Positions 1 through 64,000 of a stretch of 64,000 nt of DNA are shown here, in pieces (positions within the stretch are counted from its first letter, which is position 1; every line of letters starts with the position of its first letter). This stretch comes from Chitinispirillum alkaliphilum (GTDB lineage: Bacteria > Fibrobacterota > Chitinivibrionia > Chitinivibrionales > Chitinispirillaceae). The DNA is taken from contig LDWW01000011.1 of the NCBI GenBank assembly GCA_001045525.1, positions 1 to 64,000 of the forward strand, read 5' to 3'. Below the pieces are notes generated by a model that saw only the letters and a list, made by a program, of their open reading frames with translations, searched no databases and was not told where the DNA came from. The translations under genes and the position numbers were made by a program.

Positions 1-201
1 CCGCGGCAGCCGCCCAGAATATTCTTACTCTCTTTTACTTTCGAATTTAACATTTAGGAACACTGAGAGAATAAAACCGGAAACAAGATCCCAAAGCCCC
101 CAACCGGGAGATTTCTTTTCTTCAGTCTCGCTAGCCTTCATACCAGCATTGGGGGCGGGCAAGTGCTGCCCCTTTTCTGTTATACCCCATTTTAACCGAT
201 C
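1..201. other. Left-edge noncoding region with inverted repeats
   Basis: No gene is seen here. GCCCCCAA at 96-103 is complementary to TTGGGGGC at 149-156, so a long-range stem could form around a pyrimidine-rich loop. I could not match it to a known riboswitch class. The region lies downstream of the large minus-strand gene and of whatever plus-strand gene precedes the window. Confidence 0.4.
157..181 (+). terminator. Possible rho-independent terminator
   Basis: GGGCA-AGTGC-TGCCC (157-171) forms a 5-bp GC-rich stem followed by CTTTTCTGTT. It would end a plus-strand transcript coming from left of the window. The stem is short, so this is tentative. Confidence 0.35.
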
Positions 202-3200
202 TCACCTTACCACAGAAATTTTCACTCTCTCATCCTGAATTGATTTCCCCTTATCCGAGTCTCTGATATTTACCAATACCAGATAAGTTCCTTCTGAAAC
301 ATATCTTCCGTTTCTGTTTTTCAGGTCCCACTGAACGATATATTCGTTTTCATCATATTCAGATTTTTGGAGTTTACCCGAAAAGATAAGATTCCCCAGG
401 CGATCATATATCGCAGCAGTACCAAAAAGGTTGAGATTAAAATTACCGATTGGGTTTATGTTTCTGACAACTACAGTGATCCCTTCAAATCTGTTATAAC
501 CTGCGTCTCCCATTCTATAAGGGCTCGGTCCTGCTGTAACGATAAGATTAACCGGGACCTCTCCCATTTCCATCGGAACCCGTCTGTTTCGGGAGTTGCT
601 CTGTACATTCCCATTATCATCTGTAATCCCAGCAAAGGTATTGATGTAAATAGAATCCCCTGTCTGAGGAGGATAATCAGAAGAGTTACCACGCACAATG
701 AAGAAATATGTTGTACCTTCAGTACGGAAATTTTCAAGTTCCAGTGTGTACTCTCCCCTTGAAGACTGAGGAGGTATAAAAGAAAACGGAGTAGAGTGTC
801 CGATCGTTTGCGATTCCAACCGTTCACTGAACGTGACCATAAGAGTGTCATCCAGCCTTACATCATCCAATATATCTCCCGGTTGATATTTTGCGTTCAG
901 AATCACCGGAGCAGCCCTGTCACGCACTGTACCCTGAACCGGCTCATCAAAACCGGTTACTTTCACAGTTGTTATCATACGTCCGGAAGTAAAGATGGTA
1001 TCTACCGATTCGAGATTCATACTTACGGATGCACTGTCTGAATCAAGATATGACAAATCGACTGCGTTGAAATCTCTTCCCACCCAGTCAAAATCTATAT
1101 CAAGATCTCCGATCAAAACGTTTTTATTGAAATGAATAACCACACTATCAACTATACCATCGGCATTGCTGTCGTAGTAGAGAGCCGAATCGATCGCCGG
1201 TGGTATTGGCTGTAAAGACAATTGTACAGGCCTGTTTAAATTATGGGCCCTGTTGCCGTAGACATCCGAAACGTTTCGAGAAGGATTGAACCTGACCCAA
1301 TCTCCCTTAACCGGAACCTTATTTTCATTTTCACTTCTGACCGTAAGCCTGAAATATCCATTTTCATGCTGCGGAGGTATGACACTAAGAACAAAAAGTA
1401 CAGATGTGTCTCCGTCATCCTTTATAAGCTGCAAAGAGTTCCCTGCAAGGTTGTCATTAGATTGCCTGAGGTTCTCTGAAAAAGAGAGAAAAAGCACATC
1501 CTCCAAACCAGTTTCAATTCGCTCCCTCACCATACCCTGGGCAATTAGGGGGCCGACACTGTCACGAACCACAAAGTCGAACTCCTCCTCCTCTATATCA
1601 GGCGTTAAGGGATTATAATAGAAATGAGTCCCCAGCACATTTGAACCACTGAACGTAGTAACCCCTTCAGGAAACGGCTCCGGGATAATCACAGTCAGAC
1701 GGGTGGAATCAGAGAAATGCAGTCTAAGATTTTCACTCCCGCTGATTGACTTTCTGTTACCTTCTTCTCTGATTGGCCAATAAATATGAATAGAATCAGG
1801 GATTTCACTTAAGGCTTCCTGATATTTAATTTCGAGGCGATTCACACGCCCATCACCGTAATCTGCAAATACCGCAGCATTCTCAACAGCTGTCGAAGCC
1901 CGTTCAAAATAGATTTCTGACTTTCTGTTGCCAAGAATATCATCGGTATCGACCGGTTCAACAGTTATTGTTCCGTTCTGCACATGTCCGGTACCCATAA
2001 CCCATACCTGGGCGACTCCATTAATCAGAGATACAGAAGATAGCGGATCTTCAGAACTTTCTGTTTGGTAGAATTCAAGACTATCGTTTGAAACAAGTGA
2101 GATTTCTGCGTCATACTGCGTACTTACCGGATTGTCAGGAAAATCAGCGATCACCCTGATTGTCACAGGAAGTCTCTGCCCTACCAGACCATCCATTCTG
2201 TTATTGTAATGAGTTTCAGCTGTATCGCCATAGAATATCTCCAGACGGTCCTTGTCTCTTGTAATCTGAAGATCTGCCTCGTCATCCGCCCCATTTGACA
2301 AACTCGCATTAATGGTGAAAATGTCATCACGCCCCCCGTCTGTCACTCTTGCGTTAAACTCCACTTCACCTTCGCTGTTGGATGACTTAACATTATCACC
2401 CGCAATGGTTCCGATTTGTGGATTAGTAGAATTTACAGTAATCTCTGCAGGCTCGGTCACCCTGTTTCCAAACCTGTCGTACACTGAGAGCCTGAGAGCA
2501 TAGGTTGAATATGGTTCTATCGAACCGGGCACAGATCCCTCTGCCCGATTGGATTCAGGGTTCACAAATGCGATACTGTCTGCCTGGGCAGGGATAACCT
2601 GCACAGATGTTTCACCAAAGAAATTGGGTCTGTCCCAGTTGTCAGCAACCTCGATTCTCTCAGTTCCGTCTTCAGGAACAACAGTAAAATACACGTTTTC
2701 CGAATGACCGAGGGGTGGTATGGTTTCAAAAAACACCGGTGTTGAACTTTGAGCATCCCACAAAGTATTGCCTGTAACAAGCCGTACACTGATACTGTCA
2801 AGATTCTTCAGATAGGGCTGCCCCGCAACAAAAGGTTCTACCCTCAACCTTACCTGCTGCCCGGCAGTAACCGTTGTTAATACCCTGTCTTCCACCAGAT
2901 GCAGCACTTCAACTTTTATCACATTTCTTGGTCGCTGAGCCAGTGCAACAGGCCTGTTTTCGGGATGAACCGGATTCCCCAGAATGTCAGTAAATGTTCC
3001 TGAGGGGTTAAGTCTGAGACTGTCTCCCGGCACAGCTGCATTTTCCCCGATATATGGAATCACCAGCCTGAGGTTATTTCCGGTTTCAGACTTTACCACA
3101 TTCTGTACGTCAAGCGGGATGTTTTCACCATCGGGTTTAATCAGGATAAGAGTTTCCCCTGTCAGTGATGCGGTGTCGATCTCCTCAGTAAAAGAGAGAT

Positions 3201-5430
3201 AGAGTGTATCGGTACTTCTGGGTGGTACGTTCCGTTCTCCGATTGCAGCCCCCTGAGCAATAAGAGGACCTACTCTGTCCCTAACCTGAAACCGAATCGT
3301 TTCTCCCGCAAGGGGATATTTGTAGAAATGTGTGCCAAGGGTATCATTTCCTCTCAGCCCGGTGAGCTCTGCAGGAAAGGGATCGCTGAATCTTACATAT
3401 GCAAGACTTCGGTCGACATTGTCAATACGTATATTTTCTCCACTTACAGTTCTTTTCTCTCCCTGTCTGCTGTTCCAGAAAAGCTCCAGAGAATCAGGCT
3501 CAGTCCCTTCTGTTAACGGCTCACTATACCGCACCACCATACTGTCAACTACCCCGAATCCGGTGGTGGAAAAAACTTCGGCATAGAGTATCTCTGTGCG
3601 CTCTGCCCTGAGTACCTCAACTGTCACCCTGTCGGTCGGGAACACTTCATTATCCCTGAAAACACCCTCGATTGTAACCAGCCGGTCCTGATCATCTCCA
3701 TCTATTCCCGGAACAAAAAGGATTGTCGAATCGGTAACAATCAACTGATCGTTGTTGTTATCCCCCGAAACGAACACTGCATTCTGTAAAGCCCCGTAGT
3801 CTGCATAATTAAAATGGCTCAGAGAGTTTTGTACCAGTGGTCTCAGCACAAGAGTGTCTCCCGGCCGAATCGGATCCGGATCGGAGGGGATAAGCTCAAA
3901 CCATTTCAGGTGAATCACAGAATCAATTTCAGTGTAGCAATTTTCGTAATAATTTATCCATTGTCTTACAGCAAAGGCATTGTTGCCATGTTTTGAAGGT
4001 ACATCATAATCATGGGTTGGGTTTGGTAAATTGGAACTATCTGAGGACTCGGGCAGATCGAAATACCAGCTGTAAGTGGGACCCGACCACTCTGAGCTTG
4101 TCAGATTGCTGAAATTCACGACTCCGCTGAGCCCGGCCTGATGCCATTCAAAAGCAGTTGTAATCGGTGGAAACTGATAATTCACCACTGTCGTGTCCAC
4201 CGTTCTTCTCTGATCAGAGAAAAACGTGATTACTCTGATCATATCAGTTGAAGGTGATTCGCTGTAAGAGAGGTTTGTACCGAAAGAGGTGCTTCCACCA
4301 GATATCCTGAGAGTCTGATTTGCGGCATTTTCACTTTCAAGCCGCACACTGTCTGCCGGATCGGAAAGGGTGATCTCTATTGCTCCGTCCCAGCAGGCTA
4401 AATTGAGCTGACTGCCATCATAGGGTGTAACCTGCACTTCACCCCTGATGCGACCTGTAAAAGCCACAATGAAATCGAGCATGGGGTAATTACCCTCTAT
4501 GAGGCCGGCTGTAGCGTTACCCAGATCAGTAAAGACAAATACTCTTCCGTCTCTGTACTGCGGGTACAAGTTGCTGTCATCGAAGGCGATTCCCACAAAC
4601 CTCCCCACATGACTGAGTTCTCCATTGTAAGGTCCTAAATCTACCCATACACCCGATTGACCGGATTGTGCCGGGTTATCCCCCATGGTGTAATACCGTG
4701 CTTCATACATCCTGCCGTTATAGTGCACCCTGTCTCCACCACGATATACCCCGGTGGGGTTCCAGTCCGGCCCGGTGCCCTTGATCTTCAGCACACCGTG
4801 ACCACCGGCCAGATTTGTATGATCCACATAACTTGTCCAGAACAACTCATATTCCTGCTGCGCAAAATCAGCAGCCCCTTCCGGATAGGTTGCCATGGCT
4901 GCATCCATATTTACAACCGCCCAGTCTTGGCCATTATTGGCATTATATGGGCGGGGTTCTATATAGAAGTTTGACTGTTGTGCAACCGAATTTACAAATT
5001 CATTTATCCCGGTCTGCGCTGCAACCACTTCTTCCCAGGCTCCCCCACTCGAGTGGTCAACAAAGAGTGCTACCCTCCCCCCCTCTTCGACAAAGCTTCT
5101 CATCTTCTCGTTGGTAGCATCTGTGGGTTCATGGTATCCTGCGGTATCTGGTCCATACAGCATGACCCAGAACTGATCATAATGTTCGGTGCTAATTGAA
5201 GCGGGAACTTCCGGAAGCACTGTAACTTCATGGCCCAGGCCCTGCAGATATGTTTGGGTTCGCTGGTAGAAGTAATAATCTCCATCTTCGGGCCCTCGGT
5301 CATCGCTGATAATGAGGATTCTCTGTCCCTCCTGAGCATAAGTCCCGCTCTGCACTGTCACCTGCAGCAGCACCACAGTAACCGCAAGGGATAACATGGT
5401 GTAAACAGAAACCATTCTTCTGGAATTCAT
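202..5430 (-). CDS. Giant secreted protein with chitin-binding module and Ig-like repeats
   Basis: A protein of about 1742 residues (numbering below from the upstream ATG at 5436). An N-terminal signal peptide (about residues 8-35, ending near TYAQ) indicates export. Residues 38-330 form a ThuA/GATase-like Rossmann domain interrupted at about 223-268 by a CBM5/12-like module (V.Y.G..YEARYYT.GDNP, then VWVDLG), a fold that typically binds chitin or cellulose. A PKD-like stretch follows at about 420-500. Three SbsA/Ig-like units at about 616-835, 1185-1410 and 1415-1625 share the motif RD(R/S)xxPxI. The last ~115 residues resemble the FlgD-type Ig/C-terminal sorting region (YDRLGN, W.LKNRNGR.V.EGTY). 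The second ATG (5430) has AAGGGA about 8 bases upstream; the first ATG is too close to it. The role is probably surface or secreted polysaccharide binding. No catalytic site was identified. Confidence 0.75.
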   Translation of the reverse strand: MNSRRMVSVYTMLSLAVTVVLLQVTVQSGTYAQEGQRILIISDDRGPEDGDYYFYQRTQTYLQGLGHEVTVLPEVPASISTEHYDQFWVMLYGPDTAGYHEPTDATNEKMRSFVEEGGRVALFVDHSSGGAWEEVVAAQTGINEFVNSVAQQSNFYIEPRPYNANNGQDWAVVNMDAAMATYPEGAADFAQQEYELFWTSYVDHTNLAGGHGVLKIKGTGPDWNPTGVYRGGDRVHYNGRMYEARYYTMGDNPAQSGQSGVWVDLGPYNGELSHVGRFVGIAFDDSNLYPQYRDGRVFVFTDLGNATAGLIEGNYPMLDFIVAFTGRIRGEVQVTPYDGSQLNLACWDGAIEITLSDPADSVRLESENAANQTLRISGGSTSFGTNLSYSESPSTDMIRVITFFSDQRRTVDTTVVNYQFPPITTAFEWHQAGLSGVVNFSNLTSSEWSGPTYSWYFDLPESSDSSNLPNPTHDYDVPSKHGNNAFAVRQWINYYENCYTEIDSVIHLKWFELIPSDPDPIRPGDTLVLRPLVQNSLSHFNYADYGALQNAVFVSGDNNNDQLIVTDSTILFVPGIDGDDQDRLVTIEGVFRDNEVFPTDRVTVEVLRAERTEILYAEVFSTTGFGVVDSMVVRYSEPLTEGTEPDSLELFWNSRQGEKRTVSGENIRIDNVDRSLAYVRFSDPFPAELTGLRGNDTLGTHFYKYPLAGETIRFQVRDRVGPLIAQGAAIGERNVPPRSTDTLYLSFTEEIDTASLTGETLILIKPDGENIPLDVQNVVKSETGNNLRLVIPYIGENAAVPGDSLRLNPSGTFTDILGNPVHPENRPVALAQRPRNVIKVEVLHLVEDRVLTTVTAGQQVRLRVEPFVAGQPYLKNLDSISVRLVTGNTLWDAQSSTPVFFETIPPLGHSENVYFTVVPEDGTERIEVADNWDRPNFFGETSVQVIPAQADSIAFVNPESNRAEGSVPGSIEPYSTYALRLSVYDRFGNRVTEPAEITVNSTNPQIGTIAGDNVKSSNSEGEVEFNARVTDGGRDDIFTINASLSNGADDEADLQITRDKDRLEIFYGDTAETHYNNRMDGLVGQRLPVTIRVIADFPDNPVSTQYDAEISLVSNDSLEFYQTESSEDPLSSVSLINGVAQVWVMGTGHVQNGTITVEPVDTDDILGNRKSEIYFERASTAVENAAVFADYGDGRVNRLEIKYQEALSEIPDSIHIYWPIREEGNRKSISGSENLRLHFSDSTRLTVIIPEPFPEGVTTFSGSNVLGTHFYYNPLTPDIEEEEFDFVVRDSVGPLIAQGMVRERIETGLEDVLFLSFSENLRQSNDNLAGNSLQLIKDDGDTSVLFVLSVIPPQHENGYFRLTVRSENENKVPVKGDWVRFNPSRNVSDVYGNRAHNLNRPVQLSLQPIPPAIDSALYYDSNADGIVDSVVIHFNKNVLIGDLDIDFDWVGRDFNAVDLSYLDSDSASVSMNLESVDTIFTSGRMITTVKVTGFDEPVQGTVRDRAAPVILNAKYQPGDILDDVRLDDTLMVTFSERLESQTIGHSTPFSFIPPQSSRGEYTLELENFRTEGTTYFFIVRGNSSDYPPQTGDSIYINTFAGITDDNGNVQSNSRNRRVPMEMGEVPVNLIVTAGPSPYRMGDAGYNRFEGITVVVRNINPIGNFNLNLFGTAAIYDRLGNLIFSGKLQKSEYDENEYIVQWDLKNRNGRYVSEGTYLVLVNIRDSDKGKSIQDERVKISVVR

Positions 5431-5436
5431 AATCAT

Positions 5437-5767
5437 TTCCCTTCACTTAAACGCTTCAAATCGTGTGGATAACAGATTTCTTGTTCGCATATCAGATCTA
5501 TATAAATATAACATGTATCGGTCTCAAACAGAACACCCCGGCACGTGATCGCACTCTGTGCTGCAAAATAATCTTTACCAGAAATTGTGAGACTATTACC
5601 TTAAACCTACTTACTTACCTGATTTTGCGCAGGGCGGCACTTTTACAGCTCTTGTTCAGGTGCTCATATCGGATTATTGCTGATCAGATTATACAATCAA
5701 TAATTTATTTCGTGTATCGATTTTGTGCGTTTTTTTCTGCATTTTTTTTGGCTATATTTCTGGTGCA
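5437..5767. other. Intergenic region, AT-rich
   Basis: This lies between the start of the giant secreted protein and the end of the lipM-like gene, both on the minus strand. It contains T-rich runs near 5730-5760 and no convincing coding frame. It should carry the promoter of the giant gene, but I could not assign -35/-10 boxes with confidence. Confidence 0.4.
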
Positions 5768-6583
5768 CTATATCTGCACAGATTTCTTAATGCCCTCACT
5801 ACCCATATCTTTAGAAATTCTCTCCAGTTCCAGACCACTCCACTCGGATTCTACCACTTCATCATATGCAAGTCTGGTGGTAAACCCTCTGCAGAGCGCC
5901 TCAGTGATATCAGGCAGTGACAGTGTAGGATTTATTTCGTTTACACAGATACTCTTGCGCTCAAGGAGTTTGATCTGAACATCCCTTGTTTTCTTATCGA
6001 GAAGAAGGTAGTTTGGAAGATTTCTGTAAGCAGAACCAAGCGGAACAGATCCATGCTGAAGAACAGCAGAGAGATTTCTTTTTTGGGCTGAGCCCACAAG
6101 TTTTCGTCCATTAACCATTACTTCATCACGGTTCGGAGAGAGAAAACAGGGTAGCTTTATCTCTCTTTTAAGCTCTTTATACTCATCGTAGGAATCATGG
6201 GCGTCACAGGGTATCGAACAGGTTTTGAGTCCCTCAATCAGACAGTTGGTAATAATTCCGTAAGTTTGGGAGATGCTTTTACCCATCTGAGTCAGATTCT
6301 TATTGAAAATACAGCTGTAGGTAAGATCCTCCTGGTGCAGGACCGCTCTTCCCCCGGTAGGTCTTCTTATCCACTCGACTCCATCTTTTTCGATCATGGT
6401 GAAGTTTAAAACATCCTTTGGCTCCTGCATGCAGCCAACAGTTATGGAGGGTTTTTCCCAGTTATAGAACCTCAAAAATACCGTTTCGTCATCTTTGCAA
6501 TTGTTCAGCAGGTAATTGTCGGCTGCCATGTTAAAGGCTGCGGACCTTTCAAAATCTCTTATGATTCTTAGTTTTATAGCCAT
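5768..6583 (-). CDS. lipM: Lipoate/octanoyl transferase, LipM-like (BPL_LPL family)
   Basis: 271 residues of the biotin/lipoate-protein ligase fold. RRPTGGRAVLH at residues 73-83 is the lipoate-ligase substrate motif, and NGRKLVGSAQKR at 158-169 carries the conserved lysine region. Cys146 (LPCF) sits where LipM-type octanoyl-ACP:protein transferases carry their acyl-thioester cysteine, which argues for LipM over a plain LplA ligase. LipM moves octanoyl groups from ACP to lipoyl domains (GcvH, E2 subunits), after which LipA inserts sulfur; a lipA gene lies at 18000-18905. It is divergent from the ROK kinase. No clear Shine-Dalgarno is seen ahead of the ATG. LplA or LipL activity cannot be excluded from sequence alone. 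Confidence 0.78.
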   Translation of the reverse strand: MAIKLRIIRDFERSAAFNMAADNYLLNNCKDDETVFLRFYNWEKPSITVGCMQEPKDVLNFTMIEKDGVEWIRRPTGGRAVLHQEDLTYSCIFNKNLTQMGKSISQTYGIITNCLIEGLKTCSIPCDAHDSYDEYKELKREIKLPCFLSPNRDEVMVNGRKLVGSAQKRNLSAVLQHGSVPLGSAYRNLPNYLLLDKKTRDVQIKLLERKSICVNEINPTLSLPDITEALCRGFTTRLAYDEVVESEWSGLELERISKDMGSEGIKKSVQI

Positions 6584-6673
6584 CTAAAAAAAATACTCCC
6601 TTATATAGTAAGGTTACAAAAACTATTTTAATTTTTTACACTGTTAAACCCTACAACTGTGGAGAAGATAAAA

Positions 6674-7636
6674 ATGGAGAAACACGCCTTAGGAATTGAT
6701 CTTGGAGGAACAAATCTCAAAGGAATCGTTCTGACCTCTTCCGGAGAAAGCAGACATCTCACCCGCATTCCCACAGAAGCAGAAAAAGGCGGAAAACATG
6801 TGCTTGATAATCTTCTGAAACTAATCGGCATACTGGTTGAGAAAAACGGAAACAGTGAATCTATTGTAGGTGTTGGAATAGGCACGCCCGGTTTCATCGA
6901 CAACGACGGGGTAATTTTAGGTGGTGCAGAGAACCTTCCCGGATGGAAGGACACCCAGGTGTTCGTGCCTATTCTTGAGCAATACGGACTTAAGGCAACA
7001 GGCGGAAATGATGTTACCGTAGCTGCATTGGCAGAGCTGAAATTCGGGGCTGGTAAAGGTGTAAACAACTTAGTATGTTTTGCCCTGGGAACAGGTGTGG
7101 GTGGAGGAATCGTTATAAACGGCAAGCTGTACAAGGGCACTCACGGAATGGCAGGTGAACTTGGTCACATCAGTGTAGACTCAAGCGGATTGCCCTGCAA
7201 TTGCGGCCAGGTCGGATGTGTTGAACAGTATGCATCAGCTACAGGAATCGTGGCACTCGCTGTAGATTATGCTAAGAATGAAACCTCCCCGTTGGCAAAA
7301 ATTGTTCAGGAAAATCCCTCATCAGTGACCTCAAAAATGGTGTACGAGTATGTGGCAAAAGAGGATCCCCTTGCACTCAAGGTACATCATAAAGCAACAG
7401 AAATGCTCGGACGGGCAGTGGGTATCACCATAAACACATTTGCCCCTGACAGAGTTGTGCTGGGCGGCGGTGTTATGATGGCAGGCGAGGTTATACTCGA
7501 GGCGGTGAGAAAGTATTCTGCAAATTTCTGCTGGCCCGAAATTTACGAGCAGTGTCAGATCGTTGCAGCACAGATGGGTGAAGATGCAGGGGTACTTGGT
7601 GCCGCATCAATGGCTTTCGATGAGCTGAGTGAATAA
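6674..7636 (+). CDS. ROK-family sugar kinase (glucokinase-like)
   Basis: About 320 residues. It shows the N-terminal phosphate-binding motif DLGGTNLKG, a second ATP motif GTGVGGG, and the ROK zinc signature CNCGQVGCVEQYAS, followed by LGGGV. These features place it with ROK glucokinases/N-acylhexosamine kinases, which phosphorylate glucose or related sugars with ATP in the cytoplasm. A GTG at 6659 is in frame, but the ATG at 6674 has GGAG at 6661-6664 nine bases upstream and gives a normal N-terminus, so it is preferred. miaA follows 23-29 bases later on the same strand, so cotranscription is likely. The exact sugar cannot be read from sequence. Confidence 0.88.
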   Translation: MEKHALGIDLGGTNLKGIVLTSSGESRHLTRIPTEAEKGGKHVLDNLLKLIGILVEKNGNSESIVGVGIGTPGFIDNDGVILGGAENLPGWKDTQVFVPILEQYGLKATGGNDVTVAALAELKFGAGKGVNNLVCFALGTGVGGGIVINGKLYKGTHGMAGELGHISVDSSGLPCNCGQVGCVEQYASATGIVALAVDYAKNETSPLAKIVQENPSSVTSKMVYEYVAKEDPLALKVHHKATEMLGRAVGITINTFAPDRVVLGGGVMMAGEVILEAVRKYSANFCWPEIYEQCQIVAAQMGEDAGVLGAASMAFDELSE

Positions 7637-7659
7637 AGAGTCTCCCTGGCCGAACTCCC

Positions 7660-8583
7660 TTGCCTATGAATTTACACCCTAAGTACAACAGTGTTGTTGT
7701 GTGCGGTCCTACAGCCTCAGGGAAAACACACCTGGGCGTCAGGATCGCAACAGAACTCAATGGAGAAATTCTCTCCGTTGATTCGAGACAGGTGTACAGA
7801 GGTATGGATATCGGTACAGGCAAGGATCTCGATGAGTACGCCACAAACGGACAATCGATACCATATCACCTGATAGATATCGCCTGTCCCTCCTCCATCT
7901 ACACTCTTTATGATTTTCAGATCGATTTTTATAAAAGTTTTACTGATATAACACACAGAAAGAAAACAGCAGTTGCTGTTGGCGGGACTGGGCTTTATCT
8001 TGAGGCGGTCCTAAAGAACTACTCCATTGCGCCGGTAAAAGAGAATGTTGCGCTGCGCTCGGAACTGATGCAGCTCGAAAAAGAAAAACTCAAAGAGATA
8101 CTAAGCTCAGAGAGCCCCCAACTTTACACCAAAACAGACCTCAGCTCAAAAAAGAGAATTGTAAGGGCTATTGAAATAGCACGCTCGGCCAAAGTTCCTC
8201 TCACATGCAAAAAAGCTCCCGATATTAAACCACTCGTATTATATGTAGTCTGGCAGAGAGAGAAACTAAGGCAAAGGATCGAAAGAAGACTGGTACAAAG
8301 ACTCGACAACGGAATGATCGATGAAGTAAAAAAACTTATCGACAATGGCATTACAGCTCAGAGGCTTCACCTTTTTGGGATGGAGTACAGACAAATTTGC
8401 CGGTATCTTTATAATGAGGTGTCTTACGATGAGATGTTTGTCTGTTTGCGACAGGAGATATTCCACCTCGCCAAACGTCAGGACACATGGTTCAGGGGCA
8501 TGGAGCGCAGAGGTATTCCCACCTTTAAAATCCATGAAGGTGATTTTACGGAAGCAAAAAATGTGATTGACTCTTTTAAATGA
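7660..8583 (+). CDS. miaA: tRNA dimethylallyltransferase
   Basis: 307 residues. The P-loop GPTASGKT comes near the N-terminus, followed by SVDSRQVYRGMDIGTGK, the substrate-binding signature of MiaA. The enzyme adds a dimethylallyl group to N6 of A37 in tRNAs that read codons starting with U. The C-terminal part has the expected RLV.R...MI.EV pattern and LFGMEYRQI. A TTG at 7660 and an ATG at 7666 are both possible starts; neither has a strong ribosome binding site. It is probably translated from the same transcript as the upstream ROK kinase. It converges with the minus-strand operon ending at 8631. Confidence 0.93.
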   Translation: MPMNLHPKYNSVVVCGPTASGKTHLGVRIATELNGEILSVDSRQVYRGMDIGTGKDLDEYATNGQSIPYHLIDIACPSSIYTLYDFQIDFYKSFTDITHRKKTAVAVGGTGLYLEAVLKNYSIAPVKENVALRSELMQLEKEKLKEILSSESPQLYTKTDLSSKKRIVRAIEIARSAKVPLTCKKAPDIKPLVLYVVWQREKLRQRIERRLVQRLDNGMIDEVKKLIDNGITAQRLHLFGMEYRQICRYLYNEVSYDEMFVCLRQEIFHLAKRQDTWFRGMERRGIPTFKIHEGDFTEAKNVIDSFK

Positions 8584-8630
8584 AACCAGCATATTTCAGG
8601 TTGTAATCTGCCCCAAAATCACACATAAAA

Positions 8631-10487
8631 TCAAAACTCAATACAAATAACCGCATAGGGCAGAAGTTCAACTTTCACCACCCCCTCCTCAACAGGCTGG
8701 CTTTTTGGTTCAGCACAGAAAAACCCAACCGGATCCTGTACAGATGCCATATAGGTTGTCTCATCCAGCCGCTTCAATTGTACTTTGTCACAGGTCAGCT
8801 GCATTTCTGTTTTTTGAAGTTCACCGGAGGTATTACAGATCAACACCCTCTTGCGTTCCCCTTTTTCCACAAGGCAAGCTTTAAGATTCGTGTTACTTGT
8901 CCTTACAGAAGTGATTGTTCCGTTTCTGAAATCTTCAATGAGGCCAAGAACAAGTAATGCCGGGGAGAAAAACTCATCTCCGAGAAGTGTATCCTTATCC
9001 GCCATAGAATCGCCGAAATATGTTACAGACTCCACATTCCCGGAGAGGCAGGATATAAAGCTTGAGAGAGTCCAGGCTGCACCAAAAAGCCCCTTAATAC
9101 GCAAATCAGCCCCACCATCCTTCTTTGGCTTTGATCTCTTCGTTCTCGGCCTTAAAGTAAGAGGCGATATTACAAGCCCCGAATCTCCGGCTAATCTTTC
9201 TGAATCGACCACAACTTCATGCAGTCCCTGCAGATTTTCCATGATTGCGTCATTATCAAATGTATGCACCTGGGGATTCGGCGCAAAGACTATGCAGTCT
9301 GCGCTTTCAAAACGCTCCTTTGCTCTGTTAAGTTCGACATAGTAATGATCGGCTCCTGCACATACTGCTGCTCCCGGAGCATACGCTTTAAGTGATTCTT
9401 TAACAGAATCGATCAACGGATTGGGCGTGACAGCAAACTCTTTATGATAAACCAGGAATCTTTTAACCGGTATTTTTACGGCTCTGAGAACAGAGAGTAA
9501 CGTTTCAATCTCATTTTCAAAATCATGGCTGAAAGTCAATGCCAGTTCTGATGCTGACTGTATCCTGGAACAGTATAAAGCAGCCCTCTGCAAGAGATCC
9601 AAATTATCTTCGGAAGCATCCAAGCCTATTCTCAAGTGGTTTATTCCTGTAAGAGAGAGGTTGTAAATTTCTCTCTCGGATAATTCTACCATTGGGTTGA
9701 GTGATATACCAATCTGAGGCAAGCCGAATTTTGACTGACTAATACCGGTATTCCCTTCTGCAGTCTCGTCATCACCTGGGGGGAGTTCCCCAAACAGCGA
9801 CAACGATATCTCCTGATTGACTTGGGCATATTTTTTTAAGGTATACAAACCGGGGTAACCGATTGGGGGACTGTATGTTTTAAACGATGCATCTGTCCAG
9901 TTACGCTGATCCTCGGTTTCGAAAACTCCGCCAGTCATAGAAAGCACAGCACCGCATTCTTCCCCAAGACTGAAGGTAATCTTCCGAACATCCCTCAAAG
10001 GCTGAAATGGAGCTATTGCCTGGGGAAAAGCAATCCTTTCTGAATTTTTGTCACTGTGTTCAACATTTACCTCTTTGCCTTTAAACTCAAGGGGATGAAG
10101 GATACAAAATCCGGTACGCAAAGTCTTGAATTCAGTCAATGCTTTTCCATTCATCCTGAAAATTATCTGCCCGTAGTTACTCCCAATAATTTCACCCTGC
10201 CACAAGAAATCTATTTCTCCCCTTTTGTGGCGACAGTCAAATGTAATGTGAAAGGAATCTTCTTCTCTGCAAACCTTTTGATTTGAGACTTTATACTCTA
10301 TGGTATTCCAGTACTGATCCCGCAGGGCGACATAAATACGTCTAATCAGTTCTTTATTTTTCCAGAACAGTGAGCGGATATATCCATTTTGATACAGCAG
10401 TGTCACAGGTCCGGCTTTTAAACATATCGGCTCAGACCCTTCATACTCCTGCCCATAATAGATGATGCCCTTCGTCTCAGGCAGCAT
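8631..10487 (-). CDS. D-apionate lactonase (ApnL)-like protein
   Basis: 618 residues, no signal peptide. The N-terminal third contains RRIYVALRDQYWNT, FHITF, GEIDFLW and, most tellingly, EDQRNWTDASFKTY, a signature I recognise from the ApnL lactonase family. In characterised members this family hydrolyses D-apionolactone in apiose catabolism. The middle part looks like a TIM-barrel (LSLTGINHLRIG, then repeated beta/alpha blocks) and the C-terminus like a small beta domain. It is the last gene of hom-thrC-apgM-phosphoglycosyltransferase, 2 bases after the gene before it. No other apiose genes are visible, so a different sugar-acid or glycan substrate is quite possible. The family assignment rests on motif memory, not on a search. 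Confidence 0.55.
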   Translation of the reverse strand: MLPETKGIIYYGQEYEGSEPICLKAGPVTLLYQNGYIRSLFWKNKELIRRIYVALRDQYWNTIEYKVSNQKVCREEDSFHITFDCRHKRGEIDFLWQGEIIGSNYGQIIFRMNGKALTEFKTLRTGFCILHPLEFKGKEVNVEHSDKNSERIAFPQAIAPFQPLRDVRKITFSLGEECGAVLSMTGGVFETEDQRNWTDASFKTYSPPIGYPGLYTLKKYAQVNQEISLSLFGELPPGDDETAEGNTGISQSKFGLPQIGISLNPMVELSEREIYNLSLTGINHLRIGLDASEDNLDLLQRAALYCSRIQSASELALTFSHDFENEIETLLSVLRAVKIPVKRFLVYHKEFAVTPNPLIDSVKESLKAYAPGAAVCAGADHYYVELNRAKERFESADCIVFAPNPQVHTFDNDAIMENLQGLHEVVVDSERLAGDSGLVISPLTLRPRTKRSKPKKDGGADLRIKGLFGAAWTLSSFISCLSGNVESVTYFGDSMADKDTLLGDEFFSPALLVLGLIEDFRNGTITSVRTSNTNLKACLVEKGERKRVLICNTSGELQKTEMQLTCDKVQLKRLDETTYMASVQDPVGFFCAEPKSQPVEEGVVKVELLPYAVICIEF

Positions 10488-10489
10488 AA

Positions 10490-11935
10490 TTAGTGTGCAC
10501 CTTTACCTGTTAAAACCACCATAAATGTACGAAGCAGAATTTTCAAATCAAGGGAGAGAGACATATTTTCAAAGTAATACAGGTCATACATCACTTTCTG
10601 TTTGACATCTTCTATTGAAGCATCATACTTATGCTTAACCTGCGCCCAACCGGTGATTCCTGGTTTCATTTTGATTCGCCTTACATACCAGGGGATCTCT
10701 TTTTTGAGCTGTTCAACGAAAAAGGGGCGCTCCGGACGTGGTCCCACAAGACTCATCTCCCCTCTTAGTACATTTATAAACTGAGGTATTTCGTCAAGCC
10801 TGGTTTTACGGATAAAACGTCCGACCGGTGTAATCCTCGGGTCGTTATCTGTAGCCCACTGAGGACCGGCTTTCTGTTCTGCATCCTGATACATGGAACG
10901 GAATTTATACATCGTATAGTTTTTCCCATTACGCCCTACCCTTACCTGACTGTAAACAGCGGGACCGGAGGAGGTTTTGCGGATCACTATAGCAAGAGCA
11001 ATCCAGATCGGTGACCCGATCACCAGTATACTTGCAGAAACAACAATATCCATAATACGCTTGATCTGCGCTTCCCAGGCCGGGATATGGTCCTGAAGCA
11101 AAACCATAAGCGGCACACCAAAAATCTGATGAGTTTTTAAGTGCCCGGTGATCACATCCATCAACGACGGAACCATATAAATATTGAGTTTAAGATCCCC
11201 ACAGTATTCAAGAATTTTTGATATCTCATTATGGGAAGCGCTCACATGGCTGATAATAATTCCCCCGATATCATGTTTTTTAACAATCTCTCTTATATCA
11301 GAATAGGTCCCAAGTACCGGATAATTTCCGCATGTGGTCCCGGTCTTTTTACCATCATCATCAATAAAACCACTCACCCTGTACCCAAGCTGCGGAAAGG
11401 AGTTGATATCCTTAAGAAGTTTCTCTCCTGATGGATTTGCACCGATAATGAGTATTTTGCTGACTCCGATGCCTTTGGAGAAAAGAAAGGTGGAAAGCGT
11501 ATGCATAGCGAATCTATTGGCAGATGCAAAGAAAAGCATGCAGCCGCCATAAGTAAAGAGCGTAGTGAACTTTGTGGGTGTAAGAAACTTTCTTATATCT
11601 CTTGTCTGAACGAATTCAATTATCTGTGGTGCACTGGTCAATAAAAAAAGCAAAAACATCCCAAGAAATACAGTTCTTGCAACCACGAAGAACTCATCCA
11701 GACGGGATTCTTTATGCCAGTCCCTGTACAGCCCGGTCAGAAAAAAAAGAGCCAGCCAGGCGATGCTAAGCATTATGCTTGGCTCAATATATGAAAAGGG
11801 AGTATAGTGCAGATCACCATCATGAACAAAAAGGCTTGAGCTGAACCTGATCCAAAAAGCGGTGAAGAATGCTACATTAATGGCGATGAAATCGAATATG
11901 AATGTAAACAGTTTTTCAATTACTTTTATTGACAT
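10490..11935 (-). CDS. Undecaprenyl-phosphate sugar phosphotransferase (WcaJ/WbaP type)
   Basis: 481 residues. Four predicted membrane helices at about 8-30, 50-70, 84-102 and 124-140 precede a Rossmann-like domain (ILIIGANPSG, about 161-170) and a C-terminal bacterial sugar transferase domain (about 285-481). That domain carries KRIMDI, YSQVRVGRNGK, YKFRSM and DEIPQF..VLRGEMSLVGPRPE. It is the standard architecture of polyprenyl-phosphate glycosylphosphotransferases, which load the first sugar-1-phosphate on undecaprenyl phosphate at the inner membrane to start O-antigen or exopolysaccharide synthesis. It could prime the polysaccharide made by the 50-63 kb cluster, though it sits 40 kb away inside a threonine operon. 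The first sugar (glucose or galactose) is not determinable. Confidence 0.9.
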   Translation of the reverse strand: MSIKVIEKLFTFIFDFIAINVAFFTAFWIRFSSSLFVHDGDLHYTPFSYIEPSIMLSIAWLALFFLTGLYRDWHKESRLDEFFVVARTVFLGMFLLFLLTSAPQIIEFVQTRDIRKFLTPTKFTTLFTYGGCMLFFASANRFAMHTLSTFLFSKGIGVSKILIIGANPSGEKLLKDINSFPQLGYRVSGFIDDDGKKTGTTCGNYPVLGTYSDIREIVKKHDIGGIIISHVSASHNEISKILEYCGDLKLNIYMVPSLMDVITGHLKTHQIFGVPLMVLLQDHIPAWEAQIKRIMDIVVSASILVIGSPIWIALAIVIRKTSSGPAVYSQVRVGRNGKNYTMYKFRSMYQDAEQKAGPQWATDNDPRITPVGRFIRKTRLDEIPQFINVLRGEMSLVGPRPERPFFVEQLKKEIPWYVRRIKMKPGITGWAQVKHKYDASIEDVKQKVMYDLYYFENMSLSLDLKILLRTFMVVLTGKGAH

Positions 11936-11938
11936 AAT

Positions 11939-13135
11939 TCAAAGTGTTCCCTGAATAAAAGCTCTGAACAATGCCGGGCCGCTAATTGCGCTGCAGCTTT
12001 GAGCTACTTTTTCATTATAGAATTCACATTGGTCCACACGGATTCCCGTGCCGCAGGCGCCATAGGGTACTGGACCCTCGCTGTGTGTTCTCAGTGAAAC
12101 CGGGGTTGCGTGATCCGGAAGAACCAAAATTTTGAGATTGCCCAATTCATCCTGAAGTTTGAGCATCTCCCCAACCACAAAGGTGTCAAACTCCTCAATC
12201 GCCTGAATCTTCTTTTCAAGTGATCCCTCATGCGATGTCTCATCAGGAGCTTCCACATGCAGATAAACAAAGTCTTCCTCTTTCAGGGCATCTTTTGCGG
12301 CAGCCACTTTACCAGCGTAGTTGGTTCCAAGATATCCTGTTGCACCTTCTACTATCCTCACTTTGAGTCCCGCAAGTTTTCCAAGCCCCCGCACAAGATC
12401 AACAGCAGAAATAACAGAACCACTCAGCGAGAAAATCTCCCTCAGAGTGGGCAATGTCAAAGCCGATCCCTCTCCCCAGAGCCATATGTCTGTAGCCGGC
12501 ATTTTACCTGATTCAACTCTTTTTTTATTTATTGGAGAATTTGCAAGTATCTCTCTGGCACGCTCCATTATATCAATTACAAAATCACTACCTTTACCTT
12601 TTGGTAAATAGCCGGCATACTCTTTGCCACTGATATCATGGGGCGGTGTGCAGTCCAGCTCCGCTCTTAACCCTTTGAGTACCATGAGATGACGATAACT
12701 CACTCCGGGATAAAAATGAACCTTTTCATTTCCAAGTTTCTGCTGCAATTCCGTAACAATTTCAGCCCCATCCAAAGTTTCTATGTGACCTGCAGAATAG
12801 TCCTCCATTATGCCATTTTTCAGAGTCACCAGATTGCATCTGAACGCAATATCTTCGGCTTCGAGAGTTATCCCCATACTTGCAGCTTCAATGGGGGCCC
12901 GTCCACTGTAATACATCTGCGGATCATAGCCCAAGAGGGACATGTTCGCCACATCACTGCCGGGTGCAAGCCCCTCAGGAACAGTTGAAACCAATCCAGT
13001 GTGCCCCCTTGAGACAACCTTGTCCATATTGGGTGTTGACGCAGCCTCAAGCGGAGTGCGGTTTCCAAGCTCCGGAATAGGAAAATCCGCCATTCCATCT
13101 CCTACCAGTATTGCGTATTTATGAGTATGTGACAT
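11939..13135 (-). CDS. apgM: ApgM-family phosphoglycerate mutase-like protein; candidate homoserine kinase
   Basis: 398 residues of the archaeal-type cofactor-independent phosphoglycerate mutase family within the alkaline phosphatase superfamily. The metal-binding VGDGMAD is at residues 11-17. PGSDVANMSLLGYD near residues 58-71 holds the active-site serine, and HVEAPDE.SHEG and LPDHATP hold further metal ligands. Known members interconvert 2- and 3-phosphoglycerate. Here the gene lies between thrC (29 bases upstream) and the phosphotransferase (3 bases downstream), with hom before thrC and no thrB in the window. ApgM relatives have been proposed to replace ThrB in such settings, so homoserine phosphorylation is a good inference. 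The sequence alone does not separate the two roles. Confidence 0.85.
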   Translation of the reverse strand: MSHTHKYAILVGDGMADFPIPELGNRTPLEAASTPNMDKVVSRGHTGLVSTVPEGLAPGSDVANMSLLGYDPQMYYSGRAPIEAASMGITLEAEDIAFRCNLVTLKNGIMEDYSAGHIETLDGAEIVTELQQKLGNEKVHFYPGVSYRHLMVLKGLRAELDCTPPHDISGKEYAGYLPKGKGSDFVIDIMERAREILANSPINKKRVESGKMPATDIWLWGEGSALTLPTLREIFSLSGSVISAVDLVRGLGKLAGLKVRIVEGATGYLGTNYAGKVAAAKDALKEEDFVYLHVEAPDETSHEGSLEKKIQAIEEFDTFVVGEMLKLQDELGNLKILVLPDHATPVSLRTHSEGPVPYGACGTGIRVDQCEFYNEKVAQSCSAISGPALFRAFIQGTL

Positions 13136-13164
13136 TTTACTCCAATGATTAGAAAGTTATTGTA

Positions 13165-14640
13165 TTACACACCGGAAACTATGCATTCCACCGTTTTTGC
13201 AATATCATCCACTCCAATAACCTCATCATGACGAACAGCTTTCTCTTTAAGCCCGTCAACGGCCCTGTGAATTTTAACACCGGTTCTATCCTCAAGCATA
13301 CTGACCGAATGAAATTCATCTTTCCCCAGCTCACTGCCAAGTGCTTTTAAAACCGGTCCGCTGAACTTATAGGGGCTTGCGGTTGAAGCGATCACCACCG
13401 CAGTACCGTCATTTTTCCTGCGCTGAGCCACGGCGGCCGCAACAGCAGTGTGAGTGTCAATTAAATATCCACTCTCTTTATAAATGTTCCCGATCGTATC
13501 CAATACACCGGATTCATCCACCCAGTCAGCCTCGATAACCGATCCCATCTCTTTGATAGTTTCAGTATCAACAGTAAAACTACCCATTTTTGATAACTGA
13601 TCATACCAATCAGAAATTTTGGATCCGTCATGCGCAGCGATCTCAAACAGGAATCGCTCAAGATTGGACGAGATGAGAATATCCATAGATGGCGAAGATG
13701 TGCGGAAGAATTCTCTGTTACGGTTGTATGTACCGGTTTTGAAAAAATCAGTAAGCACATTGTTACAGTTCGATGCGCATATCAGTTTTCTCACAGGTAA
13801 GCCCATTTTTTTTGCATAGAAGCCGGCAAGTATGTTGCCGAAATTTCCTGTAGGAACAGAGAAGTCGATTTGTTCACCAAAAGAGATTTCATTTCTTTCA
13901 ACAAGCGTGAGATACGCCTTGAAATAATAAACGATCTGCGGGCAGAGACGCCCCCAGTTGATTGAGTTTGCAGAAGACAAAGTCACATTCTGATCTGAAA
14001 ACCTGTTTCTCAGGGATTCATCACCAAAAAGCTGTTTTACTGCATTCTGACAATCATCGAAATTACCCCTTACAGCTACAACATGAGTATTGCTTCCCCC
14101 GGTTGTCACCATCTGAAGTTTCTGAATTTCACTTACTCCTTCATGAGGATAAAAAACAGCTATAGAAATCCCCTCGCAATCTATGAACCCTTCCAGTGCA
14201 GCTTTTCCGGTATCACCACTGGTAGCCACAAGTATGAGCGTGTGAGAGGTATCGCCAATTTTTTCCTTGGAACATTTCATAAAATGGGGCATAATCTGAA
14301 GTGCCACATCCTTGAAAGCTGCAGTTGGACCGTGCCAAAGCTCAAGCACATAGCGTGAAGAGCCTACATTTTTCAGACCTACAGTTTGCGGTATATCAAA
14401 ATTTTCTGAAGAGTATGCGGATTCGATACAGTCTCTGATTTGCTCATGAGAAAAATCACTTAACAGAGGATTTAAAACCCGAAAAGCAAGTTCCTGATAA
14501 CTTGTGTGTAAAAGCTCTTCCGAAAAAACAGACGCCACACTTTCTGGCACAAACAATCCTCCGGAAGGAACCATGCCAAGACTGATGGCCTGTGCGGCTG
14601 AAACTGCAGGAATATTATCCCTTGTACTTATATAGCGCAT
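13165..14640 (-). CDS. thrC: Threonine synthase
   Basis: 491 residues, a PLP-dependent fold-type II enzyme converting O-phosphohomoserine to threonine. The N-terminal MRYISTRD and SLGMVPSGGLFVPE are typical of the long (yeast/E. coli-like) ThrC class. HGPTAAFKD at 103-111 carries the PLP lysine (Lys110). VATSGDTGKAA binds the cofactor phosphate, and VPTGNFGNILAG follows. Its place between hom and apgM in a row of minus-strand genes with about 29-base gaps indicates one transcription unit for the homoserine-to-threonine branch. Confidence 0.95.
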   Translation of the reverse strand: MRYISTRDNIPAVSAAQAISLGMVPSGGLFVPESVASVFSEELLHTSYQELAFRVLNPLLSDFSHEQIRDCIESAYSSENFDIPQTVGLKNVGSSRYVLELWHGPTAAFKDVALQIMPHFMKCSKEKIGDTSHTLILVATSGDTGKAALEGFIDCEGISIAVFYPHEGVSEIQKLQMVTTGGSNTHVVAVRGNFDDCQNAVKQLFGDESLRNRFSDQNVTLSSANSINWGRLCPQIVYYFKAYLTLVERNEISFGEQIDFSVPTGNFGNILAGFYAKKMGLPVRKLICASNCNNVLTDFFKTGTYNRNREFFRTSSPSMDILISSNLERFLFEIAAHDGSKISDWYDQLSKMGSFTVDTETIKEMGSVIEADWVDESGVLDTIGNIYKESGYLIDTHTAVAAAVAQRRKNDGTAVVIASTASPYKFSGPVLKALGSELGKDEFHSVSMLEDRTGVKIHRAVDGLKEKAVRHDEVIGVDDIAKTVECIVSGV

Positions 14641-14669
14641 TATTCTCTCTCACCATTGATATTCTCTCT

Positions 14670-15968
14670 TCAGTCCTCAATCCTTATAACCTGTGTAGTG
14701 CTGCGTATGTAATTAGATTTTTCAATATCTGCAAGCGCATTGCGGATCCCCTTCTCGCTTGCAGTATGGGTCAATATTATTACAGGAACAGAATGATCTG
14801 CATGCCCCTCCTCCTGCATAACAGAGGCTATGGAGATCTTCTCCATTCCAAGCTTCTTAGTAATATCAGCAAGAACTCCCGGCTTATCTGCAACAGTAAA
14901 CCTAAGATAATAGCGGCCGCTTATATTCTCTACCGGGAATATCTCCACTTCTTTATCTGAACTGTAATACTCCATCGGTATACGAACCTGATGCCCGCTG
15001 ATAATATTTCTGGCAGTATCGATGATATCGCTTATAACGGCTGATGCTGTTGGCATTTCACCGGCACCTTTACCGTAAAGCAAGACAGGGCCAACGGAGT
15101 CACCCTCAAGCAAAACCGCATTGAATTCATTGGATACAGAAGTAAGTATATGATCAGCATGAAGCATAACCGGGTGAACCCTTGCCTCAACTTTCGATCC
15201 GGCACTTTTCTTTATTACACCAAGGAGCTTAATAGTATAACCAAGCTCAGTTGCAAACTCAATATCTTCCTTGCGTATGGAAGTTATCCCTTCACAATAC
15301 ACATTTTCAAACGGCACGTATCCACCGCTGACAAGAGAAGCAAGTATGGTCACTTTGTGTGCTGTATCTCCTCCCCCGATATCCAAAGTAGGGTCAGCTT
15401 CGGCATAACCCCTTGCCTGAGCCTCTTTAAGCACCTCATCGAAGGGAAGTCCCTCAGCAGTCATTCTTGTCAGAATGTAGTTGCAGGTTCCGTTTATAAT
15501 CGTTTTGATCGAAACGATATCGTTGCCGATAAGCCCCTCTCTTACAGATTTAATAATGGGCATTCCACCACCAACTGATGCTTCGAAATAAACCGAAACA
15601 CCGTTTTTCTGAGCGGTTTCGAAAATTTCAGGGCCATGTTCGGCTACCAGGGCTTTATTTGCAGTCACCACATGCTTCCCCCTGTTCAGGGAATCAAGAA
15701 CAACCTTTTTGGCGAATGTTGTACCCCCCACGAGTTCAACCACTACAGAAATCGTCTCATCTTCCAGAATATCGGAGAAATCTGAAGAACAAACAGCTGA
15801 CCCCACCGGCAAATCTTTCACTTTCCTCTCATCCTTATCAACAACACGGGCAAGAACCAATGGTGCACCCAGTTCTGAGTTGAACAATTTGCCCCTGGAG
15901 TTAAGGATTTTCACAACTCCACCACCCACAGTACCTGCTCCAACAAGTCCTATTCTGATTTCCTGCAT
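14670..15968 (-). CDS. hom: Homoserine dehydrogenase
   Basis: 432 residues. GLVGAGTVGGGVV at the N-terminus binds NAD(P)H. TANKALVAEHG and GGGMPIIKSVREGL followed by INGTCNYIL are catalytic-domain signatures. The C-terminal ~75 residues (LRFTVADKPGVLADIT) form an ACT domain, so feedback control by threonine or another amino acid is likely. The ATG is preceded by AGGAGG at good spacing. It is the first gene of the hom-thrC-apgM operon. It reduces aspartate semialdehyde to homoserine; no aspartokinase domain is fused. Confidence 0.96.
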   Translation of the reverse strand: MQEIRIGLVGAGTVGGGVVKILNSRGKLFNSELGAPLVLARVVDKDERKVKDLPVGSAVCSSDFSDILEDETISVVVELVGGTTFAKKVVLDSLNRGKHVVTANKALVAEHGPEIFETAQKNGVSVYFEASVGGGMPIIKSVREGLIGNDIVSIKTIINGTCNYILTRMTAEGLPFDEVLKEAQARGYAEADPTLDIGGGDTAHKVTILASLVSGGYVPFENVYCEGITSIRKEDIEFATELGYTIKLLGVIKKSAGSKVEARVHPVMLHADHILTSVSNEFNAVLLEGDSVGPVLLYGKGAGEMPTASAVISDIIDTARNIISGHQVRIPMEYYSSDKEVEIFPVENISGRYYLRFTVADKPGVLADITKKLGMEKISIASVMQEEGHADHSVPVIILTHTASEKGIRNALADIEKSNYIRSTTQVIRIED

Positions 15969-16096
15969 TTTTTAATCCCTCCTGACGTTCTTTGCTGAAA
16001 TAAGAAAATACAACAGGCGACGGCAAAAATCACATACCTTAGGAAGTTTAGTATCAAGCTGCCAAAAAACGGCAGTTTTCAGCGGCGGGAATACAA

Positions 16097-16122
16097 ATAA
16101 AAAAGGGTGCATACCTGCACCC
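16097..16122 (-). terminator. Rho-independent terminator after HPr gene
   Basis: On the minus strand GGGTGCA-GGTA-TGCACCC (16122-16105) makes a perfect 7-bp stem with a 4-base loop, followed directly by TTTTTT. It lies about 70 bases past the HPr stop codon and ends the long minus-strand run that starts at yggS. It also separates that run from hom. Confidence 0.9.
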
Positions 16123-16192
16123 CCGTCTCACCCTAAAACAATTTTAACCCCATCAGCTAAAAAGGTACAGCACACTTCCAGAGTTGAAGCTC

Positions 16193-16459
16193 CTACTCCT
16201 CATTGAATTTCTGCTCAAATAACGCCCTTATCGCCTTCACGGCTTCATTCTCATCCTCACCCGAAGCAGTGATTACCACAGTGGTGTTACATGCTGCAGC
16301 AAGCATCATCACACTCATTATGCTCTTAGCATCCGCTGAAGCACCGTTTTTTACAAGTTTAATATCAGATTTAAACTTCATTGCAGTCTGAACAATCATA
16401 GATGCCGGACGTGCATGAATACCAAGGGAATTTTCTACTACTACAGATTCCTCTATCAT
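16193..16459 (-). CDS. HPr-family phosphocarrier protein (HPr/NPr)
   Basis: 88 residues. GIHARPAS places the phosphorylatable histidine at His15, and KSIM at 45-48 places a serine at position 46, the regulatory site of HPr in bacteria with HPr kinase. The protein carries phosphoryl groups from PTS enzyme I. Its position downstream of lptB-rpoN-hpf mirrors the npr (ptsO) position in enterobacteria, so a regulatory nitrogen-PTS role is as likely as sugar transport. No ptsN or ptsI is in the window. The gene starts 1 base after the mlaD stop and is followed by a strong terminator. Confidence 0.93.
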   Translation of the reverse strand: MIEESVVVENSLGIHARPASMIVQTAMKFKSDIKLVKNGASADAKSIMSVMMLAAACNTTVVITASGEDENEAVKAIRALFEQKFNEE

Positions 16460-16460
16460 T

Positions 16461-17399
16461 TTACCTGTTTCTTCTCCTAAAGCCTAAACGAACCCTGAGT
16501 CTTAATGCATCTTTATGCACTTCGTTTACCAATGTATCAATGCTTGCCAAAGTCGATTTTAACTCCGGATAAAATTCATCATCCTGCATAAGTTGCCCAA
16601 GGACCCCCTCACCCCGTTCAATCTTGCCCACAATATTCTGCAGGGAACCGGTAAGTGTATCCACTTGCGAAACCAAATACAGCGCTTCAGATGAGAGCTC
16701 CTCTGTGTTAGATACTATGGTTTCAAGCCTGGGACTGTTTTTATCCAGAAACTCCTTAAGATCATTGCTGAGTGCTGTTACATTCTGAATACTTCTGTTA
16801 AGATATGGTTCATTTTTGACCAACAAGTTCTGAGCCATACCCGAGATCGTATCAAGCCTGTTCACCATAGTATGATAAAACGAAATAAAGGCAGTGTCTC
16901 CAATGGTATTGTCTATGATAGAAGTGACATTCTGGGTCAGAGTTTCAACTTCCGTCAATACTGTCCCCAACATGCCCATCGTCTCTGCTATACCTGAGTC
17001 AAATTTTCCGGAAAGGAACGTAGTGTCCCTTCCGGAAGTCGGATCAACAACATTGCCGGTGTTGGTTAATCTGATCCCAACACCCCTCTCTCCCATGAGA
17101 CCAATATTCTGAACAATAACATCTGTTAGGTCAGTTATTCTGATTCTCCGATCCAATTTCAGGACCACGGCGACATCTGTCCCTCTGATATACATATCAG
17201 ACACCGTACCTTTTCTCACACCATTTACCATCACCGGATCACCAGGTTGAAGTGTTCCGACATTTTCAAAGAGTACAGTGTAGGAGACCATTTTGGAAGA
17301 AACAGACACCTCCTTTAGCCACAAAACCCCACCAACAAGGATGAATAAGGCAAGAAGAATCGAACCCCCAACCACAAGATCAACATTGGTCTTCTTCAC
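16461..17399 (-). CDS. mlaD: MlaD/MCE-family lipid transport protein
   Basis: 312 residues. One N-terminal membrane helix (about 9-29) is followed by an MCE domain (about 36-115) with VLFENVGTLQPGDPVMVNGVRKGTV, the usual VxF.....L..G..V...G...G.V pattern (shown here in parts; it is one run of 25 residues at 43-67, key residues F45, G50, L51, G54, V57, G60, G64, V66). The rest is a long helical region, as in MCE proteins that span or approach the periplasm. Known relatives bind lipids for an MlaFEDB-type ABC transporter between the two membranes. The partner permease and ATPase are not in the window. Confidence 0.85.
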   Translation of the reverse strand: MKKTNVDLVVGGSILLALFILVGGVLWLKEVSVSSKMVSYTVLFENVGTLQPGDPVMVNGVRKGTVSDMYIRGTDVAVVLKLDRRIRITDLTDVIVQNIGLMGERGVGIRLTNTGNVVDPTSGRDTTFLSGKFDSGIAETMGMLGTVLTEVETLTQNVTSIIDNTIGDTAFISFYHTMVNRLDTISGMAQNLLVKNEPYLNRSIQNVTALSNDLKEFLDKNSPRLETIVSNTEELSSEALYLVSQVDTLTGSLQNIVGKIERGEGVLGQLMQDDEFYPELKSTLASIDTLVNEVHKDALRLRVRLGFRRRNR

Positions 17400-17455
17400 A
17401 AACCATTCCTTTCAAGAAAACTGCCCTGCAATATATTCCAAGAAGCAAATGCTGC

Positions 17456-17791
17456 CTACAGCAAACCGGCATCATCCTCTTCCACAAACTCAGCCTTGCT
17501 GGCCTTGTGGTTCTTAACCTTCTCATTAAGCTTTTTCAGCTGACGACTCACTTTATCCATTGCAAAACTAAGTGCTTTTCCAATGTTTTCAGCCTTTGCG
17601 GTTCCAATTACCTGATGTCCGGAGGTGTTCATGGTGATTTCCACTTTCCTCTCCAGATTTTCGCTGTCCAAAATCACATGACAGGAAATGATCTTATCGG
17701 TATATTTTTCCAGCTTACCCAGTTCTGCTGCAATGGTATCTTGAAGAGTCTGAGATGCTTTAGAATGACGCGAAGTGATTTGAACCTCCAT
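17456..17791 (-). CDS. hpf: Ribosome hibernation promoting factor (short HPF/RaiA)
   Basis: 111 residues with the S30AE fold: MEVQITSRH at the N-terminus, a central HVILDSENLERKVEI strand pair, and KALSFAMDKVSRQLKK at the C-terminal helix. The length matches the short HPF type, which lacks the C-terminal dimerisation domain and acts on 70S ribosomes in stationary phase. It lies downstream of rpoN-lipA, as hpf follows rpoN in many proteobacteria. A 208-base gap separates it from lipA and may hold its own promoter. The mlaD gene follows after 56 bases. Confidence 0.93.
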   Translation of the reverse strand: MEVQITSRHSKASQTLQDTIAAELGKLEKYTDKIISCHVILDSENLERKVEITMNTSGHQVIGTAKAENIGKALSFAMDKVSRQLKKLNEKVKNHKASKAEFVEEDDAGLL

Positions 17792-17999
17792 ACACCATCT
17801 CCTTTTGTTTAGTAAAATTGGTACCCAGAGCGTCTTTTAGAAGCTCCGTAGAGATAACCTGCCATTAAATTGTATAATAAGGAAAACAAAAAGTATAGTC
17901 CTTAATCGGTTTAACTGGGTTATTTCTCAATATTAAAATACATCATCACAACCAATCCACAAAATGTGGTTGCTCTTAAATTTGCGATTCCGAAAAAAA

Positions 18000-18905
18000 T
18001 CAACTTGTTAGCACCCCTGCAGCGCTTTGGAATGCTCTGTAGGAGCTACGAACATAGGGAGCTGAAAACACCTCTGCGAAACCAATTTCACGAGCGATTT
18101 TTCCATACTTAGCAAACTGCTCAGGAGTAACAAATTCCTCAACTTTAAGCTGAAGAGTGGATGGCTGAAGATACTGACCGATGGTAAGGATTGAACAGCC
18201 AGCACTGAAAAGATCGTGCATGACCGTTTCAACTTCACTTTCACTCTCTCCAAGACCCACCATTATACCCGACTTTGTGACCACTCCCTCACCCCATTTT
18301 CCGGCCTTTCTCAAAAGCTCCAGAGAAAGCGCATAACCGGCCTGAGGCCTTACCTTTGAATAAAGCCGGGGAACAGTCTCGAGATTATGATTGAACACAT
18401 GGGGTCTGCCTGACAACACCGTCCTTAGAGCTTTTTCGTCACCTCTGAAATCAGGAACAAGAATCTCTACCGATACATCTGGCAGCAGCTCCCTGATCCT
18501 CTTCACCACATCGGCAAAACAGGAAGCCCCCCCATCCTGAAGATCATCCCTTGTAACAGAGGTTATCACCACATGTTGCAGTTCCATTTCAGCTGCAGCA
18601 GTGGCAATCCGTTTTCCCTCATCAGGCTCGATCCGTGCAGGTGTTCCGTGAGTCACAGCACAGAAAGAGCAGTTACGTGTGCAAACCGTTCCCATGATAA
18701 GAAAGGTGGCTGTGCCCTGATTATAACACTCGCTTCTGTTGGGACATTTTGCTTCCGAACAAACGGTGTTGAGTGATCCCCTTTGCAGCATTTGTTCAAC
18801 CCTGCCCTGTTTGCCTGAGAAGGCTACAGGGCGTTTGAGCCATTGAGGGAAGCGGCGTGGTTTAGTGCTGCTTGAAGGGTTATTTGGAGAGTTTTTTTCA
18901 GTCAT
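18000..18905 (-). CDS. lipA: Lipoyl synthase (radical SAM)
   Basis: 301 residues. The two iron-sulfur sites are complete: C49-x4-C54-x5-C60 for the auxiliary cluster and C75-x3-C79-x2-C82 for the radical SAM cluster. HVVITSVTRDDL.DGG and NHNLETV are LipA signatures. LipA inserts two sulfurs into octanoyl groups placed by the LipM/LipB-type enzyme, here probably the gene at 5768. The start overlaps the rpoN stop by 8 bases, so the two are translationally coupled. Linkage of lipA to rpoN is uncommon. Confidence 0.96.
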   Translation of the reverse strand: MTEKNSPNNPSSSTKPRRFPQWLKRPVAFSGKQGRVEQMLQRGSLNTVCSEAKCPNRSECYNQGTATFLIMGTVCTRNCSFCAVTHGTPARIEPDEGKRIATAAAEMELQHVVITSVTRDDLQDGGASCFADVVKRIRELLPDVSVEILVPDFRGDEKALRTVLSGRPHVFNHNLETVPRLYSKVRPQAGYALSLELLRKAGKWGEGVVTKSGIMVGLGESESEVETVMHDLFSAGCSILTIGQYLQPSTLQLKVEEFVTPEQFAKYGKIAREIGFAEVFSAPYVRSSYRAFQSAAGVLTS

Positions 18906-20322
18906 ATTTTTGTCGTAACCGTGCTGGGAGCAGTTTCATCTGTTCCCGATATTTTGCCACCGTTCTCCGGGCGACCGGCAGATTTTCCTGTGAGAGGACA
19001 TCTGAGATTTTCTGATCGGAGAGTGGTTTTTTTCTGTTTTCTGATTCTATGAGCTGACGAATTCTGTTTTTGATTCTCTCAGAGGATATGTCCCCACCAT
19101 CAGTATTTTTCCCCACCGCTTCAGTGAAAAAGTACTTGAGTTCAAAAATACCATGTTTTGTCTGCACATATTTATTACTGGTCACCCTGGAAACGGTGGA
19201 TATGTGCATCTCAACCATATCAGCGACATCCTGTAGTTTAAGAGGATGAAGGTTTGGGGGGCCCTTTTCGAAGAAAATGGTCTGACGCTCAATAATTGCA
19301 TACATCACCTTTAGCATGGTTGTCTTGCGCTGTTCGATAGATCGGATAAACCATGTGGCGCTATTGAATTTTTCTCTGATATACTTTTTAACATCCCGCT
19401 TTGCAGTGCTGCCCCGCTTAATCATGTTTGCGTATGATTTATTTATATGAAGTGAGGGCACAGAACGGTCATTGAGCATTACCACAAAATTACCGTCAAT
19501 CTTCTCCACGATCAGATCGGGGATAATTGTGGAGGGCCTGTCATGGTTGTACTGATAGCCTGGTTTTGGAGTAAGAACCCGCAATATTTCCATAGCTTCC
19601 TGAATTTCCCTTGGCTCCACCCCAAAGCATCTTGAGATTTCCGGAATTTTAAGTTTTTCAAAGAGGTTCCATTTCTGATCGATAATTTTCATGGCAAGAG
19701 AATCGTGGAGTTTTTTTGCCCGAAGCTGAAGCATCATACACTCCCGCAGATTTCTTGCACCGACTCCGGGTGGATCCATATTTTTGAGCAGATTCAACGC
19801 TTCCTCCACATCGTATACAGTGGTCTGGGTGTAATCTGCAATATCCTCCGGATCAACCCGCAGATAACCATCGGCATCGAGACTGCCGATGAGGAACTGG
19901 ACCAAAAGCAACATCTTCTCATCCTCGATTTTCTTTTCTGAGAGCTGCTTTAACAGATGCTCCTCCAGTGTTACCTGATATACCGGAGTGGGCTCATATC
20001 TCTCCTCATTACGGTCGACCTCCTCGTTGAAGGAGTAACCCAGATCAAACCCCTCCTCGAGATACTCCTCCCAGTCGATAGAGTCCTCGTTTACATCAAG
20101 CTCCTCCTCTTTTTCATCTGTGGTCTCTTTTTCCTCCTCATACTCCTGTGCCTCTTCACCCTCCAACTCATCTCCGGCTTCGAGAACCGGATTCATCTCC
20201 AGCTCCGTTTTCATCAACTGCTCAAGCTGAAGAGTGTTGACCTGTAAAAGCTTTAATGACTGTATCATCTGGAATGACAGCTTCTGCTGAAGCTTCAATG
20301 ACATGTCAAGACCAAGATTCAA
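18898..20322 (-). CDS. rpoN: RNA polymerase sigma-54 factor
   Basis: 474 residues. The glutamine-rich activator-interacting region I (LQQKLSFQMIQSLKLLQ) is followed by a strongly acidic region II (about 50-90). The core-binding domain and HTH come next, and the diagnostic RpoN box ARRTVAKYR lies at 451-459 near the C-terminus. Sigma-54 directs polymerase to -24/-12 promoters and needs an AAA+ activator; none is encoded here. It sits between lptB and lipA-hpf, the same neighbourhood as in proteobacteria. Confidence 0.97.
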   Translation of the reverse strand: MNLGLDMSLKLQQKLSFQMIQSLKLLQVNTLQLEQLMKTELEMNPVLEAGDELEGEEAQEYEEEKETTDEKEEELDVNEDSIDWEEYLEEGFDLGYSFNEEVDRNEERYEPTPVYQVTLEEHLLKQLSEKKIEDEKMLLLVQFLIGSLDADGYLRVDPEDIADYTQTTVYDVEEALNLLKNMDPPGVGARNLRECMMLQLRAKKLHDSLAMKIIDQKWNLFEKLKIPEISRCFGVEPREIQEAMEILRVLTPKPGYQYNHDRPSTIIPDLIVEKIDGNFVVMLNDRSVPSLHINKSYANMIKRGSTAKRDVKKYIREKFNSATWFIRSIEQRKTTMLKVMYAIIERQTIFFEKGPPNLHPLKLQDVADMVEMHISTVSRVTSNKYVQTKHGIFELKYFFTEAVGKNTDGGDISSERIKNRIRQLIESENRKKPLSDQKISDVLSQENLPVARRTVAKYREQMKLLPARLRQKYD

Positions 20323-20478
20323 ATCACACTCTCCTTATGTTACAAATCCCTTAAACTATATTTTTTCGCTTTAAGGGCTGATTGGATTTTGCCCTCACTA
20401 AAGAGTCAGCAAAAACCGGTCCGAAAAATATTATACCCAAAGAATCAGCAGAAAACCGCCCCTGGCAAGTTTTCAAAA

Positions 20479-21234
20479 TTAATCCAACCGGAAATTCTGC
20501 CCCAAATAGATCCTGCGGGCCTCCTGGCTGTCCGCAAGTTCTCGCGCCGTTCCAGAAATAAGAATTTTACCCGAATTCATTATATATGCCCTGTCCGTAA
20601 TGCGAAGCGTCTCTCTTACATTGTGATCGGTAATAAGCACCCCATACCCCTTGTGTTTGAGCTCATGCACAATAGATTGTATCTCCTCCACCGCTATGGG
20701 GTCAACCCCTGCAAACGGCTCATCAAGGAGTATAAAGTCGGGCTTTATGGCAAGAGTGCGCGCGATCTCCACTCTCCGACGCTCCCCCCCAGAGAGCATA
20801 TAACCCAAACTCTTCTCCAAATGTGCCACATTGAGCTCCTCAAGAAGCTCACGCATTCGCTTTTTGCGCTCCTTTGGACTTATCCGCTGGTGCTCAAGCA
20901 CAGAGAGAACATTGTCCCCTACAGAGAGCTTACGGAAAATCGAAGCCTCCTGGGGGAGATACCCAATCCCCATCCGGGCACGCTTATACATCGGCTTTTT
21001 GGAAATATCGGCATCATCGAGATAGATTTTACCCCTGTTGGCTTTTATCAAGCCCACTATCATGTAGAAGGTAGTCGTTTTACCCGCGCCATTTGGCCCC
21101 AGAAGCCCCACAATTTCGCCCTGATTAACAGATATGGAGACTGAATCAACCACTTTTCTCTTGCTGTAAACCTTTAACAGCGTCTCGGTGTGAATCTCAC
21201 GCATACCCTTTTTTTTCTGATCCTCTTTATCCAT
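20479..21234 (-). CDS. lptB: LPS export ABC transporter ATPase LptB
   Basis: 251 residues with Walker [11 protein letters not shown]-loop [12 protein letters not shown] signature [14 protein letters not shown] and Walker [14 protein letters not shown]. The LPQE.SIFRKL stretch is typical of LptB. LptB with LptF and LptG extracts LPS from the inner membrane and pushes it along the LptC-LptA bridge. It follows lptC and ostA with a 30-base gap. lptF and lptG are not in the window. Confidence 0.96.
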
Positions 21235-21264
21235 ATCCCTTAAACCCGACTGATCTCTTCAAAA

Positions 21265-22407
21265 TTATTGAGAATAATAAACTCCCCTTGTACCGCCTGA
21301 TAACCTTATCCTTCTTGTTCTGCCCTCTTCAAAAAATACCACAATGCTATCACCGCTCGCCTTATTATACCCTTTTCCGTCCGAATCTTCAATATAGTAA
21401 ATACTTCTGGCATTTCCCCTGATTACCGCATTCTCAAGCACTCCACCCTGATCAAAAGAGAGCACCATTTCCCGCCCCGTGGCTTCATTCACATGAAGAG
21501 TGTCGTTCTGCTCAAAATATCGGGTTACCACATTGCCAAAAGCAAAAAGGGTATCAAGATTACCCGATTCAGCGGTGCTCAGCACAAGGGTATCGCTCCA
21601 TATATTGGTCAATGTTGTATCTGAATTGCGTGGCGAATACTCTGTATAAACCACAAATGCATTTCCCATCACCTTTGCTTTCTGAAGTTCCTCACCTGCA
21701 AAAAAGATTTCTGCAATATCACCCTCTACGACATGGGTTTCATAATGTATCTGGGGTTCCAGCTCCAGCCTGACACTGTTGCTCTGGGAGAAAAAATCGG
21801 CACTTCCCGCCCTGGCGCTAAGCGGCCCCTTGGCAATATTCACCTCACCCCTGACCCCTGCAGCCCTTTCCCTGTCTCTGTAATCCATACTCTTTCCGGT
21901 AATAATCAGAGTATCTGAGTTCAGGGTATCGACCCTCTCCAGCACGGGGTTTCCGGTGATGGAAAACTCACTGGTCTCCAGATTGTACTCTGCATGCTGA
22001 CCTCTGAGCGTGGTCTGCTCAAGAGTGTCGTAGAAGAAGAAATTCCCAGACGCCTTAAGGGTATTTTCATCCCTGGTAAAATTCATCCTGTCACAGGTAA
22101 TCAGCTGTGAGGGGCGTTCAACCCTGACATTGCGGTTAAAATTTACTGTTCCTCTGTTTCTCCACCACCGCGCTTCACTTGAGCTGATTTTTAAATCGCC
22201 ATAGGTAAAAACCACATTCCCCCTAAGAATACTTACAAACTCCCCCCCCGAGAAATGATTTTCATTGCTGTCCGCCGATTGCAGTATAAGGATTTGTGAA
22301 TCCTCGCTGAATCCGCGCTGGATCGTGGCAGAGATCATAAGAAAACAGAGAACTGTTTTCAGCTTTGGAAAAAGCGCTCTTTTTTTATCTGAAAAACAAA
22401 TCCTCAT
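21265..22407 (-). CDS. lptA: LptA/OstA-like periplasmic LPS transport protein
   Basis: 380 residues. A signal sequence (about 14-34, ending near RGFSED) is followed by OstA-type beta-jellyroll repeats: GNVVFTYGDLKISSSEARWW, then alternating A..A.Y....... and SGNFFFYD units throughout. It is about twice as long as E. coli LptA, as in several non-proteobacterial OstA-like proteins. It probably forms the periplasmic bridge carrying LPS to LptDE. Its start overlaps the end of lptC by 23 bases and lptB follows, so lptC-lptA-lptB is one unit. Confidence 0.87.
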   Translation of the reverse strand: MRICFSDKKRALFPKLKTVLCFLMISATIQRGFSEDSQILILQSADSNENHFSGGEFVSILRGNVVFTYGDLKISSSEARWWRNRGTVNFNRNVRVERPSQLITCDRMNFTRDENTLKASGNFFFYDTLEQTTLRGQHAEYNLETSEFSITGNPVLERVDTLNSDTLIITGKSMDYRDRERAAGVRGEVNIAKGPLSARAGSADFFSQSNSVRLELEPQIHYETHVVEGDIAEIFFAGEELQKAKVMGNAFVVYTEYSPRNSDTTLTNIWSDTLVLSTAESGNLDTLFAFGNVVTRYFEQNDTLHVNEATGREMVLSFDQGGVLENAVIRGNARSIYYIEDSDGKGYNKASGDSIVVFFEEGRTRRIRLSGGTRGVYYSQ

Positions 22408-22978
22408 CCTGTTCCATCCGCCTTCTTATATCGGGAAATTTTCCGGTTACATTGCTTCTGAAAGAAAAACTTGAAAAATTATCAACCGCATCAAGCCCCC
22501 TGCCCCTGAGCACATCCCCTCTTGCAGTTTCAATCTGCACAAAATCGTCAGACTCCACCTTACGCTCTTCCCTTATCCACTTTAGCCTTTCTGTTCTGAC
22601 CACAAGGGAATCCTCTGTGCGGATGAAGACTCTTCCTCTCAGATGAAATATATCCATATCTACAGTGGCAAATCCAGTGTCGGCTAAAATCAGTGTTGTG
22701 GGGTTTTGCTCCTGATCATAAATCAAAATATTTACAGGTAAAACAGTCAGCAGACCGGTATCAGCGAGTGGCTGATGTATGTAGTCAGATTCAAGCCGCC
22801 ATCTTTTAGCCTGTCCTTCATAAAAGAAGAGTGTGGCAGTGTTAAACTGCTGATAAGGACTTTCAACCAAATCATCAGAAACCGGAATAGTGCTGCTATC
22901 ACATGCTATGAAAAACAGTGTACTAATCCACACACACCAGATCCATTTCCAGATACCACGATTACGTCTATTCAACAC
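22385..22978 (-). CDS. lptC: LPS export protein LptC
   Basis: 197 residues. An N-terminal hydrophobic segment (about 10-25) ends in FFIAC, which looks like a lipobox, so the protein may be a lipoprotein; classic LptC uses a membrane helix. The body has the LptC fold pattern: AKRWRLESDYI, ATVDMDIFHLRGRVFIRTED, WIREERKVESDDFV. LptC receives LPS from LptBFG and hands it to LptA. It overlaps the acyltransferase gene upstream by 11 bases and ostA downstream. Confidence 0.87.
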   Translation of the reverse strand: MLNRRNRGIWKWIWCVWISTLFFIACDSSTIPVSDDLVESPYQQFNTATLFFYEGQAKRWRLESDYIHQPLADTGLLTVLPVNILIYDQEQNPTTLILADTGFATVDMDIFHLRGRVFIRTEDSLVVRTERLKWIREERKVESDDFVQIETARGDVLRGRGLDAVDNFSSFSFRSNVTGKFPDIRRRMEQDEDLFFR

Positions 22979-23891
22979 CTCTCCCCACAGTCACAGGAGC
23001 CTTTGTTTTCCATCTCCTGTGCATCCACACCCATTGTGACGGATACTCATTTATCGTTTTGCATAAGATATTATTTACCTTCTGCACATTACAGACCAAA
23101 TCCCGTTCAAACTCCCCACTGTTTTCAAGCACAATCTCGCTGCTTATGAAGACTTTGTGGGTATTATCCTCAAGCCTCACCGTAGTTGCAACGAATACAG
23201 GTGTATTGTTTTTCATTGCTATGCGGATCGGTCCCGATGGGGTGAACGCAGGCCTGCCAAGAAACTGAGCGAATACGCCCTCAATATCAGTATCCTGATC
23301 AATCAGTACCCCGCAAAGACGCCCCCCCTTTAGAAAACGAAGTATTTTTCTTCCATTTTCCGAGCGATCCATATACTCTATATTGGGCCCACTCCTGAGT
23401 TTTCTCACCAGGCCATCGATCCTTTCATCCTTAAGCTTTTTTCCTATGGCAAAGGATTTGAATCCGTGTCTGGCGAAAAAATGGAGAAGCATCTCAAAAC
23501 AGCCTATATGTGCAGTTATGATGAAACCGCCCCTGTTCTGATAAGCTTTCCTGAATGCATCAAGGTCATCAGACTTAACCACACGATCAAACTCTTCCCG
23601 GGAAGCAGCCGAAAGATAAATCGAATCGAAGAGATTCTTACCCAAACCGATGTATACATCTCTTGCAGTTCTTTTTATCTTCCCTTCATCCCAGATATCA
23701 CCATAAATCGCCCTCAGTTGCTCAACAGATCTTTTCTTGTCCTTTCCGGACAGCAGAAAAACAACTCTGCCTACGAGTCCGAATACAGAAAGCCCCACAC
23801 TGCGGGGCATGGCTTTTCCCAGAAAAAACACACACCTCAGGGCATAAAAGAGTAAGCCGTATCTGAATTTTCTAAGCCGCTTTCTCTTCAT
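22968..23891 (-). CDS. lpxL: Lipid A acyltransferase, LpxL/HtrB family
   Basis: 307 residues with one N-terminal membrane anchor. The catalytic H-x4-E motif is HIGCFE (His128, Glu133), and LIDQDTDIEGVF followed by FTPSGPIRIA matches the family's later motifs. LpxL-type enzymes transfer a secondary acyl chain to Kdo-lipid A on the cytoplasmic face of the inner membrane. It shares a base with the end of ileS (23891) and overlaps lptC, so lipid A maturation and LPS export are encoded together. Confidence 0.85.
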   Translation of the reverse strand: MKRKRLRKFRYGLLFYALRCVFFLGKAMPRSVGLSVFGLVGRVVFLLSGKDKKRSVEQLRAIYGDIWDEGKIKRTARDVYIGLGKNLFDSIYLSAASREEFDRVVKSDDLDAFRKAYQNRGGFIITAHIGCFEMLLHFFARHGFKSFAIGKKLKDERIDGLVRKLRSGPNIEYMDRSENGRKILRFLKGGRLCGVLIDQDTDIEGVFAQFLGRPAFTPSGPIRIAMKNNTPVFVATTVRLEDNTHKVFISSEIVLENSGEFERDLVCNVQKVNNILCKTINEYPSQWVWMHRRWKTKAPVTVGRGVE

Positions 23892-26800
23892 CAGCTCTTG
23901 GCCGGGACTTCAGAGCGTACCACCCTGATAAGCGCTTCCAGTCCGTCCACATCCACTCTTTCCCCCTCTTTTCCTTCCAGATCCCCATACTGGATATCTA
24001 TTGCGAGGGTTTCGCTTCTGATGTAATCGGAGAAGGTATCAAGGCTCTTCTTCAACTCCTCACCACAGCAGCACTGAATGATTATACGGTCGGTCACATT
24101 GAATCCCGAACTTTTTCTAAGATTCTGCACCCTGTTGACAAACTCTCTTGCCATACACTCTTCCCTGAGCTCAGGGGTCAACGTGGTGTCGAGGGCAACA
24201 GTAAGCTCACCTTCAGTTTCGACCTCAAGCCCCTCATGCTTGGTTCTCCTTATCTCTATATCATCGAAAGATATCCGTATACCAAGAACCTCTTCTTCAC
24301 CCCCCTTTTCGAGCTCCTCTATCTGCTCTGCCGTAAACTTCTCAATCAGCCCGGCAGCATTTTTCATCTCAGGACCATACTGCCTTCCCAGACGCTTGTA
24401 GTTTGGTTTGGCCGAAACAGAAACCACCTTCTCCTCGCAACAATCAAAAGTCACCGCCTTCACGTTGAGTTCCTCTCTGATCAATGACTCCATATCTTTC
24501 AGAAGATCAAGTTTTCTTTGATCCCTGATAATAACAGTCATTTCTCTCAGAGGCTGTCTGGTTTTGATCGTATATCTGCTGCGAAGAGCACGGCCCATTG
24601 TAACAGCCTGCCTCACAAGCTTCATTTTCAGCTCCAGATCACTGTCAACAAGATCGGGATGCGACTGGGGATATTTTCCCATGTGAACACTGGAAGGCAT
24701 GTTTTCTATTTTTCCTGCGACGAGATTTCGATACACCGCCTCTGTCAGGAAAGGGAGAAAAGGAGCCATCACCTTTGAAAACTCCACCAGTACGTAGTAG
24801 AGAGTTGCATATGCCACATCTTTATCGCTGTCGTTTTCACTTTTCCAAAAACGTCTTCTGCTCCTGCGGATATACCAGTTTGTAAGATTCTCAATAAATT
24901 CTACCAGCAGCGGAACAACTTTGTACAGGTTGTAACGCTCCATCTCTTCATTCACAGAAGATATTATGTCGTTAAGCAGAGAAATAATCCACCTGTCAAG
25001 TTCCGTACCATTCTTTGGCGGCAAAACACTCTCAGGTTTCCAGTTATCCACATTTGCATATGTCACAAAAAAGCTGTAGGCATTCCAGAAGGGAAGCAGA
25101 ACCGACCGGGACATCTCCATAACGCCCTTTTCGGAAAACCTCAGGTCCTCTGCTTTCACCGCAGGGGAGTTTATAAGAAACAACCTGAGCGCATCTGCCC
25201 CGAGTGTGTTCAGAACGTCTTCGGGGGGGGCATAGTTTCTCAGCCGTTTTGAGAGTTTCTTCCCATCCTCACTTAAAATTATTCCATTTACAATTACATT
25301 GCGGAATGCAGGTTTTTTGAAAAGCGCTGATCCCAAAACAGTAAGGGTGTAGAACCATCCTCTTGTCTGATCCAAACCTTCTGCGATGAAATCGGCCGGA
25401 AAATTGTTTTCAAACCGCTCCTTGTTCTCGAAAGGGTAGTGCATCTGCGCATAGGGCATTGAACCGGATTCAAACCAGCAATCAAGTACCTCGGAAGTCC
25501 GCTGCATTTTGCCACCGCACTCCTCACACACTATTTCAAGCTCATCAATTATGTGCCGGTGGATATCAACCGGGCTTATGGATACATTCTCAAGCCTTTT
25601 TGCCCAGGAGATATCGATACCGCTCTTTTCGATACTCTCTTTTCCATGCTCCTTAAGATTTTTCTCCACACTCGCAGCCGCCTGGGCATGAATTTTCTCC
25701 CCCTTCTCTCTGTCCCCCTGCCCAACGACAGTATGGAGTTCATCGAGACTTCCGCAACAGCGGGTATGCCCGCATTCACACAGCCATATGGGAAGAGGTG
25801 TTCCCCAGTAGCGGTTTCTTGAGATGTTCCAGTCGGGAGCACCCTCCAGCCCCTTGCCAAACCTGCCTTTCTGAAGATGTGAAGGTACCCAGTGAATCTG
25901 TTCATTGTTCTGCAGCATATTTTGCTTTAACGGCTCGATTTTCATAAACCATGTGGTTATGGCCTTATAAATCAGCGCCGTGTCGCAGCGGTAACAGAAT
26001 GGATACCTGTGCTCTACAGTGGCTCGGTGCACCAGGCGTCCGGCACTTTTTATGCTCCTTGTGATCTGATCATCTACAGTATATACAAGCTTTCCGCTCC
26101 ACTCCGGAATCTCTTCTGTAAACTTACCCTCATCATCCACCGGACACACAATCGGAAGATCGAGTTTTTTGCCAACCTGAAAGTCATCCTCCCCGAAAGC
26201 AGGAGCGATATGTACAATCCCGGTGCCATCTTCTGTAGATACGAAATCGGCGGTTGTAATGGTAAAGAATCTTTCATCCCTGTCTTTGAAATATTCAAAC
26301 ATTGGGAGGTACTTCTGACCGGAAAGCTCTTCTCCCTTCAGCTCGCCAATGATCTCAACTTCAGAGGTGTCTTTGTAATATGCGCTCAGTCGGTCTTTTG
26401 CCATGATGTAGATATCCTCACCATCTCTGATTTTCACATATTCAATATCAGGTCCAACGGCGAGAGCAACATTTGAGGGCAGTGTCCAGGGTGTTGTGGT
26501 CCAGACAAGCACCTTTTCTTTTGGATTATCCGCCAGCGGAAAGGTTACCGTTATGGAAGGTCCTGTAGTGTCGCGGTATCCCTCATTCACCTCGAAATTT
26601 GAAAGCGGCGTTGCACAGCGTGGGCAGTAGGGCTGCACTCTGAATCCTCTGTAAATCAACTGCTTATCCCACACCTGTTTGAAAACCCACCATATGCTCT
26701 CCATATACTGAGGATCCATGGTGCGGTACTGGTTTTCAAAATCAACCCAGCGCCCCATTCTGTTCACCACTTTTTCCCACTGCCCGGTATAGCGCAGAAC

Positions 26801-27181
26801 AATGGATCTGCAGGCTTCGTTGAAGATGTGGATTCCCAGTTTCTCAATGTCCTTCTTTCCGGAGACATTGAACTCCTTCTCCATTTCGTTTTCAACGGGA
26901 AGGCCGTGGCAGTCCCAGCCGAATCTCCTATCAACATAATGGTTTCTCATTGTCCAGTATCGCGGAATAATATCCTTTAGAGTACCGGCAAGAAGATGCC
27001 CGTAATGGGGCAAACCGGTGGCAAAGGGAGGGCCATCATAAAAAACAAAGGCATCCTTGTTTCTGGTTGCTTCCAGAGATGCTTTAAAAGTGTCATTCTC
27101 ACGCCAGAAAGTGAGTACCTGCTCTTCTATTTCAGGGAAACGGGTTTGTGTGTCTACCGGCTCAAAAAACGATTGTTTCAT
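23891..27181 (-). CDS. ileS: Isoleucyl-tRNA synthetase
   Basis: 1096 residues, class I. The HIGH motif reads PHYGHLLAG and the KMSKS motif reads GKKLSKRL. The editing domain lies between them (WTTTPWTLPSN, then GTGIVHIAPAFGEDD), and EGLDQTRGWFYTL is typical. Length and the DUF5915-like C-terminus fit the long, eukaryote-like IleS type, which is often mupirocin-resistant; that trait is an inference from type only. The start overlaps the punA stop as ATGA (27178-27181). The divIVA gene lies a few genes upstream, as in many bacteria. Confidence 0.97.
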   Translation of the reverse strand: MKQSFFEPVDTQTRFPEIEEQVLTFWRENDTFKASLEATRNKDAFVFYDGPPFATGLPHYGHLLAGTLKDIIPRYWTMRNHYVDRRFGWDCHGLPVENEMEKEFNVSGKKDIEKLGIHIFNEACRSIVLRYTGQWEKVVNRMGRWVDFENQYRTMDPQYMESIWWVFKQVWDKQLIYRGFRVQPYCPRCATPLSNFEVNEGYRDTTGPSITVTFPLADNPKEKVLVWTTTPWTLPSNVALAVGPDIEYVKIRDGEDIYIMAKDRLSAYYKDTSEVEIIGELKGEELSGQKYLPMFEYFKDRDERFFTITTADFVSTEDGTGIVHIAPAFGEDDFQVGKKLDLPIVCPVDDEGKFTEEIPEWSGKLVYTVDDQITRSIKSAGRLVHRATVEHRYPFCYRCDTALIYKAITTWFMKIEPLKQNMLQNNEQIHWVPSHLQKGRFGKGLEGAPDWNISRNRYWGTPLPIWLCECGHTRCCGSLDELHTVVGQGDREKGEKIHAQAAASVEKNLKEHGKESIEKSGIDISWAKRLENVSISPVDIHRHIIDELEIVCEECGGKMQRTSEVLDCWFESGSMPYAQMHYPFENKERFENNFPADFIAEGLDQTRGWFYTLTVLGSALFKKPAFRNVIVNGIILSEDGKKLSKRLRNYAPPEDVLNTLGADALRLFLINSPAVKAEDLRFSEKGVMEMSRSVLLPFWNAYSFFVTYANVDNWKPESVLPPKNGTELDRWIISLLNDIISSVNEEMERYNLYKVVPLLVEFIENLTNWYIRRSRRRFWKSENDSDKDVAYATLYYVLVEFSKVMAPFLPFLTEAVYRNLVAGKIENMPSSVHMGKYPQSHPDLVDSDLELKMKLVRQAVTMGRALRSRYTIKTRQPLREMTVIIRDQRKLDLLKDMESLIREELNVKAVTFDCCEEKVVSVSAKPNYKRLGRQYGPEMKNAAGLIEKFTAEQIEELEKGGEEEVLGIRISFDDIEIRRTKHEGLEVETEGELTVALDTTLTPELREECMAREFVNRVQNLRKSSGFNVTDRIIIQCCCGEELKKSLDTFSDYIRSETLAIDIQYGDLEGKEGERVDVDGLEALIRVVRSEVPAKS

Positions 27182-27999
27182 AATGCTCCAAGTACTTTCT
27201 CTATTAACTTGACTAAAACAGGTTCCGCTTTATCTGCAACAGCAATGATTTTTTTAATATCAACAGGCTCGAGGGCATCAGGAAGACAGGCATCAGTGAC
27301 CACCGAGAGCCCAAGTACCTTCAGACGCCCGTGTACCGCAGCTATCACTTCAGGAACCGTGCTCATACCTATCACATCAGCACCAAGAATACGCAACATT
27401 CTATACTCAGCCCTTGTCTCGAGGGACGGTCCGCTCATTGCCGCATATACACCTTTTTCCAGTCTGATTTTATTTTGCAGGGCTACTTTGGATACAAGCT
27501 CAAGAAGATCATTTGAATAGGGCTGTGACATATCGGGAAATCTGGGTCCGATTCTTTCGTCATTTGGGCCGATAAGCGGGTTGTCACTGAGCAGGTTAAT
27601 ATGATCGGTGATTGCCATGATTGTACCTGGTTTGAAGAGGGGATTGATTCCTCCACAGGCATTTGAGACGACAAGTGTCTTGACATTAAGAAACTGCATC
27701 ACCCTTACAGGAAACGCAATCTGCTGCATTGAATACCCCTCGTAGAAATGGAATCTTCCCTGCATTGCCATGACCTGTTTACCGGCAAGAGTTCCGAAAA
27801 TGAGCTTTCCCGCATGGGCCTCGACAGTTGAGACCGGGAAGTGAGGGATGTTCTCGTAAGGGATCACCGCTTCAGCTTCTATATTATCAGCAAGCCTTCC
27901 CAACCCTGTACCCAGAATAATTCCGTACTCAGGCCTAACGGAGGTCTTCTCTTCCAGAAATGCCTTTGTCTCCTGAACCATATCATACGTTCTTGTCAT
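27178..27999 (-). CDS. punA: Purine nucleoside phosphorylase
   Basis: 273 residues of the trimeric class II PNP family. Signatures are GIILGTGLGRLAD, HAGKLIFG, MQGRFHFYEGY, VSNACGGINP and SGPSLETRAEYRMLR..GADVIGMSTVPE. The enzyme cleaves (deoxy)inosine and guanosine with phosphate in purine salvage. The stop codon overlaps the ileS start by 4 bases, so expression is coupled. MTAP-like activity is less likely given the GMSTVPEVI and C-terminal pattern. Confidence 0.93.
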   Translation of the reverse strand: MTRTYDMVQETKAFLEEKTSVRPEYGIILGTGLGRLADNIEAEAVIPYENIPHFPVSTVEAHAGKLIFGTLAGKQVMAMQGRFHFYEGYSMQQIAFPVRVMQFLNVKTLVVSNACGGINPLFKPGTIMAITDHINLLSDNPLIGPNDERIGPRFPDMSQPYSNDLLELVSKVALQNKIRLEKGVYAAMSGPSLETRAEYRMLRILGADVIGMSTVPEVIAAVHGRLKVLGLSVVTDACLPDALEPVDIKKIIAVADKAEPVLVKLIEKVLGAL

Positions 28000-28034
28000 T
28001 TTTCCCGACCCTTTTGTTTATGGTTTGATACTCG

Positions 28035-28316
28035 TTAAGTTTGTTTCGATCCTGACTTGACTAATTTTTCCATAACCTGCGCGCTGCTTAGGCCCTCAAT
28101 CTTTATAACCTTATTCCTGCACTGCTGTCCCCTTACAATAATAAATGAACTCCTGGGGAGATTCAGCATTTCCGACAACAGTTTCACCAGATGGTCATTT
28201 GCTCTCCCGTCAACGGGAGGTGAAGTAACCCGGATATGGATCCGACCCTCTTCACTTATCTTCAGGCCGCTGTTTTTCGCTCCGGGCTTAAGCCTGACCT
28301 CTACAGTACAACTCAT
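28035..28316 (-). CDS. yggU: DUF167 (YggU-family) protein
   Basis: 93 residues. LKPGAKNSGL, VTSPPVDGRANDHLVKLLSE and SSFIIVRGQQCRNKVIKI are the standard DUF167 motifs. The family is a small alpha/beta protein of unknown function, often encoded near yggT and yggS, as here. It overlaps the divIVA stop by 4 bases. Confidence 0.88.
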   Translation of the reverse strand: MSCTVEVRLKPGAKNSGLKISEEGRIHIRVTSPPVDGRANDHLVKLLSEMLNLPRSSFIIVRGQQCRNKVIKIEGLSSAQVMEKLVKSGSKQT

Positions 28317-28870
28317 ACATCCAGCGAAGAAAGATCGGGCTGAGGCGGGACCTCATCCATAGTTTCATCTTCTTTGTCGCAATCCACCAGGGGCGCCGCC
28401 CGCTCTTCTCTGGCCTGCTTCAGATCTCCGCTGATTACTTCAAGCAGATTAAGCTGGGTGGAGAGCATAGCCTTGAACCTGGCAAGAAAACTGTCACGCT
28501 GATTTCTCAGGGAAATCAATTCGCTCTCCAGCCTGTGTACCCTCTGCCGAGCCTCATCCTCATAGCGGTCGGCTCTGATTTTTGCATCCTTTATAATAAG
28601 CTCCGCTTCTTTCTGAGCATTTACCCTGGCTTCATCGGTTGCTCTCTGAGCGGTAAGGAGAGTTTCGTTCAGGACTTTCTCGGTTTTAACATAACTGTCA
28701 AGCTTCTGTTCCAGATTTTTGATCTGCATTCCGTATTCACTGTTCTGCCGTATTATGGTCTCATACTCCCCTGCGACCATTTCCAGAAAACTATTTACAG
28801 CATCAGAATCAAATCCTCTGATTGCACGGGGGAACGGCTGTTTCCTGATATCAAGAGGTGTTATACGCAT
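28313..28870 (-). CDS. divIVA: DivIVA-domain protein
   Basis: 185 residues. The N-terminal MRITPLDIRKQPFPRAIRGFDSD.VN.FL is the DivIVA membrane/curvature-binding signature (residues 1-30 in total), followed by a long coiled coil (about 35-150) and a short acidic tail. GGAG lies 7 bases before the ATG. In Gram-positives DivIVA recruits partners to poles and septa. In a diderm it may organise growth or division, but the role is not readable from sequence. yggT and yggS precede it and ileS comes later, matching the ylm-divIVA-ileS order. Confidence 0.9.
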   Translation of the reverse strand: MRITPLDIRKQPFPRAIRGFDSDAVNSFLEMVAGEYETIIRQNSEYGMQIKNLEQKLDSYVKTEKVLNETLLTAQRATDEARVNAQKEAELIIKDAKIRADRYEDEARQRVHRLESELISLRNQRDSFLARFKAMLSTQLNLLEVISGDLKQAREERAAPLVDCDKEDETMDEVPPQPDLSSLDV

Positions 28871-28889
28871 GCATTACTCCTTAGCGATA

Positions 28890-29144
28890 TTAAAAGCCAT
28901 AAAATGACTGCAGGATTATCCTGCGTAGTATCTGTAAAAGCAGAAGTAGTATCAGGGGCGAAAAATCAAGCCCGATTTTTCCTGTCGGAAGAACAGAACG
29001 TATCGGCTCAAGAACAGGCTCTGTAAGCTTGTAGATCCAATCTGAGAAAGCATTATCTCTGTAGGGATGTACCCATGACATTACTACCCTTACAATTAAA
29101 ATCAATTCATATATTCTAAACGCAAAAAACAGTAACTGTATCAT
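28890..29144 (-). CDS. yggT: YggT-family membrane protein
   Basis: 84 residues with two membrane helices (about 1-22 and 58-80) and the linking motif VVMSWVHPYRDN....W.YKLTEPVLEPIRS.LP, typical of YggT/YlmG. The family has been linked to membrane or nucleoid organisation and osmotic stress; its molecular function is not settled. It overlaps the yggS stop by 4 bases. Confidence 0.9.
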   Translation of the reverse strand: MIQLLFFAFRIYELILIVRVVMSWVHPYRDNAFSDWIYKLTEPVLEPIRSVLPTGKIGLDFSPLILLLLLQILRRIILQSFYGF

Positions 29145-29827
29145 TTTTTCCTTTCACCAACAAGAACCGTACCTATACGAACCATTGTGGCTCCCTCTTC
29201 TATGGCCCATTCGAAATCGCCACTCATCCCCATTGAAAGCTCCATGCCTTTCACAAGATCTGAGCATTGCTCCGAAAGCTCTCTGAGAAGAGAAAATGAT
29301 TTTCGCACCGAAACTTCATCACCTCCCAGAGGCCCTATGGTCATCAGCCCACGCAGCTCAAGAGCATCGCTGCCCATCACACGCTCACAAAAGGCGCGGC
29401 AATCTTTTGGACTGCAACCCGATTTCGATTCTTCGCCGGTTGTATTGACCTCAACAAGCACCCTTATTTTCTCATCCCCCTTATGGAGCGATTCAATTCT
29501 TGAAACCAAGCGTTCCCTGTCCACCGACTGAATCCAACTCACCAGTGGAAGCACTTTCTGCACCTTGTTGGTCTGGAGGTGACCGATCATGTGCATAGTA
29601 AACTCCCCGCGAAGCTGAGGGACCTTCTCCACAATCTCAGGCACCCTGTTTTCTCCAAGTTCCTTTACACCCAGATCGATAAGGGTTTGAAGTGTGGAAA
29701 CCGGCTGGTTTTTGGTCACCGCGATGAGACGGACCGATTCTGCGGGGCGTGAAGCCCTTGCACATGCAGAATGTATGCGATCCAGAATTGTCCTGAGACG
29801 CTCCTCTATCAAATTTGGTTGTGTCAA
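29141..29827 (-). CDS. yggS: PLP homeostasis protein (YggS/YlmE/PROSC)
   Basis: 228 residues with a PLP-binding alanine-racemase-like barrel. RLIAVTKNQP places the PLP lysine at Lys39; GENRVPEIVEK, HMIGHLQTNK, EVNTTGEESKSG and LSMGMSGDFEWAIEEGATMVRIGT are diagnostic (the last one, residues about 196-219, is longer than 20 and is cited by key residues M199, S202, D204, G212, R216, G218). It has no known enzymatic reaction and buffers PLP. It heads the minus-strand run down to the terminator at 16.1 kb. Confidence 0.95.
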   Translation of the reverse strand: MTQPNLIEERLRTILDRIHSACARASRPAESVRLIAVTKNQPVSTLQTLIDLGVKELGENRVPEIVEKVPQLRGEFTMHMIGHLQTNKVQKVLPLVSWIQSVDRERLVSRIESLHKGDEKIRVLVEVNTTGEESKSGCSPKDCRAFCERVMGSDALELRGLMTIGPLGGDEVSVRKSFSLLRELSEQCSDLVKGMELSMGMSGDFEWAIEEGATMVRIGTVLVGERKK

Positions 29828-29999
29828 TTTAGCTGTCCGGATTTTGATTTATTCTTGTTCAATTTACCATTCAATGTATATGAAAATATAATATAAGACG
29901 ATGAACTCAATTCATAGAGACAAAAACGAGTGCGATTATTTTTACGGTTCCCGAATATCCCCCGGAAATAAGGGTGGTTTTCTCCCCTCTCCGCAGAAT

Positions 30000-30032
30000 A
30001 AAAAAAGGGATCCAGATTAGTTTCCGGACCCC
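30000..30032 (-). terminator. Rho-independent terminator after clpX
   Basis: On the minus strand GGGGTCC...GGATCCC (30032-30007) folds into a stem with small mismatches, followed by TTTTTTT. It is 27 bases past the clpX stop and closes the tig-clpP-clpX unit. Confidence 0.75.
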
Positions 30033-30058
30033 TTAATCATGAATCAAGAGACAACTAC

Positions 30059-31312
30059 TCAGGCAGTTTTCTTCTCTTTTTTAACAGAGTATACAGGTTC
30101 TCCCTTTTTCAAAACAGCCTCTTTTGTCATCATAACCTCTCTTACATCCTCCCTGGATGGGATTTCATACATCACAGGAAGCAAAGCGGTCTCAAGGACA
30201 TTTCTCAATCCCCTTGCGCCGGTTTTCTTCTGACAGGCAATTTTTACGACTTCCCGCAGCGCATCTCTTGCAAACACCAATCTCACCCCTTCCATTCCAA
30301 AGAGCTTCTGATATTGCTTTGTAAGGGCATTTTTGGGTTCTGTCAGGATTTTGAGCAATGTATCCTCATCAAGTTCATCCAGCCCCTTAACCACCGGTAA
30401 TCGTCCTACGACTTCAGGAATCAGTCCGTAGCGGATAAGATCATCAGGCTCCACTTTCCTGAGCAAGTCCCCAACAGTCACTTTATCCTTTTTCTTGATA
30501 TCTACATTGAACCCCATCCTGCTTTCACCGATTCTGGCTTCGATAATGTTCTCCAGCCCCTCAAATGCGCCTCCACAGATAAAGAGGATATCCCTTGTGT
30601 TTATCTGTATGAGGTTTTGCTCAGGATGTTTCCTCCCCCCCTTGGGCGGAATGCTTGAAACGGTACCTTCCAGAATTTTGAGCATCGCCTGCTGAACACC
30701 CTCTCCTGAGACATCTCTGGTAATGGAAGGGTTTGCGGATTTTCTGGTTATCTTATCGAATTCATCGATATAGATTATCCCCTTTTCAGCTTTTGAAACA
30801 TCATAATTGGCAGCCTGAAGCAGTCTGACCAGCATATTTTCCACATCCTCACCCACATAGCCCGCTTCAGTGAAGATGGTAGCATCTACGATTGAGAAGG
30901 GAACCTTTAGCAGCTTCGCCAGACTCTGGGCGATAAGTGTTTTACCTGTACCGGTAGGCCCCACCAGAAGCATGTTTGACTTGTCAATTTCCACTTCATC
31001 ATCAGTTGTTTGAGTTCTGGAGAGGATTCTTTTAAAGTGGTTGTAAGCGGCGACACTTACCCCCATTTTCACATCGTCCTGACCAATAACGAACTGATCG
31101 ATATACTCTTTAATTTCCCTTGGAACAGGTAAAGAGTCCAGGCTCAGATCACTTGGAACTGCAGCTTTTTCCTCTGTGAGGATCTCATTACACATATCCA
31201 CACATTCGTTGCATATGTGTACAGAGGGCCCGGTAATCAGCTTACCCACTTCATCGGGCCCTTTTCCGCAAAACGAACATTTTATACCCGCATATCGGGT
31301 TGTTGAACTCAT
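30059..31312 (-). CDS. clpX: ClpX, ATP-dependent unfoldase of ClpXP
   Basis: 417 residues. The N-terminal zinc-binding domain has Cys12, Cys15, Cys34 and Cys37. The AAA+ domain has Walker A GPTGTGKT, Walker [19 protein letters not shown] and sensor motifs. The C-terminal domain contains KKTGARGLR. It unfolds tagged substrates and feeds them to ClpP, encoded just upstream with a 4-base gap. Confidence 0.98.
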
Positions 31313-31316
31313 ATAT

Positions 31317-31901
31317 TTATTCCCTTGCCGTCAGGATCTCATCCACCAATCCATAATCCTTTGCCTCTTGTGCACTCATATAGAAATTACGGTCAGTGTC
31401 TTTTGCGATGATTTTTGGGTCCTGACCTGAATGTTTATGAATAATATCAGTTAAAGTTTTTTTCACCCGTACGATTTCCCGGGCATGAATCGCTATGTCA
31501 GATGCCTGTCCACCAGCACCACCTATTGGCTGATGCAGCATGATGCGTGAATGGGGGAGAGCATAGCGTTTTCCCTTTGTACCGGCGGCCAAAAGAATGG
31601 CACCCATGCTTGCAGCCTGCCCAATACAGATTGTAGCCACATCAGGTTTTACATACTGAATCGTATCGTATATTGCCAAACCTGAGGAGACAATACCACC
31701 CGGAGAGTTGATGTAAATGGTGATGTCCTTATCGGGATCTTCATACTCAAGGAAAATAAGCTGAGCCATGACCAGATCCGCAGTGGTGTCATCAATATCG
31801 GACCCCAGGAAAATTATTCTCTCTTTCAACAATCTGGAATAGATGTCGTAGGAACGTTCCCCCCGACCTGTCTGTTCGATAACCATTGGTACAAGCGGCA
31901 T
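31317..31901 (-). CDS. clpP: ClpP protease proteolytic subunit
   Basis: 194 residues. The catalytic serine is in GQAASMGA (Ser98) and the histidine in MLHQP (His123); the aspartate lies in KDTDRNF. The N-terminus [20 protein letters not shown] is typical and directly processed in relatives. A GAAAGGAA ribosome binding site is present. It is followed closely by clpX and preceded by tig, the usual order. Confidence 0.98.
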
Positions 31902-31928
31902 AACAAATTCCTTTCAATTTAGTATGAC

Positions 31929-31969
31929 CCCTGTATTTTATTGTTGTTTTTTTTGCATCCAATACAGGG
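31929..31969 (-). promoter_or_regulatory. Hairpin in the clpP leader
   Basis: CCCTGTATT at 31929-31937 is fully complementary to AATACAGGG at 31961-31969, a 9-bp stem with an A-rich loop on the transcript. It ends about 28 bases before the clpP start codon. It could be an mRNA stability or processing element between tig and clpP. It lacks a U-tract directly after the stem, so it is not a good terminator. Confidence 0.4.
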
Positions 31970-31992
31970 AACAGAAATAAAACCGAGAGGGG

Positions 31993-32012
31993 AAAAACAC
32001 CGAAACTTTCGG
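31993..32012 (-). terminator. Possible weak terminator between tig and clpP
   Basis: On the minus strand CCGAA-AGT-TTCGG is followed by TGTTTTT. A second 7-bp stem (GCCGGAG/CTCCGGC, 32020-32049) lies just before it. Together they could attenuate read-through from tig into clpP. The stem is short, so the call is tentative. Confidence 0.4.
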
Positions 32013-32094
32013 CAAGGTGGCCGGAGCCCATCGGCTAATAGACTCCGGCTATATTATAGAAATTAAAACCCGACAAAAAGAAAGTGAAAAGAAA

Positions 32095-33360
32095 TTATTG
32101 GTCTTCCTTTTTTTCGGTTTCACCGATAAGGGAATCCAGTGTTTTCTTTTCTTTCAGGTCGGCTCTGATTCTATTTGTGGTACCGTTTTTACGCAACACC
32201 CCTTTGAGGGTTTCAAAGTCCTGACCATACATCTGAGCCAAGCGCAAAATTTCCTGATCAACTTCTTCCTGTGTTGGTTTGATCTTTTCTTTACCGGCTA
32301 TGTAATCCACGATTCTCTGCTGCTTAATGCTGTTTACAGCGGTATCATGGTACTGCTTCTCCAACTCCTCTTTAGGTGGAGGTTGCTGCCCCTGCCCATA
32401 CCTCAGAGCCTCTTCATACATGTAGTCGGTAAAGGCTTTGATACGGGATGGTGGTACATCGAAAGGGTTCTCTTTAATCAGAGTGTCTATAGCCTCTTTG
32501 TGAGCATCTGTTTTTGCTTTTTCCAGTTCCTGATTTTCCATATCCTGACGAATTCGCTCCTTCAGAGCATCAACATTTTCGAAATCGCCCAGTTTTTTCA
32601 GGAACTCTTCATTAACTTCCGGGAGGTGTTTTTCCTGCACATCAGTAAGGAGCACCTTGAATTCCCCGGTTTTTCCGGCTACAGCAGAGTCGTCGTACTG
32701 TTCAGGGAATGTAATAGTGACATCAATCTCCTCCCCTTTTTTACGACCCGTTAGAGCTTTATCAAACTCTTTTAGCTCGGTTTCGCCCCCAAGCTGAATA
32801 GGATGCTGAGGATTTTGGATATTTTTCTGTTCCTCACCATCGATCATAACTTTTCTGTATTCAAACCGGATGTAATCCCCTTTTTTTGAAGGTCTGTCCA
32901 CATCCTTAAACTCTGCCATTCTGTCCAGAAATTTCTCATACTCTTTATCTACATCACTCTTTTTGATCTTTTGGGGCTTTGCCTTAACTTTAAGCTTGTC
33001 GTAGCCCTTGATTTCGATTTCAGGATCAACTTCGGTTTCGATAGAAACAGTCAGGGGTTCACCTTCGTTGTACTTGATGTCATTAACTATAGCCTGAGCA
33101 ACCGGGTTGATGTTGTTTTCCTTGCATGCATCCCTGTATGATTTCTGAACCATCTCATCAACCAGCTCTGCTTTGATAGCATCCCCGAAACGCTGTTTAA
33201 TGAGAGTGAGTGGCACCTTTCCCGGCCTGAATCCGGGCATTTTTATTTCACGTTTGGTTTTCTGCAGTTTTTTATCGTATTCCTGCAACATCTCTTCTGC
33301 AGGGACTTCGATATCTACCACACGCTTCCATGATTCTGGTTCGGAAACAGTTGTTTTCAA
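32095..33360 (-). CDS. tig: Trigger factor
   Basis: 421 residues from a TTG start. The open frame extends upstream into the tRNA-Leu gene, but the TTG at 33358-33360 has a perfect AGGAGG (33370-33375) nine bases before it and gives the normal N-terminus KTTVSEPESWKRVVDIEVPAE (a 21-residue stretch; key residues W10, V13 and E17 in the ribosome-binding domain). GFRPGKVPLTLIKQRFG is the ribosome-docking loop region. The PPIase domain (about 160-245) and the helical C-terminal arms follow. The protein is a ribosome-associated chaperone. clpP and clpX lie downstream as usual. Confidence 0.95.
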   Translation of the reverse strand: MKTTVSEPESWKRVVDIEVPAEEMLQEYDKKLQKTKREIKMPGFRPGKVPLTLIKQRFGDAIKAELVDEMVQKSYRDACKENNINPVAQAIVNDIKYNEGEPLTVSIETEVDPEIEIKGYDKLKVKAKPQKIKKSDVDKEYEKFLDRMAEFKDVDRPSKKGDYIRFEYRKVMIDGEEQKNIQNPQHPIQLGGETELKEFDKALTGRKKGEEIDVTITFPEQYDDSAVAGKTGEFKVLLTDVQEKHLPEVNEEFLKKLGDFENVDALKERIRQDMENQELEKAKTDAHKEAIDTLIKENPFDVPPSRIKAFTDYMYEEALRYGQGQQPPPKEELEKQYHDTAVNSIKQQRIVDYIAGKEKIKPTQEEVDQEILRLAQMYGQDFETLKGVLRKNGTTNRIRADLKEKKTLDSLIGETEKKEDQ

Positions 33361-33408
33361 CGGACCGATCCTCCTGAAAATATTTAGGGTTAAATTTGCG
33401 AAGAGAAA

Positions 33409-33490
33409 TACGAGAGGGGGGACTCGAACCCCCACAGGTCGCCCCACCAGATCCTAAGTCTGGCGCGTCTACCAATTCCGCCACTCTCGC
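33409..33490 (-). tRNA. tRNA-Leu (anticodon TAG)
   Basis: 82 bases on the minus strand. The acceptor stem GCGAGAG pairs with CTCTCGT (with a terminal G-U), the anticodon stem CCAGA/TCTGG encloses loop CTTAGGA with anticodon TAG, and GGTTCGAGTCC is the T-loop region. A long variable arm is present, as expected for class II Leu. CCA is not encoded. It lies only 48 bases upstream of the tig start codon on the same strand. Confidence 0.95.
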
Positions 33491-33523
33491 AAAAAAATTA
33501 TCGCTGTGAGAAACAAGCAGAAA

Positions 33524-33552
33524 AAAATAGATAATTGAGCGACGAATATCAA
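33524..33552 (-). promoter_or_regulatory. Candidate sigma-70 promoter for tRNA-Leu and tig
   Basis: On the minus strand TTGATA (33552-33547) and TATTTT (33529-33524) are separated by 17 bases. The predicted start is about 27 bases before the mature tRNA 5' end. Match is 5/6 and 4/6 to consensus; placement supports it. Confidence 0.4.
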
Positions 33553-33780
33553 CCAAACTTATGGATTCTTGTGGGATTTTATGAAAAAAATCTCATTAAC
33601 TCACTCTAAAGCTTGGAAATATCACATTCCGCAGGAGGTGATGCCCTTACCTGTCTCCAAAAATTGGCAGCAATGATTGTTCCAGAACGGAAAAAGATCC
33701 CTGCCCTCCCCCTTTGGCACAGATTTTGATACAATTTTTTCGTTACACATTTTTGCAACTATAACGGGGACTGTGGCGCA

Positions 33781-35313
33781 GTGAAACAATCAGAAAAGAA
33801 AAAATGTGAAAAAGGGCTCATCATGATTCAGATAGACGGTCTGGCAAGGGCTCAACTTGAAAAGGCTGTTAAAAAGGGAAAAATGCCCTACTTAAAGTCG
33901 CTTATCCACGAATCATCCTATAATGTTCTGTCACACTATTCAGGCCTGCCCTCTGCCACACCGGGTGTACAGGGTGAGATCTTTTATGGAAAAAAATGTG
34001 CAGTCCCCTCTTTCGGGTTCATGCAGAAAAACAGCTGCAAGCCAACCAGCATGCTTGTGCCCGAAACAGTGAATCAGGTCCAGAAATCACTTTCCGGTTA
34101 CAACACCTCTATCCTTACCAACGGAAGCGCCTACTGCGATATCTATAATGAGGGGACCCAAAAGTCTGCTTTCTGCTCAACAGAAATAGGTCTGTTTTCC
34201 TATCTCAAAATGGTTAATCCCATACTTTTGATTTTCCTTTTACTGCAACACATTTTCATTTTCTTTCGCATCACTGCACTTTTAATTATAGAATTGGCAC
34301 TGGCCATAACCGATTTTTTCAGAGGAATTGTCCAGAGTGAGAATTTCTGGAAAGAGATCCAGTTCATCCCTGCAAGAGTGGGGGTCTGTGCTCTTATGAG
34401 GGAGCTGATCACTGCCAACGTAGTTATCGATTCTACAAGGGGTCTGCCCCTTATTCACTGTAACTTTCTTGGATATGATGAACAAGCACACCGAAGGGGC
34501 CCCTCATCTGCTTTTGCCCACTGGACGCTGAAAGGGATAGATGACTCGATCAAAAGGATTCACAAAGCTGCGCTGCGCTCCAAAGCAAGAGACTACAGTA
34601 TCATGGTCTACTCCGATCACGGTCAGGAGCATACCGACTGCTACGCCAAACAGTACGGGATTTCAGTTCACACTGCCATAAGTAACTATCTAAAAAGCAA
34701 GGGTCTCAGGGTCACACCCCAAATCAACCTAACAGAGAGCATCCAGCTTAAAAGGTCTGCATACCTTGGGAAACGGCTGTTTCAAAGATTTACAAACGGA
34801 GATGTTTTCAAAAACATCTGCACCGAACCTGACGGACTTAAAGTTGTTGCGATCGGCCCTCTTGGGCATGTATATCTTCACGAAAAACTTTCTTCATTGA
34901 AACTGAACCAGTTAGGGTCACAACTTGTAAAGGAGGTCAATATTCCCCTGGTTATGAGAGCTGACAGGCAAAACAAAAGCGTAAGAGCATGGAACAGAAA
35001 GGGTGAGTGGATTTTACCCGAAGATATAATTCATGTAGCCGGTGAAGATCACCCGTTTCTCTCAGAACTATCGGGGGATATAGTGGAACTGGTAAACCAT
35101 CGGGATTCCGGAGATTTTGTGATCTCCGGATGGATTCCGGATCAAAAGCCTTTAAGCTTTCCCTATGAAAATGGTGCCCACGGAGGACTGGGTAAAAACG
35201 AAACCCATGGATTTGCTCTGTTGCCTCTCAACATAAAGGTCACAGGCAGCAAGGATTTTATCCGTCCAAAGAATCTGCGTAGAGCGGTATTAGATTTTAT
35301 GAATGGAGATTAA
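33781..35313 (+). CDS. Membrane-associated phosphodiesterase/nucleotide pyrophosphatase-like protein
   Basis: 510 residues of the alkaline phosphatase superfamily, type I phosphodiesterase branch. IQIDGLARAQLEKA holds the first metal aspartate. GLPSATPGVQGEIFYG holds the nucleophile threonine or serine, and DYSIMVYSDHGQEH and ENGAHGG..KNETHGFA carry later metal ligands. A strongly hydrophobic block at about 145-178 suggests one or two membrane helices inserted between catalytic segments. The start is taken as GTG at 33781; an in-frame ATG lies near 33823 but would trim the segment before the metal site. It stands alone between the tig unit and the RAYT region. Substrate unknown. Confidence 0.72.
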   Translation: MKQSEKKKCEKGLIMIQIDGLARAQLEKAVKKGKMPYLKSLIHESSYNVLSHYSGLPSATPGVQGEIFYGKKCAVPSFGFMQKNSCKPTSMLVPETVNQVQKSLSGYNTSILTNGSAYCDIYNEGTQKSAFCSTEIGLFSYLKMVNPILLIFLLLQHIFIFFRITALLIIELALAITDFFRGIVQSENFWKEIQFIPARVGVCALMRELITANVVIDSTRGLPLIHCNFLGYDEQAHRRGPSSAFAHWTLKGIDDSIKRIHKAALRSKARDYSIMVYSDHGQEHTDCYAKQYGISVHTAISNYLKSKGLRVTPQINLTESIQLKRSAYLGKRLFQRFTNGDVFKNICTEPDGLKVVAIGPLGHVYLHEKLSSLKLNQLGSQLVKEVNIPLVMRADRQNKSVRAWNRKGEWILPEDIIHVAGEDHPFLSELSGDIVELVNHRDSGDFVISGWIPDQKPLSFPYENGAHGGLGKNETHGFALLPLNIKVTGSKDFIRPKNLRRAVLDFMNGD

Positions 35314-35403
35314 CCTCATTTCTCTCCGGCCAGGAAAAACCAGCAGCAGACTATTCTTACATTTTTTTACGTAATGAGGGTGAGGGGGGGGTTTGTTTTT
35401 TCT

Positions 35404-35460
35404 GGGGACGGACCATGGTTTTGTGCAGACTGAAACGCGGCACTCTCTAGGACGGACCAT
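35404..35460 (+). repeat. GGGACGGACC repeat doublet 1 (forward)
   Basis: GGGGACGGACCAT at 35404-35416 and GGACGGACCAT at 35450-35460, in the same orientation and 46 bases apart. They are REP-like short repeats associated with the tyrosine transposase gene downstream. Confidence 0.75.
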
Positions 35461-35603
35461 CTTTTTATGCAATTATGGCAATGTTTTTTGAACCAATCCT
35501 TTTCTTCAATTTATTTCCAACATGGAATAATATTTAGCTACCACTTTCAAACAACACCCTAATGGCCCATCTTCTGAGAAACTTAAACTACAAACTTTGC
35601 CCT

Positions 35604-35659
35604 GGGACGGACCATGATTATCTTAAGACTAAAATACGGCTCTCTATGGGACGGACCAT
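35604..35659 (+). repeat. GGGACGGACC repeat doublet 2 (forward)
   Basis: GGGACGGACCAT at 35604-35615 and again at 35648-35659, same orientation, 44 bases apart. This doublet begins the second copy of the ~200-bp unit. Confidence 0.75.
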
Positions 35660-35872
35660 TTTTTATGCAATTATGGCAATGTTTGTGGACCAATCCTTTT
35701 CTTCAATTTTATTCCCAATTTGAAGCAATGTTTAGCTTACCCCCTTCAAACAACCCCCATAAAGGCACATCCTGTGGGAAATTTGATTACTCCACCCCCC
35801 AACACTGAAATGGTTTAAGTTTTGCTTAATTTTAGGGTGAATCAAAATCAAACCATTGTAGAGGATACCTTA

Positions 35873-36865
35873 ATGCCCCGTATGAGACGTCTGGAATCGC
35901 CCGGTTCTCTTCACCATATCATGGCTCACTCAGTAGAGCATAAAGACATGTTCCGTAATGATGAAGACAGACACGAGTTTCTCTCAAGGCTAGAAAAGGG
36001 GCTCAAAAAAACTGGTTTTCAGTGCTATACCTGGACGCTTATGGATAATCATTATCACATGCTTATCAGAGCTAATCATCTTAAATTAGAAAAACTGATG
36101 CGGGGTCTTAACGGAGGGTATGCACAATACTATAATAGAAAGTACGGAAAAAGGGGATATCTGTTCCAGGACAGGTTTAAATCAGCGCTCTGTCAGGATC
36201 AGAATTATGCTGCTCAGCTGATCAAGTATATCAATCTCAACCCTCTTCGTGCTGGCAAAGTAAAATCATTAGAGCAACTAACAGATTACACCTGGTGTGG
36301 TCACGGATACTTATTGAACCAAAGGGGTGCTCTGGGTGAAACGTTTCAAAACCGGATAGTGTCTTTAAGCAGGTTTGGCCAAGAAGAAATAGAAGCCATG
36401 GACAATTATCTTAAGTTCCTTGAAGAAAATTATGTGAAAGAGAAATCTAAACAAGCAGGAAAACTTCCAATAACCGAAAGCATCGAAATATCAAAATCCT
36501 GTAAGGGATGGCCTGCTGTAATAGGAGATCCGGATTATGTTACAAGTTCTTTACAAAGGTACTGCAGCGACATGAACCGCAAGCACCGTGAAGTTGATTA
36601 CCATCCAATTTTAGTGAATATAGCAGAGTGGGTATGCAAAAAACATAAAATAGATGATTTGTTCAAACGTGGACGTCAAAATAGCAGATCAAAAGCACGG
36701 ATTGAGTTTTGCCATCATTCACATAGAGATGAGCTCATTCCACCTTCGGCAATTGCAAAATACCTGAAGATCACTATTGGTCCGGTATTAAGAATGATAG
36801 ACATTGGAGATTGTATAGAGAAAGACAAGCCTACAGCGACCAGGAAATTTACTGTCACAACTTAA
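35873..36865 (+). CDS. REP-associated tyrosine transposase-like protein (Y1_Tnp/RAYT)
   Basis: 330 residues. LESPGSLHHIMAH starts the Y1 domain, NHYHMLI is the HUH metal motif (His60, His62), and KYINLNPLRAG carries the candidate catalytic tyrosine (Tyr119). Members cut single-stranded DNA at hairpin repeats. The ATG at 35873 has GAGG eight bases upstream; the open frame extends further but without such a site. A C-terminal region of about 165 residues (WPAVIGDPDYVTS, later IAKYLKITIGPVLRMI) may be a DNA-binding extension. Four repeat doublets lie around the gene, forward upstream and inverted downstream. It is probably a domesticated, single-copy enzyme. Confidence 0.85.
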   Translation: MPRMRRLESPGSLHHIMAHSVEHKDMFRNDEDRHEFLSRLEKGLKKTGFQCYTWTLMDNHYHMLIRANHLKLEKLMRGLNGGYAQYYNRKYGKRGYLFQDRFKSALCQDQNYAAQLIKYINLNPLRAGKVKSLEQLTDYTWCGHGYLLNQRGALGETFQNRIVSLSRFGQEEIEAMDNYLKFLEENYVKEKSKQAGKLPITESIEISKSCKGWPAVIGDPDYVTSSLQRYCSDMNRKHREVDYHPILVNIAEWVCKKHKIDDLFKRGRQNSRSKARIEFCHHSHRDELIPPSAIAKYLKITIGPVLRMIDIGDCIEKDKPTATRKFTVTT

Positions 36866-37028
36866 AATTCAGATTTTTTCCCCAACACAGTTTCCGGCTT
36901 TCTCAATCAAAATCTAAATATTCATAATCCGCTTTAAACAACCAGCTAAGATTAAATACACAGTTTATGTGTAATTTACCCATATCAATATTTGATTTTT
37001 TTCTCTACAACGGTTTTGTTTCATGTGC

Positions 37029-37067
37029 AGTCCGTCCCCAATCAGAATTTATTCAACGGTCCGTCCC
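37029..37067 (-). repeat. GGGACGGACC repeat doublet 3 (inverted)
   Basis: AGTCCGTCCCC at 37029-37039 and GGTCCGTCCC at 37058-37067, i.e. the reverse complement of the upstream repeats, 29 bases apart. The doublet lies between the RAYT gene and the kinase-like gene. Confidence 0.75.
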
Positions 37068-37091
37068 TACAATGAATGTAATGTATAAATC

Positions 37092-37847
37092 TTACACAAA
37101 TTCAATGATAGTAAGTAATACTGTCCCTCCAATCAAAAACAAAAACGGTGAATCCCAGGTGTGTGGGGCAACTGCTTCAGCAATAGTCATTGCAACAGGC
37201 ATCGCGATACTTGCAGCCCAAAGTTGTGTGTCTGTAAAATTGCCATGGAAAAACAAAACTGCTAATATGGAGCTGACAAAAACACAGACACTTCCGGCAA
37301 ATGTTCGGGTGTATGACTTTTTTGAAAAAATAGCCCTTGCTTTATACCTTCTTTTTCCAAATTTCACACCGACAGGTTCTGCTAACCCATCCCCTATTCC
37401 ATTGATGAGCAAAGGGATATAAATAAGCTTATATTGTCCTCTGACATAGAGCATATATGCTAAGGGAACCAATACAGCAAATCCCGCAATTACCTGTGTG
37501 GAGAGCCACAGCACTGTATGTGGACGGTCCTCGGGCCTGTCTATTGAGGCAAATATAACTTTAATGAATCTGATCCGTTCTCGAACCGGTTTTGTGATAA
37601 ACAGAATCAATACAGCTAAAAGTATACCTGAAAATACCGAAGTGGCAAGTGTTGGTGTGTACGGGAAAAAGTCTGTAAAAAAGAACGGCAGAAAGAAAAC
37701 AGTGAAGTGAACGATCTTTCGGGTGTAATTAACCTTAAAGCCACGCAAGGCTAAAGTGCCACTGAAATAAGCTACAACAGCAAGACCCAGAATGGTAAAA
37801 ACCTGAGTAACAATAAAACCGCTCTGCGCAAGGGAATCCATGCTCAT
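37092..37847 (-). CDS. Phytol/dolichol kinase-like membrane protein (CTP-dependent family)
   Basis: 251 residues with six to seven membrane helices. RKIVHF early in the protein, and GIGDGLAEPVG.KFGKRRY followed by SYTRTFAGS later, match the phytol kinase/SEC59/CDP-diglyceride synthase-like family. Known members phosphorylate isoprenoid alcohols or diacylglycerol with CTP. The substrate here is unknown; a polyprenol for glycan synthesis is one guess. It is flanked on both sides by inverted GGGACGGACC doublets (37029-37067 and 37932-37989), so it may have been carried or rearranged with the RAYT repeats. Confidence 0.72.
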   Translation of the reverse strand: MSMDSLAQSGFIVTQVFTILGLAVVAYFSGTLALRGFKVNYTRKIVHFTVFFLPFFFTDFFPYTPTLATSVFSGILLAVLILFITKPVRERIRFIKVIFASIDRPEDRPHTVLWLSTQVIAGFAVLVPLAYMLYVRGQYKLIYIPLLINGIGDGLAEPVGVKFGKRRYKARAIFSKKSYTRTFAGSVCVFVSSILAVLFFHGNFTDTQLWAASIAMPVAMTIAEAVAPHTWDSPFLFLIGGTVLLTIIEFV

Positions 37848-37931
37848 ATGCTCTCAGCAGATTAGGATATTACTTTTTCTCAGGAAGTGGAGTGCAAAGA
37901 GTGTACCAGAGAGGTGTATCAGTAATTGTAC

Positions 37932-37989
37932 GGTCCGTCCCCTCAACTCAGTACAACTCAAATCACAGAATATGTACAGTCCGTCCCCC
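37932..37989 (-). repeat. GGGACGGACC repeat doublet 4 (inverted)
   Basis: GGTCCGTCCCC at 37932-37942 and AGTCCGTCCCCC at 37978-37989, 46 bases apart, each preceded by GTAC. The orientation matches doublet 3 and is opposite to doublets 1 and 2. Confidence 0.75.
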
Positions 37990-38002
37990 ACCCAACCACA
38001 AA

Positions 38003-39367
38003 TCAATACCTCTCCATCAAATACAATATCCGCCCACTCTCCCTAACAACTCTCTCGTCTCGAATCTTAAAATACCGGCTGAACGCCTCTTCAAAAAACT
38101 CCTTAGAATAATTGTGCGCCACATTTTTCCTTGTGGACAACATCTGCTTCATCTGCTTATCATCAATGGGAATAAATTCAACTATCGCCACCTTACATAT
38201 AGATGCAAAAAATCTGGCCACCATTTCAAGTGTGCAGTTATTCGACACTACCAAATGATGAATAAGTGCAAGGGCCATAATCATATCTACCGGGCCCCTC
38301 TCCATAAAAGAGAATCGCTCCCTGTTTTCCCAGCCAATTGATGGAGATGGGTTTGACAGATCCATCACCAGAGGCAATAATCTACTGTCCTTTTCTTTTG
38401 ATGCCTGAATGTAGTTACGCTCCACAGCCTCGGGATCCAGATCGGTAGAAACAGTAAAGCAACCCTGCTGTGAAGCTAGTCGGCTGAAAACACCGGCATT
38501 ACCACCCAGATCCCATACTGTATCAGGATTTATTTTTTTTATATATGACTCAACCAGCTGCTTCTTATGACTGAGCGACGCCTGGGAGTAGTGTATGTCT
38601 TCATAGTACGCGGCCCACTGAGATGGGTGCTTTTTACGGATCATCTTCTTTACCAACCCTTTTAAACTATCTATCAAACCAAGCCTTGAGTTGAGGGATA
38701 TAGTTTTCTCTGAAAGGGGCTTGTCTGAATATTTTTTCTGGAATCCGGCATGGAGATGAATATGAGCCAGCATAGAAAAAGATAAACGGCTGGAAAAGGG
38801 AAGCATCGAACTTGCCACATTCAAATCAATTCCATCAAGAAATATGGAAGTCATTTTTCCGCATTGAGCCGAGTGGTATTTCATGATTGCAAGCGGAGCC
38901 AAAAAATGCTGGCAGAATTGCTTATACGCTATCCAGGGCTCACCCTGACGATACTTTTCAAAAGACAGGGTGTCTATAAAAACAGGATTGCCACCAATAA
39001 ACTGAATATTATATGCGCTGGCATCCTTAAGGGTCATCTGCATCTTCAATGCCCTGGCCTCAATCTCCAGAGTAAGCAGAGCTGCATCCCTGAGCTGACT
39101 AAAGCACCACTCGTAGGGATAGGAAATGAAGGGCACCTTCTGAGGTTTGATAACTTTATATGCCAGGGAGTTTTCAGGAAAATCGCACCCCACCTCCTCA
39201 TGCCCAATAAGCATCCCATCCTTAACAAGTGAATCATACAATCCCGATTCCATCAGATGATCATAATGATCTTTATAGGATTTATTTACCTGCCGGAATA
39301 TTTCACTCTCTTCGGTGAAAACAAAACCCGCAGGATCACGAAACGAACTGTTTTGAAGCGTATTCAT
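38003..39367 (-). CDS. Class I SAM-dependent methyltransferase (NoeA-related type)
   Basis: About 454 residues. The N-terminal half has conserved SFRDPAGFVF, GLLIGHEE-like, ISYPYEWCFSQLRDAALLTL (20 residues) and LKDASAYNIQF, FIDTLSFE. I associate this pattern with a family near nodulation protein NoeA. The C-terminal half has the SAM motif VWDLGGNAGVFSRLA and TDLDPEAVERN, then DLSNPS and ALALIHHLV. The target is unknown. The ATG at 39367 follows GGGGA at reasonable spacing; an upstream ATG at 39400 is also in frame. It ends 14 bases from repeat doublet 4. Confidence 0.75.
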   Translation of the reverse strand: MNTLQNSSFRDPAGFVFTEESEIFRQVNKSYKDHYDHLMESGLYDSLVKDGMLIGHEEVGCDFPENSLAYKVIKPQKVPFISYPYEWCFSQLRDAALLTLEIEARALKMQMTLKDASAYNIQFIGGNPVFIDTLSFEKYRQGEPWIAYKQFCQHFLAPLAIMKYHSAQCGKMTSIFLDGIDLNVASSMLPFSSRLSFSMLAHIHLHAGFQKKYSDKPLSEKTISLNSRLGLIDSLKGLVKKMIRKKHPSQWAAYYEDIHYSQASLSHKKQLVESYIKKINPDTVWDLGGNAGVFSRLASQQGCFTVSTDLDPEAVERNYIQASKEKDSRLLPLVMDLSNPSPSIGWENRERFSFMERGPVDMIMALALIHHLVVSNNCTLEMVARFFASICKVAIVEFIPIDDKQMKQMLSTRKNVAHNYSKEFFEEAFSRYFKIRDERVVRESGRILYLMERY

Positions 39368-39400
39368 TTTCCAATCTTCCCCTGTCTGTACCATATACAA

Positions 39401-39755
39401 CCAATCGGTCGGAGTTTTTCAATTCAATAAGAATAAGAAACAATATAAAATGCGCGGTCAGCTCTTGTATGCCATAAAACCAAATGCCCACCCTATTCCA
39501 GGAAACTTAAAACGCCTCTCAGTTTTGGTTACCTCATTCACTAATTAACAACATTTTGGTGACTAAATCTAAATCCAACAGAAAAAAATCAATAGCAGTT
39601 GATTGGATTGTTAACACTATCGATTCTCCCCTGATCACTGTGCACTTTAAGCACAATCGTCTACTTACATATATTTATGTGGAGATGCAGTAACAATTCA
39701 TACTGAAACCTGAGCACTGCAGGATTTTAAATTATTTAACTATACGGGAAACCAA
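39401..39755. other. Divergent intergenic region
   Basis: AT-rich, no coding frame with support. It must contain promoters for the methyltransferase (minus) and the 116-residue protein (plus). I could not assign clear -35/-10 boxes. Confidence 0.4.
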
Positions 39756-40106
39756 ATGTCAGAAATTATATACCAACCCGGTCCATTTCAAAAACAGTTT
39801 AACAGGCCGGAAAGCAAAAAACTGTGGAATTTCCTCTCATCCCCAGAGGTTATAAAAATCATGTCCCAGGCAATCGAAGATAACAAACTGCCGATTATTC
39901 CACTCCTGCCTGAAATAGAAGGACAATACAGAAGTCTTTTCATAGATAAAGATTTTTGCAAAGAAGAAACGGCAACCTTCATTAACAACATGATAAAACA
40001 GATTCTTGTTCAATCAGGATTTTTGCACACAGGATGCGGGTTATGCAGCGGAGAGCAGATTAAAAATTCAGGTGTATTTTCCAGACCGGACGAGGCTCTA
40101 ACCTAA
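39756..40106 (+). CDS. Small conserved-looking hypothetical protein
   Basis: 116 residues, no recognised family. There is no signal peptide or membrane helix. The first ~90 residues look alpha-helical and rich in charged residues; the C-terminus has TGCGLCSGEQI with a CGLC pair that could bind metal or be redox-active. It stands alone, with a 350-base intergenic region upstream and a terminator directly downstream, which supports a real, singly transcribed gene. Confidence 0.55.
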   Translation: MSEIIYQPGPFQKQFNRPESKKLWNFLSSPEVIKIMSQAIEDNKLPIIPLLPEIEGQYRSLFIDKDFCKEETATFINNMIKQILVQSGFLHTGCGLCSGEQIKNSGVFSRPDEALT

Positions 40107-40123
40107 GCGGTTACTACAGAAAA

Positions 40124-40156
40124 GGGCGGTACTGAAACTTCAGTATCGCCCCGTTT
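40124..40156. terminator. Bidirectional terminator between convergent genes
   Basis: GGGCGGTACTGAA and TTCAGTATCGCCC form a 13-bp stem with one G-U pair and a 2-base centre (so the inner pairs probably open). The minus strand has TTTTCTGT after it and the plus strand CGTTTATTG. It ends the 116-residue gene and the beta-helix gene. Confidence 0.8.
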
Positions 40157-40178
40157 ATTGTAAAACAGCACGCCTGTC

Positions 40179-41633
40179 TCACTCATCCATCAAACCGAAA
40201 TCGGTCATTATCTCCTCTAACCCCAAAAGATCCTCATTTAGAAATGACACTCCCTTCTCTTCATCGGAATCATCAGGTATGATCAATTCACCATCATCCC
40301 CCTCAAGCACAGAAGCTCTAATGTAGTCCACCTCTCCGCTTGTTTCATCCATATGAGGATCAAAGGTTTCGGGAGTAAGCATTACTCCAACGGCACCATA
40401 CCCAGAACTATTCCGGAAATCATCATCGGTCATTTGACTAAAATTAATTTCTGAGCAACTGAACCCTTCAGACGCCTTACCCCCCCCGCAGCAAACATTG
40501 TCTCTTAATACACACAATGCGGATTGCGGACTCTCCCGGTGTTCTATTTTATAGGGATCCCCTGCACCATAAACCAGATTTTTCTCAACAATGCAGGTTG
40601 CCCCAGATTCCATGAATATGCCTTCACCTTCAGGATTACCTATAGTAGCAGAGCTTTGATGCGATTTTATAATTGTGTTTTCCTGGATGAAGAGGTTGGT
40701 TGCAGGCCTGTTTTCAGCATCAGATTTGCCGGAGGCTCTTACCGCTTCTTTTGAACACCTTACAATACAGTTATTCACAAGTGTATGCCCCGAATCACTG
40801 ATCAGAATACCCCTGTACCCGTCAACGACACGATTGTCCTCAACAACTGACCCAACACCTGCAGCAATGGAGATCGAATTTGCCCTGCACATCGAAACAA
40901 GATTACCTCTTACCTGTGTATCTCCTGCTTTAACCAAGATGCCATCTTCACCGCAGTTCTCTATTTTGTTGTATTCGATAATATGACCGCTGCTGTAATC
41001 TGAACTTTCCCCGCTGCCCACAATGATACCATAATCGAAATTGCGGAAAGTATTTCGCCGGAGGATATGATTTTTTATCTGCAGAGACGATTCGCTGTCC
41101 CCATCAGAAATCATCACCGCAATCGACGCGTTGGCGGCATCGACATCTTTTCGCTCTCTTTTAACATGTTCAAATACACACTGCTCAAACATGTTGAATC
41201 GGGCACCCGCACCACCAAAAAACACCGTACATGTTGCCTTGTCAAGATTTCCGCAGTTCAAAAAACGGATATTATGAAAGCGGTTTCTGCGGCAATTACC
41301 TATTATGGAAAGGGAGCCATGCTGTGAATTTCTGAAAATCAGATCAGAGACCACAACATCTGAAACATCATAAAAGTACCAGCATCCACCTTCTATTGTT
41401 ACTTCAGAGTCAGGAGCAGAGCAGATTTCGATGGGAAGTTCCGCACTTCCGGAAATCTCTATTGTCTGGTCCTGAGAGTAAACACCCTGCATTAAAACTA
41501 TTTTCTCACCCGGTTTAACAATCCCCAGCGCCCCGGACAACGTCCCGAAAGGTTTACTATAGGAGCCATCTCCTTTTTGAGCATCAGCAGATACCCATAA
41601 GATCCCCGGATCTTCTCTGTCAAACTTCTTCAT
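40179..41633 (-). CDS. Right-handed parallel beta-helix protein
   Basis: 484 residues. The N-terminus has W.S..A..GDGSYSKPFGTLSGAL, the common start of pectate-lyase-like/DUF1565 beta-helix proteins, followed by many turns of the NxI....G...... type (for example NKIENCGEDGILVKAG, NSISIAAGVGSVVEDN). No signal peptide is visible, so the protein may be cytoplasmic or exported in another way. The acidic C-terminus (DDSDEEKG) is unusual. Such proteins bind or cleave polysaccharides, but no catalytic site was recognised. Confidence 0.7.
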   Translation of the reverse strand: MKKFDREDPGILWVSADAQKGDGSYSKPFGTLSGALGIVKPGEKIVLMQGVYSQDQTIEISGSAELPIEICSAPDSEVTIEGGCWYFYDVSDVVVSDLIFRNSQHGSLSIIGNCRRNRFHNIRFLNCGNLDKATCTVFFGGAGARFNMFEQCVFEHVKRERKDVDAANASIAVMISDGDSESSLQIKNHILRRNTFRNFDYGIIVGSGESSDYSSGHIIEYNKIENCGEDGILVKAGDTQVRGNLVSMCRANSISIAAGVGSVVEDNRVVDGYRGILISDSGHTLVNNCIVRCSKEAVRASGKSDAENRPATNLFIQENTIIKSHQSSATIGNPEGEGIFMESGATCIVEKNLVYGAGDPYKIEHRESPQSALCVLRDNVCCGGGKASEGFSCSEINFSQMTDDDFRNSSGYGAVGVMLTPETFDPHMDETSGEVDYIRASVLEGDDGELIIPDDSDEEKGVSFLNEDLLGLEEIMTDFGLMDE

Positions 41634-41714
41634 TATTACCCTGAAAATTGAAAACTTTTATAACCTGCATCATGAATCTCACCACAAAAAACGCCACCCA
41701 TTTAACAGCCGCTC

Positions 41715-42089
41715 TCAGCAGGATGACTCTTCTTTTTCTGTATCGTCTTTTTTCTTCATGTACTTTGATATTTTTTTAAACACATCCGGTGCTGCAGACA
41801 TAATTTTGCTTAAGCTCTGATCTGAACCGGTAAGTGAGTGTACATCTACCTTATCACCGCTTATAGAAATAAAAGCAATCGGTGTAACATTTACCCCGCC
41901 ACCGGTTCCTGCCCCTGACCCGGAGACATCATCCTTTCCCCCACCTCCGGCAGCAAATCCTACCGAAACTTTGGAAACCGGTATAAGCGTGGTCCCCCCC
42001 GCAACAATCGGCTCGCCTATAACCGTTTCAGTTTTGGCCACATACTGAATATGATCAAGCGCAACTTTTATTATCTCTGAAAGTGCCAT
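41715..42089 (-). CDS. GerW/YtfJ-family protein
   Basis: 124 residues with IGEPIV.GGTTLIPVSKVSVGFAAGGG, then a glycine-rich stretch and GGGVNVTPIAFISI, the standard pattern of the GerW (YtfJ) family (the first motif spans residues about 23-51; key residues G24, G30, P36, V37, G43, G46-G49). In Bacillus the relative is a spore protein; in non-sporulating bacteria the function is unknown. It lies between pyk and the beta-helix gene on the same strand. Confidence 0.82.
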   Translation of the reverse strand: MALSEIIKVALDHIQYVAKTETVIGEPIVAGGTTLIPVSKVSVGFAAGGGGKDDVSGSGAGTGGGVNVTPIAFISISGDKVDVHSLTGSDQSLSKIMSAAPDVFKKISKYMKKKDDTEKEESSC

Positions 42090-42237
42090 ACTTTTCTTCC
42101 TCCCGGATGTTCATATGGAGTAAATACTTCAGTTTTTAGCGTTTCGGTACAATTGAGGAGAACTTTAAACCCATACCGCATAATGGTAGAAAAATAGTAT
42201 GATTACCCCTGCAGTACACATTTTTTATTAAAAAGGT

Positions 42238-43677
42238 CTAAACCTCAAACACCTTTTTTATTCTCAAAATATTTGTTGCACCCCGTACAGGTGTGGTACC
42301 AGCCAAAACAGCAATAGTATCTCCGCTTTCCAGGATACCTTTCCGGACCAGAATTTCTTCACCCGATCGAAGCATCCTGACCTGATCCCCTTCTGAAAAA
42401 CTAAGGTGAAATGCTTCCACATTCCATGCAATCGATAACATCTTTACCACGTGTATATCAGGTGAGAATACATACACCGGGGACTGATTCCTAAGCTTTG
42501 CCATATAAAAGGCAGTATCTCCGGAGAGGGTATAGAGACAGATCGGTATACCTCCCATATCCCTTGCGGCCCAAACCGCAGCTTCAGCCATTGCGTGGGG
42601 AGGATATCGGTCACTGTTATGGAAATCGATTATCTCTGTTGAACAATATTCACTCTGCTCCGCAGCAAAGGCAATACGGCTCATTGTTTCGACCGACTGC
42701 ACCGCATAACTGCCCACAGCCGTTTCCCCTGAAAGCATCACCGCATCGGTGTCATCAATGATGGCATTTGCCACATCGGCAGCTTCAGCTCTTGTAGGCA
42801 AGGGGTGATTAATCATCGACTCAAGCATCTGGGTTGCGACGATTACGATTTTTCCACTGTCGTTTGCTTTTCTGATAAGATCTTTCTGGACAACAGGAAC
42901 AACATCAGGCGACATCTCAACTCCCAAATCCCCCCTTGCCACCATTATTCCATCCGATACGCCTAAAATCTCTTCAATATTATCTGCCGCTTCGGGCTTT
43001 TCTATTTTTGCTATAATTTTGAGATCAGGACGAACAGGAGCAATAATCTCCCTCAATTTCTCGATATCTTTTCCGCGCCTCACAAAAGAGAGCGCCACAT
43101 ACTGAAAATCATTTTCCACTATAAGCCCGATATCTTCTCTGTCTTTTTCGGTAAGAGAAGGCACGCTCAGATCTACATTGGGGAGATTTACTCCTTTTCG
43201 GGATGAATATACCCCCCCATCCACCACAACGCAGTGAATCCTGTTGGTTCTTTTATCTATCTCATCGACTTCAAGCTTTATAAGCCCATCATTTATCATA
43301 ATCCGCTGACCGACAGAGATCTCCTCCACAAGGTGAGGATAATCTACAGAGATCAGGTTTTCATCACACACCACATCATCAGATGTGATTGTGACTTCAG
43401 AACCACTGCTAAGTGTGACCGAGCGCCCCCCATCGGTTTTACCGGTGCGGATTTTTGGACCCTGAAGATCTGCAAGCAATGCAGGATTAAGACCCAAGCT
43501 GTCTGAAACTTTGCGGATAGTCTCAATTCTTTCACTCTGAATCTGGTGATTACCATGCGAAAAGTTGATTCTGAAAACATTTACCCCGGCCAAGAGCAAC
43601 TCTTTGATTTTTTCAGCAGAAGAGCTGCCCGGCCCCACCGTAGCAACGATTCTCGTCTTCCTAAGCATTCTTCTCAT
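42238..43677 (-). CDS. pyk: Pyruvate kinase
   Basis: 479 residues. TRIVATVGPGSSS starts the barrel, followed by GVNVFRINFSHG, LADLQGPKIRTG, KIEKPEA, MVARGDLGVE and TQMLESMI...PTRAEAADVANAI. The C-terminal domain is complete (GTTPVRGATN). It converts PEP and ADP to pyruvate and ATP. GAGGG lies seven bases before the ATG. The pncC gene ends 19 bases upstream. Confidence 0.97.
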   Translation of the reverse strand: MRRMLRKTRIVATVGPGSSSAEKIKELLLAGVNVFRINFSHGNHQIQSERIETIRKVSDSLGLNPALLADLQGPKIRTGKTDGGRSVTLSSGSEVTITSDDVVCDENLISVDYPHLVEEISVGQRIMINDGLIKLEVDEIDKRTNRIHCVVVDGGVYSSRKGVNLPNVDLSVPSLTEKDREDIGLIVENDFQYVALSFVRRGKDIEKLREIIAPVRPDLKIIAKIEKPEAADNIEEILGVSDGIMVARGDLGVEMSPDVVPVVQKDLIRKANDSGKIVIVATQMLESMINHPLPTRAEAADVANAIIDDTDAVMLSGETAVGSYAVQSVETMSRIAFAAEQSEYCSTEIIDFHNSDRYPPHAMAEAAVWAARDMGGIPICLYTLSGDTAFYMAKLRNQSPVYVFSPDIHVVKMLSIAWNVEAFHLSFSEGDQVRMLRSGEEILVRKGILESGDTIAVLAGTTPVRGATNILRIKKVFEV

Positions 43678-43696
43678 TGGACGCCCTCTTTTATAA

Positions 43697-44164
43697 TTAT
43701 GATAGTTGAGTTATCAATTGGTTTAGTGCAGCTTCTACGGCCTGAGCCCTGATTTCATGCCTGTTACCACTGAAAACATATCTGCAGCTTGTGACTTCAC
43801 TGAAGGCGAACGATCCGATGTAAACCAGTCCGACCGGTTTTTCTGGGCTGCCCCCTCCGGGTCCTGCGATCCCGGAGACCGAAACAGCACAATCACTATT
43901 TATAAGGGAAGCCACACCCGAAGCCATACGCTCTACGGTTTGTGAGCTCACTGCGCCGAAAGAGTTTAGTATTTCCTCCGGTACACCAAGGAGTTTCTGC
44001 TTGATACTGTTATCATACGCAACAATACCGCCCTTAAAAAAAGCGGATGATCCGGGAAGAGATGTAAGTGCGGCAGACACGAGTCCCCCCGTACAGGACT
44101 CAGCAGCAGACATTGTGAGTCTGCACCTCAGCAGAATATCCCTGAGGTTTTCTTCGCTTGTCAT
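43697..44164 (-). CDS. pncC: Nicotinamide-nucleotide amidohydrolase (CinA C-terminal type)
   Basis: 155 residues from the ATG at 44164, preceded by AGAAGGAAA. The open frame upstream of this ATG overlaps the preceding gene and has no family similarity. SAAESCTGGLVSAALTSLPGSS is the catalytic serine region (22 residues; key are S21, C25, G27, G28), followed by GGIVAYDNSIKQKLLGV and SGIAGPGGG. PncC deamidates NMN to nicotinate mononucleotide in NAD recycling. It stands without the CinA N-terminal domain. Confidence 0.92.
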   Translation of the reverse strand: MTSEENLRDILLRCRLTMSAAESCTGGLVSAALTSLPGSSAFFKGGIVAYDNSIKQKLLGVPEEILNSFGAVSSQTVERMASGVASLINSDCAVSVSGIAGPGGGSPEKPVGLVYIGSFAFSEVTSCRYVFSGNRHEIRAQAVEAALNQLITQLS

Positions 44165-44169
44165 TTGTT

Positions 44170-44517
44170 TCAGATTTCCTTCTGAGCTTTTGCAATCCAG
44201 GCCAAAAGAAGATATATAGAAGTGACTATCAAAATAAGTGCCGGATCCTCCAGGCCGCGAAACCAAGTGATGAGACTCCGGTATAAAAACCTTGTGAGCA
44301 AACCATACCCTACAGTGCACAAAAGAATATAGATACAATATCTGAAAAACCAGTTCACTCCCTTGGTAAATTTCTTCACCACTGAATTCACCGGGCGCCC
44401 AAAAAGCATAAGCGCCACTGCAGTAATACCAAAACTGATCTCACTTAGGTGACCACGAACAAACCCCATTGCAGAATCAACCAGATCCATTATCATGTCA
44501 AAAACCCGACCAGCCAC
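44170..44517 (-). CDS. Small membrane protein, DUF3392-like
   Basis: 115 residues with three to four membrane helices. VRGHLSEISFGITAVALMLFG and VGYGLLTRFL resemble DUF3392 proteins of gammaproteobacteria (about 110 residues); the first motif is 21 residues, with H23, L24, I27 and G40 as key positions. Function unknown. It overlaps the pgpA stop by 25 bases and ends 5 bases before pncC. Confidence 0.62.
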   Translation of the reverse strand: MAGRVFDMIMDLVDSAMGFVRGHLSEISFGITAVALMLFGRPVNSVVKKFTKGVNWFFRYCIYILLCTVGYGLLTRFLYRSLITWFRGLEDPALILIVTSIYLLLAWIAKAQKEI

Positions 44518-45002
44518 TGATATACAGAGATCATCAGCATCAAAGACACATTTGCCAGCACACCCGCAACAACATCATCCATGGTAATCCCCATACCATC
44601 CTCAAGCTCCTCCATGGCGTGCACCGGAAATGGTTTTACTATATCAAAAAACCGAAACAGAACAAATCCCAAAAAGAGAGTTCTCACAGATATAGGGATC
44701 AGGAAAAATGTGATAAACTGACCCGTTATCTCATCCAGAACAACCTGGGGAGGATCTTCCCTTCCGAATGTCTCCTTCGATTTGGATGTCATCAATACGC
44801 AAAACCCCACCAGCAGAACCATCACCCACCAGTAGGAAACTGCATTTTCAGGCCCAAAAAGGAAACTAAGCGGTTCAGCGGCAAAATAAAACAGCAAAAT
44901 TGTAATAGCCGAGCCCACAGTTCCCGGACCATAAGGGAAATATCCGGTAAAAAAACCTGTGGCAATCGTTTTTCTCACCCAATACATTAGCTTTGAAATC
45001 AT
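44493..45002 (-). CDS. pgpA: Phosphatidylglycerophosphatase A
   Basis: 169 residues with four membrane helices. GYFPYGPGTVGS, VLDEITGQFIT and RFFDIVKPFPV with ...DDVVAG are the PgpA motifs, including the acidic catalytic residues. It removes phosphate from phosphatidylglycerophosphate to make phosphatidylglycerol. Its start overlaps the recR stop as ATGA-type coupling. Confidence 0.93.
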   Translation of the reverse strand: MISKLMYWVRKTIATGFFTGYFPYGPGTVGSAITILLFYFAAEPLSFLFGPENAVSYWWVMVLLVGFCVLMTSKSKETFGREDPPQVVLDEITGQFITFFLIPISVRTLFLGFVLFRFFDIVKPFPVHAMEELEDGMGITMDDVVAGVLANVSLMLMISVYQWLVGFLT

Positions 45003-45607
45003 AGATTATCCCTGTATTCAAAGTCCGTGCGCTCATTGAGCGCCTGAGTCAGAGTGACCTGATCGGCATACTCCAGCTCCATGCCCGCAGGAAGGCCACG
45101 GGCAAGGCGTGTTATACGTATCCCCTCAGCCTTCAACAGGCGGCCAAGAAAAAGCGCCGTTGTCTCCGAATCCGAGTTGCCTCCCAGGGCTATAATCAGC
45201 TCTGAAGGTTTATTTTCCTGTACACGTTTGCGCAGCTCTGAAACATTCAGTTTCTCTGCAGTTATACCGTTAAGAGGTGAAAGCACCCCGCCAAGCACAT
45301 GATACAACCCCTTGTAGCGCCCGGCCTTCTCAATAGTGAAAAGGTCTGAAGGTTTCTCCACCACACATAAAATGGAGCTGTCCCTTGATCCTGAGGAGCA
45401 AATGGGACACACACTCTGTTCACTGTAATTAAAACAGACACTGCACCTGGTTATCTTTTTTCGAACTTCTTCTATTGTGCGGGCCAGATGAATCGCTTCG
45501 TTCTCAGGACGTTCCAAAAGATGCAAAGCAAGCCTCCAGGCGCTTTTGCGTCCGATGGTGGGCAGACCGTTCAATGCCTCCACCAGCTCTTCAAGTGATT
45601 GAAGCAT
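44999..45607 (-). CDS. recR: Recombination protein RecR
   Basis: 202 residues. An N-terminal helix-hairpin-helix (LNGLPTIGRKSAWRLALHLL, 20 residues) is followed by a C4 zinc finger (CSVC...CPIC) and a Toprim domain (LCVVEKPSDLFTIE, then ALGGNSDSETTALFL). RecR acts with RecO/RecF in single-strand gap repair. It follows dnaX-ybaB in the classic order. Confidence 0.97.
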   Translation of the reverse strand: MLQSLEELVEALNGLPTIGRKSAWRLALHLLERPENEAIHLARTIEEVRKKITRCSVCFNYSEQSVCPICSSGSRDSSILCVVEKPSDLFTIEKAGRYKGLYHVLGGVLSPLNGITAEKLNVSELRKRVQENKPSELIIALGGNSDSETTALFLGRLLKAEGIRITRLARGLPAGMELEYADQVTLTQALNERTDFEYRDNL

Positions 45608-45615
45608 TACTTCTC

Positions 45616-45924
45616 CTACATTCCGGGCAGATTAAAACCACCGGATATGGATCCCATAGTCGAGTCACTGATCTCTTTTATTTTCTCCGAAGCATTGGAA
45701 TATGCCGCGATAATGAGATCTTCGAGCATTTCAACATCATCGGGATCCACCGCATCGGGATTTATATTTATTGAAACCATTTCATTCCTGCCGTTAAGCA
45801 CCAGCTTAACCATCCCTCCGCCAGCGGTTCCTTCTACCTCAGTTTTCCCAAGCTCCTCCTGTGCTTTCATCATCTGAGCCTGCATCTTCTGAGCCTGCTT
45901 AAGCATTTTGTTCATATTTTTCAT
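45616..45924 (-). CDS. ybaB: YbaB/EbfC nucleoid-associated protein
   Basis: 102 residues. MNKMLKQAQKMQAQMMKAQEEL forms the N-terminal helix (22 residues; starts at M4), followed by VEGTAGGGMVKLVLNG and ...DDVEMLEDLIIAA. The family forms DNA-binding dimers. The gene sits between dnaX and recR, as in most bacteria. Confidence 0.95.
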   Translation of the reverse strand: MKNMNKMLKQAQKMQAQMMKAQEELGKTEVEGTAGGGMVKLVLNGRNEMVSININPDAVDPDDVEMLEDLIIAAYSNASEKIKEISDSTMGSISGGFNLPGM

Positions 45925-45936
45925 ATCTCACACTCC

Positions 45937-47673
45937 TCAAGAAATTATTTCCCCATCAACTAAATCCAAAAGAGTCTTAATGATGGGCTCCTTTTCAATT
46001 TCCTCATCTAAATTTGCTCCGCTTTTTTCCACCGGCTCCGGAGCATAAGGTTCTACTTTTGCCTCTTTTTTTCTCTGCTCAAGAGTGACTCTCAACGCCA
46101 CTGGCGCACCCGTATACCTGTGCAGAATCTGTGTTATCAGATCACGGTTCTGTTTTCTGTTTATCTCTCTGTACTGAAAGCCACACTCTGCCCCAAACTG
46201 AATATCCACCGTTGTATCATTCACCGACAAAACGCGGCCCTGAGCCATAAAGGCACCCAGATTGGGCCTTTCGTGAATGAGATGATCGATAAATGCGGGC
46301 CAGTTTTCCTTTAAATCCTGCGGCACTACAACTTTTGTATCAATGAAATTCTCCGCAGAACCATCAGACTTATACAACTCAGCGCCTGATACCTCTTTAA
46401 CCAGGGACGTTTTGTTCCCGGAGTCCTCAACATTTTGAGTGTAAGAAACACCCGCAGAGTCTAAACTATTTTTTTTTTTACTGTCCGTTTCCGAACTGGT
46501 CTGATCTGAGACTGAAGAGGATTCCTGAGGTTCGGGACTCTCTTTTCCTGCCATTTTCAAAAGCTGCTCGATACTTACGGTGCTGTCAAGGTAGACCAGC
46601 TTTAAAACCATAACCTCAACCAGAAACCGCGGAAACGCACTCCAACGCAGTTCTGCTTCAGTTTTCTTCAGAATCTCTGCCATGCGCAAAAGATCGGTTT
46701 CGGCAAAGAGCTTTGAGTCCTCAGCAAACATCTCGATTACATCCTTCTCAAGCTCGGCCCCGCGGGCTTCAAGCGCTCCGGGGATACGGGCAAAAAGCAG
46801 ATTTCTCACATGATCCTGGAAACCAAGGATAAAATCGTGAAGATCGTATCCGTTATAGAGGACATTTTTAACAGCTTTAATGGACGGAACAGGATCTTTT
46901 TCTCTGATTGAGTCTACGATTTCCCGGTACACCTCAACCCCTACGATCCCTAAAACAGAGCGCACCTCATTTTCTGTGATCCCCTCTGCGCAGAATGAGT
47001 ATACCTGATCAAGCAAACTGAGCGAGTCACGCATGCTCCCGTCGGCCTTGCGTGCAACAAGCATCAAGGCACCGCGTTCGTAGGATATCTCCTCAGATTC
47101 ACATATGTGAATAAGCCTTTGGAGTATCTGTTCGGCACCTATGCGACGGAAATCATACCTTTGACACCTGGAATGTATTGTTGCAGGAATTTTATGTGGT
47201 TCGGTTGTGGCAAAAATGAAAATCACATTTGCAGGCGGCTCCTCGAGGGTCTTGAGAAGAGCATTGAAGGCTGATTTTGAAAGCATGTGAACTTCATCAA
47301 TAACGAAGATGCGGTATTTACCCCCCATTGAGGAGTAGCCGATGTTTTCCCTGAGCTCCCGGATATCTTCTACAGAGTTGTTCGAGGCTCCGTCAATCTC
47401 CAAAACATCGAAACTCGATCCCCCAAGAATACTCTTGCAGTTGGTGCAAACCCCACACGGACTGGCGGTTGGCCCCTGCTCACAGTTCAAAGCCCTGGCC
47501 AGAATACGTGCAGTGGTGGTTTTACCCACTCCGCGCGTCCCGGCAAAAATAAAGGCATGGGCAACCCTGTTTGATTCAATAGCCCTGCAGAGTGTGCCGG
47601 TTATATGCTCCTGCCCAACTACATCATCAAAATTTTGAGGACGCCATTTTCTTGCAAATACCTGATAAGCCAT
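45937..47673 (-). CDS. dnaX: DNA polymerase III subunit gamma/tau
   Basis: 578 residues. MAYQVFARKWRPQNFDDVVGQ starts the AAA+ domain (21 residues, with R9, P12 and F15 conserved). Walker A is GTRGVGKTTTAR, the zinc module is C...SPCGVCTNC, Walker B with FVIDEVHML follows, and SRC is sensor/arginine-finger region. Domain III ends near residue 370; a low-complexity linker rich in Ser/Glu (about 375-440) leads to a tau-type C-terminal domain. The linker contains an A11 tract (codons 399-402) where one extra or one missing A brings a stop within three codons. Full-length tau and a shorter gamma of about 402 residues are therefore expected. The 4.5S RNA gene lies just upstream. Confidence 0.97.
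   Translation of the reverse strand: MAYQVFARKWRPQNFDDVVGQEHITGTLCRAIESNRVAHAFIFAGTRGVGKTTTARILARALNCEQGPTASPCGVCTNCKSILGGSSFDVLEIDGASNNSVEDIRELRENIGYSSMGGKYRIFVIDEVHMLSKSAFNALLKTLEEPPANVIFIFATTEPHKIPATIHSRCQRYDFRRIGAEQILQRLIHICESEEISYERGALMLVARKADGSMRDSLSLLDQVYSFCAEGITENEVRSVLGIVGVEVYREIVDSIREKDPVPSIKAVKNVLYNGYDLHDFILGFQDHVRNLLFARIPGALEARGAELEKDVIEMFAEDSKLFAETDLLRMAEILKKTEAELRWSAFPRFLVEVMVLKLVYLDSTVSIEQLLKMAGKESPEPQESSSVSDQTSSETDSKKKNSLDSAGVSYTQNVEDSGNKTSLVKEVSGAELYKSDGSAENFIDTKVVVPQDLKENWPAFIDHLIHERPNLGAFMAQGRVLSVNDTTVDIQFGAECGFQYREINRKQNRDLITQILHRYTGAPVALRVTLEQRKKEAKVEPYAPEPVEKSGANLDEEIEKEPIIKTLLDLVDGEIIS
46469..46479 (-). promoter_or_regulatory. A11 slippage site in dnaX (gamma/tau switch)
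   Basis: On the coding strand AGT is followed by eleven A and then TAG. In frame this reads Ser-Lys-Lys-Lys-Asn-Ser. With twelve A the frame reads four Lys and then TAG; with ten A it reads three Lys, Ile, Val, TAG. Both shifted products end at about residue 402-403. Thermus thermophilus dnaX makes gamma by transcriptional slippage at an A9 tract. No E. coli-like A6G site or upstream stimulatory Shine-Dalgarno is seen. Confidence 0.75.
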
Positions 47674-47700
47674 ACTACAACTGCCCTTAAAAGGGGAAAA

Positions 47701-47800
47701 GGGGCCAAGTTTACCTGCGGCACACCGAGTTTCTGCTTACCGTTGCTCCCTTCCGGGCCTGGCGGAGTTCACAGGCTTTGGTTGCGCAGGGCCTGACCCC
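47701..47800 (-). ncRNA. ffs: Signal recognition particle 4.5S RNA
   Basis: About 100 bases on the minus strand. It starts GGGGTCAGGCCC and ends with GGCCCC, closing a long hairpin. The conserved apical domain reads CCAGGCCCGGAAGGGAGCAA with the GGAA tetraloop and the symmetric/asymmetric internal loops typical of bacterial SRP RNA. A TTTT run follows. It lies directly upstream of dnaX, a common location. Confidence 0.95.
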
Positions 47801-47992
47801 GTTACTTTTTCAGCAATCCCTGTGTATTAAACCGGAGATACTATATCAATAAGTATCGAAAACTATTACGATCTTTCAGGCCAAATCTTCACTATAAATT
47901 TTCCCGCCTGATTTTTTCGTGCATTGATAATGCAAAAACAGCCAGAGATTGTAACTATGACCGCAAAACCAGATCACACACTTGTATACAAA

Positions 47993-48078
<86 letters not shown>

Positions 48079-48497
48079 TAACTTACGCAAATTCAGATTC
48101 CAAATATACATAAATCGACAACAAACTGAAACCAAAATCTAATTATTCACTTTTTTCTTCTCATACCCGACAGTTCTTTGCAGGCTGACACTCTCCTTCC
48201 AAACCACTTATTACCCGCTACACTAAAGCCTGCTTCTGCATAGAACCTCTCACCCATAAAGTCCCCCACCCATTTGCATGTTTTTGATCTTGAGGCAATT
48301 CACGGCAAAAAAAACAAATGGGGCAAGTCCGCATGTAGCTGCCACCCCATCGCCTCATTTCCCAAAAACCGGTGATGTTCCAATAAAGGACATGCTGCCC
48401 AAGGGATCAGTTTGAGAACACTTCTGATTTCCCAGCCAGGTTACAATATGAAAAAGCAGGCATTAAGAACAGGATTCACGAGCCCTTTTCATATGGT
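48079..48497. other. Intergenic region with one hairpin
   Basis: No gene is supported. ATGGGG at 48318-48323 is complementary to CCCCAT at 48345-48350, with inner GGCA/TGCC complementarity, so a stem-loop is possible. It should contain the promoter of the FAD oxidoreductase gene. Confidence 0.4.
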
Positions 48498-49784
48498 ATG
48501 ATTTTTGTTACTCTTCATGGTAGCTGTTTAAGCGTTTTGTCCTGTACCGTAAGGCCCAAGGAGGTCTGGAATGGATTTCACCACAGAAAATTCTACCCAG
48601 GTAAAAAGAAATCAGTTCATTTTACCACCAGGGTTAGCGTATACAAAGCTCTCACAAAAAAAACGGTTAAAACTGTTGACGTGGCGGTGGTGGGGGCGGG
48701 ACTGGCCGGGGCGTATACCGGTTTCTGTCTTGCCCAGAAGGGTGTAGATACAATTGTATTCGATAACTCTATGTATCCAAAAAATCCTGATTATGTCACC
48801 CTTTCCCAGTCTGAAATGTATGACCGTTTTTTAAATAAAAACTACTACGTAAAAAAAAGGATCCCTGCACCTGAAGTGATATCCCCAAGGGGGAAAAAGT
48901 TCCCCTCTCACGGTGGGAGAGATGTAACCATGATTAACCGGGTTGAGCTTTCCCGCAACATTTTGGAACAGGCTATGGCTGAAGGGTGTGGTGTGATAAA
49001 GGAGAAGGTCCTGGCTGTAAGGCAGGAAAACGGGGGCTGGATACTCGGCACTAAAAACGGAATTCTTCATTGCCGCATACTGATTGGGGCTGATGGTGTG
49101 CACAGCATAGTGCGCAAAACGGTGCTTGACGAACACAGAAAAGAGAACCTGCTTTTTGGTGCCGGATTCATACTGGGAGGAACAACAATCCCCAAAGGAT
49201 TTCTTAAATTCCTGCCCAATGGAGAGCTACTGAAAGTATGCGAATGTGATGCTGGACTCAATGCCGGCATTTTCGGGCCTCTCGAGACGGCATATGGAAG
49301 AAGAAGACGGCTTGAAGCGCTGTTAAAGGAACAGTTTGGAAGCCTGGCGGTCTACTCACCCTGGACTTCGCTTCTTCCCGCAGCCTCTTTCTCACACTAC
49401 TTTCAGAAACCCTGCAGCGGAAAAAACTGGATCCTTACCGGTTCTGCGGCCGGACATGTCCACCCATTGAGTGGTGAAGGTGCGGAGTTTGCCCTCGCTT
49501 CGGCGGAGCTCGCCTCCCAGGCCATAAAGTGCGGAGATCCAAGAGTATTTGATTCCCTCTGGAGAGACTCCTACGGAGAAAAGCTCCTTTCAGCCGTGGA
49601 TTTCAAAAAACATATCTATTCTCCTGTTATCTCGGATACGCTCTTTTTCGCTGCTGCAAGAAGCTCAACACTGGCTTCCATAATCTCTTCATATATTTCA
49701 CCTGATTCTGTTTTGGATAAAGAAGCAAAGTGGAAGATTAAGGATAGCTTTCGTATTTTGGCTGAACTGGCGGGAGCGAAGTAA
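48498..49784 (+). CDS. FAD-dependent oxidoreductase (geranylgeranyl-reductase-like), possible frameshift at N-terminus
   Basis: The open frame gives 428 residues. VDVAVVGAGLAGAYTGFCLA is the FAD-binding Rossmann motif, GADGVHSIVRK the DG motif, and GSAAGHVHPLSGEGAEFAL the GD-like motif, the plan of PHBH-fold hydroxylases and geranylgeranyl reductases. The ~58 residues before the Rossmann motif are unconvincing. An ATG at 48571 with AAGGAG upstream lies in another frame and runs 31 codons to an A8 tract (48656-48663). A -1 shift there, or one extra A, would join it to the main frame (CAA AAA AAA is a slippery heptamer). Real start and intactness are therefore open. Substrate unknown. Confidence 0.72.
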   Translation: MIFVTLHGSCLSVLSCTVRPKEVWNGFHHRKFYPGKKKSVHFTTRVSVYKALTKKTVKTVDVAVVGAGLAGAYTGFCLAQKGVDTIVFDNSMYPKNPDYVTLSQSEMYDRFLNKNYYVKKRIPAPEVISPRGKKFPSHGGRDVTMINRVELSRNILEQAMAEGCGVIKEKVLAVRQENGGWILGTKNGILHCRILIGADGVHSIVRKTVLDEHRKENLLFGAGFILGGTTIPKGFLKFLPNGELLKVCECDAGLNAGIFGPLETAYGRRRRLEALLKEQFGSLAVYSPWTSLLPAASFSHYFQKPCSGKNWILTGSAAGHVHPLSGEGAEFALASAELASQAIKCGDPRVFDSLWRDSYGEKLLSAVDFKKHIYSPVISDTLFFAAARSSTLASIISSYISPDSVLDKEAKWKIKDSFRILAELAGAK

Positions 49785-50397
49785 CGTTGTAATGGAGAGG
49801 CCTGGCAGGGTGAATTTCAGGTGCCTTCTTTCTCCGGCTATCGCTTTAGAGCATGCCGGAGGAACTCAAACCGTCTTCGACCATTCCTGTGCTTAGGCAT
49901 GAATTCTATATACACCCGAAGCCGCACACTACATTCTAACATTAAAACCTGCTATAAAAGCTAAAATTTCTCGACCTACACCAAATATTTCGGCATATGA
50001 CAATAGGAAAAAAAAGACCAAAGCCTATTATCTGCCTAAAGTCTTTTTGGAGTTAGCGCCATTTTGCATATATTTCGGACTAAGTTACAGGCTGCTTCTC
50101 AGTAAAAACAGGGGCATCAGTCCAGACTAACCCTCTGAGAGAAAGGAAGGTCTCATGTGGTCCCAGCCCATCGCAGCCACACCCTACATTATATAACGAT
50201 CGAAACAGTAACCTAAAGTACGACAAAACCCAAAGGTCCATAATCTCTTCCCCTCCCCACACCAGTTCAGCTTTCCTTGCAAACCGCACATACGAATAAG
50301 TAATTTTCTTATCAGTTATTAAGTTACCCCGTTAACCAATTACGGCATGCAGCTGTAACGATCTAACCCGCAATCATAAAAAGGAACCGGTGTATCT
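49785..50397. other. Long intergenic region
   Basis: 613 bases without a supported gene. CTCCGGC (49832-49838) and GCCGGAG (49855-49861) form a 7-bp stem shortly after the oxidoreductase stop; it lacks a T-run but may end the transcript. A short minus-strand frame near 50080-50289 has no family features and was not accepted. The promoter for the export gene should lie near the right end. Confidence 0.4.
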
Positions 50398-52767
50398 ATG
50401 TCATTCCCATCTTTATCACAATCGGCCACATGCCGCTTCGCTGTGTTTGTTTCCGTTTTCTCGATTCTTCTGTGCTCTGAGATATCAGCAAACCAGAGAA
50501 TGCAGTTCCCCTCTCCATCCACAAACAACAACTTTGAATTGATCCAAAGCAGAGAGGAGCTCTCAAGAGAAGAAATGAGAGAAAGGGAAAGAGAGTATCA
50601 GCGCATGAGCAGACAACGGGACACCTCTCTTCCCGCATGGGAAACAGACCACTTTATACCAGAATCACTTACAGTAAAGCAAGAGAATGACACTCTTCAA
50701 CAGGAAGACACCACCGATACTCTGGCAAAAGAACCCGATTCATTGCAGCTTGAGCATTTCGGCTACAACCTGTTCACCAAAACACCCGAAGCATTCAAAC
50801 CATCTCCGGTTGGCCCCGTAGATCCCGGTTATACCGTTGGGCCGGGTGATGCTCTGCGCCTGAGTGTCTGGGGGCAAACAGAGTTTCAGTCAGAGCTTAC
50901 TGTCTCCCCTGAAGGCAAGATTTTTATCCCTGTGGCTGGTCAGGTACACGTGGCAGGTGTTCCGTTCGAACAGCTTGAACAAAACCTTAAAACCCTGCTT
51001 TCCCGTCATTATTCAGGCCTCTCCACTTCACCCCAGCGCACCTTCATGCACCTTACAGTAGCGCGCCTTCGGCCAATACGGGTATTTGTGATGGGAGAGG
51101 TGAAACAGCCGGGCGGCTACACAGTTTCAAGCTCTGCAAATGTGTTCAATGTGCTCTATAGTGTAGGTGGTCCAAAACAAAGCGGTAGTTTACGTTCCAT
51201 ATCCGTGGTTCGCAATGACAGCATCATATCAAATGTGGACATCTACGAATACCTTCTAACCGGAAGATCTGGAAGCGATGTACGCCTCAGAAACAATGAT
51301 GTGATATTTATCCCACCGAGAGGTAAAACTATTGCTGTTACCGGATCGGTTTTCAGGCCTGCATACTATGAGCTCAAACCCGGTGAAAACTTCCAGGATC
51401 TTCTGAGATTTAGTGGCGGTATCAAAAGCGCATCAAATATCGAACGGGCCCACGTAAGAAGAATACTGCCATTTAATCAGAGAGGTGAATCGGGCGAAAT
51501 GGCACGGGTAATCGATCTCAATCTGAAAAAGCATCTGGAAGAGGGAAGTGAATTTGCACTTTACGACCAGGATTCACTTCATTTTACTCCCCTGTTTGAT
51601 GACTTGCGCAACTATGTTAAATTGACAGGTGCGGTGCAGTATCCGGGGACCTATCAAAGCGACGATATGACACTGCGGGATCTTGTATTCCGCTTTGGAA
51701 GAACCATTGACAACAGAACACTTACCAGCCGGGCAGATCTCATCAGACTCAATGACGACAGAATTTCCACTACCGTTCACCCTGTTAATCTTGAGAGGCT
51801 TCTCACAGATGACAGCTACAACAGGCTGATGCAGCCTGGAGATGAGGTCATAGTCTACGAAATCGATGTGGTTGAATCAACCGAGCGAATAATAACAGTT
51901 GAGGGTGAAGTCAGAAATCCCGGAGAATTTCTAATAGATGCTAACATGACCGTTGCGGACGCGATCCTTCGTGCCGGTGGATTCACTTCAAGGGCGCTTA
52001 AAAATAGGGTTGATGTGTTCCGGCCTGATGGAGGCGGCCCCAACACACTCGCACGTGTTCACCAGATTACGCTTCCCGATTCTCTCAACTACACCGATGA
52101 GAGAGGGAGAGAATTTCTCTTGCAGGACAGGGACAGAATTGTTATCAGGCCCGACCCTAACTATGCTAAGGAGAACATTGTGTCTGTTAGCGGTCTGGTC
52201 AGATATGCGGGCACCTATGCACTCGAGGAGCGTAATGATCGTCTCAGCGATATTCTTACCCGTGCGGGAGGTGTCATGCCCGATGCCTTTCTGGAAGGAG
52301 CGAGTGTCACCAGACGTGGTCAAAGAGTCGTAGTCGATTTTGAAAGTGCATTCATTGAGGGCAGAAGAAGAGAGGATATCGTTCTTCACCATGGCGACAG
52401 CATCTATATACCCCCAAGACCAAACCATGTGATGGTACATGGAGAGGTGAACAATGAAGGTCTCTATGGCTTTGTAAAGGGACGGCGCCTAAACCAGTAC
52501 ATTGACAGAGCCGGAGGATTATCAGACAGCGCACAGTATGCTCTTGTCACCCTGCCCAACGGAGAGACAAACAAACACAGACTCCGCCGCTTTTCTGGCA
52601 ATCCCCGTATCCCGGACGGTTCAGAGATTTATATCACCAAAAAGCCCCCCAAAGCTCCCCAACCGGAGAGAACCGGCCCAAGCATTGCCGAGGTGATTAA
52701 AGACACTCTGGCGATTATTACCAGTGCGGTTACGATAATAGTGCTGGTGGAAGGGTTGAGGGATTAG
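50398..52767 (+). CDS. Polysaccharide export protein with SLBB repeats (Wza-like)
   Basis: 789 residues. A signal peptide (about 12-32) is followed by a low-complexity charged region, then the poly-export domain (YTVGPGDALRLSVWGQ, then VSPEGKIFIPVAGQVHVAG). At least five SLBB domains follow, each with patterns such as VMGEVKQPGGYTV, VTGSVFRPAYYEL, LTGAVQYPGTY, VEGEVRNPGEF, VSGLVRYAGTY and VHGEVNNEGLYG. A hydrophobic segment lies at the C-terminus (about 765-785). Wza-type proteins form the outer-membrane channel for capsule or exopolysaccharide. The long multi-SLBB form is typical of Bacteroidota/Fibrobacterota-like lineages. It probably works with the Wzz/Wzx/Wzy genes that start at 54.3 kb. 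Confidence 0.9.
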   Translation: MSFPSLSQSATCRFAVFVSVFSILLCSEISANQRMQFPSPSTNNNFELIQSREELSREEMREREREYQRMSRQRDTSLPAWETDHFIPESLTVKQENDTLQQEDTTDTLAKEPDSLQLEHFGYNLFTKTPEAFKPSPVGPVDPGYTVGPGDALRLSVWGQTEFQSELTVSPEGKIFIPVAGQVHVAGVPFEQLEQNLKTLLSRHYSGLSTSPQRTFMHLTVARLRPIRVFVMGEVKQPGGYTVSSSANVFNVLYSVGGPKQSGSLRSISVVRNDSIISNVDIYEYLLTGRSGSDVRLRNNDVIFIPPRGKTIAVTGSVFRPAYYELKPGENFQDLLRFSGGIKSASNIERAHVRRILPFNQRGESGEMARVIDLNLKKHLEEGSEFALYDQDSLHFTPLFDDLRNYVKLTGAVQYPGTYQSDDMTLRDLVFRFGRTIDNRTLTSRADLIRLNDDRISTTVHPVNLERLLTDDSYNRLMQPGDEVIVYEIDVVESTERIITVEGEVRNPGEFLIDANMTVADAILRAGGFTSRALKNRVDVFRPDGGGPNTLARVHQITLPDSLNYTDERGREFLLQDRDRIVIRPDPNYAKENIVSVSGLVRYAGTYALEERNDRLSDILTRAGGVMPDAFLEGASVTRRGQRVVVDFESAFIEGRRREDIVLHHGDSIYIPPRPNHVMVHGEVNNEGLYGFVKGRRLNQYIDRAGGLSDSAQYALVTLPNGETNKHRLRRFSGNPRIPDGSEIYITKKPPKAPQPERTGPSIAEVIKDTLAIITSAVTIIVLVEGLRD

Positions 52768-52923
52768 AAGAAGGGGCGAGTGTCGAGTGTCGGGGGGGGG
52801 AGCGAGGGGTAAGAGAGGGAGGAAAAACCCAGGTCAGGAAACCCCTGGGGTCATGGATGTAACCCTTTCAGGGTATGGGAAAAGGCATCTTTGGCTAAAA
52901 AATCAAGAAATTATTGTAGAAAG

Positions 52924-52961
52924 GGCGGAGAAGAAATCTTTTTCGCCTTTTTTTTGTTTTT
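52924..52961 (+). terminator. Rho-independent terminator after the export gene
   Basis: GGCGGAGAAGA and TCTTTTTCGCC (52924-52947) form an 11-bp stem with G-U pairs, followed by TTTTTTTTGTTTTT. It is 157 bases past the SLBB stop and precedes the toxin-antitoxin patch. Confidence 0.85.
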
Positions 52962-53095
52962 AGGATTTTACAATTTGTGAAGGTTTTTCCTGATTACGTC
53001 CTCGATGCATAGTTGTCAATTTAGGCAACTGGAAACGGGATATGTGCTGCAGTGATCAAGTCTTTGTATCCTGAGAGAACATATTAAGTATAGTT

Positions 53096-53217
53096 ATGAA
53101 ATCATCTAAGGAAGAAGCCTTAGGCATAATTTCTTCATTTCCCGATAATGCACCTGCAGACGAAGTAATTTACAACTTTATGTTATCGACAAAGTGTATC
53201 AGGGGTTGAATGATCTA
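53096..53217 (+). pseudogene. Truncated, frameshifted antitoxin fragment
   Basis: From ATG 53096 the frame reads MKSSKEEALGIISSFPDNAP then ADEVIY, typical for the N-terminus of small RelB/Phd-type antitoxins. It stops at 53207-53209. Skipping one base after TAC restores LYVIDKVYQGLNDL, the usual continuation. The similarity ends at about 53217, exactly where the oppositely oriented relE-like gene ends. It is a leftover of a second toxin-antitoxin locus. Confidence 0.55.
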
Positions 53218-53462
53218 ACGGTAGACATCTCTCCTGTGGCCAATATGAAGAACCAAAACAACCAATTGCTGCTTTTCAACCTCGTAAATGACCGATAGTC
53301 CCCTATTCTTATTCTCCACCCGTTTCGGCCAGACAGACGTTTACTCCCCTGTGGCCAGGGATCATGGGCTAAAGAGTTAATAGCACCTTTAATACGCTCA
53401 TAGTCTTTTAGGTTTATTCTTTTGAGTTCTTTAACAGCTGGTTTCAGTATTAAATCTGGCAT
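53199..53462 (-). pseudogene. RelE/ParE-family toxin with C-terminal frameshift
   Basis: From ATG 53462 the product starts MPDLILKPAVKELKRI and contains KRLSGRNGWRIRIGDYR, clear RelE/ParE features. After GDYR the open frame turns into unrelated sequence and ends at 53199. A one-base change at about 53289-53294 restores IYEVEKQQLVVLVLHIGHRR and DVYR, ending at TAG 53215-53217, the canonical RelE end. The toxin is thus probably inactive, or the base is a sequencing error. It follows the antitoxin gene directly on the minus strand. Confidence 0.8.
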
Positions 53463-53503
53463 CCCACTTATTCCGATTCTGTTCAATTTTTTTTGTGGCC
53501 TGC

Positions 53504-53671
53504 TCAAAATAATACAGGTTTATCTTTCCGCAGTTTTGCTTCATCATAAGCCCTGATTTCATCCAGTTCCTCAAGCTCGTCGAGCATTTTCCGATACGAT
53601 TCTATATCAATAAAAACACCTATTTTCTGGCCATTTTTGTCGACAACGAAGTTTTCATTTAACTTTATCAT
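53504..53671 (-). CDS. Antitoxin (Phd/RelB-like) of the RelE module
   Basis: 55 residues from ATG 53671, which has GGGGAGGAAATT just upstream, a strong ribosome binding site; the open frame reaches further but that start is poor. The sequence MIKLNENFVVDKNGQKIGVF followed by IDIESYRKMLDELEELDEI resembles short Phd/YefM-like antitoxins whose C-terminus neutralises the toxin. It appears intact although the toxin gene downstream is frameshifted. Confidence 0.75.
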   Translation of the reverse strand: MIKLNENFVVDKNGQKIGVFIDIESYRKMLDELEELDEIRAYDEAKLRKDKPVLF

Positions 53672-53699
53672 AATTTCCTCCCCTTTTCCCACAGGACTT

Positions 53700-54189
53700 C
53701 CTTCTATTAATATATTACTTTGAGAGGCAATATATTTTAGTAAATATTCTTTTCCAGTGCTTCCGGGTATACTTTTTGGTGTACGACATAAATAATGTTG
53801 GCTGGTAATAAAATGTCATGAAAATTTGGGTCCTCTGGATAAAAATTCGTATATGCAAAAGATGCAGCAGCTGTTCCTTAATTAAACCAACAGAGAATTA
53901 TCGGGAATAAACAAATATGGTCAGAAACAATATTCTATAAAAATTTGATAGACTAAAGTGCACATTGCTCAGAAAGGCAACCGATGCTCCTTGAGAAGAG
54001 ATAGGTGAATTTAACGAGCTCAACACATTGACCAGCTGCGACAGTGAGCTTTTTGAAAATTATGGTATGGTTATACACAGCCTTAGCCCCCTACCATAAA
54101 CCGAGCAAACGGCATTCTGTACTTGAAAACATCCTCTGTTTACCTAAACACATGAAAACCCTATTAAATTTTCCCAAAAATTAGCTTTT
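53700..54189. other. Long AT-rich intergenic region
   Basis: No supported coding frame on either strand. The stretch separates the toxin-antitoxin remnants from the wzz-led operon and looks like decayed or inserted DNA within a polysaccharide locus. Confidence 0.4.
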
Positions 54190-54217
54190 TTGCCCATTAC
54201 TGAACTATTTTTATAAT
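54190..54217 (+). promoter_or_regulatory. Candidate promoter of the wzz-led cluster
   Basis: TTGCCC (54190-54195) and a perfect TATAAT (54212-54217) are 16 bases apart. Transcription would start near 54224, giving a leader of about 73 bases before the wzz ATG. Confidence 0.45.
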
Positions 54218-54296
54218 TATGAAAACCTTTATGCAAATATTTTTTCCTTATTCTTCAGGAAAACCCAAAACAACACACCGCTCTCAGAAAAGATAG

Positions 54297-55328
54297 ATGA
54301 AACAAACAGGTAATCATTCAGAACAGCCAGCCTCAAAGGTCGCCGCAGATACTACTACCTCATCGGATGAAATTTCCCTTATCGATTTGATACTGATTTT
54401 GTGGAGGGGGAAGTATATCATTATTGCCTGCACCATACTGGCTACATTTTCCGGAGTGATTCATGCACTGCGGGCTCCGGAGGTGTTTACCTCTACTTCC
54501 CATTTTATTACCAAAACGGGGCGGTCTGGTGGAGCGGGGAATTTAGGACAACTTGCAGCAATGGCTGGAGTTTCTATGGACAGAGGGGGAAGGGTTGATC
54601 CTTCAGAATATCTCGACCGAGTGATCCAGGACCAACATTTTTTGACTACTTTTTATGAGAGAAAGTGGTTCTTTGGAGGAGATTCTCTTCCGCTGGAAGA
54701 GATACTTGAGATTGAGAAAGATACAACAGTAGGTAACTGGCAGCACAGGTATCATATGGCAAAGCTGGACAGGATCAGGAGAGGTAACATCATTGATCTA
54801 AGCAAAGACGTCAGAACAGGTATTCTTACCCTTCGCTCCAATGCCCCTGATCCGCAGCTTGCGTACGATTTAAACACATATACTCTTGATTGGATAAGTG
54901 ATTACATTCGTAACTCCCTTCAGACACAAGCCCGGGAAAAGAGGAGCTTTATAGAGGAGAGGCTTAGTGAGGTCAGGGCTGATCTGCAGAGAAGTGAAAA
55001 TGCACTTGCCAGGTTTAAAGAACGAAACATAATGAGCACTTCTCCTAAAGTAGTTGTAGAAGAAGGACGCCTTACAAGACAGGTAACGCTGAATCAGGAG
55101 ATGTATCTGCAGCTACAGAAGCAGTATGAGATGGCGAGGATTGAGGAATTGGATGATCAGACACTGGTGCAGGTGGTGAGGAGCGCGGAGGTGCCAGTGA
55201 GGAGAAGCAGGCCGAAGAGGACGCAAATGGTAATAATATCTTCTTTAGTGGGTGTTCTTCTAGGGCTATTAATGGCTTTTGTTCACAATTGTTTGTTAAA
55301 AGTAATAAGAACACTTCGTTTGGGTTGA
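54297..55328 (+). CDS. Wzz-type polysaccharide chain-length regulator
   Basis: 343 residues. An N-terminal membrane helix (about 33-55) follows ISLIDLILILWRGKYIII, the typical Wzz start. The periplasmic part contains GNLGQLAAMAGVS and a long coiled coil (about 205-285), and a second helix (about 305-330, VIISSLVGVLLGLLMAFVH) closes the protein. Wzz sets the length of O-antigen or capsule chains made by Wzy. No C-terminal tyrosine kinase domain is present. It opens the AT-rich glycan cluster. Confidence 0.88.
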   Translation: MKQTGNHSEQPASKVAADTTTSSDEISLIDLILILWRGKYIIIACTILATFSGVIHALRAPEVFTSTSHFITKTGRSGGAGNLGQLAAMAGVSMDRGGRVDPSEYLDRVIQDQHFLTTFYERKWFFGGDSLPLEEILEIEKDTTVGNWQHRYHMAKLDRIRRGNIIDLSKDVRTGILTLRSNAPDPQLAYDLNTYTLDWISDYIRNSLQTQAREKRSFIEERLSEVRADLQRSENALARFKERNIMSTSPKVVVEEGRLTRQVTLNQEMYLQLQKQYEMARIEELDDQTLVQVVRSAEVPVRRSRPKRTQMVIISSLVGVLLGLLMAFVHNCLLKVIRTLRLG

Positions 55329-55415
55329 AACACACTTACAATATTTGGGAGTTTCCAACTATAGCATGTGTGGACAAGACATTGGTTTGTCCTACACTTT
55401 AGCCATGGTCAGACT

Positions 55416-56981
55416 ATGACAGAGAAGAATTCAAAAATAATAACGCACAACACAAAATGGTTGTATATTTCGAAGTTCTCCTGTCAAATAGTGGGTCTTT
55501 TTGCTACAATTTTAGTCATCAGAAAATTACCTGTTGAAATATTCGGTACATACAATTTGTTACTTGGCTCGGTATTGTTAATGGAGGTAATTACAATATC
55601 AGCAGTTTCTAATGTCTTCAATAGATACATACCTGAGTTAGTCACAAAAAAGCAATATGCTGTTTACAAAAAGTTGATAATTTGTGGATTCATGTATTCT
55701 ACTATTTTGAGTACTGTTTTAGCTGCGATGCTATATTTAAACAGAGGTTTGTTCGCTTCTTTTTTTAATATTCCCGAGTTCAATAATTATCTGGTTAGTT
55801 TCTTGATATATTGCAATTTAAATTTCCTCAAAAAACTAATTGAAACATGCCTTAAATCATTGTTGTTGCATAAAAAAGTAGCAATCACAACAATTATTAG
55901 CAGCATTATACGGACAACTGCATACATTGTTTTCATAGACAAGCTTGATGTTGTAATGCTTTTGTATATTGAAGCTTGTATTTCAGGCTTGTTTGCAATT
56001 AATGGCTTGATTATCTATATCAGGCACAACAAAGGTTTGTACTTAGCTGAAATTAGTACAAAAGGAAATGACGTTCATTCAAAAAGGATGATCAGATATG
56101 GTGCATTATCTGCAATTAATGAATTAGGGGTGGGTGTTGTTGGGAAAACATCGGATTATTTTATTATAGCAGCATTCTCTAACCCTTACTACGTTGGGTT
56201 GTATGCTTTTGCGCATAAGCTTTACAAAATGATTTTCAAAATTTTGCCATATAAAGATTTCCAAACAATAATAAGGCCTGTATTTTTTAAAAAGTACGCT
56301 AATAAATATGATATAGATAGCTTTAGAAATATGTATGCATTTATTGTTAAAATGTTGCTACCTGTGTATGCTTTACCTGCAATATACTTTTTCTTTTTTG
56401 GAAGACATATAATCAATATAGCCTTTGATCCAAAATATTTAAATGCATACTGGGTTGCTGTTGTTGTATTGTCGAGCAATATTTTTCTTGCCTTTTTTTA
56501 TCCACTAGGTCTTACAGTGATGTTGAAAGAAAAAATGGAGTATAATTTATACAGCAAGATAATTGTTGTCTTCAGCGCATTCGCCGGTATTTACGGGATG
56601 AAATATTTTGGTGTTGTTGGGGTTGCGATAGCTTCTTTAATTGGTAGCTTTTTAAAACATTCAATAGTATTGTTTTTCATGAGGGGTTACCCAGAAGTTA
56701 AATACAGACTTAAAGATTATCGCAATTTTTTCATTATTTTGCCTTTTTTGATTCCTTTTTTAGGCGTGCATTATATTTCGCTCAATGTTTTTACACTTAT
56801 AATTACAACAGTTAGTTTTTTTGTTTATGCAATAGCAGTATTTGCAATTTTTCATCCTTACAATGAATACGATCAGCAAATTCTGAGATCGTTAGCACTA
56901 AACATTCCTTTAGCCATGACTGCCAAAAGAGCACTTTACCCAAGCATTCAAAGGGTCAGGGCCAAGATTGCTGTCGAATGA
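55416..56981 (+). CDS. O-antigen flippase (Wzx-like)
   Basis: About 521 residues, 12-14 hydrophobic helices, MATE/PST fold. The N-terminus has WLYISKFSCQIVGLFATILV, then KLPVEIFGTYNLLLG. Wzx moves undecaprenyl-linked repeat units to the periplasmic face for Wzy. The ATG at 55416 gives a normal N-terminus; the frame is open further upstream without a good site. Base composition is markedly AT-rich. The gene ends immediately before the next glycosyltransferase. Confidence 0.87.
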   Translation: MTEKNSKIITHNTKWLYISKFSCQIVGLFATILVIRKLPVEIFGTYNLLLGSVLLMEVITISAVSNVFNRYIPELVTKKQYAVYKKLIICGFMYSTILSTVLAAMLYLNRGLFASFFNIPEFNNYLVSFLIYCNLNFLKKLIETCLKSLLLHKKVAITTIISSIIRTTAYIVFIDKLDVVMLLYIEACISGLFAINGLIIYIRHNKGLYLAEISTKGNDVHSKRMIRYGALSAINELGVGVVGKTSDYFIIAAFSNPYYVGLYAFAHKLYKMIFKILPYKDFQTIIRPVFFKKYANKYDIDSFRNMYAFIVKMLLPVYALPAIYFFFFGRHIINIAFDPKYLNAYWVAVVVLSSNIFLAFFYPLGLTVMLKEKMEYNLYSKIIVVFSAFAGIYGMKYFGVVGVAIASLIGSFLKHSIVLFFMRGYPEVKYRLKDYRNFFIILPFLIPFLGVHYISLNVFTLIITTVSFFVYAIAVFAIFHPYNEYDQQILRSLALNIPLAMTAKRALYPSIQRVRAKIAVE

Positions 56982-58124
56982 ATGAAGAAGGAGTTTTTCT
57001 GTTTGAAAATTGTGATCATTAACAAACACATAAGTGATTCTCTTGGTGGGAGTGAAATGCAATGTGATCTAATTGCACGTGGATTAACTTCAAGAGGCCA
57101 TCAAGTAATTTATTTTGCGGTTATGAAGAAAAATAAAAGTGCCACCGAGTATAATGGTTTACCTTATGATGTCGTCCCATTTGACATAGCAGTTGAAGAT
57201 AAAGGTTCTGAGTTATTTAAAACTATTAGGCCTGATATTGTGTATTGGCGGTATAACAAAAATAAATTGTCCGATATTGTAACAATATGTAAAAGACTAT
57301 CGATACCTTTTGTGTTTGCGATTTCATCTTCTAGCGATGTACATTTTTTGCCAAGTTGGGAGAGAACTCTAGCCATCTACAAACATAAAAATTTTTTGAC
57401 CTCCACAAAAAAGGTTTTGAACAATTTTATTTATCATTTAAGAGCGATTCATGCTTACAAGAATATAGATGCAATTACAACACTTAACAGTGAATATATA
57501 GACATCCTCCCAGTAAAAAAACAGATTACTATTTGGAATGGTGTGCCTACGCAGGTTGGTAAATTCTTTTGGGAAAAACCTTACTGCTTGTGGGTCGCAA
57601 GCATTAAAAGTATCAAGAGGCCGGAGTTGTACATAAGCTTATCAGAAAAGATGGCAGATCGAATACCGGAACTGGATTTTTTGATGGTTGGTTCCATTCA
57701 GGATCCTAGTTACAAAAGAATCATTGAAGAGGCTTCCAAGCAAAGCAATTTTCACTATCTTGGCCCTAAGTCTCCCGAAGATGTGAACAAGGCATTGAAA
57801 GGTGCTCATTGTCTTGTGCATACATGCCAGCGAGAAGGGTTTGGCAATAATTTTATCCAATCCTGGTTAATGGGGTGCCCCACGATATCATATAACTTCG
57901 ATCCGGACAAGTTAATAAAAAATCTCAACATAGGTTTCGTATCTGGAAATGTTGATCAAATGGCATCAGATGTAACTCTACTATGGAATAACAAAGACTT
58001 AAGGGGACAAATAATCAAAAAAGCGATGACTTTTGCTAAAGAAAATATGACACCAGAAGTGATGTGTGAAAAATTAGAGCGTTTCTTAGAAGATGTAATT
58101 GCAAATTATGAAAATTACAATTGA
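56982..58124 (+). CDS. Glycosyltransferase, GT4 family
   Basis: 380 residues by the ATG; a TTG at 57003 preceded by AAGGAG (56988-56993) nine bases upstream gives the more typical start KIVIINKHISDSLGGSEMQ, so it may be the true one. The N-terminal Rossmann fold contains LGGSEMQCDLIARGL and GHQVIYF. The C-terminal half has WVASIKSIKRPELYI and VHTCQREGFGNNFIQSW, the GT4 donor-binding E-x7-E region. It adds one sugar to the repeat unit; donor unknown. Confidence 0.87.
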   Translation: MKKEFFCLKIVIINKHISDSLGGSEMQCDLIARGLTSRGHQVIYFAVMKKNKSATEYNGLPYDVVPFDIAVEDKGSELFKTIRPDIVYWRYNKNKLSDIVTICKRLSIPFVFAISSSSDVHFLPSWERTLAIYKHKNFLTSTKKVLNNFIYHLRAIHAYKNIDAITTLNSEYIDILPVKKQITIWNGVPTQVGKFFWEKPYCLWVASIKSIKRPELYISLSEKMADRIPELDFLMVGSIQDPSYKRIIEEASKQSNFHYLGPKSPEDVNKALKGAHCLVHTCQREGFGNNFIQSWLMGCPTISYNFDPDKLIKNLNIGFVSGNVDQMASDVTLLWNNKDLRGQIIKKAMTFAKENMTPEVMCEKLERFLEDVIANYENYN

Positions 58125-58287
58125 ACCGGTCCGAGATATTGAAAGTTGTAATGGTAAACAGTTTTCTTTGCCTAATAGTGTTCAATTTTTATCTGATGGT
58201 GATTTGGTAGTTGCTGATGGAGGAAATGATAGAGTTTGTCTATTAAACTCTGCCATTGCAGTAGCCGGTGGCAAAGGTTTACATTAA
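58108..58287 (+). pseudogene. NHL-repeat protein fragment
   Basis: 59 residues from ATG 58108, overlapping the end of the glycosyltransferase. FSLPNSVQFLSDGDLVVADG followed by GNDRVCLLN is one NHL beta-propeller repeat. A working NHL propeller needs several such repeats, and no frame after the stop continues it. It is probably the 5' remnant of a larger gene, placed directly before the asparagine-synthase-like gene. Confidence 0.55.
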
Positions 58288-58318
58288 TTAAAAACAAATA
58301 GGACTTTGACCTGTCGCT

Positions 58319-59365
58319 ATGATCTTTAATGAATTTGAAAAAAAAATTAATAGTTACCTTTGGGCCGGTTACAATATTGAAAACGGTTGCCCTAGATGGA
58401 TTTTGGAAAATATTAAAAAAAAGAACGACTATAGCTATTCTTTAAAAGAGGCTATTAACATATTTGATTCTGTTTTTGATGACATTGCAAACAAATGTAA
58501 TAAACAACACATAATACCTCTTAGTGGTGGATGGGATAGCAGAGCAATCTTGGGAGCGGTTATTGAGAGGTTTGGAGCCAAAAGTATTACGACTGTCACT
58601 TACGGTTCACAAGGACAATTAGATTTTGAAATAGGGGCAGCTATTGCTAGAGATGCAGGGGTTAAAAATATTGTTGTAGATTTGCAAGAAATGCTTTTTA
58701 CGTGGGAAAATATTGCAAGAGCAGTGAAGGAGTGTCCTTGGGTTGTCATCGACGGAGCACTATTTAATTCGACTTGTTGGGAGTACGCTGATTCTAACAG
58801 TACAATTTGGAGTGGGTTTTTAGGGGGAATTACAGGAGGTGGTTTATTATCAGATTTATCATATAGACAATTGAAAGACAGCCAAAAAGCTGCTTTGTTT
58901 TCATCAAAACAACAATTTTTCAAAGAATTCTCATTGTGTCATCCGTCCTACTCTTTTGAAAAAGCGTTGCCAAAATCAACAGATAACACTTTTTGTGACA
59001 AATATTTATACTGGTATTTCATGCGACAAACAAACTATATTGCGCCCTCTTTAATAACACGGGTACAATTAGAAGATTGGACTCCCCTTATAAGCAGAGA
59101 TGATGGTAAACAAATTGCGCTACATTTCCTTAATAGAAGGTGGGCAAATTATTGGCTTAACGCGCCCGATGAGGCTTTAAAAAAACAAAGATTATACCTA
59201 GATATTTTAGGAAGTAAGTTTCCAAGATTATTCTCCTTACCAAGCAAATATTCTTTTGGAATGCATCCCAAAAAAAATTACTTGTTAAATTTGCTAAAAC
59301 AAATCATGCAATTAGAAAGCGCATACAAAATAAATACCCACGGCTCAACATACGTTCAATTGTAA
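58319..59365 (+). CDS. Asparagine synthase-like amidotransferase, frameshifted at C-terminus
   Basis: 348 residues in the open frame. PLSGGWDSRAIL is the ATP-pyrophosphatase P-loop; GFLGGITGGG and LEDWTPLISRDDGKQIALHFL match the synthetase C-terminal domain. The N-terminal glutaminase domain is absent. At A8 (59270-59277) the frame should shift: with one extra A the reading continues for about 100 residues to TGA 59590-59592, overlapping the next gene's ATG as ATGA. Within glycan clusters such proteins often amidate sugars or amino acids; that role is an inference. Without the shift the last ~30 residues are non-native. Confidence 0.7.
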   Translation: MIFNEFEKKINSYLWAGYNIENGCPRWILENIKKKNDYSYSLKEAINIFDSVFDDIANKCNKQHIIPLSGGWDSRAILGAVIERFGAKSITTVTYGSQGQLDFEIGAAIARDAGVKNIVVDLQEMLFTWENIARAVKECPWVVIDGALFNSTCWEYADSNSTIWSGFLGGITGGGLLSDLSYRQLKDSQKAALFSSKQQFFKEFSLCHPSYSFEKALPKSTDNTFCDKYLYWYFMRQTNYIAPSLITRVQLEDWTPLISRDDGKQIALHFLNRRWANYWLNAPDEALKKQRLYLDILGSKFPRLFSLPSKYSFGMHPKKNYLLNLLKQIMQLESAYKINTHGSTYVQL

Positions 59366-59592
59366 AAGAGAACTATATAGATTTCAATGAAGCCTTTCGA
59401 AGAAAACCAGATTACAAAGAAACAATGTTAACAGCACTTGATTATTTGAAAAGAAATGATTCTGTGCCATGGATTAATATCGATGAAATATGGAATAGCC
59501 ATACGAAACGTAAAAAAGATTATGGCGACGCACTTGTTGTCTTACTTGGTCTCGCTGCAAATCTAGCTGCAGAAGAAAATGTCAAATTATGA
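59278..59592 (+). pseudogene. Displaced C-terminal part of the asparagine synthase-like gene
   Basis: Coding-like sequence in the -1 frame after the A8 tract. It includes IRKRIQNKYPRLNIRSIVKE, FNEAFRRKPDYKETMLTALD and PWINIDEIW....KRKKDYGDALVVLLGLAANL (pieces), which fit the C-terminal helices of the family. It ends by TGA overlapping the start of the next glycosyltransferase, which supports it being the original gene end. Confidence 0.7.
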
Positions 59593-60704
59593 AAATAGTA
59601 TATTTATCAGCTTCAACCTTACCATCCCGTACTGCAAACAGTATTCATGTAATGAAAATGTGCCAAGCTTTCGTAAGTGCGGGACACGAAGTAATGCTTT
59701 ATGCAAGGAAAGGCAACGGCAAAAATTCTCACGATTCGTTATTTTGTTATTACGGAGTAAAAAAAACATTTAAAATAAAACTATTAAGGCATTTTCGGTT
59801 GCCATACTATGGGCACATCTATGGTTTATTTATTGCCTGCCATGCATTTTTTGCTAAGCCAGACTTGGTTATTGCAAGGCATCCTGCGGGTTGTTTTTTT
59901 TCCACACTCTTTGGTTTGCCTACAGTGTTCGAAATACATGGTCCAATTAGTGAATCTGGTAAAATGACACGATTTTATTTTGAGTTAATAAGAAAACTCC
60001 CGTCTTTCAAAAAGTTAGTTCTTATCACTCATACACTAAAACAACATTATTTAGCTAAGTATAAAGATCTGAACCAAAAGGAAATTGTCGTTCTACCGGA
60101 CGCCGCTGATAACGTAGACCTAAGTGAGATTACACCTAAAGGAATTCGGCTCAAAGACAAACTTAACATAGGCTATACCGGCCATTTGTATAAAGGTAAA
60201 GGGATGGAGGTAATCGCACCGCTTGTTACGGAATGTCTCGAGTATCATTTTCACATCGTAGGTGGTAGGGATAAAGATATAAGTTTTTGGAGTGAACGTC
60301 TCAAGTCTAATAGCAATGTCAGTTTTCACGGGGCAGTAGCACACTCTGATATAGTTGAGTACCTGGTTGATTTTGATATTGTACTTTTGCCAAATCAAAT
60401 GGAAGTGAGTGGAAATGCTGGTAAAGATATTGGAAATTGGACATCACCACTCAAATTATTCGAGTATATGGCTGCCAGAAAGTGCATTATTGCATCGGAT
60501 ATTCCGGTACTAAGAGAAGTCCTTAACGAAAACAATGCCCTATTGTGCAATCCAAATAACATTGATGATTGGGTATCAGCAATAAAGGTTGTGGCTGGCG
60601 ACAGAAATATACGAAACAATATTGCTAAAAATGCATTTAATGATTTCATAAATAATTATACATGGGCAAAAAGAGCAAACAATATTATTGAAAGTATTGG
60701 TTAG
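59589..60704 (+). CDS. Glycosyltransferase, GT4 family
   Basis: 371 residues. MKIVYLSASTLPSRTANSIH is a typical GT4 start with NSIHVMKMC; FEIHGPISESGKM, GYTGHLYKGKGMEVI, then GNWTSPLKLFEYMAARKCII with SDIPVLREVL mark the C-terminal nucleotide-sugar site. Start overlaps the shifted end of the preceding gene (ATGA). It is soluble or membrane-peripheral and acts on the lipid-linked repeat unit. Confidence 0.9.
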   Translation: MKIVYLSASTLPSRTANSIHVMKMCQAFVSAGHEVMLYARKGNGKNSHDSLFCYYGVKKTFKIKLLRHFRLPYYGHIYGLFIACHAFFAKPDLVIARHPAGCFFSTLFGLPTVFEIHGPISESGKMTRFYFELIRKLPSFKKLVLITHTLKQHYLAKYKDLNQKEIVVLPDAADNVDLSEITPKGIRLKDKLNIGYTGHLYKGKGMEVIAPLVTECLEYHFHIVGGRDKDISFWSERLKSNSNVSFHGAVAHSDIVEYLVDFDIVLLPNQMEVSGNAGKDIGNWTSPLKLFEYMAARKCIIASDIPVLREVLNENNALLCNPNNIDDWVSAIKVVAGDRNIRNNIAKNAFNDFINNYTWAKRANNIIESIG

Positions 60705-60708
60705 TTAT

Positions 60709-61845
60709 ATGGTCAACAACATTGTAACAATAACTCCCAACTATCCTAATCCAAAATTTCCTGAACAAGGCACTTTTGTTGAAAGTTTAGTTAGGGAATG
60801 GGCGAACTTGGGGGTTATCGTGGATGTGGTAGCACCAATAAAAATGCCCCTATATATAAAGGCTTTTTTTAAAAAACCTAAAAAGATGAATGTTGCACAT
60901 TCTCATATTGTACGGCCGCACTATTTTTCATTTTCAAATAAAAGGATGGTAGGAATAGATTGCTCATCGTTAAGCAATACACATTTTGTCAAGGCTGCAA
61001 TAAGGGGAAGCAACAGAGTGCGATTACCTTCATTATATTATGGTAAATTTTTACTAAAAGGTGGTAAAGCAGCAGCACTAATGGGTGAAAAGAATAAAAA
61101 GCCAAGTTTTGCCGACTTGGGTGAATCTACATTACTCCAAACTTGTAGTATGAAGGAAATAGAAGAAGCGAGAAAAATCATTTCAAAACTCACAGGAATA
61201 ATTTGTGTTTCAGAGAGATTGCAAGAGGAGGCAATAGAACTTGGTGCCTCACCAGATAAAATTCTCCATGCCCCAAATTGTGTTGATAGAAAAAGGTTCA
61301 AACTTATAGATAAACAATACTGTAGAAAGGTACTTGGGTTACCTTTGAAAGATTTCATAGTATCATTTACTGGTAGTTTCATCGAAAGAAAAGGGCCATT
61401 AAGAGTTCTAAAAGCAATCGAAACACTTGATCCAAGGATCAAGTTGATATTTATAGGTAAAGGCAAACAGGTACCTCGTGGTGATAGGGTTTTGCATGCT
61501 GGCTCTGTACCTAATGAAGATGTTCCATTATGGCTTAACGCATCAGATGTTTTTGTCCTACCTACACTTGCAGAAGGGCATTGTAACGCAATAAATGAAG
61601 CTCTTGCTTGTGGTATACCAGTGGTAAGTTCTGATATACCAGATGTGCGCTGGCAAATACCTAAAGAATGTGGCTTCCTGGTCGATCCCAAAAGCATACC
61701 TTCTATATCTAATAGTATAAATACTTTATTCAGTGATGCTTCAAAGTTATCTTCTGTTACAACTGCTTGCAATGCGTTCTCCAAAAAGCAACAATCCAAT
61801 GTACGCGGTAAAATAATACTTGACTGGTTAAACACACTGCTTTAG
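60709..61845 (+). CDS. Glycosyltransferase, GT4 family
   Basis: About 378 residues from ATG 60709, 4 bases after the preceding stop; a TTG at 60688 in frame is less likely. VTITPNYPNPKFPEQGTFVE is the N-terminal signature of GT4 enzymes that act in exopolysaccharide synthesis. IICVSERLQEEAIELGA, FTGSFIERKGPLRVLKAI and LPTLAEGHCNAINEALACGI followed by PVVSSDIPD complete the fold. Acceptor and donor unknown. Confidence 0.9.
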   Translation: MVNNIVTITPNYPNPKFPEQGTFVESLVREWANLGVIVDVVAPIKMPLYIKAFFKKPKKMNVAHSHIVRPHYFSFSNKRMVGIDCSSLSNTHFVKAAIRGSNRVRLPSLYYGKFLLKGGKAAALMGEKNKKPSFADLGESTLLQTCSMKEIEEARKIISKLTGIICVSERLQEEAIELGASPDKILHAPNCVDRKRFKLIDKQYCRKVLGLPLKDFIVSFTGSFIERKGPLRVLKAIETLDPRIKLIFIGKGKQVPRGDRVLHAGSVPNEDVPLWLNASDVFVLPTLAEGHCNAINEALACGIPVVSSDIPDVRWQIPKECGFLVDPKSIPSISNSINTLFSDASKLSSVTTACNAFSKKQQSNVRGKIILDWLNTLL

Positions 61846-61901
61846 ATAACGTTTTGCATTCTTAAGCTGAAGGGACAATGTTTGAATAAAATGGAAAGCA
61901 T

Positions 61902-63203
61902 ATGAAATATGTGAACAAGCTTACCCAAAAGAACTGTTGGTATCTTACTGTTGTATTGTTTCTGTACATTTATGCACCGTTTCTAAATGTATCTGGTATA
62001 CCTATACATTTACCATACATATACGATTTAGTTTTTGTATTAATTTTTGTTTATATAATCACATACAATACAGTTATAACAAGCTACATTAACTTATTGG
62101 GTTTGTACACAGTTGGTTATGTATGGATATTATTGATTTCTGCAGTAAATGGTGTTTTGGATACCAATATGCAATTGGTATACATTAACGGTTTTTCCAC
62201 AATCCTATCTTCATACGCTATAGCGCATTTATATTTTGAAAAATATAAAGAAGAAGCTGCACAATATATAATCTATGGGGTTTTTGTTTCTGGTGTTGTC
62301 CATGCAATAATTATGGCATTAGCTTTTTTTTCAGATCCATTTAGAACTGTTTTATATAGTTTTGTTGCTCTGAGTGAAACAGGAGCAAGTTTTTATAGAA
62401 GAGGTATAAGATCGCCAGGGCTCACTAGCAGTGGCAGTGACGGGTTATCTGTTTTCCAAGCAAGCACCATGGTTTTTGGCATAGTATATCTTTTTACTAC
62501 CAACAGGAAAAAAACCGAAATAGGAAGAATGTTGATATATGGGACAACTTTTATCGTTCTACTGCTTTCATTATTTTTATCCGCAAGAACTGGATTAGTG
62601 GTATTAATATTTGGAATTGTTTTGTTCATCATTTACAAAGTATTCATCCCTAAAATTGCAATCCGTAAGAAAACGATACAAAAAGTTTGGCTGTTAACTT
62701 GTTTGTGTGCGTTTTTGGTACCTATGTTAATTCATTTGATTATGAACTCTCCATACCATCGAATGGCATATCGTGCATTCGAATTATACTATAATTATAC
62801 TGAAACTGGTGATGTATACACCACCTCAACCAATTCCTTAAAAGAGATGTTCTTTTTACCAGAAAATAAAAACCATTTGTTGTTTGGTGATGGCAACTTC
62901 GGACGTGATTCAAACTTACCTTATATAAGATCTGATGTTGGATATGTGAGGTCAATTTATGGTGCAGGAATTATTGGAACCGTTTTTATGTATATGTGGA
63001 TTTTGTATATTATGATTATGGCTTTGAAATATTGGCAAACAAGCCCAAGGCTAGCATTTCTTTTGGTTTTTTTAGTCTTAACTATACTCCTTTTTAATAT
63101 AAAAGTATTCCATTTTGCTGCTAAGAGGGAAACATTTAAAGTTTTATTTATATTATTTACAGTTCTTTTGTTACAGACAAAATTTAGGTTTAGGGGTAAT
63201 TAA
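61902..63203 (+). CDS. O-antigen polymerase (Wzy-like)
   Basis: 433 residues with 10-12 hydrophobic helices and a large loop (about 290-345, MAYRAFELYYNYTETGDVYT, GDGNFGRDSN). SPGLTSSGSDGLSVFQ near the middle resembles the short conserved patch of O-antigen ligases/polymerases. In a cluster with Wzx and Wzz it is best called the polymerase that links repeat units in the periplasm. Sequence divergence in this family is high, so Wzy versus WaaL is judged by context. Confidence 0.83.
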   Translation: MKYVNKLTQKNCWYLTVVLFLYIYAPFLNVSGIPIHLPYIYDLVFVLIFVYIITYNTVITSYINLLGLYTVGYVWILLISAVNGVLDTNMQLVYINGFSTILSSYAIAHLYFEKYKEEAAQYIIYGVFVSGVVHAIIMALAFFSDPFRTVLYSFVALSETGASFYRRGIRSPGLTSSGSDGLSVFQASTMVFGIVYLFTTNRKKTEIGRMLIYGTTFIVLLLSLFLSARTGLVVLIFGIVLFIIYKVFIPKIAIRKKTIQKVWLLTCLCAFLVPMLIHLIMNSPYHRMAYRAFELYYNYTETGDVYTTSTNSLKEMFFLPENKNHLLFGDGNFGRDSNLPYIRSDVGYVRSIYGAGIIGTVFMYMWILYIMIMALKYWQTSPRLAFLLVFLVLTILLFNIKVFHFAAKRETFKVLFILFTVLLLQTKFRFRGN

Positions 63204-63210
63204 GTAAGCT

Positions 63211-64000
63211 GAATTCAAGTAGCAAGTGCAACAGTTAGTGTGACAAAAGACAGGGCCAAATATGATATTGGTTCTGACAATTTAACAAACCACTAACTGG
63301 AGTAGCTTGATGAACCTTTACCGGCATTTGGCCCTTGAAGAAAGATATATGATTTACACACTTAGAAAACAGGGGTACAGTATTCAGAAAATAAGCCGCT
63401 GTCTCAAAAGAAGTGTTTCAACGGTCTCCCGTGAGATATGCCGTAACCAAGGCCACAGAGGGTACAGGCATAAACAGGCACAAAGAAAGGCTCAACACCG
63501 ATTGAGAAATTCTCACAAAGCCACTACTATTTCACAGGATACCATAGCGCTGGTTAAATCATATATCAAGCTGGACTGGAGCCCTGAGCAGGTATCCAAT
63601 TATTTAAAGCTGGAATTCGGAGTCTCCATTAGCACAGAAAGAATCTATCAGATTATCTGGGATGATAAGCAGAACAATGGTGATCTGTACTGCCATTTGA
63701 GACAATTCAGGCGCAAGAGGAGGAAACGCTATGGTTCAGGGTATAACTATCGCGGAACCCTCAAAAACCGTATCAGTATTGATGACAGGCCAGAGATTGT
63801 AGACACCAAAGAGCGTATTGGTGACTGGGAAATCGACACAATCATAGGCAAACAGCATAAAGGTGCGGTAGTAAGTATCGTTGAGCGCAAGTCAAAATTT
63901 ACATTGTTAGCTAAAGTTGAAAAACGTGATGCGTCTTTGGTAGGTACCGGCACAGTAAATCTGCTTAAGCCATATGAAGATTATGTTTTCACCATAACAG
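63211..64000 (+). mobile_element. IS30-family insertion sequence, right end beyond window
   Basis: The left end is placed near 63211 because TTCAAGTAGCAAGTGCAACA shortly after the wzy stop resembles IS30-type terminal repeats. CAGTTAGT (63233-63240) and ACTAACTG (63292-63299) are complementary. The transposase starts at 63310. Target duplication and right repeat are not visible. Confidence 0.7.
63310..64000 (+). CDS. IS30-family transposase (partial)
   Basis: At least 230 residues; the gene runs off the window. MNLYRHLALEERYMIYTLRK and QGYSIQKISRCLKRSVSTVS form the IS30 N-terminal HTH, followed by SREICRN. The middle has WSPEQVSNYLK...VSISTERIYQII, and GDWEIDTIIG carries the first catalytic aspartate of the DDE core, then VERKSKFTLL. 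It marks the right side of the polysaccharide cluster as mobile. Confidence 0.93.
   Translation, partial: MNLYRHLALEERYMIYTLRKQGYSIQKISRCLKRSVSTVSREICRNQGHRGYRHKQAQRKAQHRLRNSHKATTISQDTIALVKSYIKLDWSPEQVSNYLKLEFGVSISTERIYQIIWDDKQNNGDLYCHLRQFRRKRRKRYGSGYNYRGTLKNRISIDDRPEIVDTKERIGDWEIDTIIGKQHKGAVVSIVERKSKFTLLAKVEKRDASLVGTGTVNLLKPYEDYVFTIT

Follow-up and report, generated by a model that had tools for sequence, protein, structure and literature searches.

A probable TIRtron in Chitinispirillum alkaliphilum: a RAYT-type transposase gene with ends probably marked by an inverted motif

Chitinispirillum alkaliphilum carries a Y1/HuH tyrosine transposase gene that lies between doublets of a short motif. 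We describe this locus within a stretch of 64,000 nucleotides (the window, positions 1 to 64,000 of contig LDWW01000011.1) and compare it with related loci in a search of 41 genomes, its own included, 21 of which hold homologues. The features of the locus are listed below in window coordinates.

35404..35414, plus strand: motif U1, the outermost left end, GGGGACGGACC
35405..35802, plus strand: tandem duplication, two copies of a unit of about 199 bp, each headed by the motif
35449..35458, plus strand: motif U2, AGGACGGACC
35604..35613, plus strand: motif U3, a copy of U1
35648..35657, plus strand: motif U4, a copy of U2
35873..36865, plus strand: Y1/HuH tyrosine transposase gene (TIRYT; TnpA-Y1 subclass 2.1 / RAYT group 1), ATG start, 330 aa
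36050..36058, plus strand: HuH metal-binding motif, H60-Y61-H62 in NHYH, from an alignment of 24 homologues
36227..36229, plus strand: codon of the predicted catalytic tyrosine Y119 (YINLNP), from the alignment and the Y[IV]xLNP signature of subclass 2.1 (PMC6006769)
36515..36862, plus strand: predicted C-terminal helical domain, residues ~215-330, DnaA domain IV-like by AF2 and Foldseek
37029..37039, minus strand: motif D1, GGGGACGGACT; its 10-mer at 37029-37038 is GGGACGGACT on the minus strand
37058..37067, minus strand: motif D2, which with D1 forms the right-hand end nearest the gene
37092..37847, minus strand: membrane-protein-like gene between the inner and outer right-hand doublets
37932..37942, minus strand: motif D3, GGGGACGGACC
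37978..37988, minus strand: motif D4, the outermost right copy, GGGGACGGACT; 37978-37987 is GGGACGGACT on the minus strand

The protein is a RAYT-type enzyme, as an initial annotation of this DNA had supposed: the reading frame is intact and its 330-residue product matches Pfam Y1_Tnp (PF01797) at E=3e-12. It scores 62 bits against the NCBIfam REP_Tyr_transpos equivalog (NF047646), under the cut-off of 80, and a sequence search for solved structures returned none close to it. The dN/dS between the transposase and its homologue in a relative, G006, is 0.11. An AF2 model of the whole protein (pLDDT 86.5) has E. coli TnpA-REP (4er8) as its best Foldseek match, at E=6e-7, and also matches 2xma and 2vjv. 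When the C-terminal ~117 residues are modelled alone (pLDDT 88), the top 11 Foldseek matches are all DnaA (domain IV), with probabilities of 0.93-1.00 but E-values of only 0.08-0.6; two homologues show Bac_DnaA_C at E~1e-3, under the Pfam cut-off. The modelled domain thus resembles DnaA domain IV, with weak E-values, and agrees with the DnaA_C-like tail described for subclass 2.1 (PMC6006769).

The window has nine copies of the core GGACGGAC where 0.7 are expected, and eight of the nine are the sites of the initial annotation. The 10-mer GGGACGGACC has five exact copies (0.04 expected), a number reached in 0 of 100 shuffles. The eight sites, five of them exact GGGACGGACC and three with a single end mismatch, form four direct doublets with spacings of 44, 44, 29 and 46: two forward upstream of the transposase gene and two inverted downstream. 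Their presence and orientation are as first described, with some end bases and positions corrected. The two upstream doublets both exist; they are copies within a single tandem duplication (35405-35603 and 35604-~35802) and so represent one event, not two. This duplication runs from motif to motif: the left edge of the ~199-bp unit is the motif head, and its right edge lies at about the expected position of the next head.

D1 and D2 lie 175-204 nt from the stop codon, similar to the right ends of homologues. The outer right doublet sits beyond another gene, which makes the right end of the element ambiguous. That membrane-protein-like gene has no Pfam match and a 56% identical orthologue in G006, in another neighbourhood and without the motif; it is a candidate cargo or a bystander. 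Elsewhere in the window, a tRNA-Leu gene (33408-33491) covers the opening codons of the trigger factor ORF (GTG start, 32095-33447), whose start is therefore probably further in.

Within its own genome, the window gene is the only member of its RAYT clade. Pairs of GGACGGAC 15-45 nt apart number four in 4.43 Mb, all at the window locus (none in a reversed control), and GGGGACGGACY has six copies genome-wide, four of them at the locus (control 5). The window motif is thus not a dispersed REP in this genome. There are six Y1_Tnp genes, five of them long, and each long one has its own inverted variant; the other four carry GGGGACGGAGTTG; GGGGACAGAGTTGC with GGGACGGAGTTGC; GGGGACAGAGCTGC; and CCCCGGAGGTGATTT. 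Like GGGGACGGAGTTG, GGGGACAGAGCTG belongs to paralogues in this genome. The variant GGGACRGAGTTG, which accompanies two other RAYTs, has 45 matches genome-wide against 0 in the control; 14 are beside its two genes and the rest are scattered, several at contig ends, and include tandem arrays of 15, 21 and 44 bp.

Some of these scattered sites have structure of their own. Tandem arrays of GGGACGGAGTTG have units of 21 bp (L263; C41, 114-437), 44 bp (L264; C14) and 15 bp (L265; C3), and 21-bp arrays of other motif variants occur in G006 (C30) and G001 (C173). Two contig ends, L266 (C27) and L268 (C14), have in common a longer sequence headed by the motif, GGGGACGGAGTTGCATTTWATAACCTCATTTTTTTAAAATCATATTGCAG, and arrays L263 and L265 have GCACTAAAAACGATTGACATTGGTACTGGTAC in common; these shared sequences probably represent additional repeated elements that terminate in the motif. 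The RAYT locus on C33 (L009/L018) has a differing head, CCCCGGAGGTGATTT, and three motif copies on one side at ~112-bp spacing.

Across related loci, the orientation of the motif is fixed by its side of the gene. Over 145 loci, GGGACG is found upstream 147 times on the plus and 10 times on the minus strand, and downstream 28 and 130 times, respectively. A separate 80-locus set, drawn mainly from Deltaproteobacteria and Elusimicrobia, has 62 loci with the upstream motif forward and the downstream motif inverted, and one with the reverse. The motif GGGACGGAC also flanks homologues of 55-70% identity in relatives. Each RAYT gene has its own variant, and the variant tracks the protein tree: the seven-base variant changes 39 times on the RAYT tree, against a mean of 65.5 and a minimum of 61 in 200 shuffles.

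Dispersal also follows the cognate gene. Four relatives with the window's RAYT clade have 39, 26, 46 and 33 copies of GGGGACGGACY (controls 7-9), and five relatives without a close homologue of the window gene have only 0-1. The dispersed copies lie mainly between open reading frames, and they include gene-less inverted pairs 52-350 bp apart as well as tandem arrays. Because the variant matches the clade and the motif is dispersed alongside the cognate gene, recognition of the motif by the RAYT, proposed in the initial annotation, is supported, and GGGACGGAC is very probably the cognate site of the transposase. The initial annotation would have been undone by a motif absent elsewhere in the genome; in C. 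alkaliphilum this is nearly the case, and it is the dispersed copies of close relatives that rescue the idea of recognition.

Domain-wise correlation of motif distance with protein distance did not separate the N- and C-terminal domains. Residue 96, a Tyr in the window protein (Y96; window 36158-36160), adjoins the region responsible for GTAG reading in E. coli TnpA-REP. Where it is Tyr, GGGACG is followed by G, and where it is His, mostly by T or C (26/4 versus 6/38). This apparent covariation, with only five independent tree pairs (mean 1.2 same, 0 opposite), may be taken as a lead only.

Paralogous copies in relatives place the boundary of the repeated unit at the motif head. In G016, two copies that are 94% identical (L060/L068) have AGGGGACGGAC as their exact start, and the DNA to its left is unrelated; in a CCCC-headed family L094 and L095 likewise start exactly at the head; in G011, the right end of two 94% identical copies (L110/L111) is 4 bases past the head. 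The repeated unit is therefore the gene with its ends. The proposal that the doublet is the mobile unit is not supported, since in this genome the pair occurs only at the window locus and the units of relatives start at the head and carry the gene.

The surroundings of the window element fit insertion: in five relatives, the PDE gene that adjoins the element here is accompanied by neither a RAYT nor the motif. A search of relatives for an empty site gave no strict example, as the flanking genes are not adjacent and gene order is rearranged, and there is no sign of recent movement of the window copy, with its motif pair at a single locus and its clade single-member in this genome. The G006 homologue has a separate motif-to-motif duplication of 203 bp, with a spacer sequence unrelated to that of the window; together with the 199-bp duplication, this shows that such duplications recur. 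Slippage or the enzyme could be their source.

In distant relatives the end repeat is two-part: a GGGACG head and a tail with an 8-bp direct repeat. Among the distant homologues, the sequence after GGGACG matches itself at lag 8 with z = 24; 55 of 139 tails have at least 6 of 8 lag-8 matches, and other lags from 4 to 15 give at most 6 tails. The repeated 8-mers are diverse: 30 distinct ones stand first in their tails. T-runs mask the 8-bp repeat in the clade of the window gene, where lag 8 is a small local rise only.

The two ends also differ in their surroundings. In distant homologues, TTGAC follows the upstream end within 46 nt at 25 of 74 loci and the downstream end at 0 of 65, which often places the upstream end directly beside a promoter, against its -35 box. 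This asymmetry favors an autoregulatory reading, in which the motifs are double-stranded operators of the gene's own promoter and the gene is domesticated, with no transposition today. The predicted DnaA-like domain would suit binding of double-stranded DNA, and some relatives retain the motif and purifying selection despite lost catalytic residues. We nevertheless consider this reading improbable: downstream copies equal upstream ones in regularity, units bounded by the motif head and copies of 94% identity among relatives point to mobility, and scanning the window locus for promoters gave no signal beyond that of shuffles.

In the relative G008, the RAYT paralogues L098, L099, L101 and L086-L091 have degraded catalytic motifs, one family with NQY[DNS] and Tyr to Ala and the other with HYE. 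They are multicopy, with open frames and a dN/dS of 0.10-0.19, that is, purifying selection, and several keep flanking family-specific motifs.

The initial annotation read the motif as the REP core of the enzyme and the doublet as the mobile unit. As a classical REPtron, the locus would have GGGACGGACC as its REP core, and the doublet would be a REPIN that the RAYT mobilizes in trans. A RAYT homologue with motif copies adjoining its gene accords with this, as do the dispersed copies and gene-less inverted pairs of the relatives. E. coli TnpA-REP (4ER8; PMC8266576) shares with the window system a Y1/HuH fold, inverted flanking sites and enzyme-site co-evolution; the window differs in having no palindrome or GTAG, an extra C-terminal domain of ~115 residues, and direct-doublet sites. 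The window doublets are direct rather than inverted; their folding does not surpass that of shuffles (z-scores -0.3 to 1.2), and they hold no GT[AG]G-tagged palindrome. No GT[AG]G-tagged hairpin lies beside the gene as in REPtrons of groups 2-3, and the motif head is GGGGAC rather than GT[AG]G. The pair is at one locus in 4.43 Mb, and relatives have 26-46 single motifs per genome. A published survey saw no REPs at subclass 2.1 genes (PMC6006769). With folding and the genome search both against it, we rejected the REP hypothesis, which we regard as very improbable. Membership of the IS200/IS605 family, whose Y1 transposase fold is shared (2xma, 2vjv), fares no better: the protein has 330 aa and a C-terminal domain rather than a short core only, the ends are inverted repeats without subterminal hairpins, and there are no near-identical copies in the genome.

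Least credible of all, and to us scarcely plausible, is that the doublets and duplications are passive replication products between short repeats, uninformative on the enzyme: tandem duplication between direct repeats is a common slippage product and the 15-44-bp arrays are minisatellite-like, but the inverted downstream copies, the clade-specific variants and dispersal only with a cognate gene are left unexplained, and slippage may well be right for the source of the extra copies alone.

We find it likely that the locus is a TIRtron, a Y1/HuH transposase gene with its ends marked by inverted GGGGACGGAC, and it is better classed so than as a REPtron; its motif is then the terminal inverted repeat (TIR), not a REP. 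TIRtrons and their TIRYT transposases were described by Di Nocera et al. 2013 (PMC3733652). There, inverted repeats with no relation to GTAG REPs stand on either side of a Y1 gene; they may be single, dimeric or grouped, and some families are dispersed in the genome. The window gene has H60, H62 and Y119, and its flanking inverted repeats are not GTAG REPs. GGGGWSAS is described as common to some TIRs, not all; against this consensus, the window GGGGACGG matches at 7 of 8 positions and the paralogue L021, GGGGACAG, at 8 of 8. The direct doublets at each end and the upstream 199-bp motif-to-motif duplication set the window locus apart, and neither an 8-bp tail repeat nor exact unit ends at the head appear in the text consulted.

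The protein also agrees with subclass 2.1 (Quentin et al. 2018, PMC6006769), whose members are long, have NH[YF]H, FQ and Y[IV]xLNP motifs and a DnaA_C/HTH-like C-terminus, occur in few copies and lack REPs. The window has NHYH and YINLNP for the NH[YF]H and Y[IV]xLNP signatures (Table 1, PMC6006769), and its C-terminus agrees by a fold match with E-values of at least 0.08. That survey reported no REP-like sequences at subclass 2.1 genes and left the TIRYT link for confirmation; in contrast, inverted motif pairs are the rule here, at 62 of 80 diverse loci.

For the TIRtron we propose the following mechanism. The transposase would act on its TIR: the N-terminal Y1 domain would nick single-stranded DNA at or beside the GGGG head of each end, a position suggested by the unit boundaries, and the enzyme would then join the ends. 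The DnaA-like C-terminal domain may help to choose the cognate repeat by sequence rather than by hairpin. The transposing unit would be motif, gene and inverted motif, and the window copy may be active today. Gene-less inverted pairs and stand-alone doublets in relatives would be non-autonomous derivatives, the gene-less pairs being moved in trans; the extra direct copies (doublets, the 199-bp duplication, and 21/31/44-bp arrays elsewhere) would result from motif-to-motif rearrangement, with either the enzyme or slippage as its cause. We advance a fuller version tentatively, as possible but somewhat doubtful: the end signal of group-1 RAYTs would be two-part and non-hairpin, with a constant GGGACG head read and nicked by Y1, a variable tail with the 8-bp direct repeat read as double-stranded DNA by the DnaA-like domain, and the upstream end doubling as operator of the gene. 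The nuclease would be dead in some lineages, with the DNA-binding protein and its sites kept.

No non-IS subclass of the family is larger than subclass 2.1 (RAYT group 1), which makes up 14.9% in Table 1 of the survey (PMC6006769). In the open-licence literature we found no biochemistry of this subclass, and against that literature several features are apparently new: the GGGACG rule, the direct repeat of 8 bp in the tail, the head as boundary of the unit, the -35 box that often adjoins the upstream copy, the resemblance of the C-terminal domain to DnaA domain IV, and the families that have lost catalysis. The window locus itself is one further TIRtron. The GGGACG rule, with its gene-specific tail, side-fixed orientation and unit ends at the head, gives each protein a testable substrate, and the clade-specific variants provide ready-made cognate and non-cognate pairs. 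Families with lost catalytic residues bear on the transition from transposase to DNA-binding protein.

Follow-up and report, generated by a model that had tools for sequence, protein, structure and literature searches.

Which products does dnaX of Chitinispirillum alkaliphilum give, and at which level are they told apart? In the window, i.e. the whole stretch of 64,000 nucleotides analysed, the gene carries an uninterrupted run of eleven A past its clamp-loader domains. In Thermus thermophilus, dnaX mRNAs vary in length through slippage at a run of nine A/T, and about half of the product is full-length (PMC5009743; slippage at this site is also described in PMC1088944); the RNA-DNA hybrid of the Thermus polymerase is 9-10 bp long, and at an efficiency near 50% one base can swap the roles of the products (PMC5009743). 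Polymerase slippage is further documented for A11 in E. coli lacZ and for A10 in Shigella spa13 and in Buchnera (PMC6260861, PMC5009743). We consider it probable that the A11 of dnaX is a programmed transcriptional-slippage site giving tau and gamma; the gene in the window would then yield tau together with a 402-404-residue form of gamma, chiefly through slippage of the polymerase.

The A tract of dnaX in the window

The tract appears as eleven T on the plus strand, that is, as A11 in the minus-strand dnaX, and it occupies codons 399-402, exactly where the preliminary description had placed it; the codons around it are AGT AAA AAA AAA AAT AGT. Its assignment to the linker after domain III holds as well, since residue 373 is the last of Pfam domain III and the tau C-terminal domain starts only at residue 451, and the stops described for both shifted frames are indeed there, one being met immediately with A12 and the other two codons past the lysines with A10 (Table 1). 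Translation of the shifted frames gives 402 residues (45.0 kDa, ending in DSKKKK) for A12, 403 residues (ending in DSKKKIV) for A10 and 404 residues for A13. With A8, A11 and A14 the tau frame is retained and 577-579 residues are encoded. The arrangement is thus of the Thermus type: at least nine A past the clamp-loader domains, both shifted frames stopped nearby, and tau in the genomic frame.

Table 1 Position of dnaX and of the elements around its A tract in the window
Feature	Position	Strand	Evidence
dnaX, encoding tau (578 aa) in the genomic frame	45937..47673	-	TIGR02397, 447 bits (cut-off 250); PF13177, PF22608, PF12169, PF20964
Domains I-III, residues 1-373, common to gamma and tau	46555..47673	-	End of PF12169 at residue 373
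A11, putative slippery tract, codons 399-402	46469..46479	-	Conserved in 147/153 dnaX of the phylum
5-bp hairpin GUUCG-GAAA-CGGAC, 3 nt 5' of A11	46483..46496	-	Stem count and 34-nt fold
TAG reached at once with A12; same stop for -1 ribosomal frameshifting	46466..46468	-	
TAG reached with A10 or A13	46461..46463	-	
Tau C-terminal domain, residues 451-546, absent from gamma	46036..46323	-	PF20964

Runs of this length are rare in the genome: in 4.43 Mb there are four distinct tracts of at least eleven A (five overlapping matches), of which the dnaX tract is one; the other three were inspected by open frame only. One of them, again an A11 (L303, C14:87761-87771), probably sits right in front of a dehydrogenase-like gene, as judged by eye. 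The only other A/T run of at least nine in the window is an A9 on the plus strand (58338-58346). Directly upstream of dnaX, on the minus strand, lie a small SRP RNA (47700-47798) and a tRNA gene (47993-48078); downstream follow ybaB and then recR.

Conservation of the tract and its stops, and changes of the genomic frame, in Fibrobacterota

Among named relatives a Chitinispirillum MAG is nearest to the window (L006, 71% in the best segment), which most likely belongs to Chitinispirillaceae. A dnaX match was found in 156 of 167 genomes of the phylum at E ≤ 1e-40, the other 11 having none at 1e-20 either; once three split or cut genes (G002, G032, G153) had been dropped, 153 remained whose sequence past domain III was readable. 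In the 260 nt that follow domain III, 147 of the 153 have eight or more A in a row, 145 nine or more and 130 ten or more, the conserved lengths being A8-A12; the 147 include one gene (G029) whose A8 sits 209 nt past domain III and may be there by chance. Domains I-III of the same 153 genes, 170,532 nt in all, contain one A8 and no run of nine or more, and dinucleotide shuffles of the stretch past domain III have A≥8 in 6.4% of cases. Every member read carries the tract in 34 of 38 genera. Lysine is mostly encoded by AAG in dnaX of families f9 and f11 (67% and 73% of the Lys codons), yet the tract is pure A. Alignment with relatives, by which the preliminary description wanted to see whether the tract is absent elsewhere, has thus come out in favour of conservation. 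The six readable genes without A≥8 belong to f3 (L182, L174, L175, L180) and f12 (L214, L205) and are possibly natural losses of the site; the dnaX tail in f12 is only about 70 aa long. Among loci placed outside the phylum by record title (58, of which two are cut and 56 readable), nine have A≥8 and five of these A10, so that Fibrobacterota stands out for its dnaX tract but is not alone. Three such loci from deltaproteobacterial or proteobacterial MAGs (L081, L084, L085) combine A10 with near stops in both frames.

The stops are conserved together with the tract. With the frame that stays open longest past the tract counted as that of tau, both other frames are stopped within 10 codons from the tract start in 129 of 147 genomes. 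The comparison with codon-order shuffles was made on 144 of the 147 tails, those shorter than 150 nt being excluded: both frames are stopped within 5 codons after the tract in 87.5% (shuffled 5.2%) and within 10 codons in 88.9% (shuffled 14.9%), and the genus-weighted rate for 5 codons is 0.79 versus 0.08 in 34 genera. A stop is found at 0.86 in the one-A-fewer frame (shuffled 0.23) and also at 0.86 in the one-A-more frame (shuffled 0.39), which is the frame that -1 frameshifting would enter. Of the 18 exceptions to the rule of stops in both frames, 11 belong to genera g25 and g27.

The genomic frame itself is not constant. Tau is encoded in the genomic frame in 122 of 147 genomes, in the +1-nt frame (one A more) in 10 and in the -1-nt frame (one A fewer) in 15, and the 25 out-of-frame genomes are spread over families f1, f2, f8 and f9. 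A tree of domains I-III (quick LG+G4, 93 of 153 rows, comprising all genes outside g29 and a sample of g29; long branches flagged at G025, G166, G146, G001, G152 and G024) requires at least 11 changes among the three frame states, 9 of them between in-frame and out-of-frame, and on well-supported branches alone each shifted state still needs a minimum of 4 changes. Single flips could be sequencing errors: G095 stands alone in g29, and G139 in g30, with A11 and a flipped frame, A10 being the length in the 75 and 5 further congeners that were read; G139 shares its state with a Fibrobacter intestinalis locus (L028), and the two are probably one contig. In other genera the out-of-frame state is common to separate genomes, namely 3/5 in g4, 2/2 in g11, 2/2 in g24 and 10/10 in g27.

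A profile built from 24 in-frame tau tails recognised the tail in 11 of the 25 out-of-frame genomes, in every case in the predicted frame and in no other. It found no match in the remaining 14, whose tails are short, cut off or unlike the profile and were assigned by reading: in G041 the contig ends, G006 and G007 end in FDGEIL, and the eleven genomes of g25 and g27 share a block recognised by eye. These eleven (g27: L294, L219, L222, L220, L218, L292, L223, L291, L221, L296; g25: L293) have A9 with a conserved tail one A out of frame, and their genomic frame adds 8-54 codons. By eye, ybaB seems to start, in a different frame, before this tail has ended. The tau tails of g4 (L158, L162, L101, L160, L159) and g11 (L153, L155) are only about 50-105 aa long, too short for the whole tau C-terminal domain; most of them retain a C-terminal block like EPIIQxLLDxFDGEL, which is also seen at the end of tau in the window.

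A hairpin 5' of the tract

Stems upstream of the tract were counted if they were perfect (4-11 bp, loop of 3-8 nt), ended at a distance of 0-6 nt from it and scored at least 12, a cut that was chosen after the folds had been viewed, the excess being present at all cuts from 8 to 16. Such a hairpin precedes the tract in 92 of 147 genomes. Weighted by genus the rate is 0.47, whereas other positions in these genes give 0.13, dinucleotide shuffles 0.11 and the downstream side 0.14. With one genome per genus, the genera being not fully independent, it occurs in 16.3 of 35 genera where 3.7 (shuffles) or 4.6 (same gene) are expected, the worst of 200 draws giving p 0.0004; at a score of 14 the count is 9.7 genera against 1.5 or 2.3 expected, with a worst p of 0.005. 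The signal is also sharply placed: 0.30 at the tract, 0.27 three nt before it, 0.05 six nt before it and 0-0.13 farther upstream. At other runs of A≥8 such a stem is found in 10.8% of 111 cases and, in the genome of C. alkaliphilum itself, in 5 of 38. The arms vary by lineage (GUUCG/CGGAC in the window, GACCUC/GAGGUC in g37, CGCCUC/GAGGCG in g29, UCCUC/GAGGA and UCUUC/GAAGA in g11).

The signal comes from f1, f9 and f11. The hairpin is absent or weak in 55 of 147 genomes, and none was found in f2, f5, f6, f8 and f13, nine genomes together. In the window it is modest when taken alone, with an empirical p of 0.04 against other positions of the gene and 0.05 against shuffles and a z of -1.65 for the 34-nt fold. 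Covariation within g28, g29 and g31 (28 distinct 20-mers) was not significant: 70.5% of positions pair versus 70.0% in column shuffles, further pair types number 9 versus 2-7 in slid registers, and two-sided changes 3 versus 0-3. Since covariation gives no significant support, the case for the hairpin rests on its enrichment and its position. Outside the phylum, L081 and L085 have a hairpin right before their A10; L084, L048 and L060 remain below the cut.

Probable slippage of the polymerase, its rivals and known systems

In the mechanism we propose, RNA polymerase would stutter on the A tract and produce a pool of dnaX mRNAs that differ in their number of A, and a hairpin of the nascent RNA abutting the tract probably assists the stutter in many lineages. 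A tract of about ten A with a hairpin at once 5' of it would fit the polymerase well, the hybrid filling the tract and the hairpin forming behind it. Transcripts of the window gene with A8, A11 or A14 would then be translated to tau, and in those of other lengths a stop would follow after no more than a few codons, leaving gamma (402-404 aa), which has the clamp-loader part but lacks the tail of tau. As such a pool would always hold all three frames, the length of the genomic tract would be nearly free to drift, and genomes with gamma in frame and tau out of frame would be the outcome. The DNA itself provides the tract and its conservation, the stops in both frames, the flips and the enriched hairpin, and from these we infer slippage, its two products with their ratio, and a role for the hairpin. 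The gamma of about 402 residues made by slippage that the preliminary description proposed is the best explanation for these findings, with one correction: in 25 of 147 relatives it would be tau, and not gamma, that requires the shift. That most of the phylum shares a recoding module at the level of the polymerase, in which a hairpin and an A8-A12 of about the length of the RNA-DNA hybrid keep all three frames expressed at all times while the genomic frame is near-neutral and has flipped at least 11 times, seems to us evenly poised between right and wrong.

Gamma could also be made in translation, from an unchanged mRNA, by one-way -1 ribosomal frameshifting on A_AAA_AAA as in E. coli. In the window this heptamer is in frame, and a -1 shift would meet the same TAG as A12 and give the same 402-residue product. 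The E. coli dnaX, same gene and with the same outcome as inferred here (gamma from the tau frame), uses A_AAA_AAG with a Shine-Dalgarno sequence 10 nt upstream and a stem-loop downstream; A_AAA_AAG is not found in the window, where A11 is followed by TAG. The preliminary description saw no stimulatory elements of the E. coli type, and this stands for the Shine-Dalgarno-like pairing, which at -3.7 kcal/mol is weaker than in E. coli (-6.3) and lies at the 52nd percentile of the gene's own positions; it does not stand for upstream structure, the window having the hairpin that is enriched in the phylum. The median pairing is -5 kcal/mol or better in 5 of 35 genera (g4, g21, g27, g29, g37), but the GAGG of g27, g29 and g37 forms the 3' arm of the hairpin, and upstream hairpins are reported to attenuate -1 shifts (PMC6321510). 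The downstream fold has a z below -2 in 46 of 147 genomes and a genus median below -2 in 3 of 35 (g9, g28, g33); in the window it is -10.4 kcal/mol (z 0.1), and as the E. coli control with -19.7 kcal/mol has a z of 0.0 the test is of low power. Perfect stems up to a score of 14 are not enriched downstream, again a weak test since the E. coli control has no perfect stem. In g29 (e.g. L257, L251) the 60 nt after the tract fold better than shuffles, with a median z of -1.94 in 76 genomes. Against -1 frameshifting speaks that it requires a stop only in the one-A-more frame, whereas the other frame is stopped equally often, that it cannot yield tau in the 15 genomes that have tau in the -1-nt frame, and that a tract of 8-12 A exceeds the heptamer. 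The indifference to frame and the stops in both frames thus favour transcriptional slippage over -1 frameshifting, which we regard as unlikely.

Somewhat less unlikely, and the main rival to slippage of the polymerase, is that ribosomes slip or slide both ways as they read the lysine codons of the A tract, a movement that the hairpin might steer, and obtain the two products from a single mRNA. Ribosomes do slide on poly(A), and a two-way movement would also account for the indifference to frame and for the stops in both frames. We had considered that a decoding ribosome covers the hairpin, so that only RNA polymerase would be affected; this idea was dropped because an upstream refolding hairpin adjoining the shift site attenuated -1 and stimulated +1 shifts with 70S ribosomes (PMC6321510). 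As upstream hairpins can act on ribosomes too, this explanation was kept. The +1 effect, however, is described only in the absence of release factor 2 and at a different site (PMC6321510), and slippage of the polymerase is documented at just such A/T runs, those of Thermus dnaX, lacZ, spa13 and Buchnera cited above. One observation sits uneasily with polymerase slippage: in g25 and g27 the genomic frame adds 8-54 codons rather than stopping at once. A contingency repeat, by which slippage in DNA replication would toggle tau between cells in the manner of phase variation, would explain that tract length drifts between species, as in the A10 to A11 flips of g29 and g30. However, a switch does not require stops in both frames, and all ten g27 species read are out of frame, so that tau would be off across the genus. 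Tau is expected to be needed, and we regard such a switch as very improbable. Hardly conceivable, finally, is that the tract is a by-product of selection for a patch of lysines in the linker without any recoding: it always encodes two to four lysines, but it is pure AAA in genes that mostly use AAG, the run crosses codon borders in any phase, and both the stops in two frames and the out-of-frame tau tails would be left unexplained.

With slippage of the polymerase as the preferred explanation, the nearest known system is the A9 of Thermus dnaX as described in PMC1088944 and PMC5009743: there, too, a sense-strand A run follows the clamp-loader domains of the same gene, either non-zero frame soon meets a stop, the genomic frame encodes tau, and transcripts of other lengths give gamma. 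The tract differs in being A11 here (A8-A12 in the phylum) and in the frame flips among relatives; in many lineages of Fibrobacterota a hairpin abuts it, the 5' flank in Thermus lying outside this comparison. Stem-loop-dependent slippage is described for an insertion sequence of Roseiflexus, which slips at T5C5 only with a stem-loop 5'-adjacent (PMC5009743). The inverted repeat 5'-adjacent to the slip motif is a common trait, that of the window having 5 bp and lying 3 nt away. In contrast to the homopolymeric A11, however, the Roseiflexus motif is T5C5 with a stem-dependent, unidirectional loss of one base, whereas the dnaX tract is expected to slip both ways and some lineages have no stem. 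If the 5' hairpin does act on RNA polymerase, slippage stimulated by a stem-loop, described for a transposon, would apply also to a homopolymer and to a core gene of the cell.

Neither slippage in dnaX nor the existence of split dnaX genes is new in itself. Seventeen two-ORF dnaX genes with a frameshift from 12 genera were compiled as a GeneTack cluster, 12 of them with poly-A and nine with ten A, and slippage was proposed (PMC3711429); the data set includes one Fibrobacteres genome (its Table 3). Recoding would likewise be required for tau in 25 of 147 genes of the phylum, but the dnaX of the window is a single ORF, and the groups described in the part of PMC3711429 considered here are already split genes, a phylum alternating between both states not being shown there. 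Conservation across a phylum, the repeated flips and the 5' hairpin seem to be new; no report of recoding in Fibrobacterota dnaX or of a hairpin 5' of a dnaX slippage tract was found in the literature covered, which included few subscription papers and no supplements. Apparently, the replicase gene of one phylum keeps two products while its genomic frame drifts, and selection on the stutter of the mRNA would thereby become readable from DNA alone. In that case dnaX of Fibrobacterota would serve as a natural experiment for studying how gamma arises and what it is for. It also bears on annotation: 25 of the 147 dnaX genes look truncated or broken, yet they probably still make full tau.
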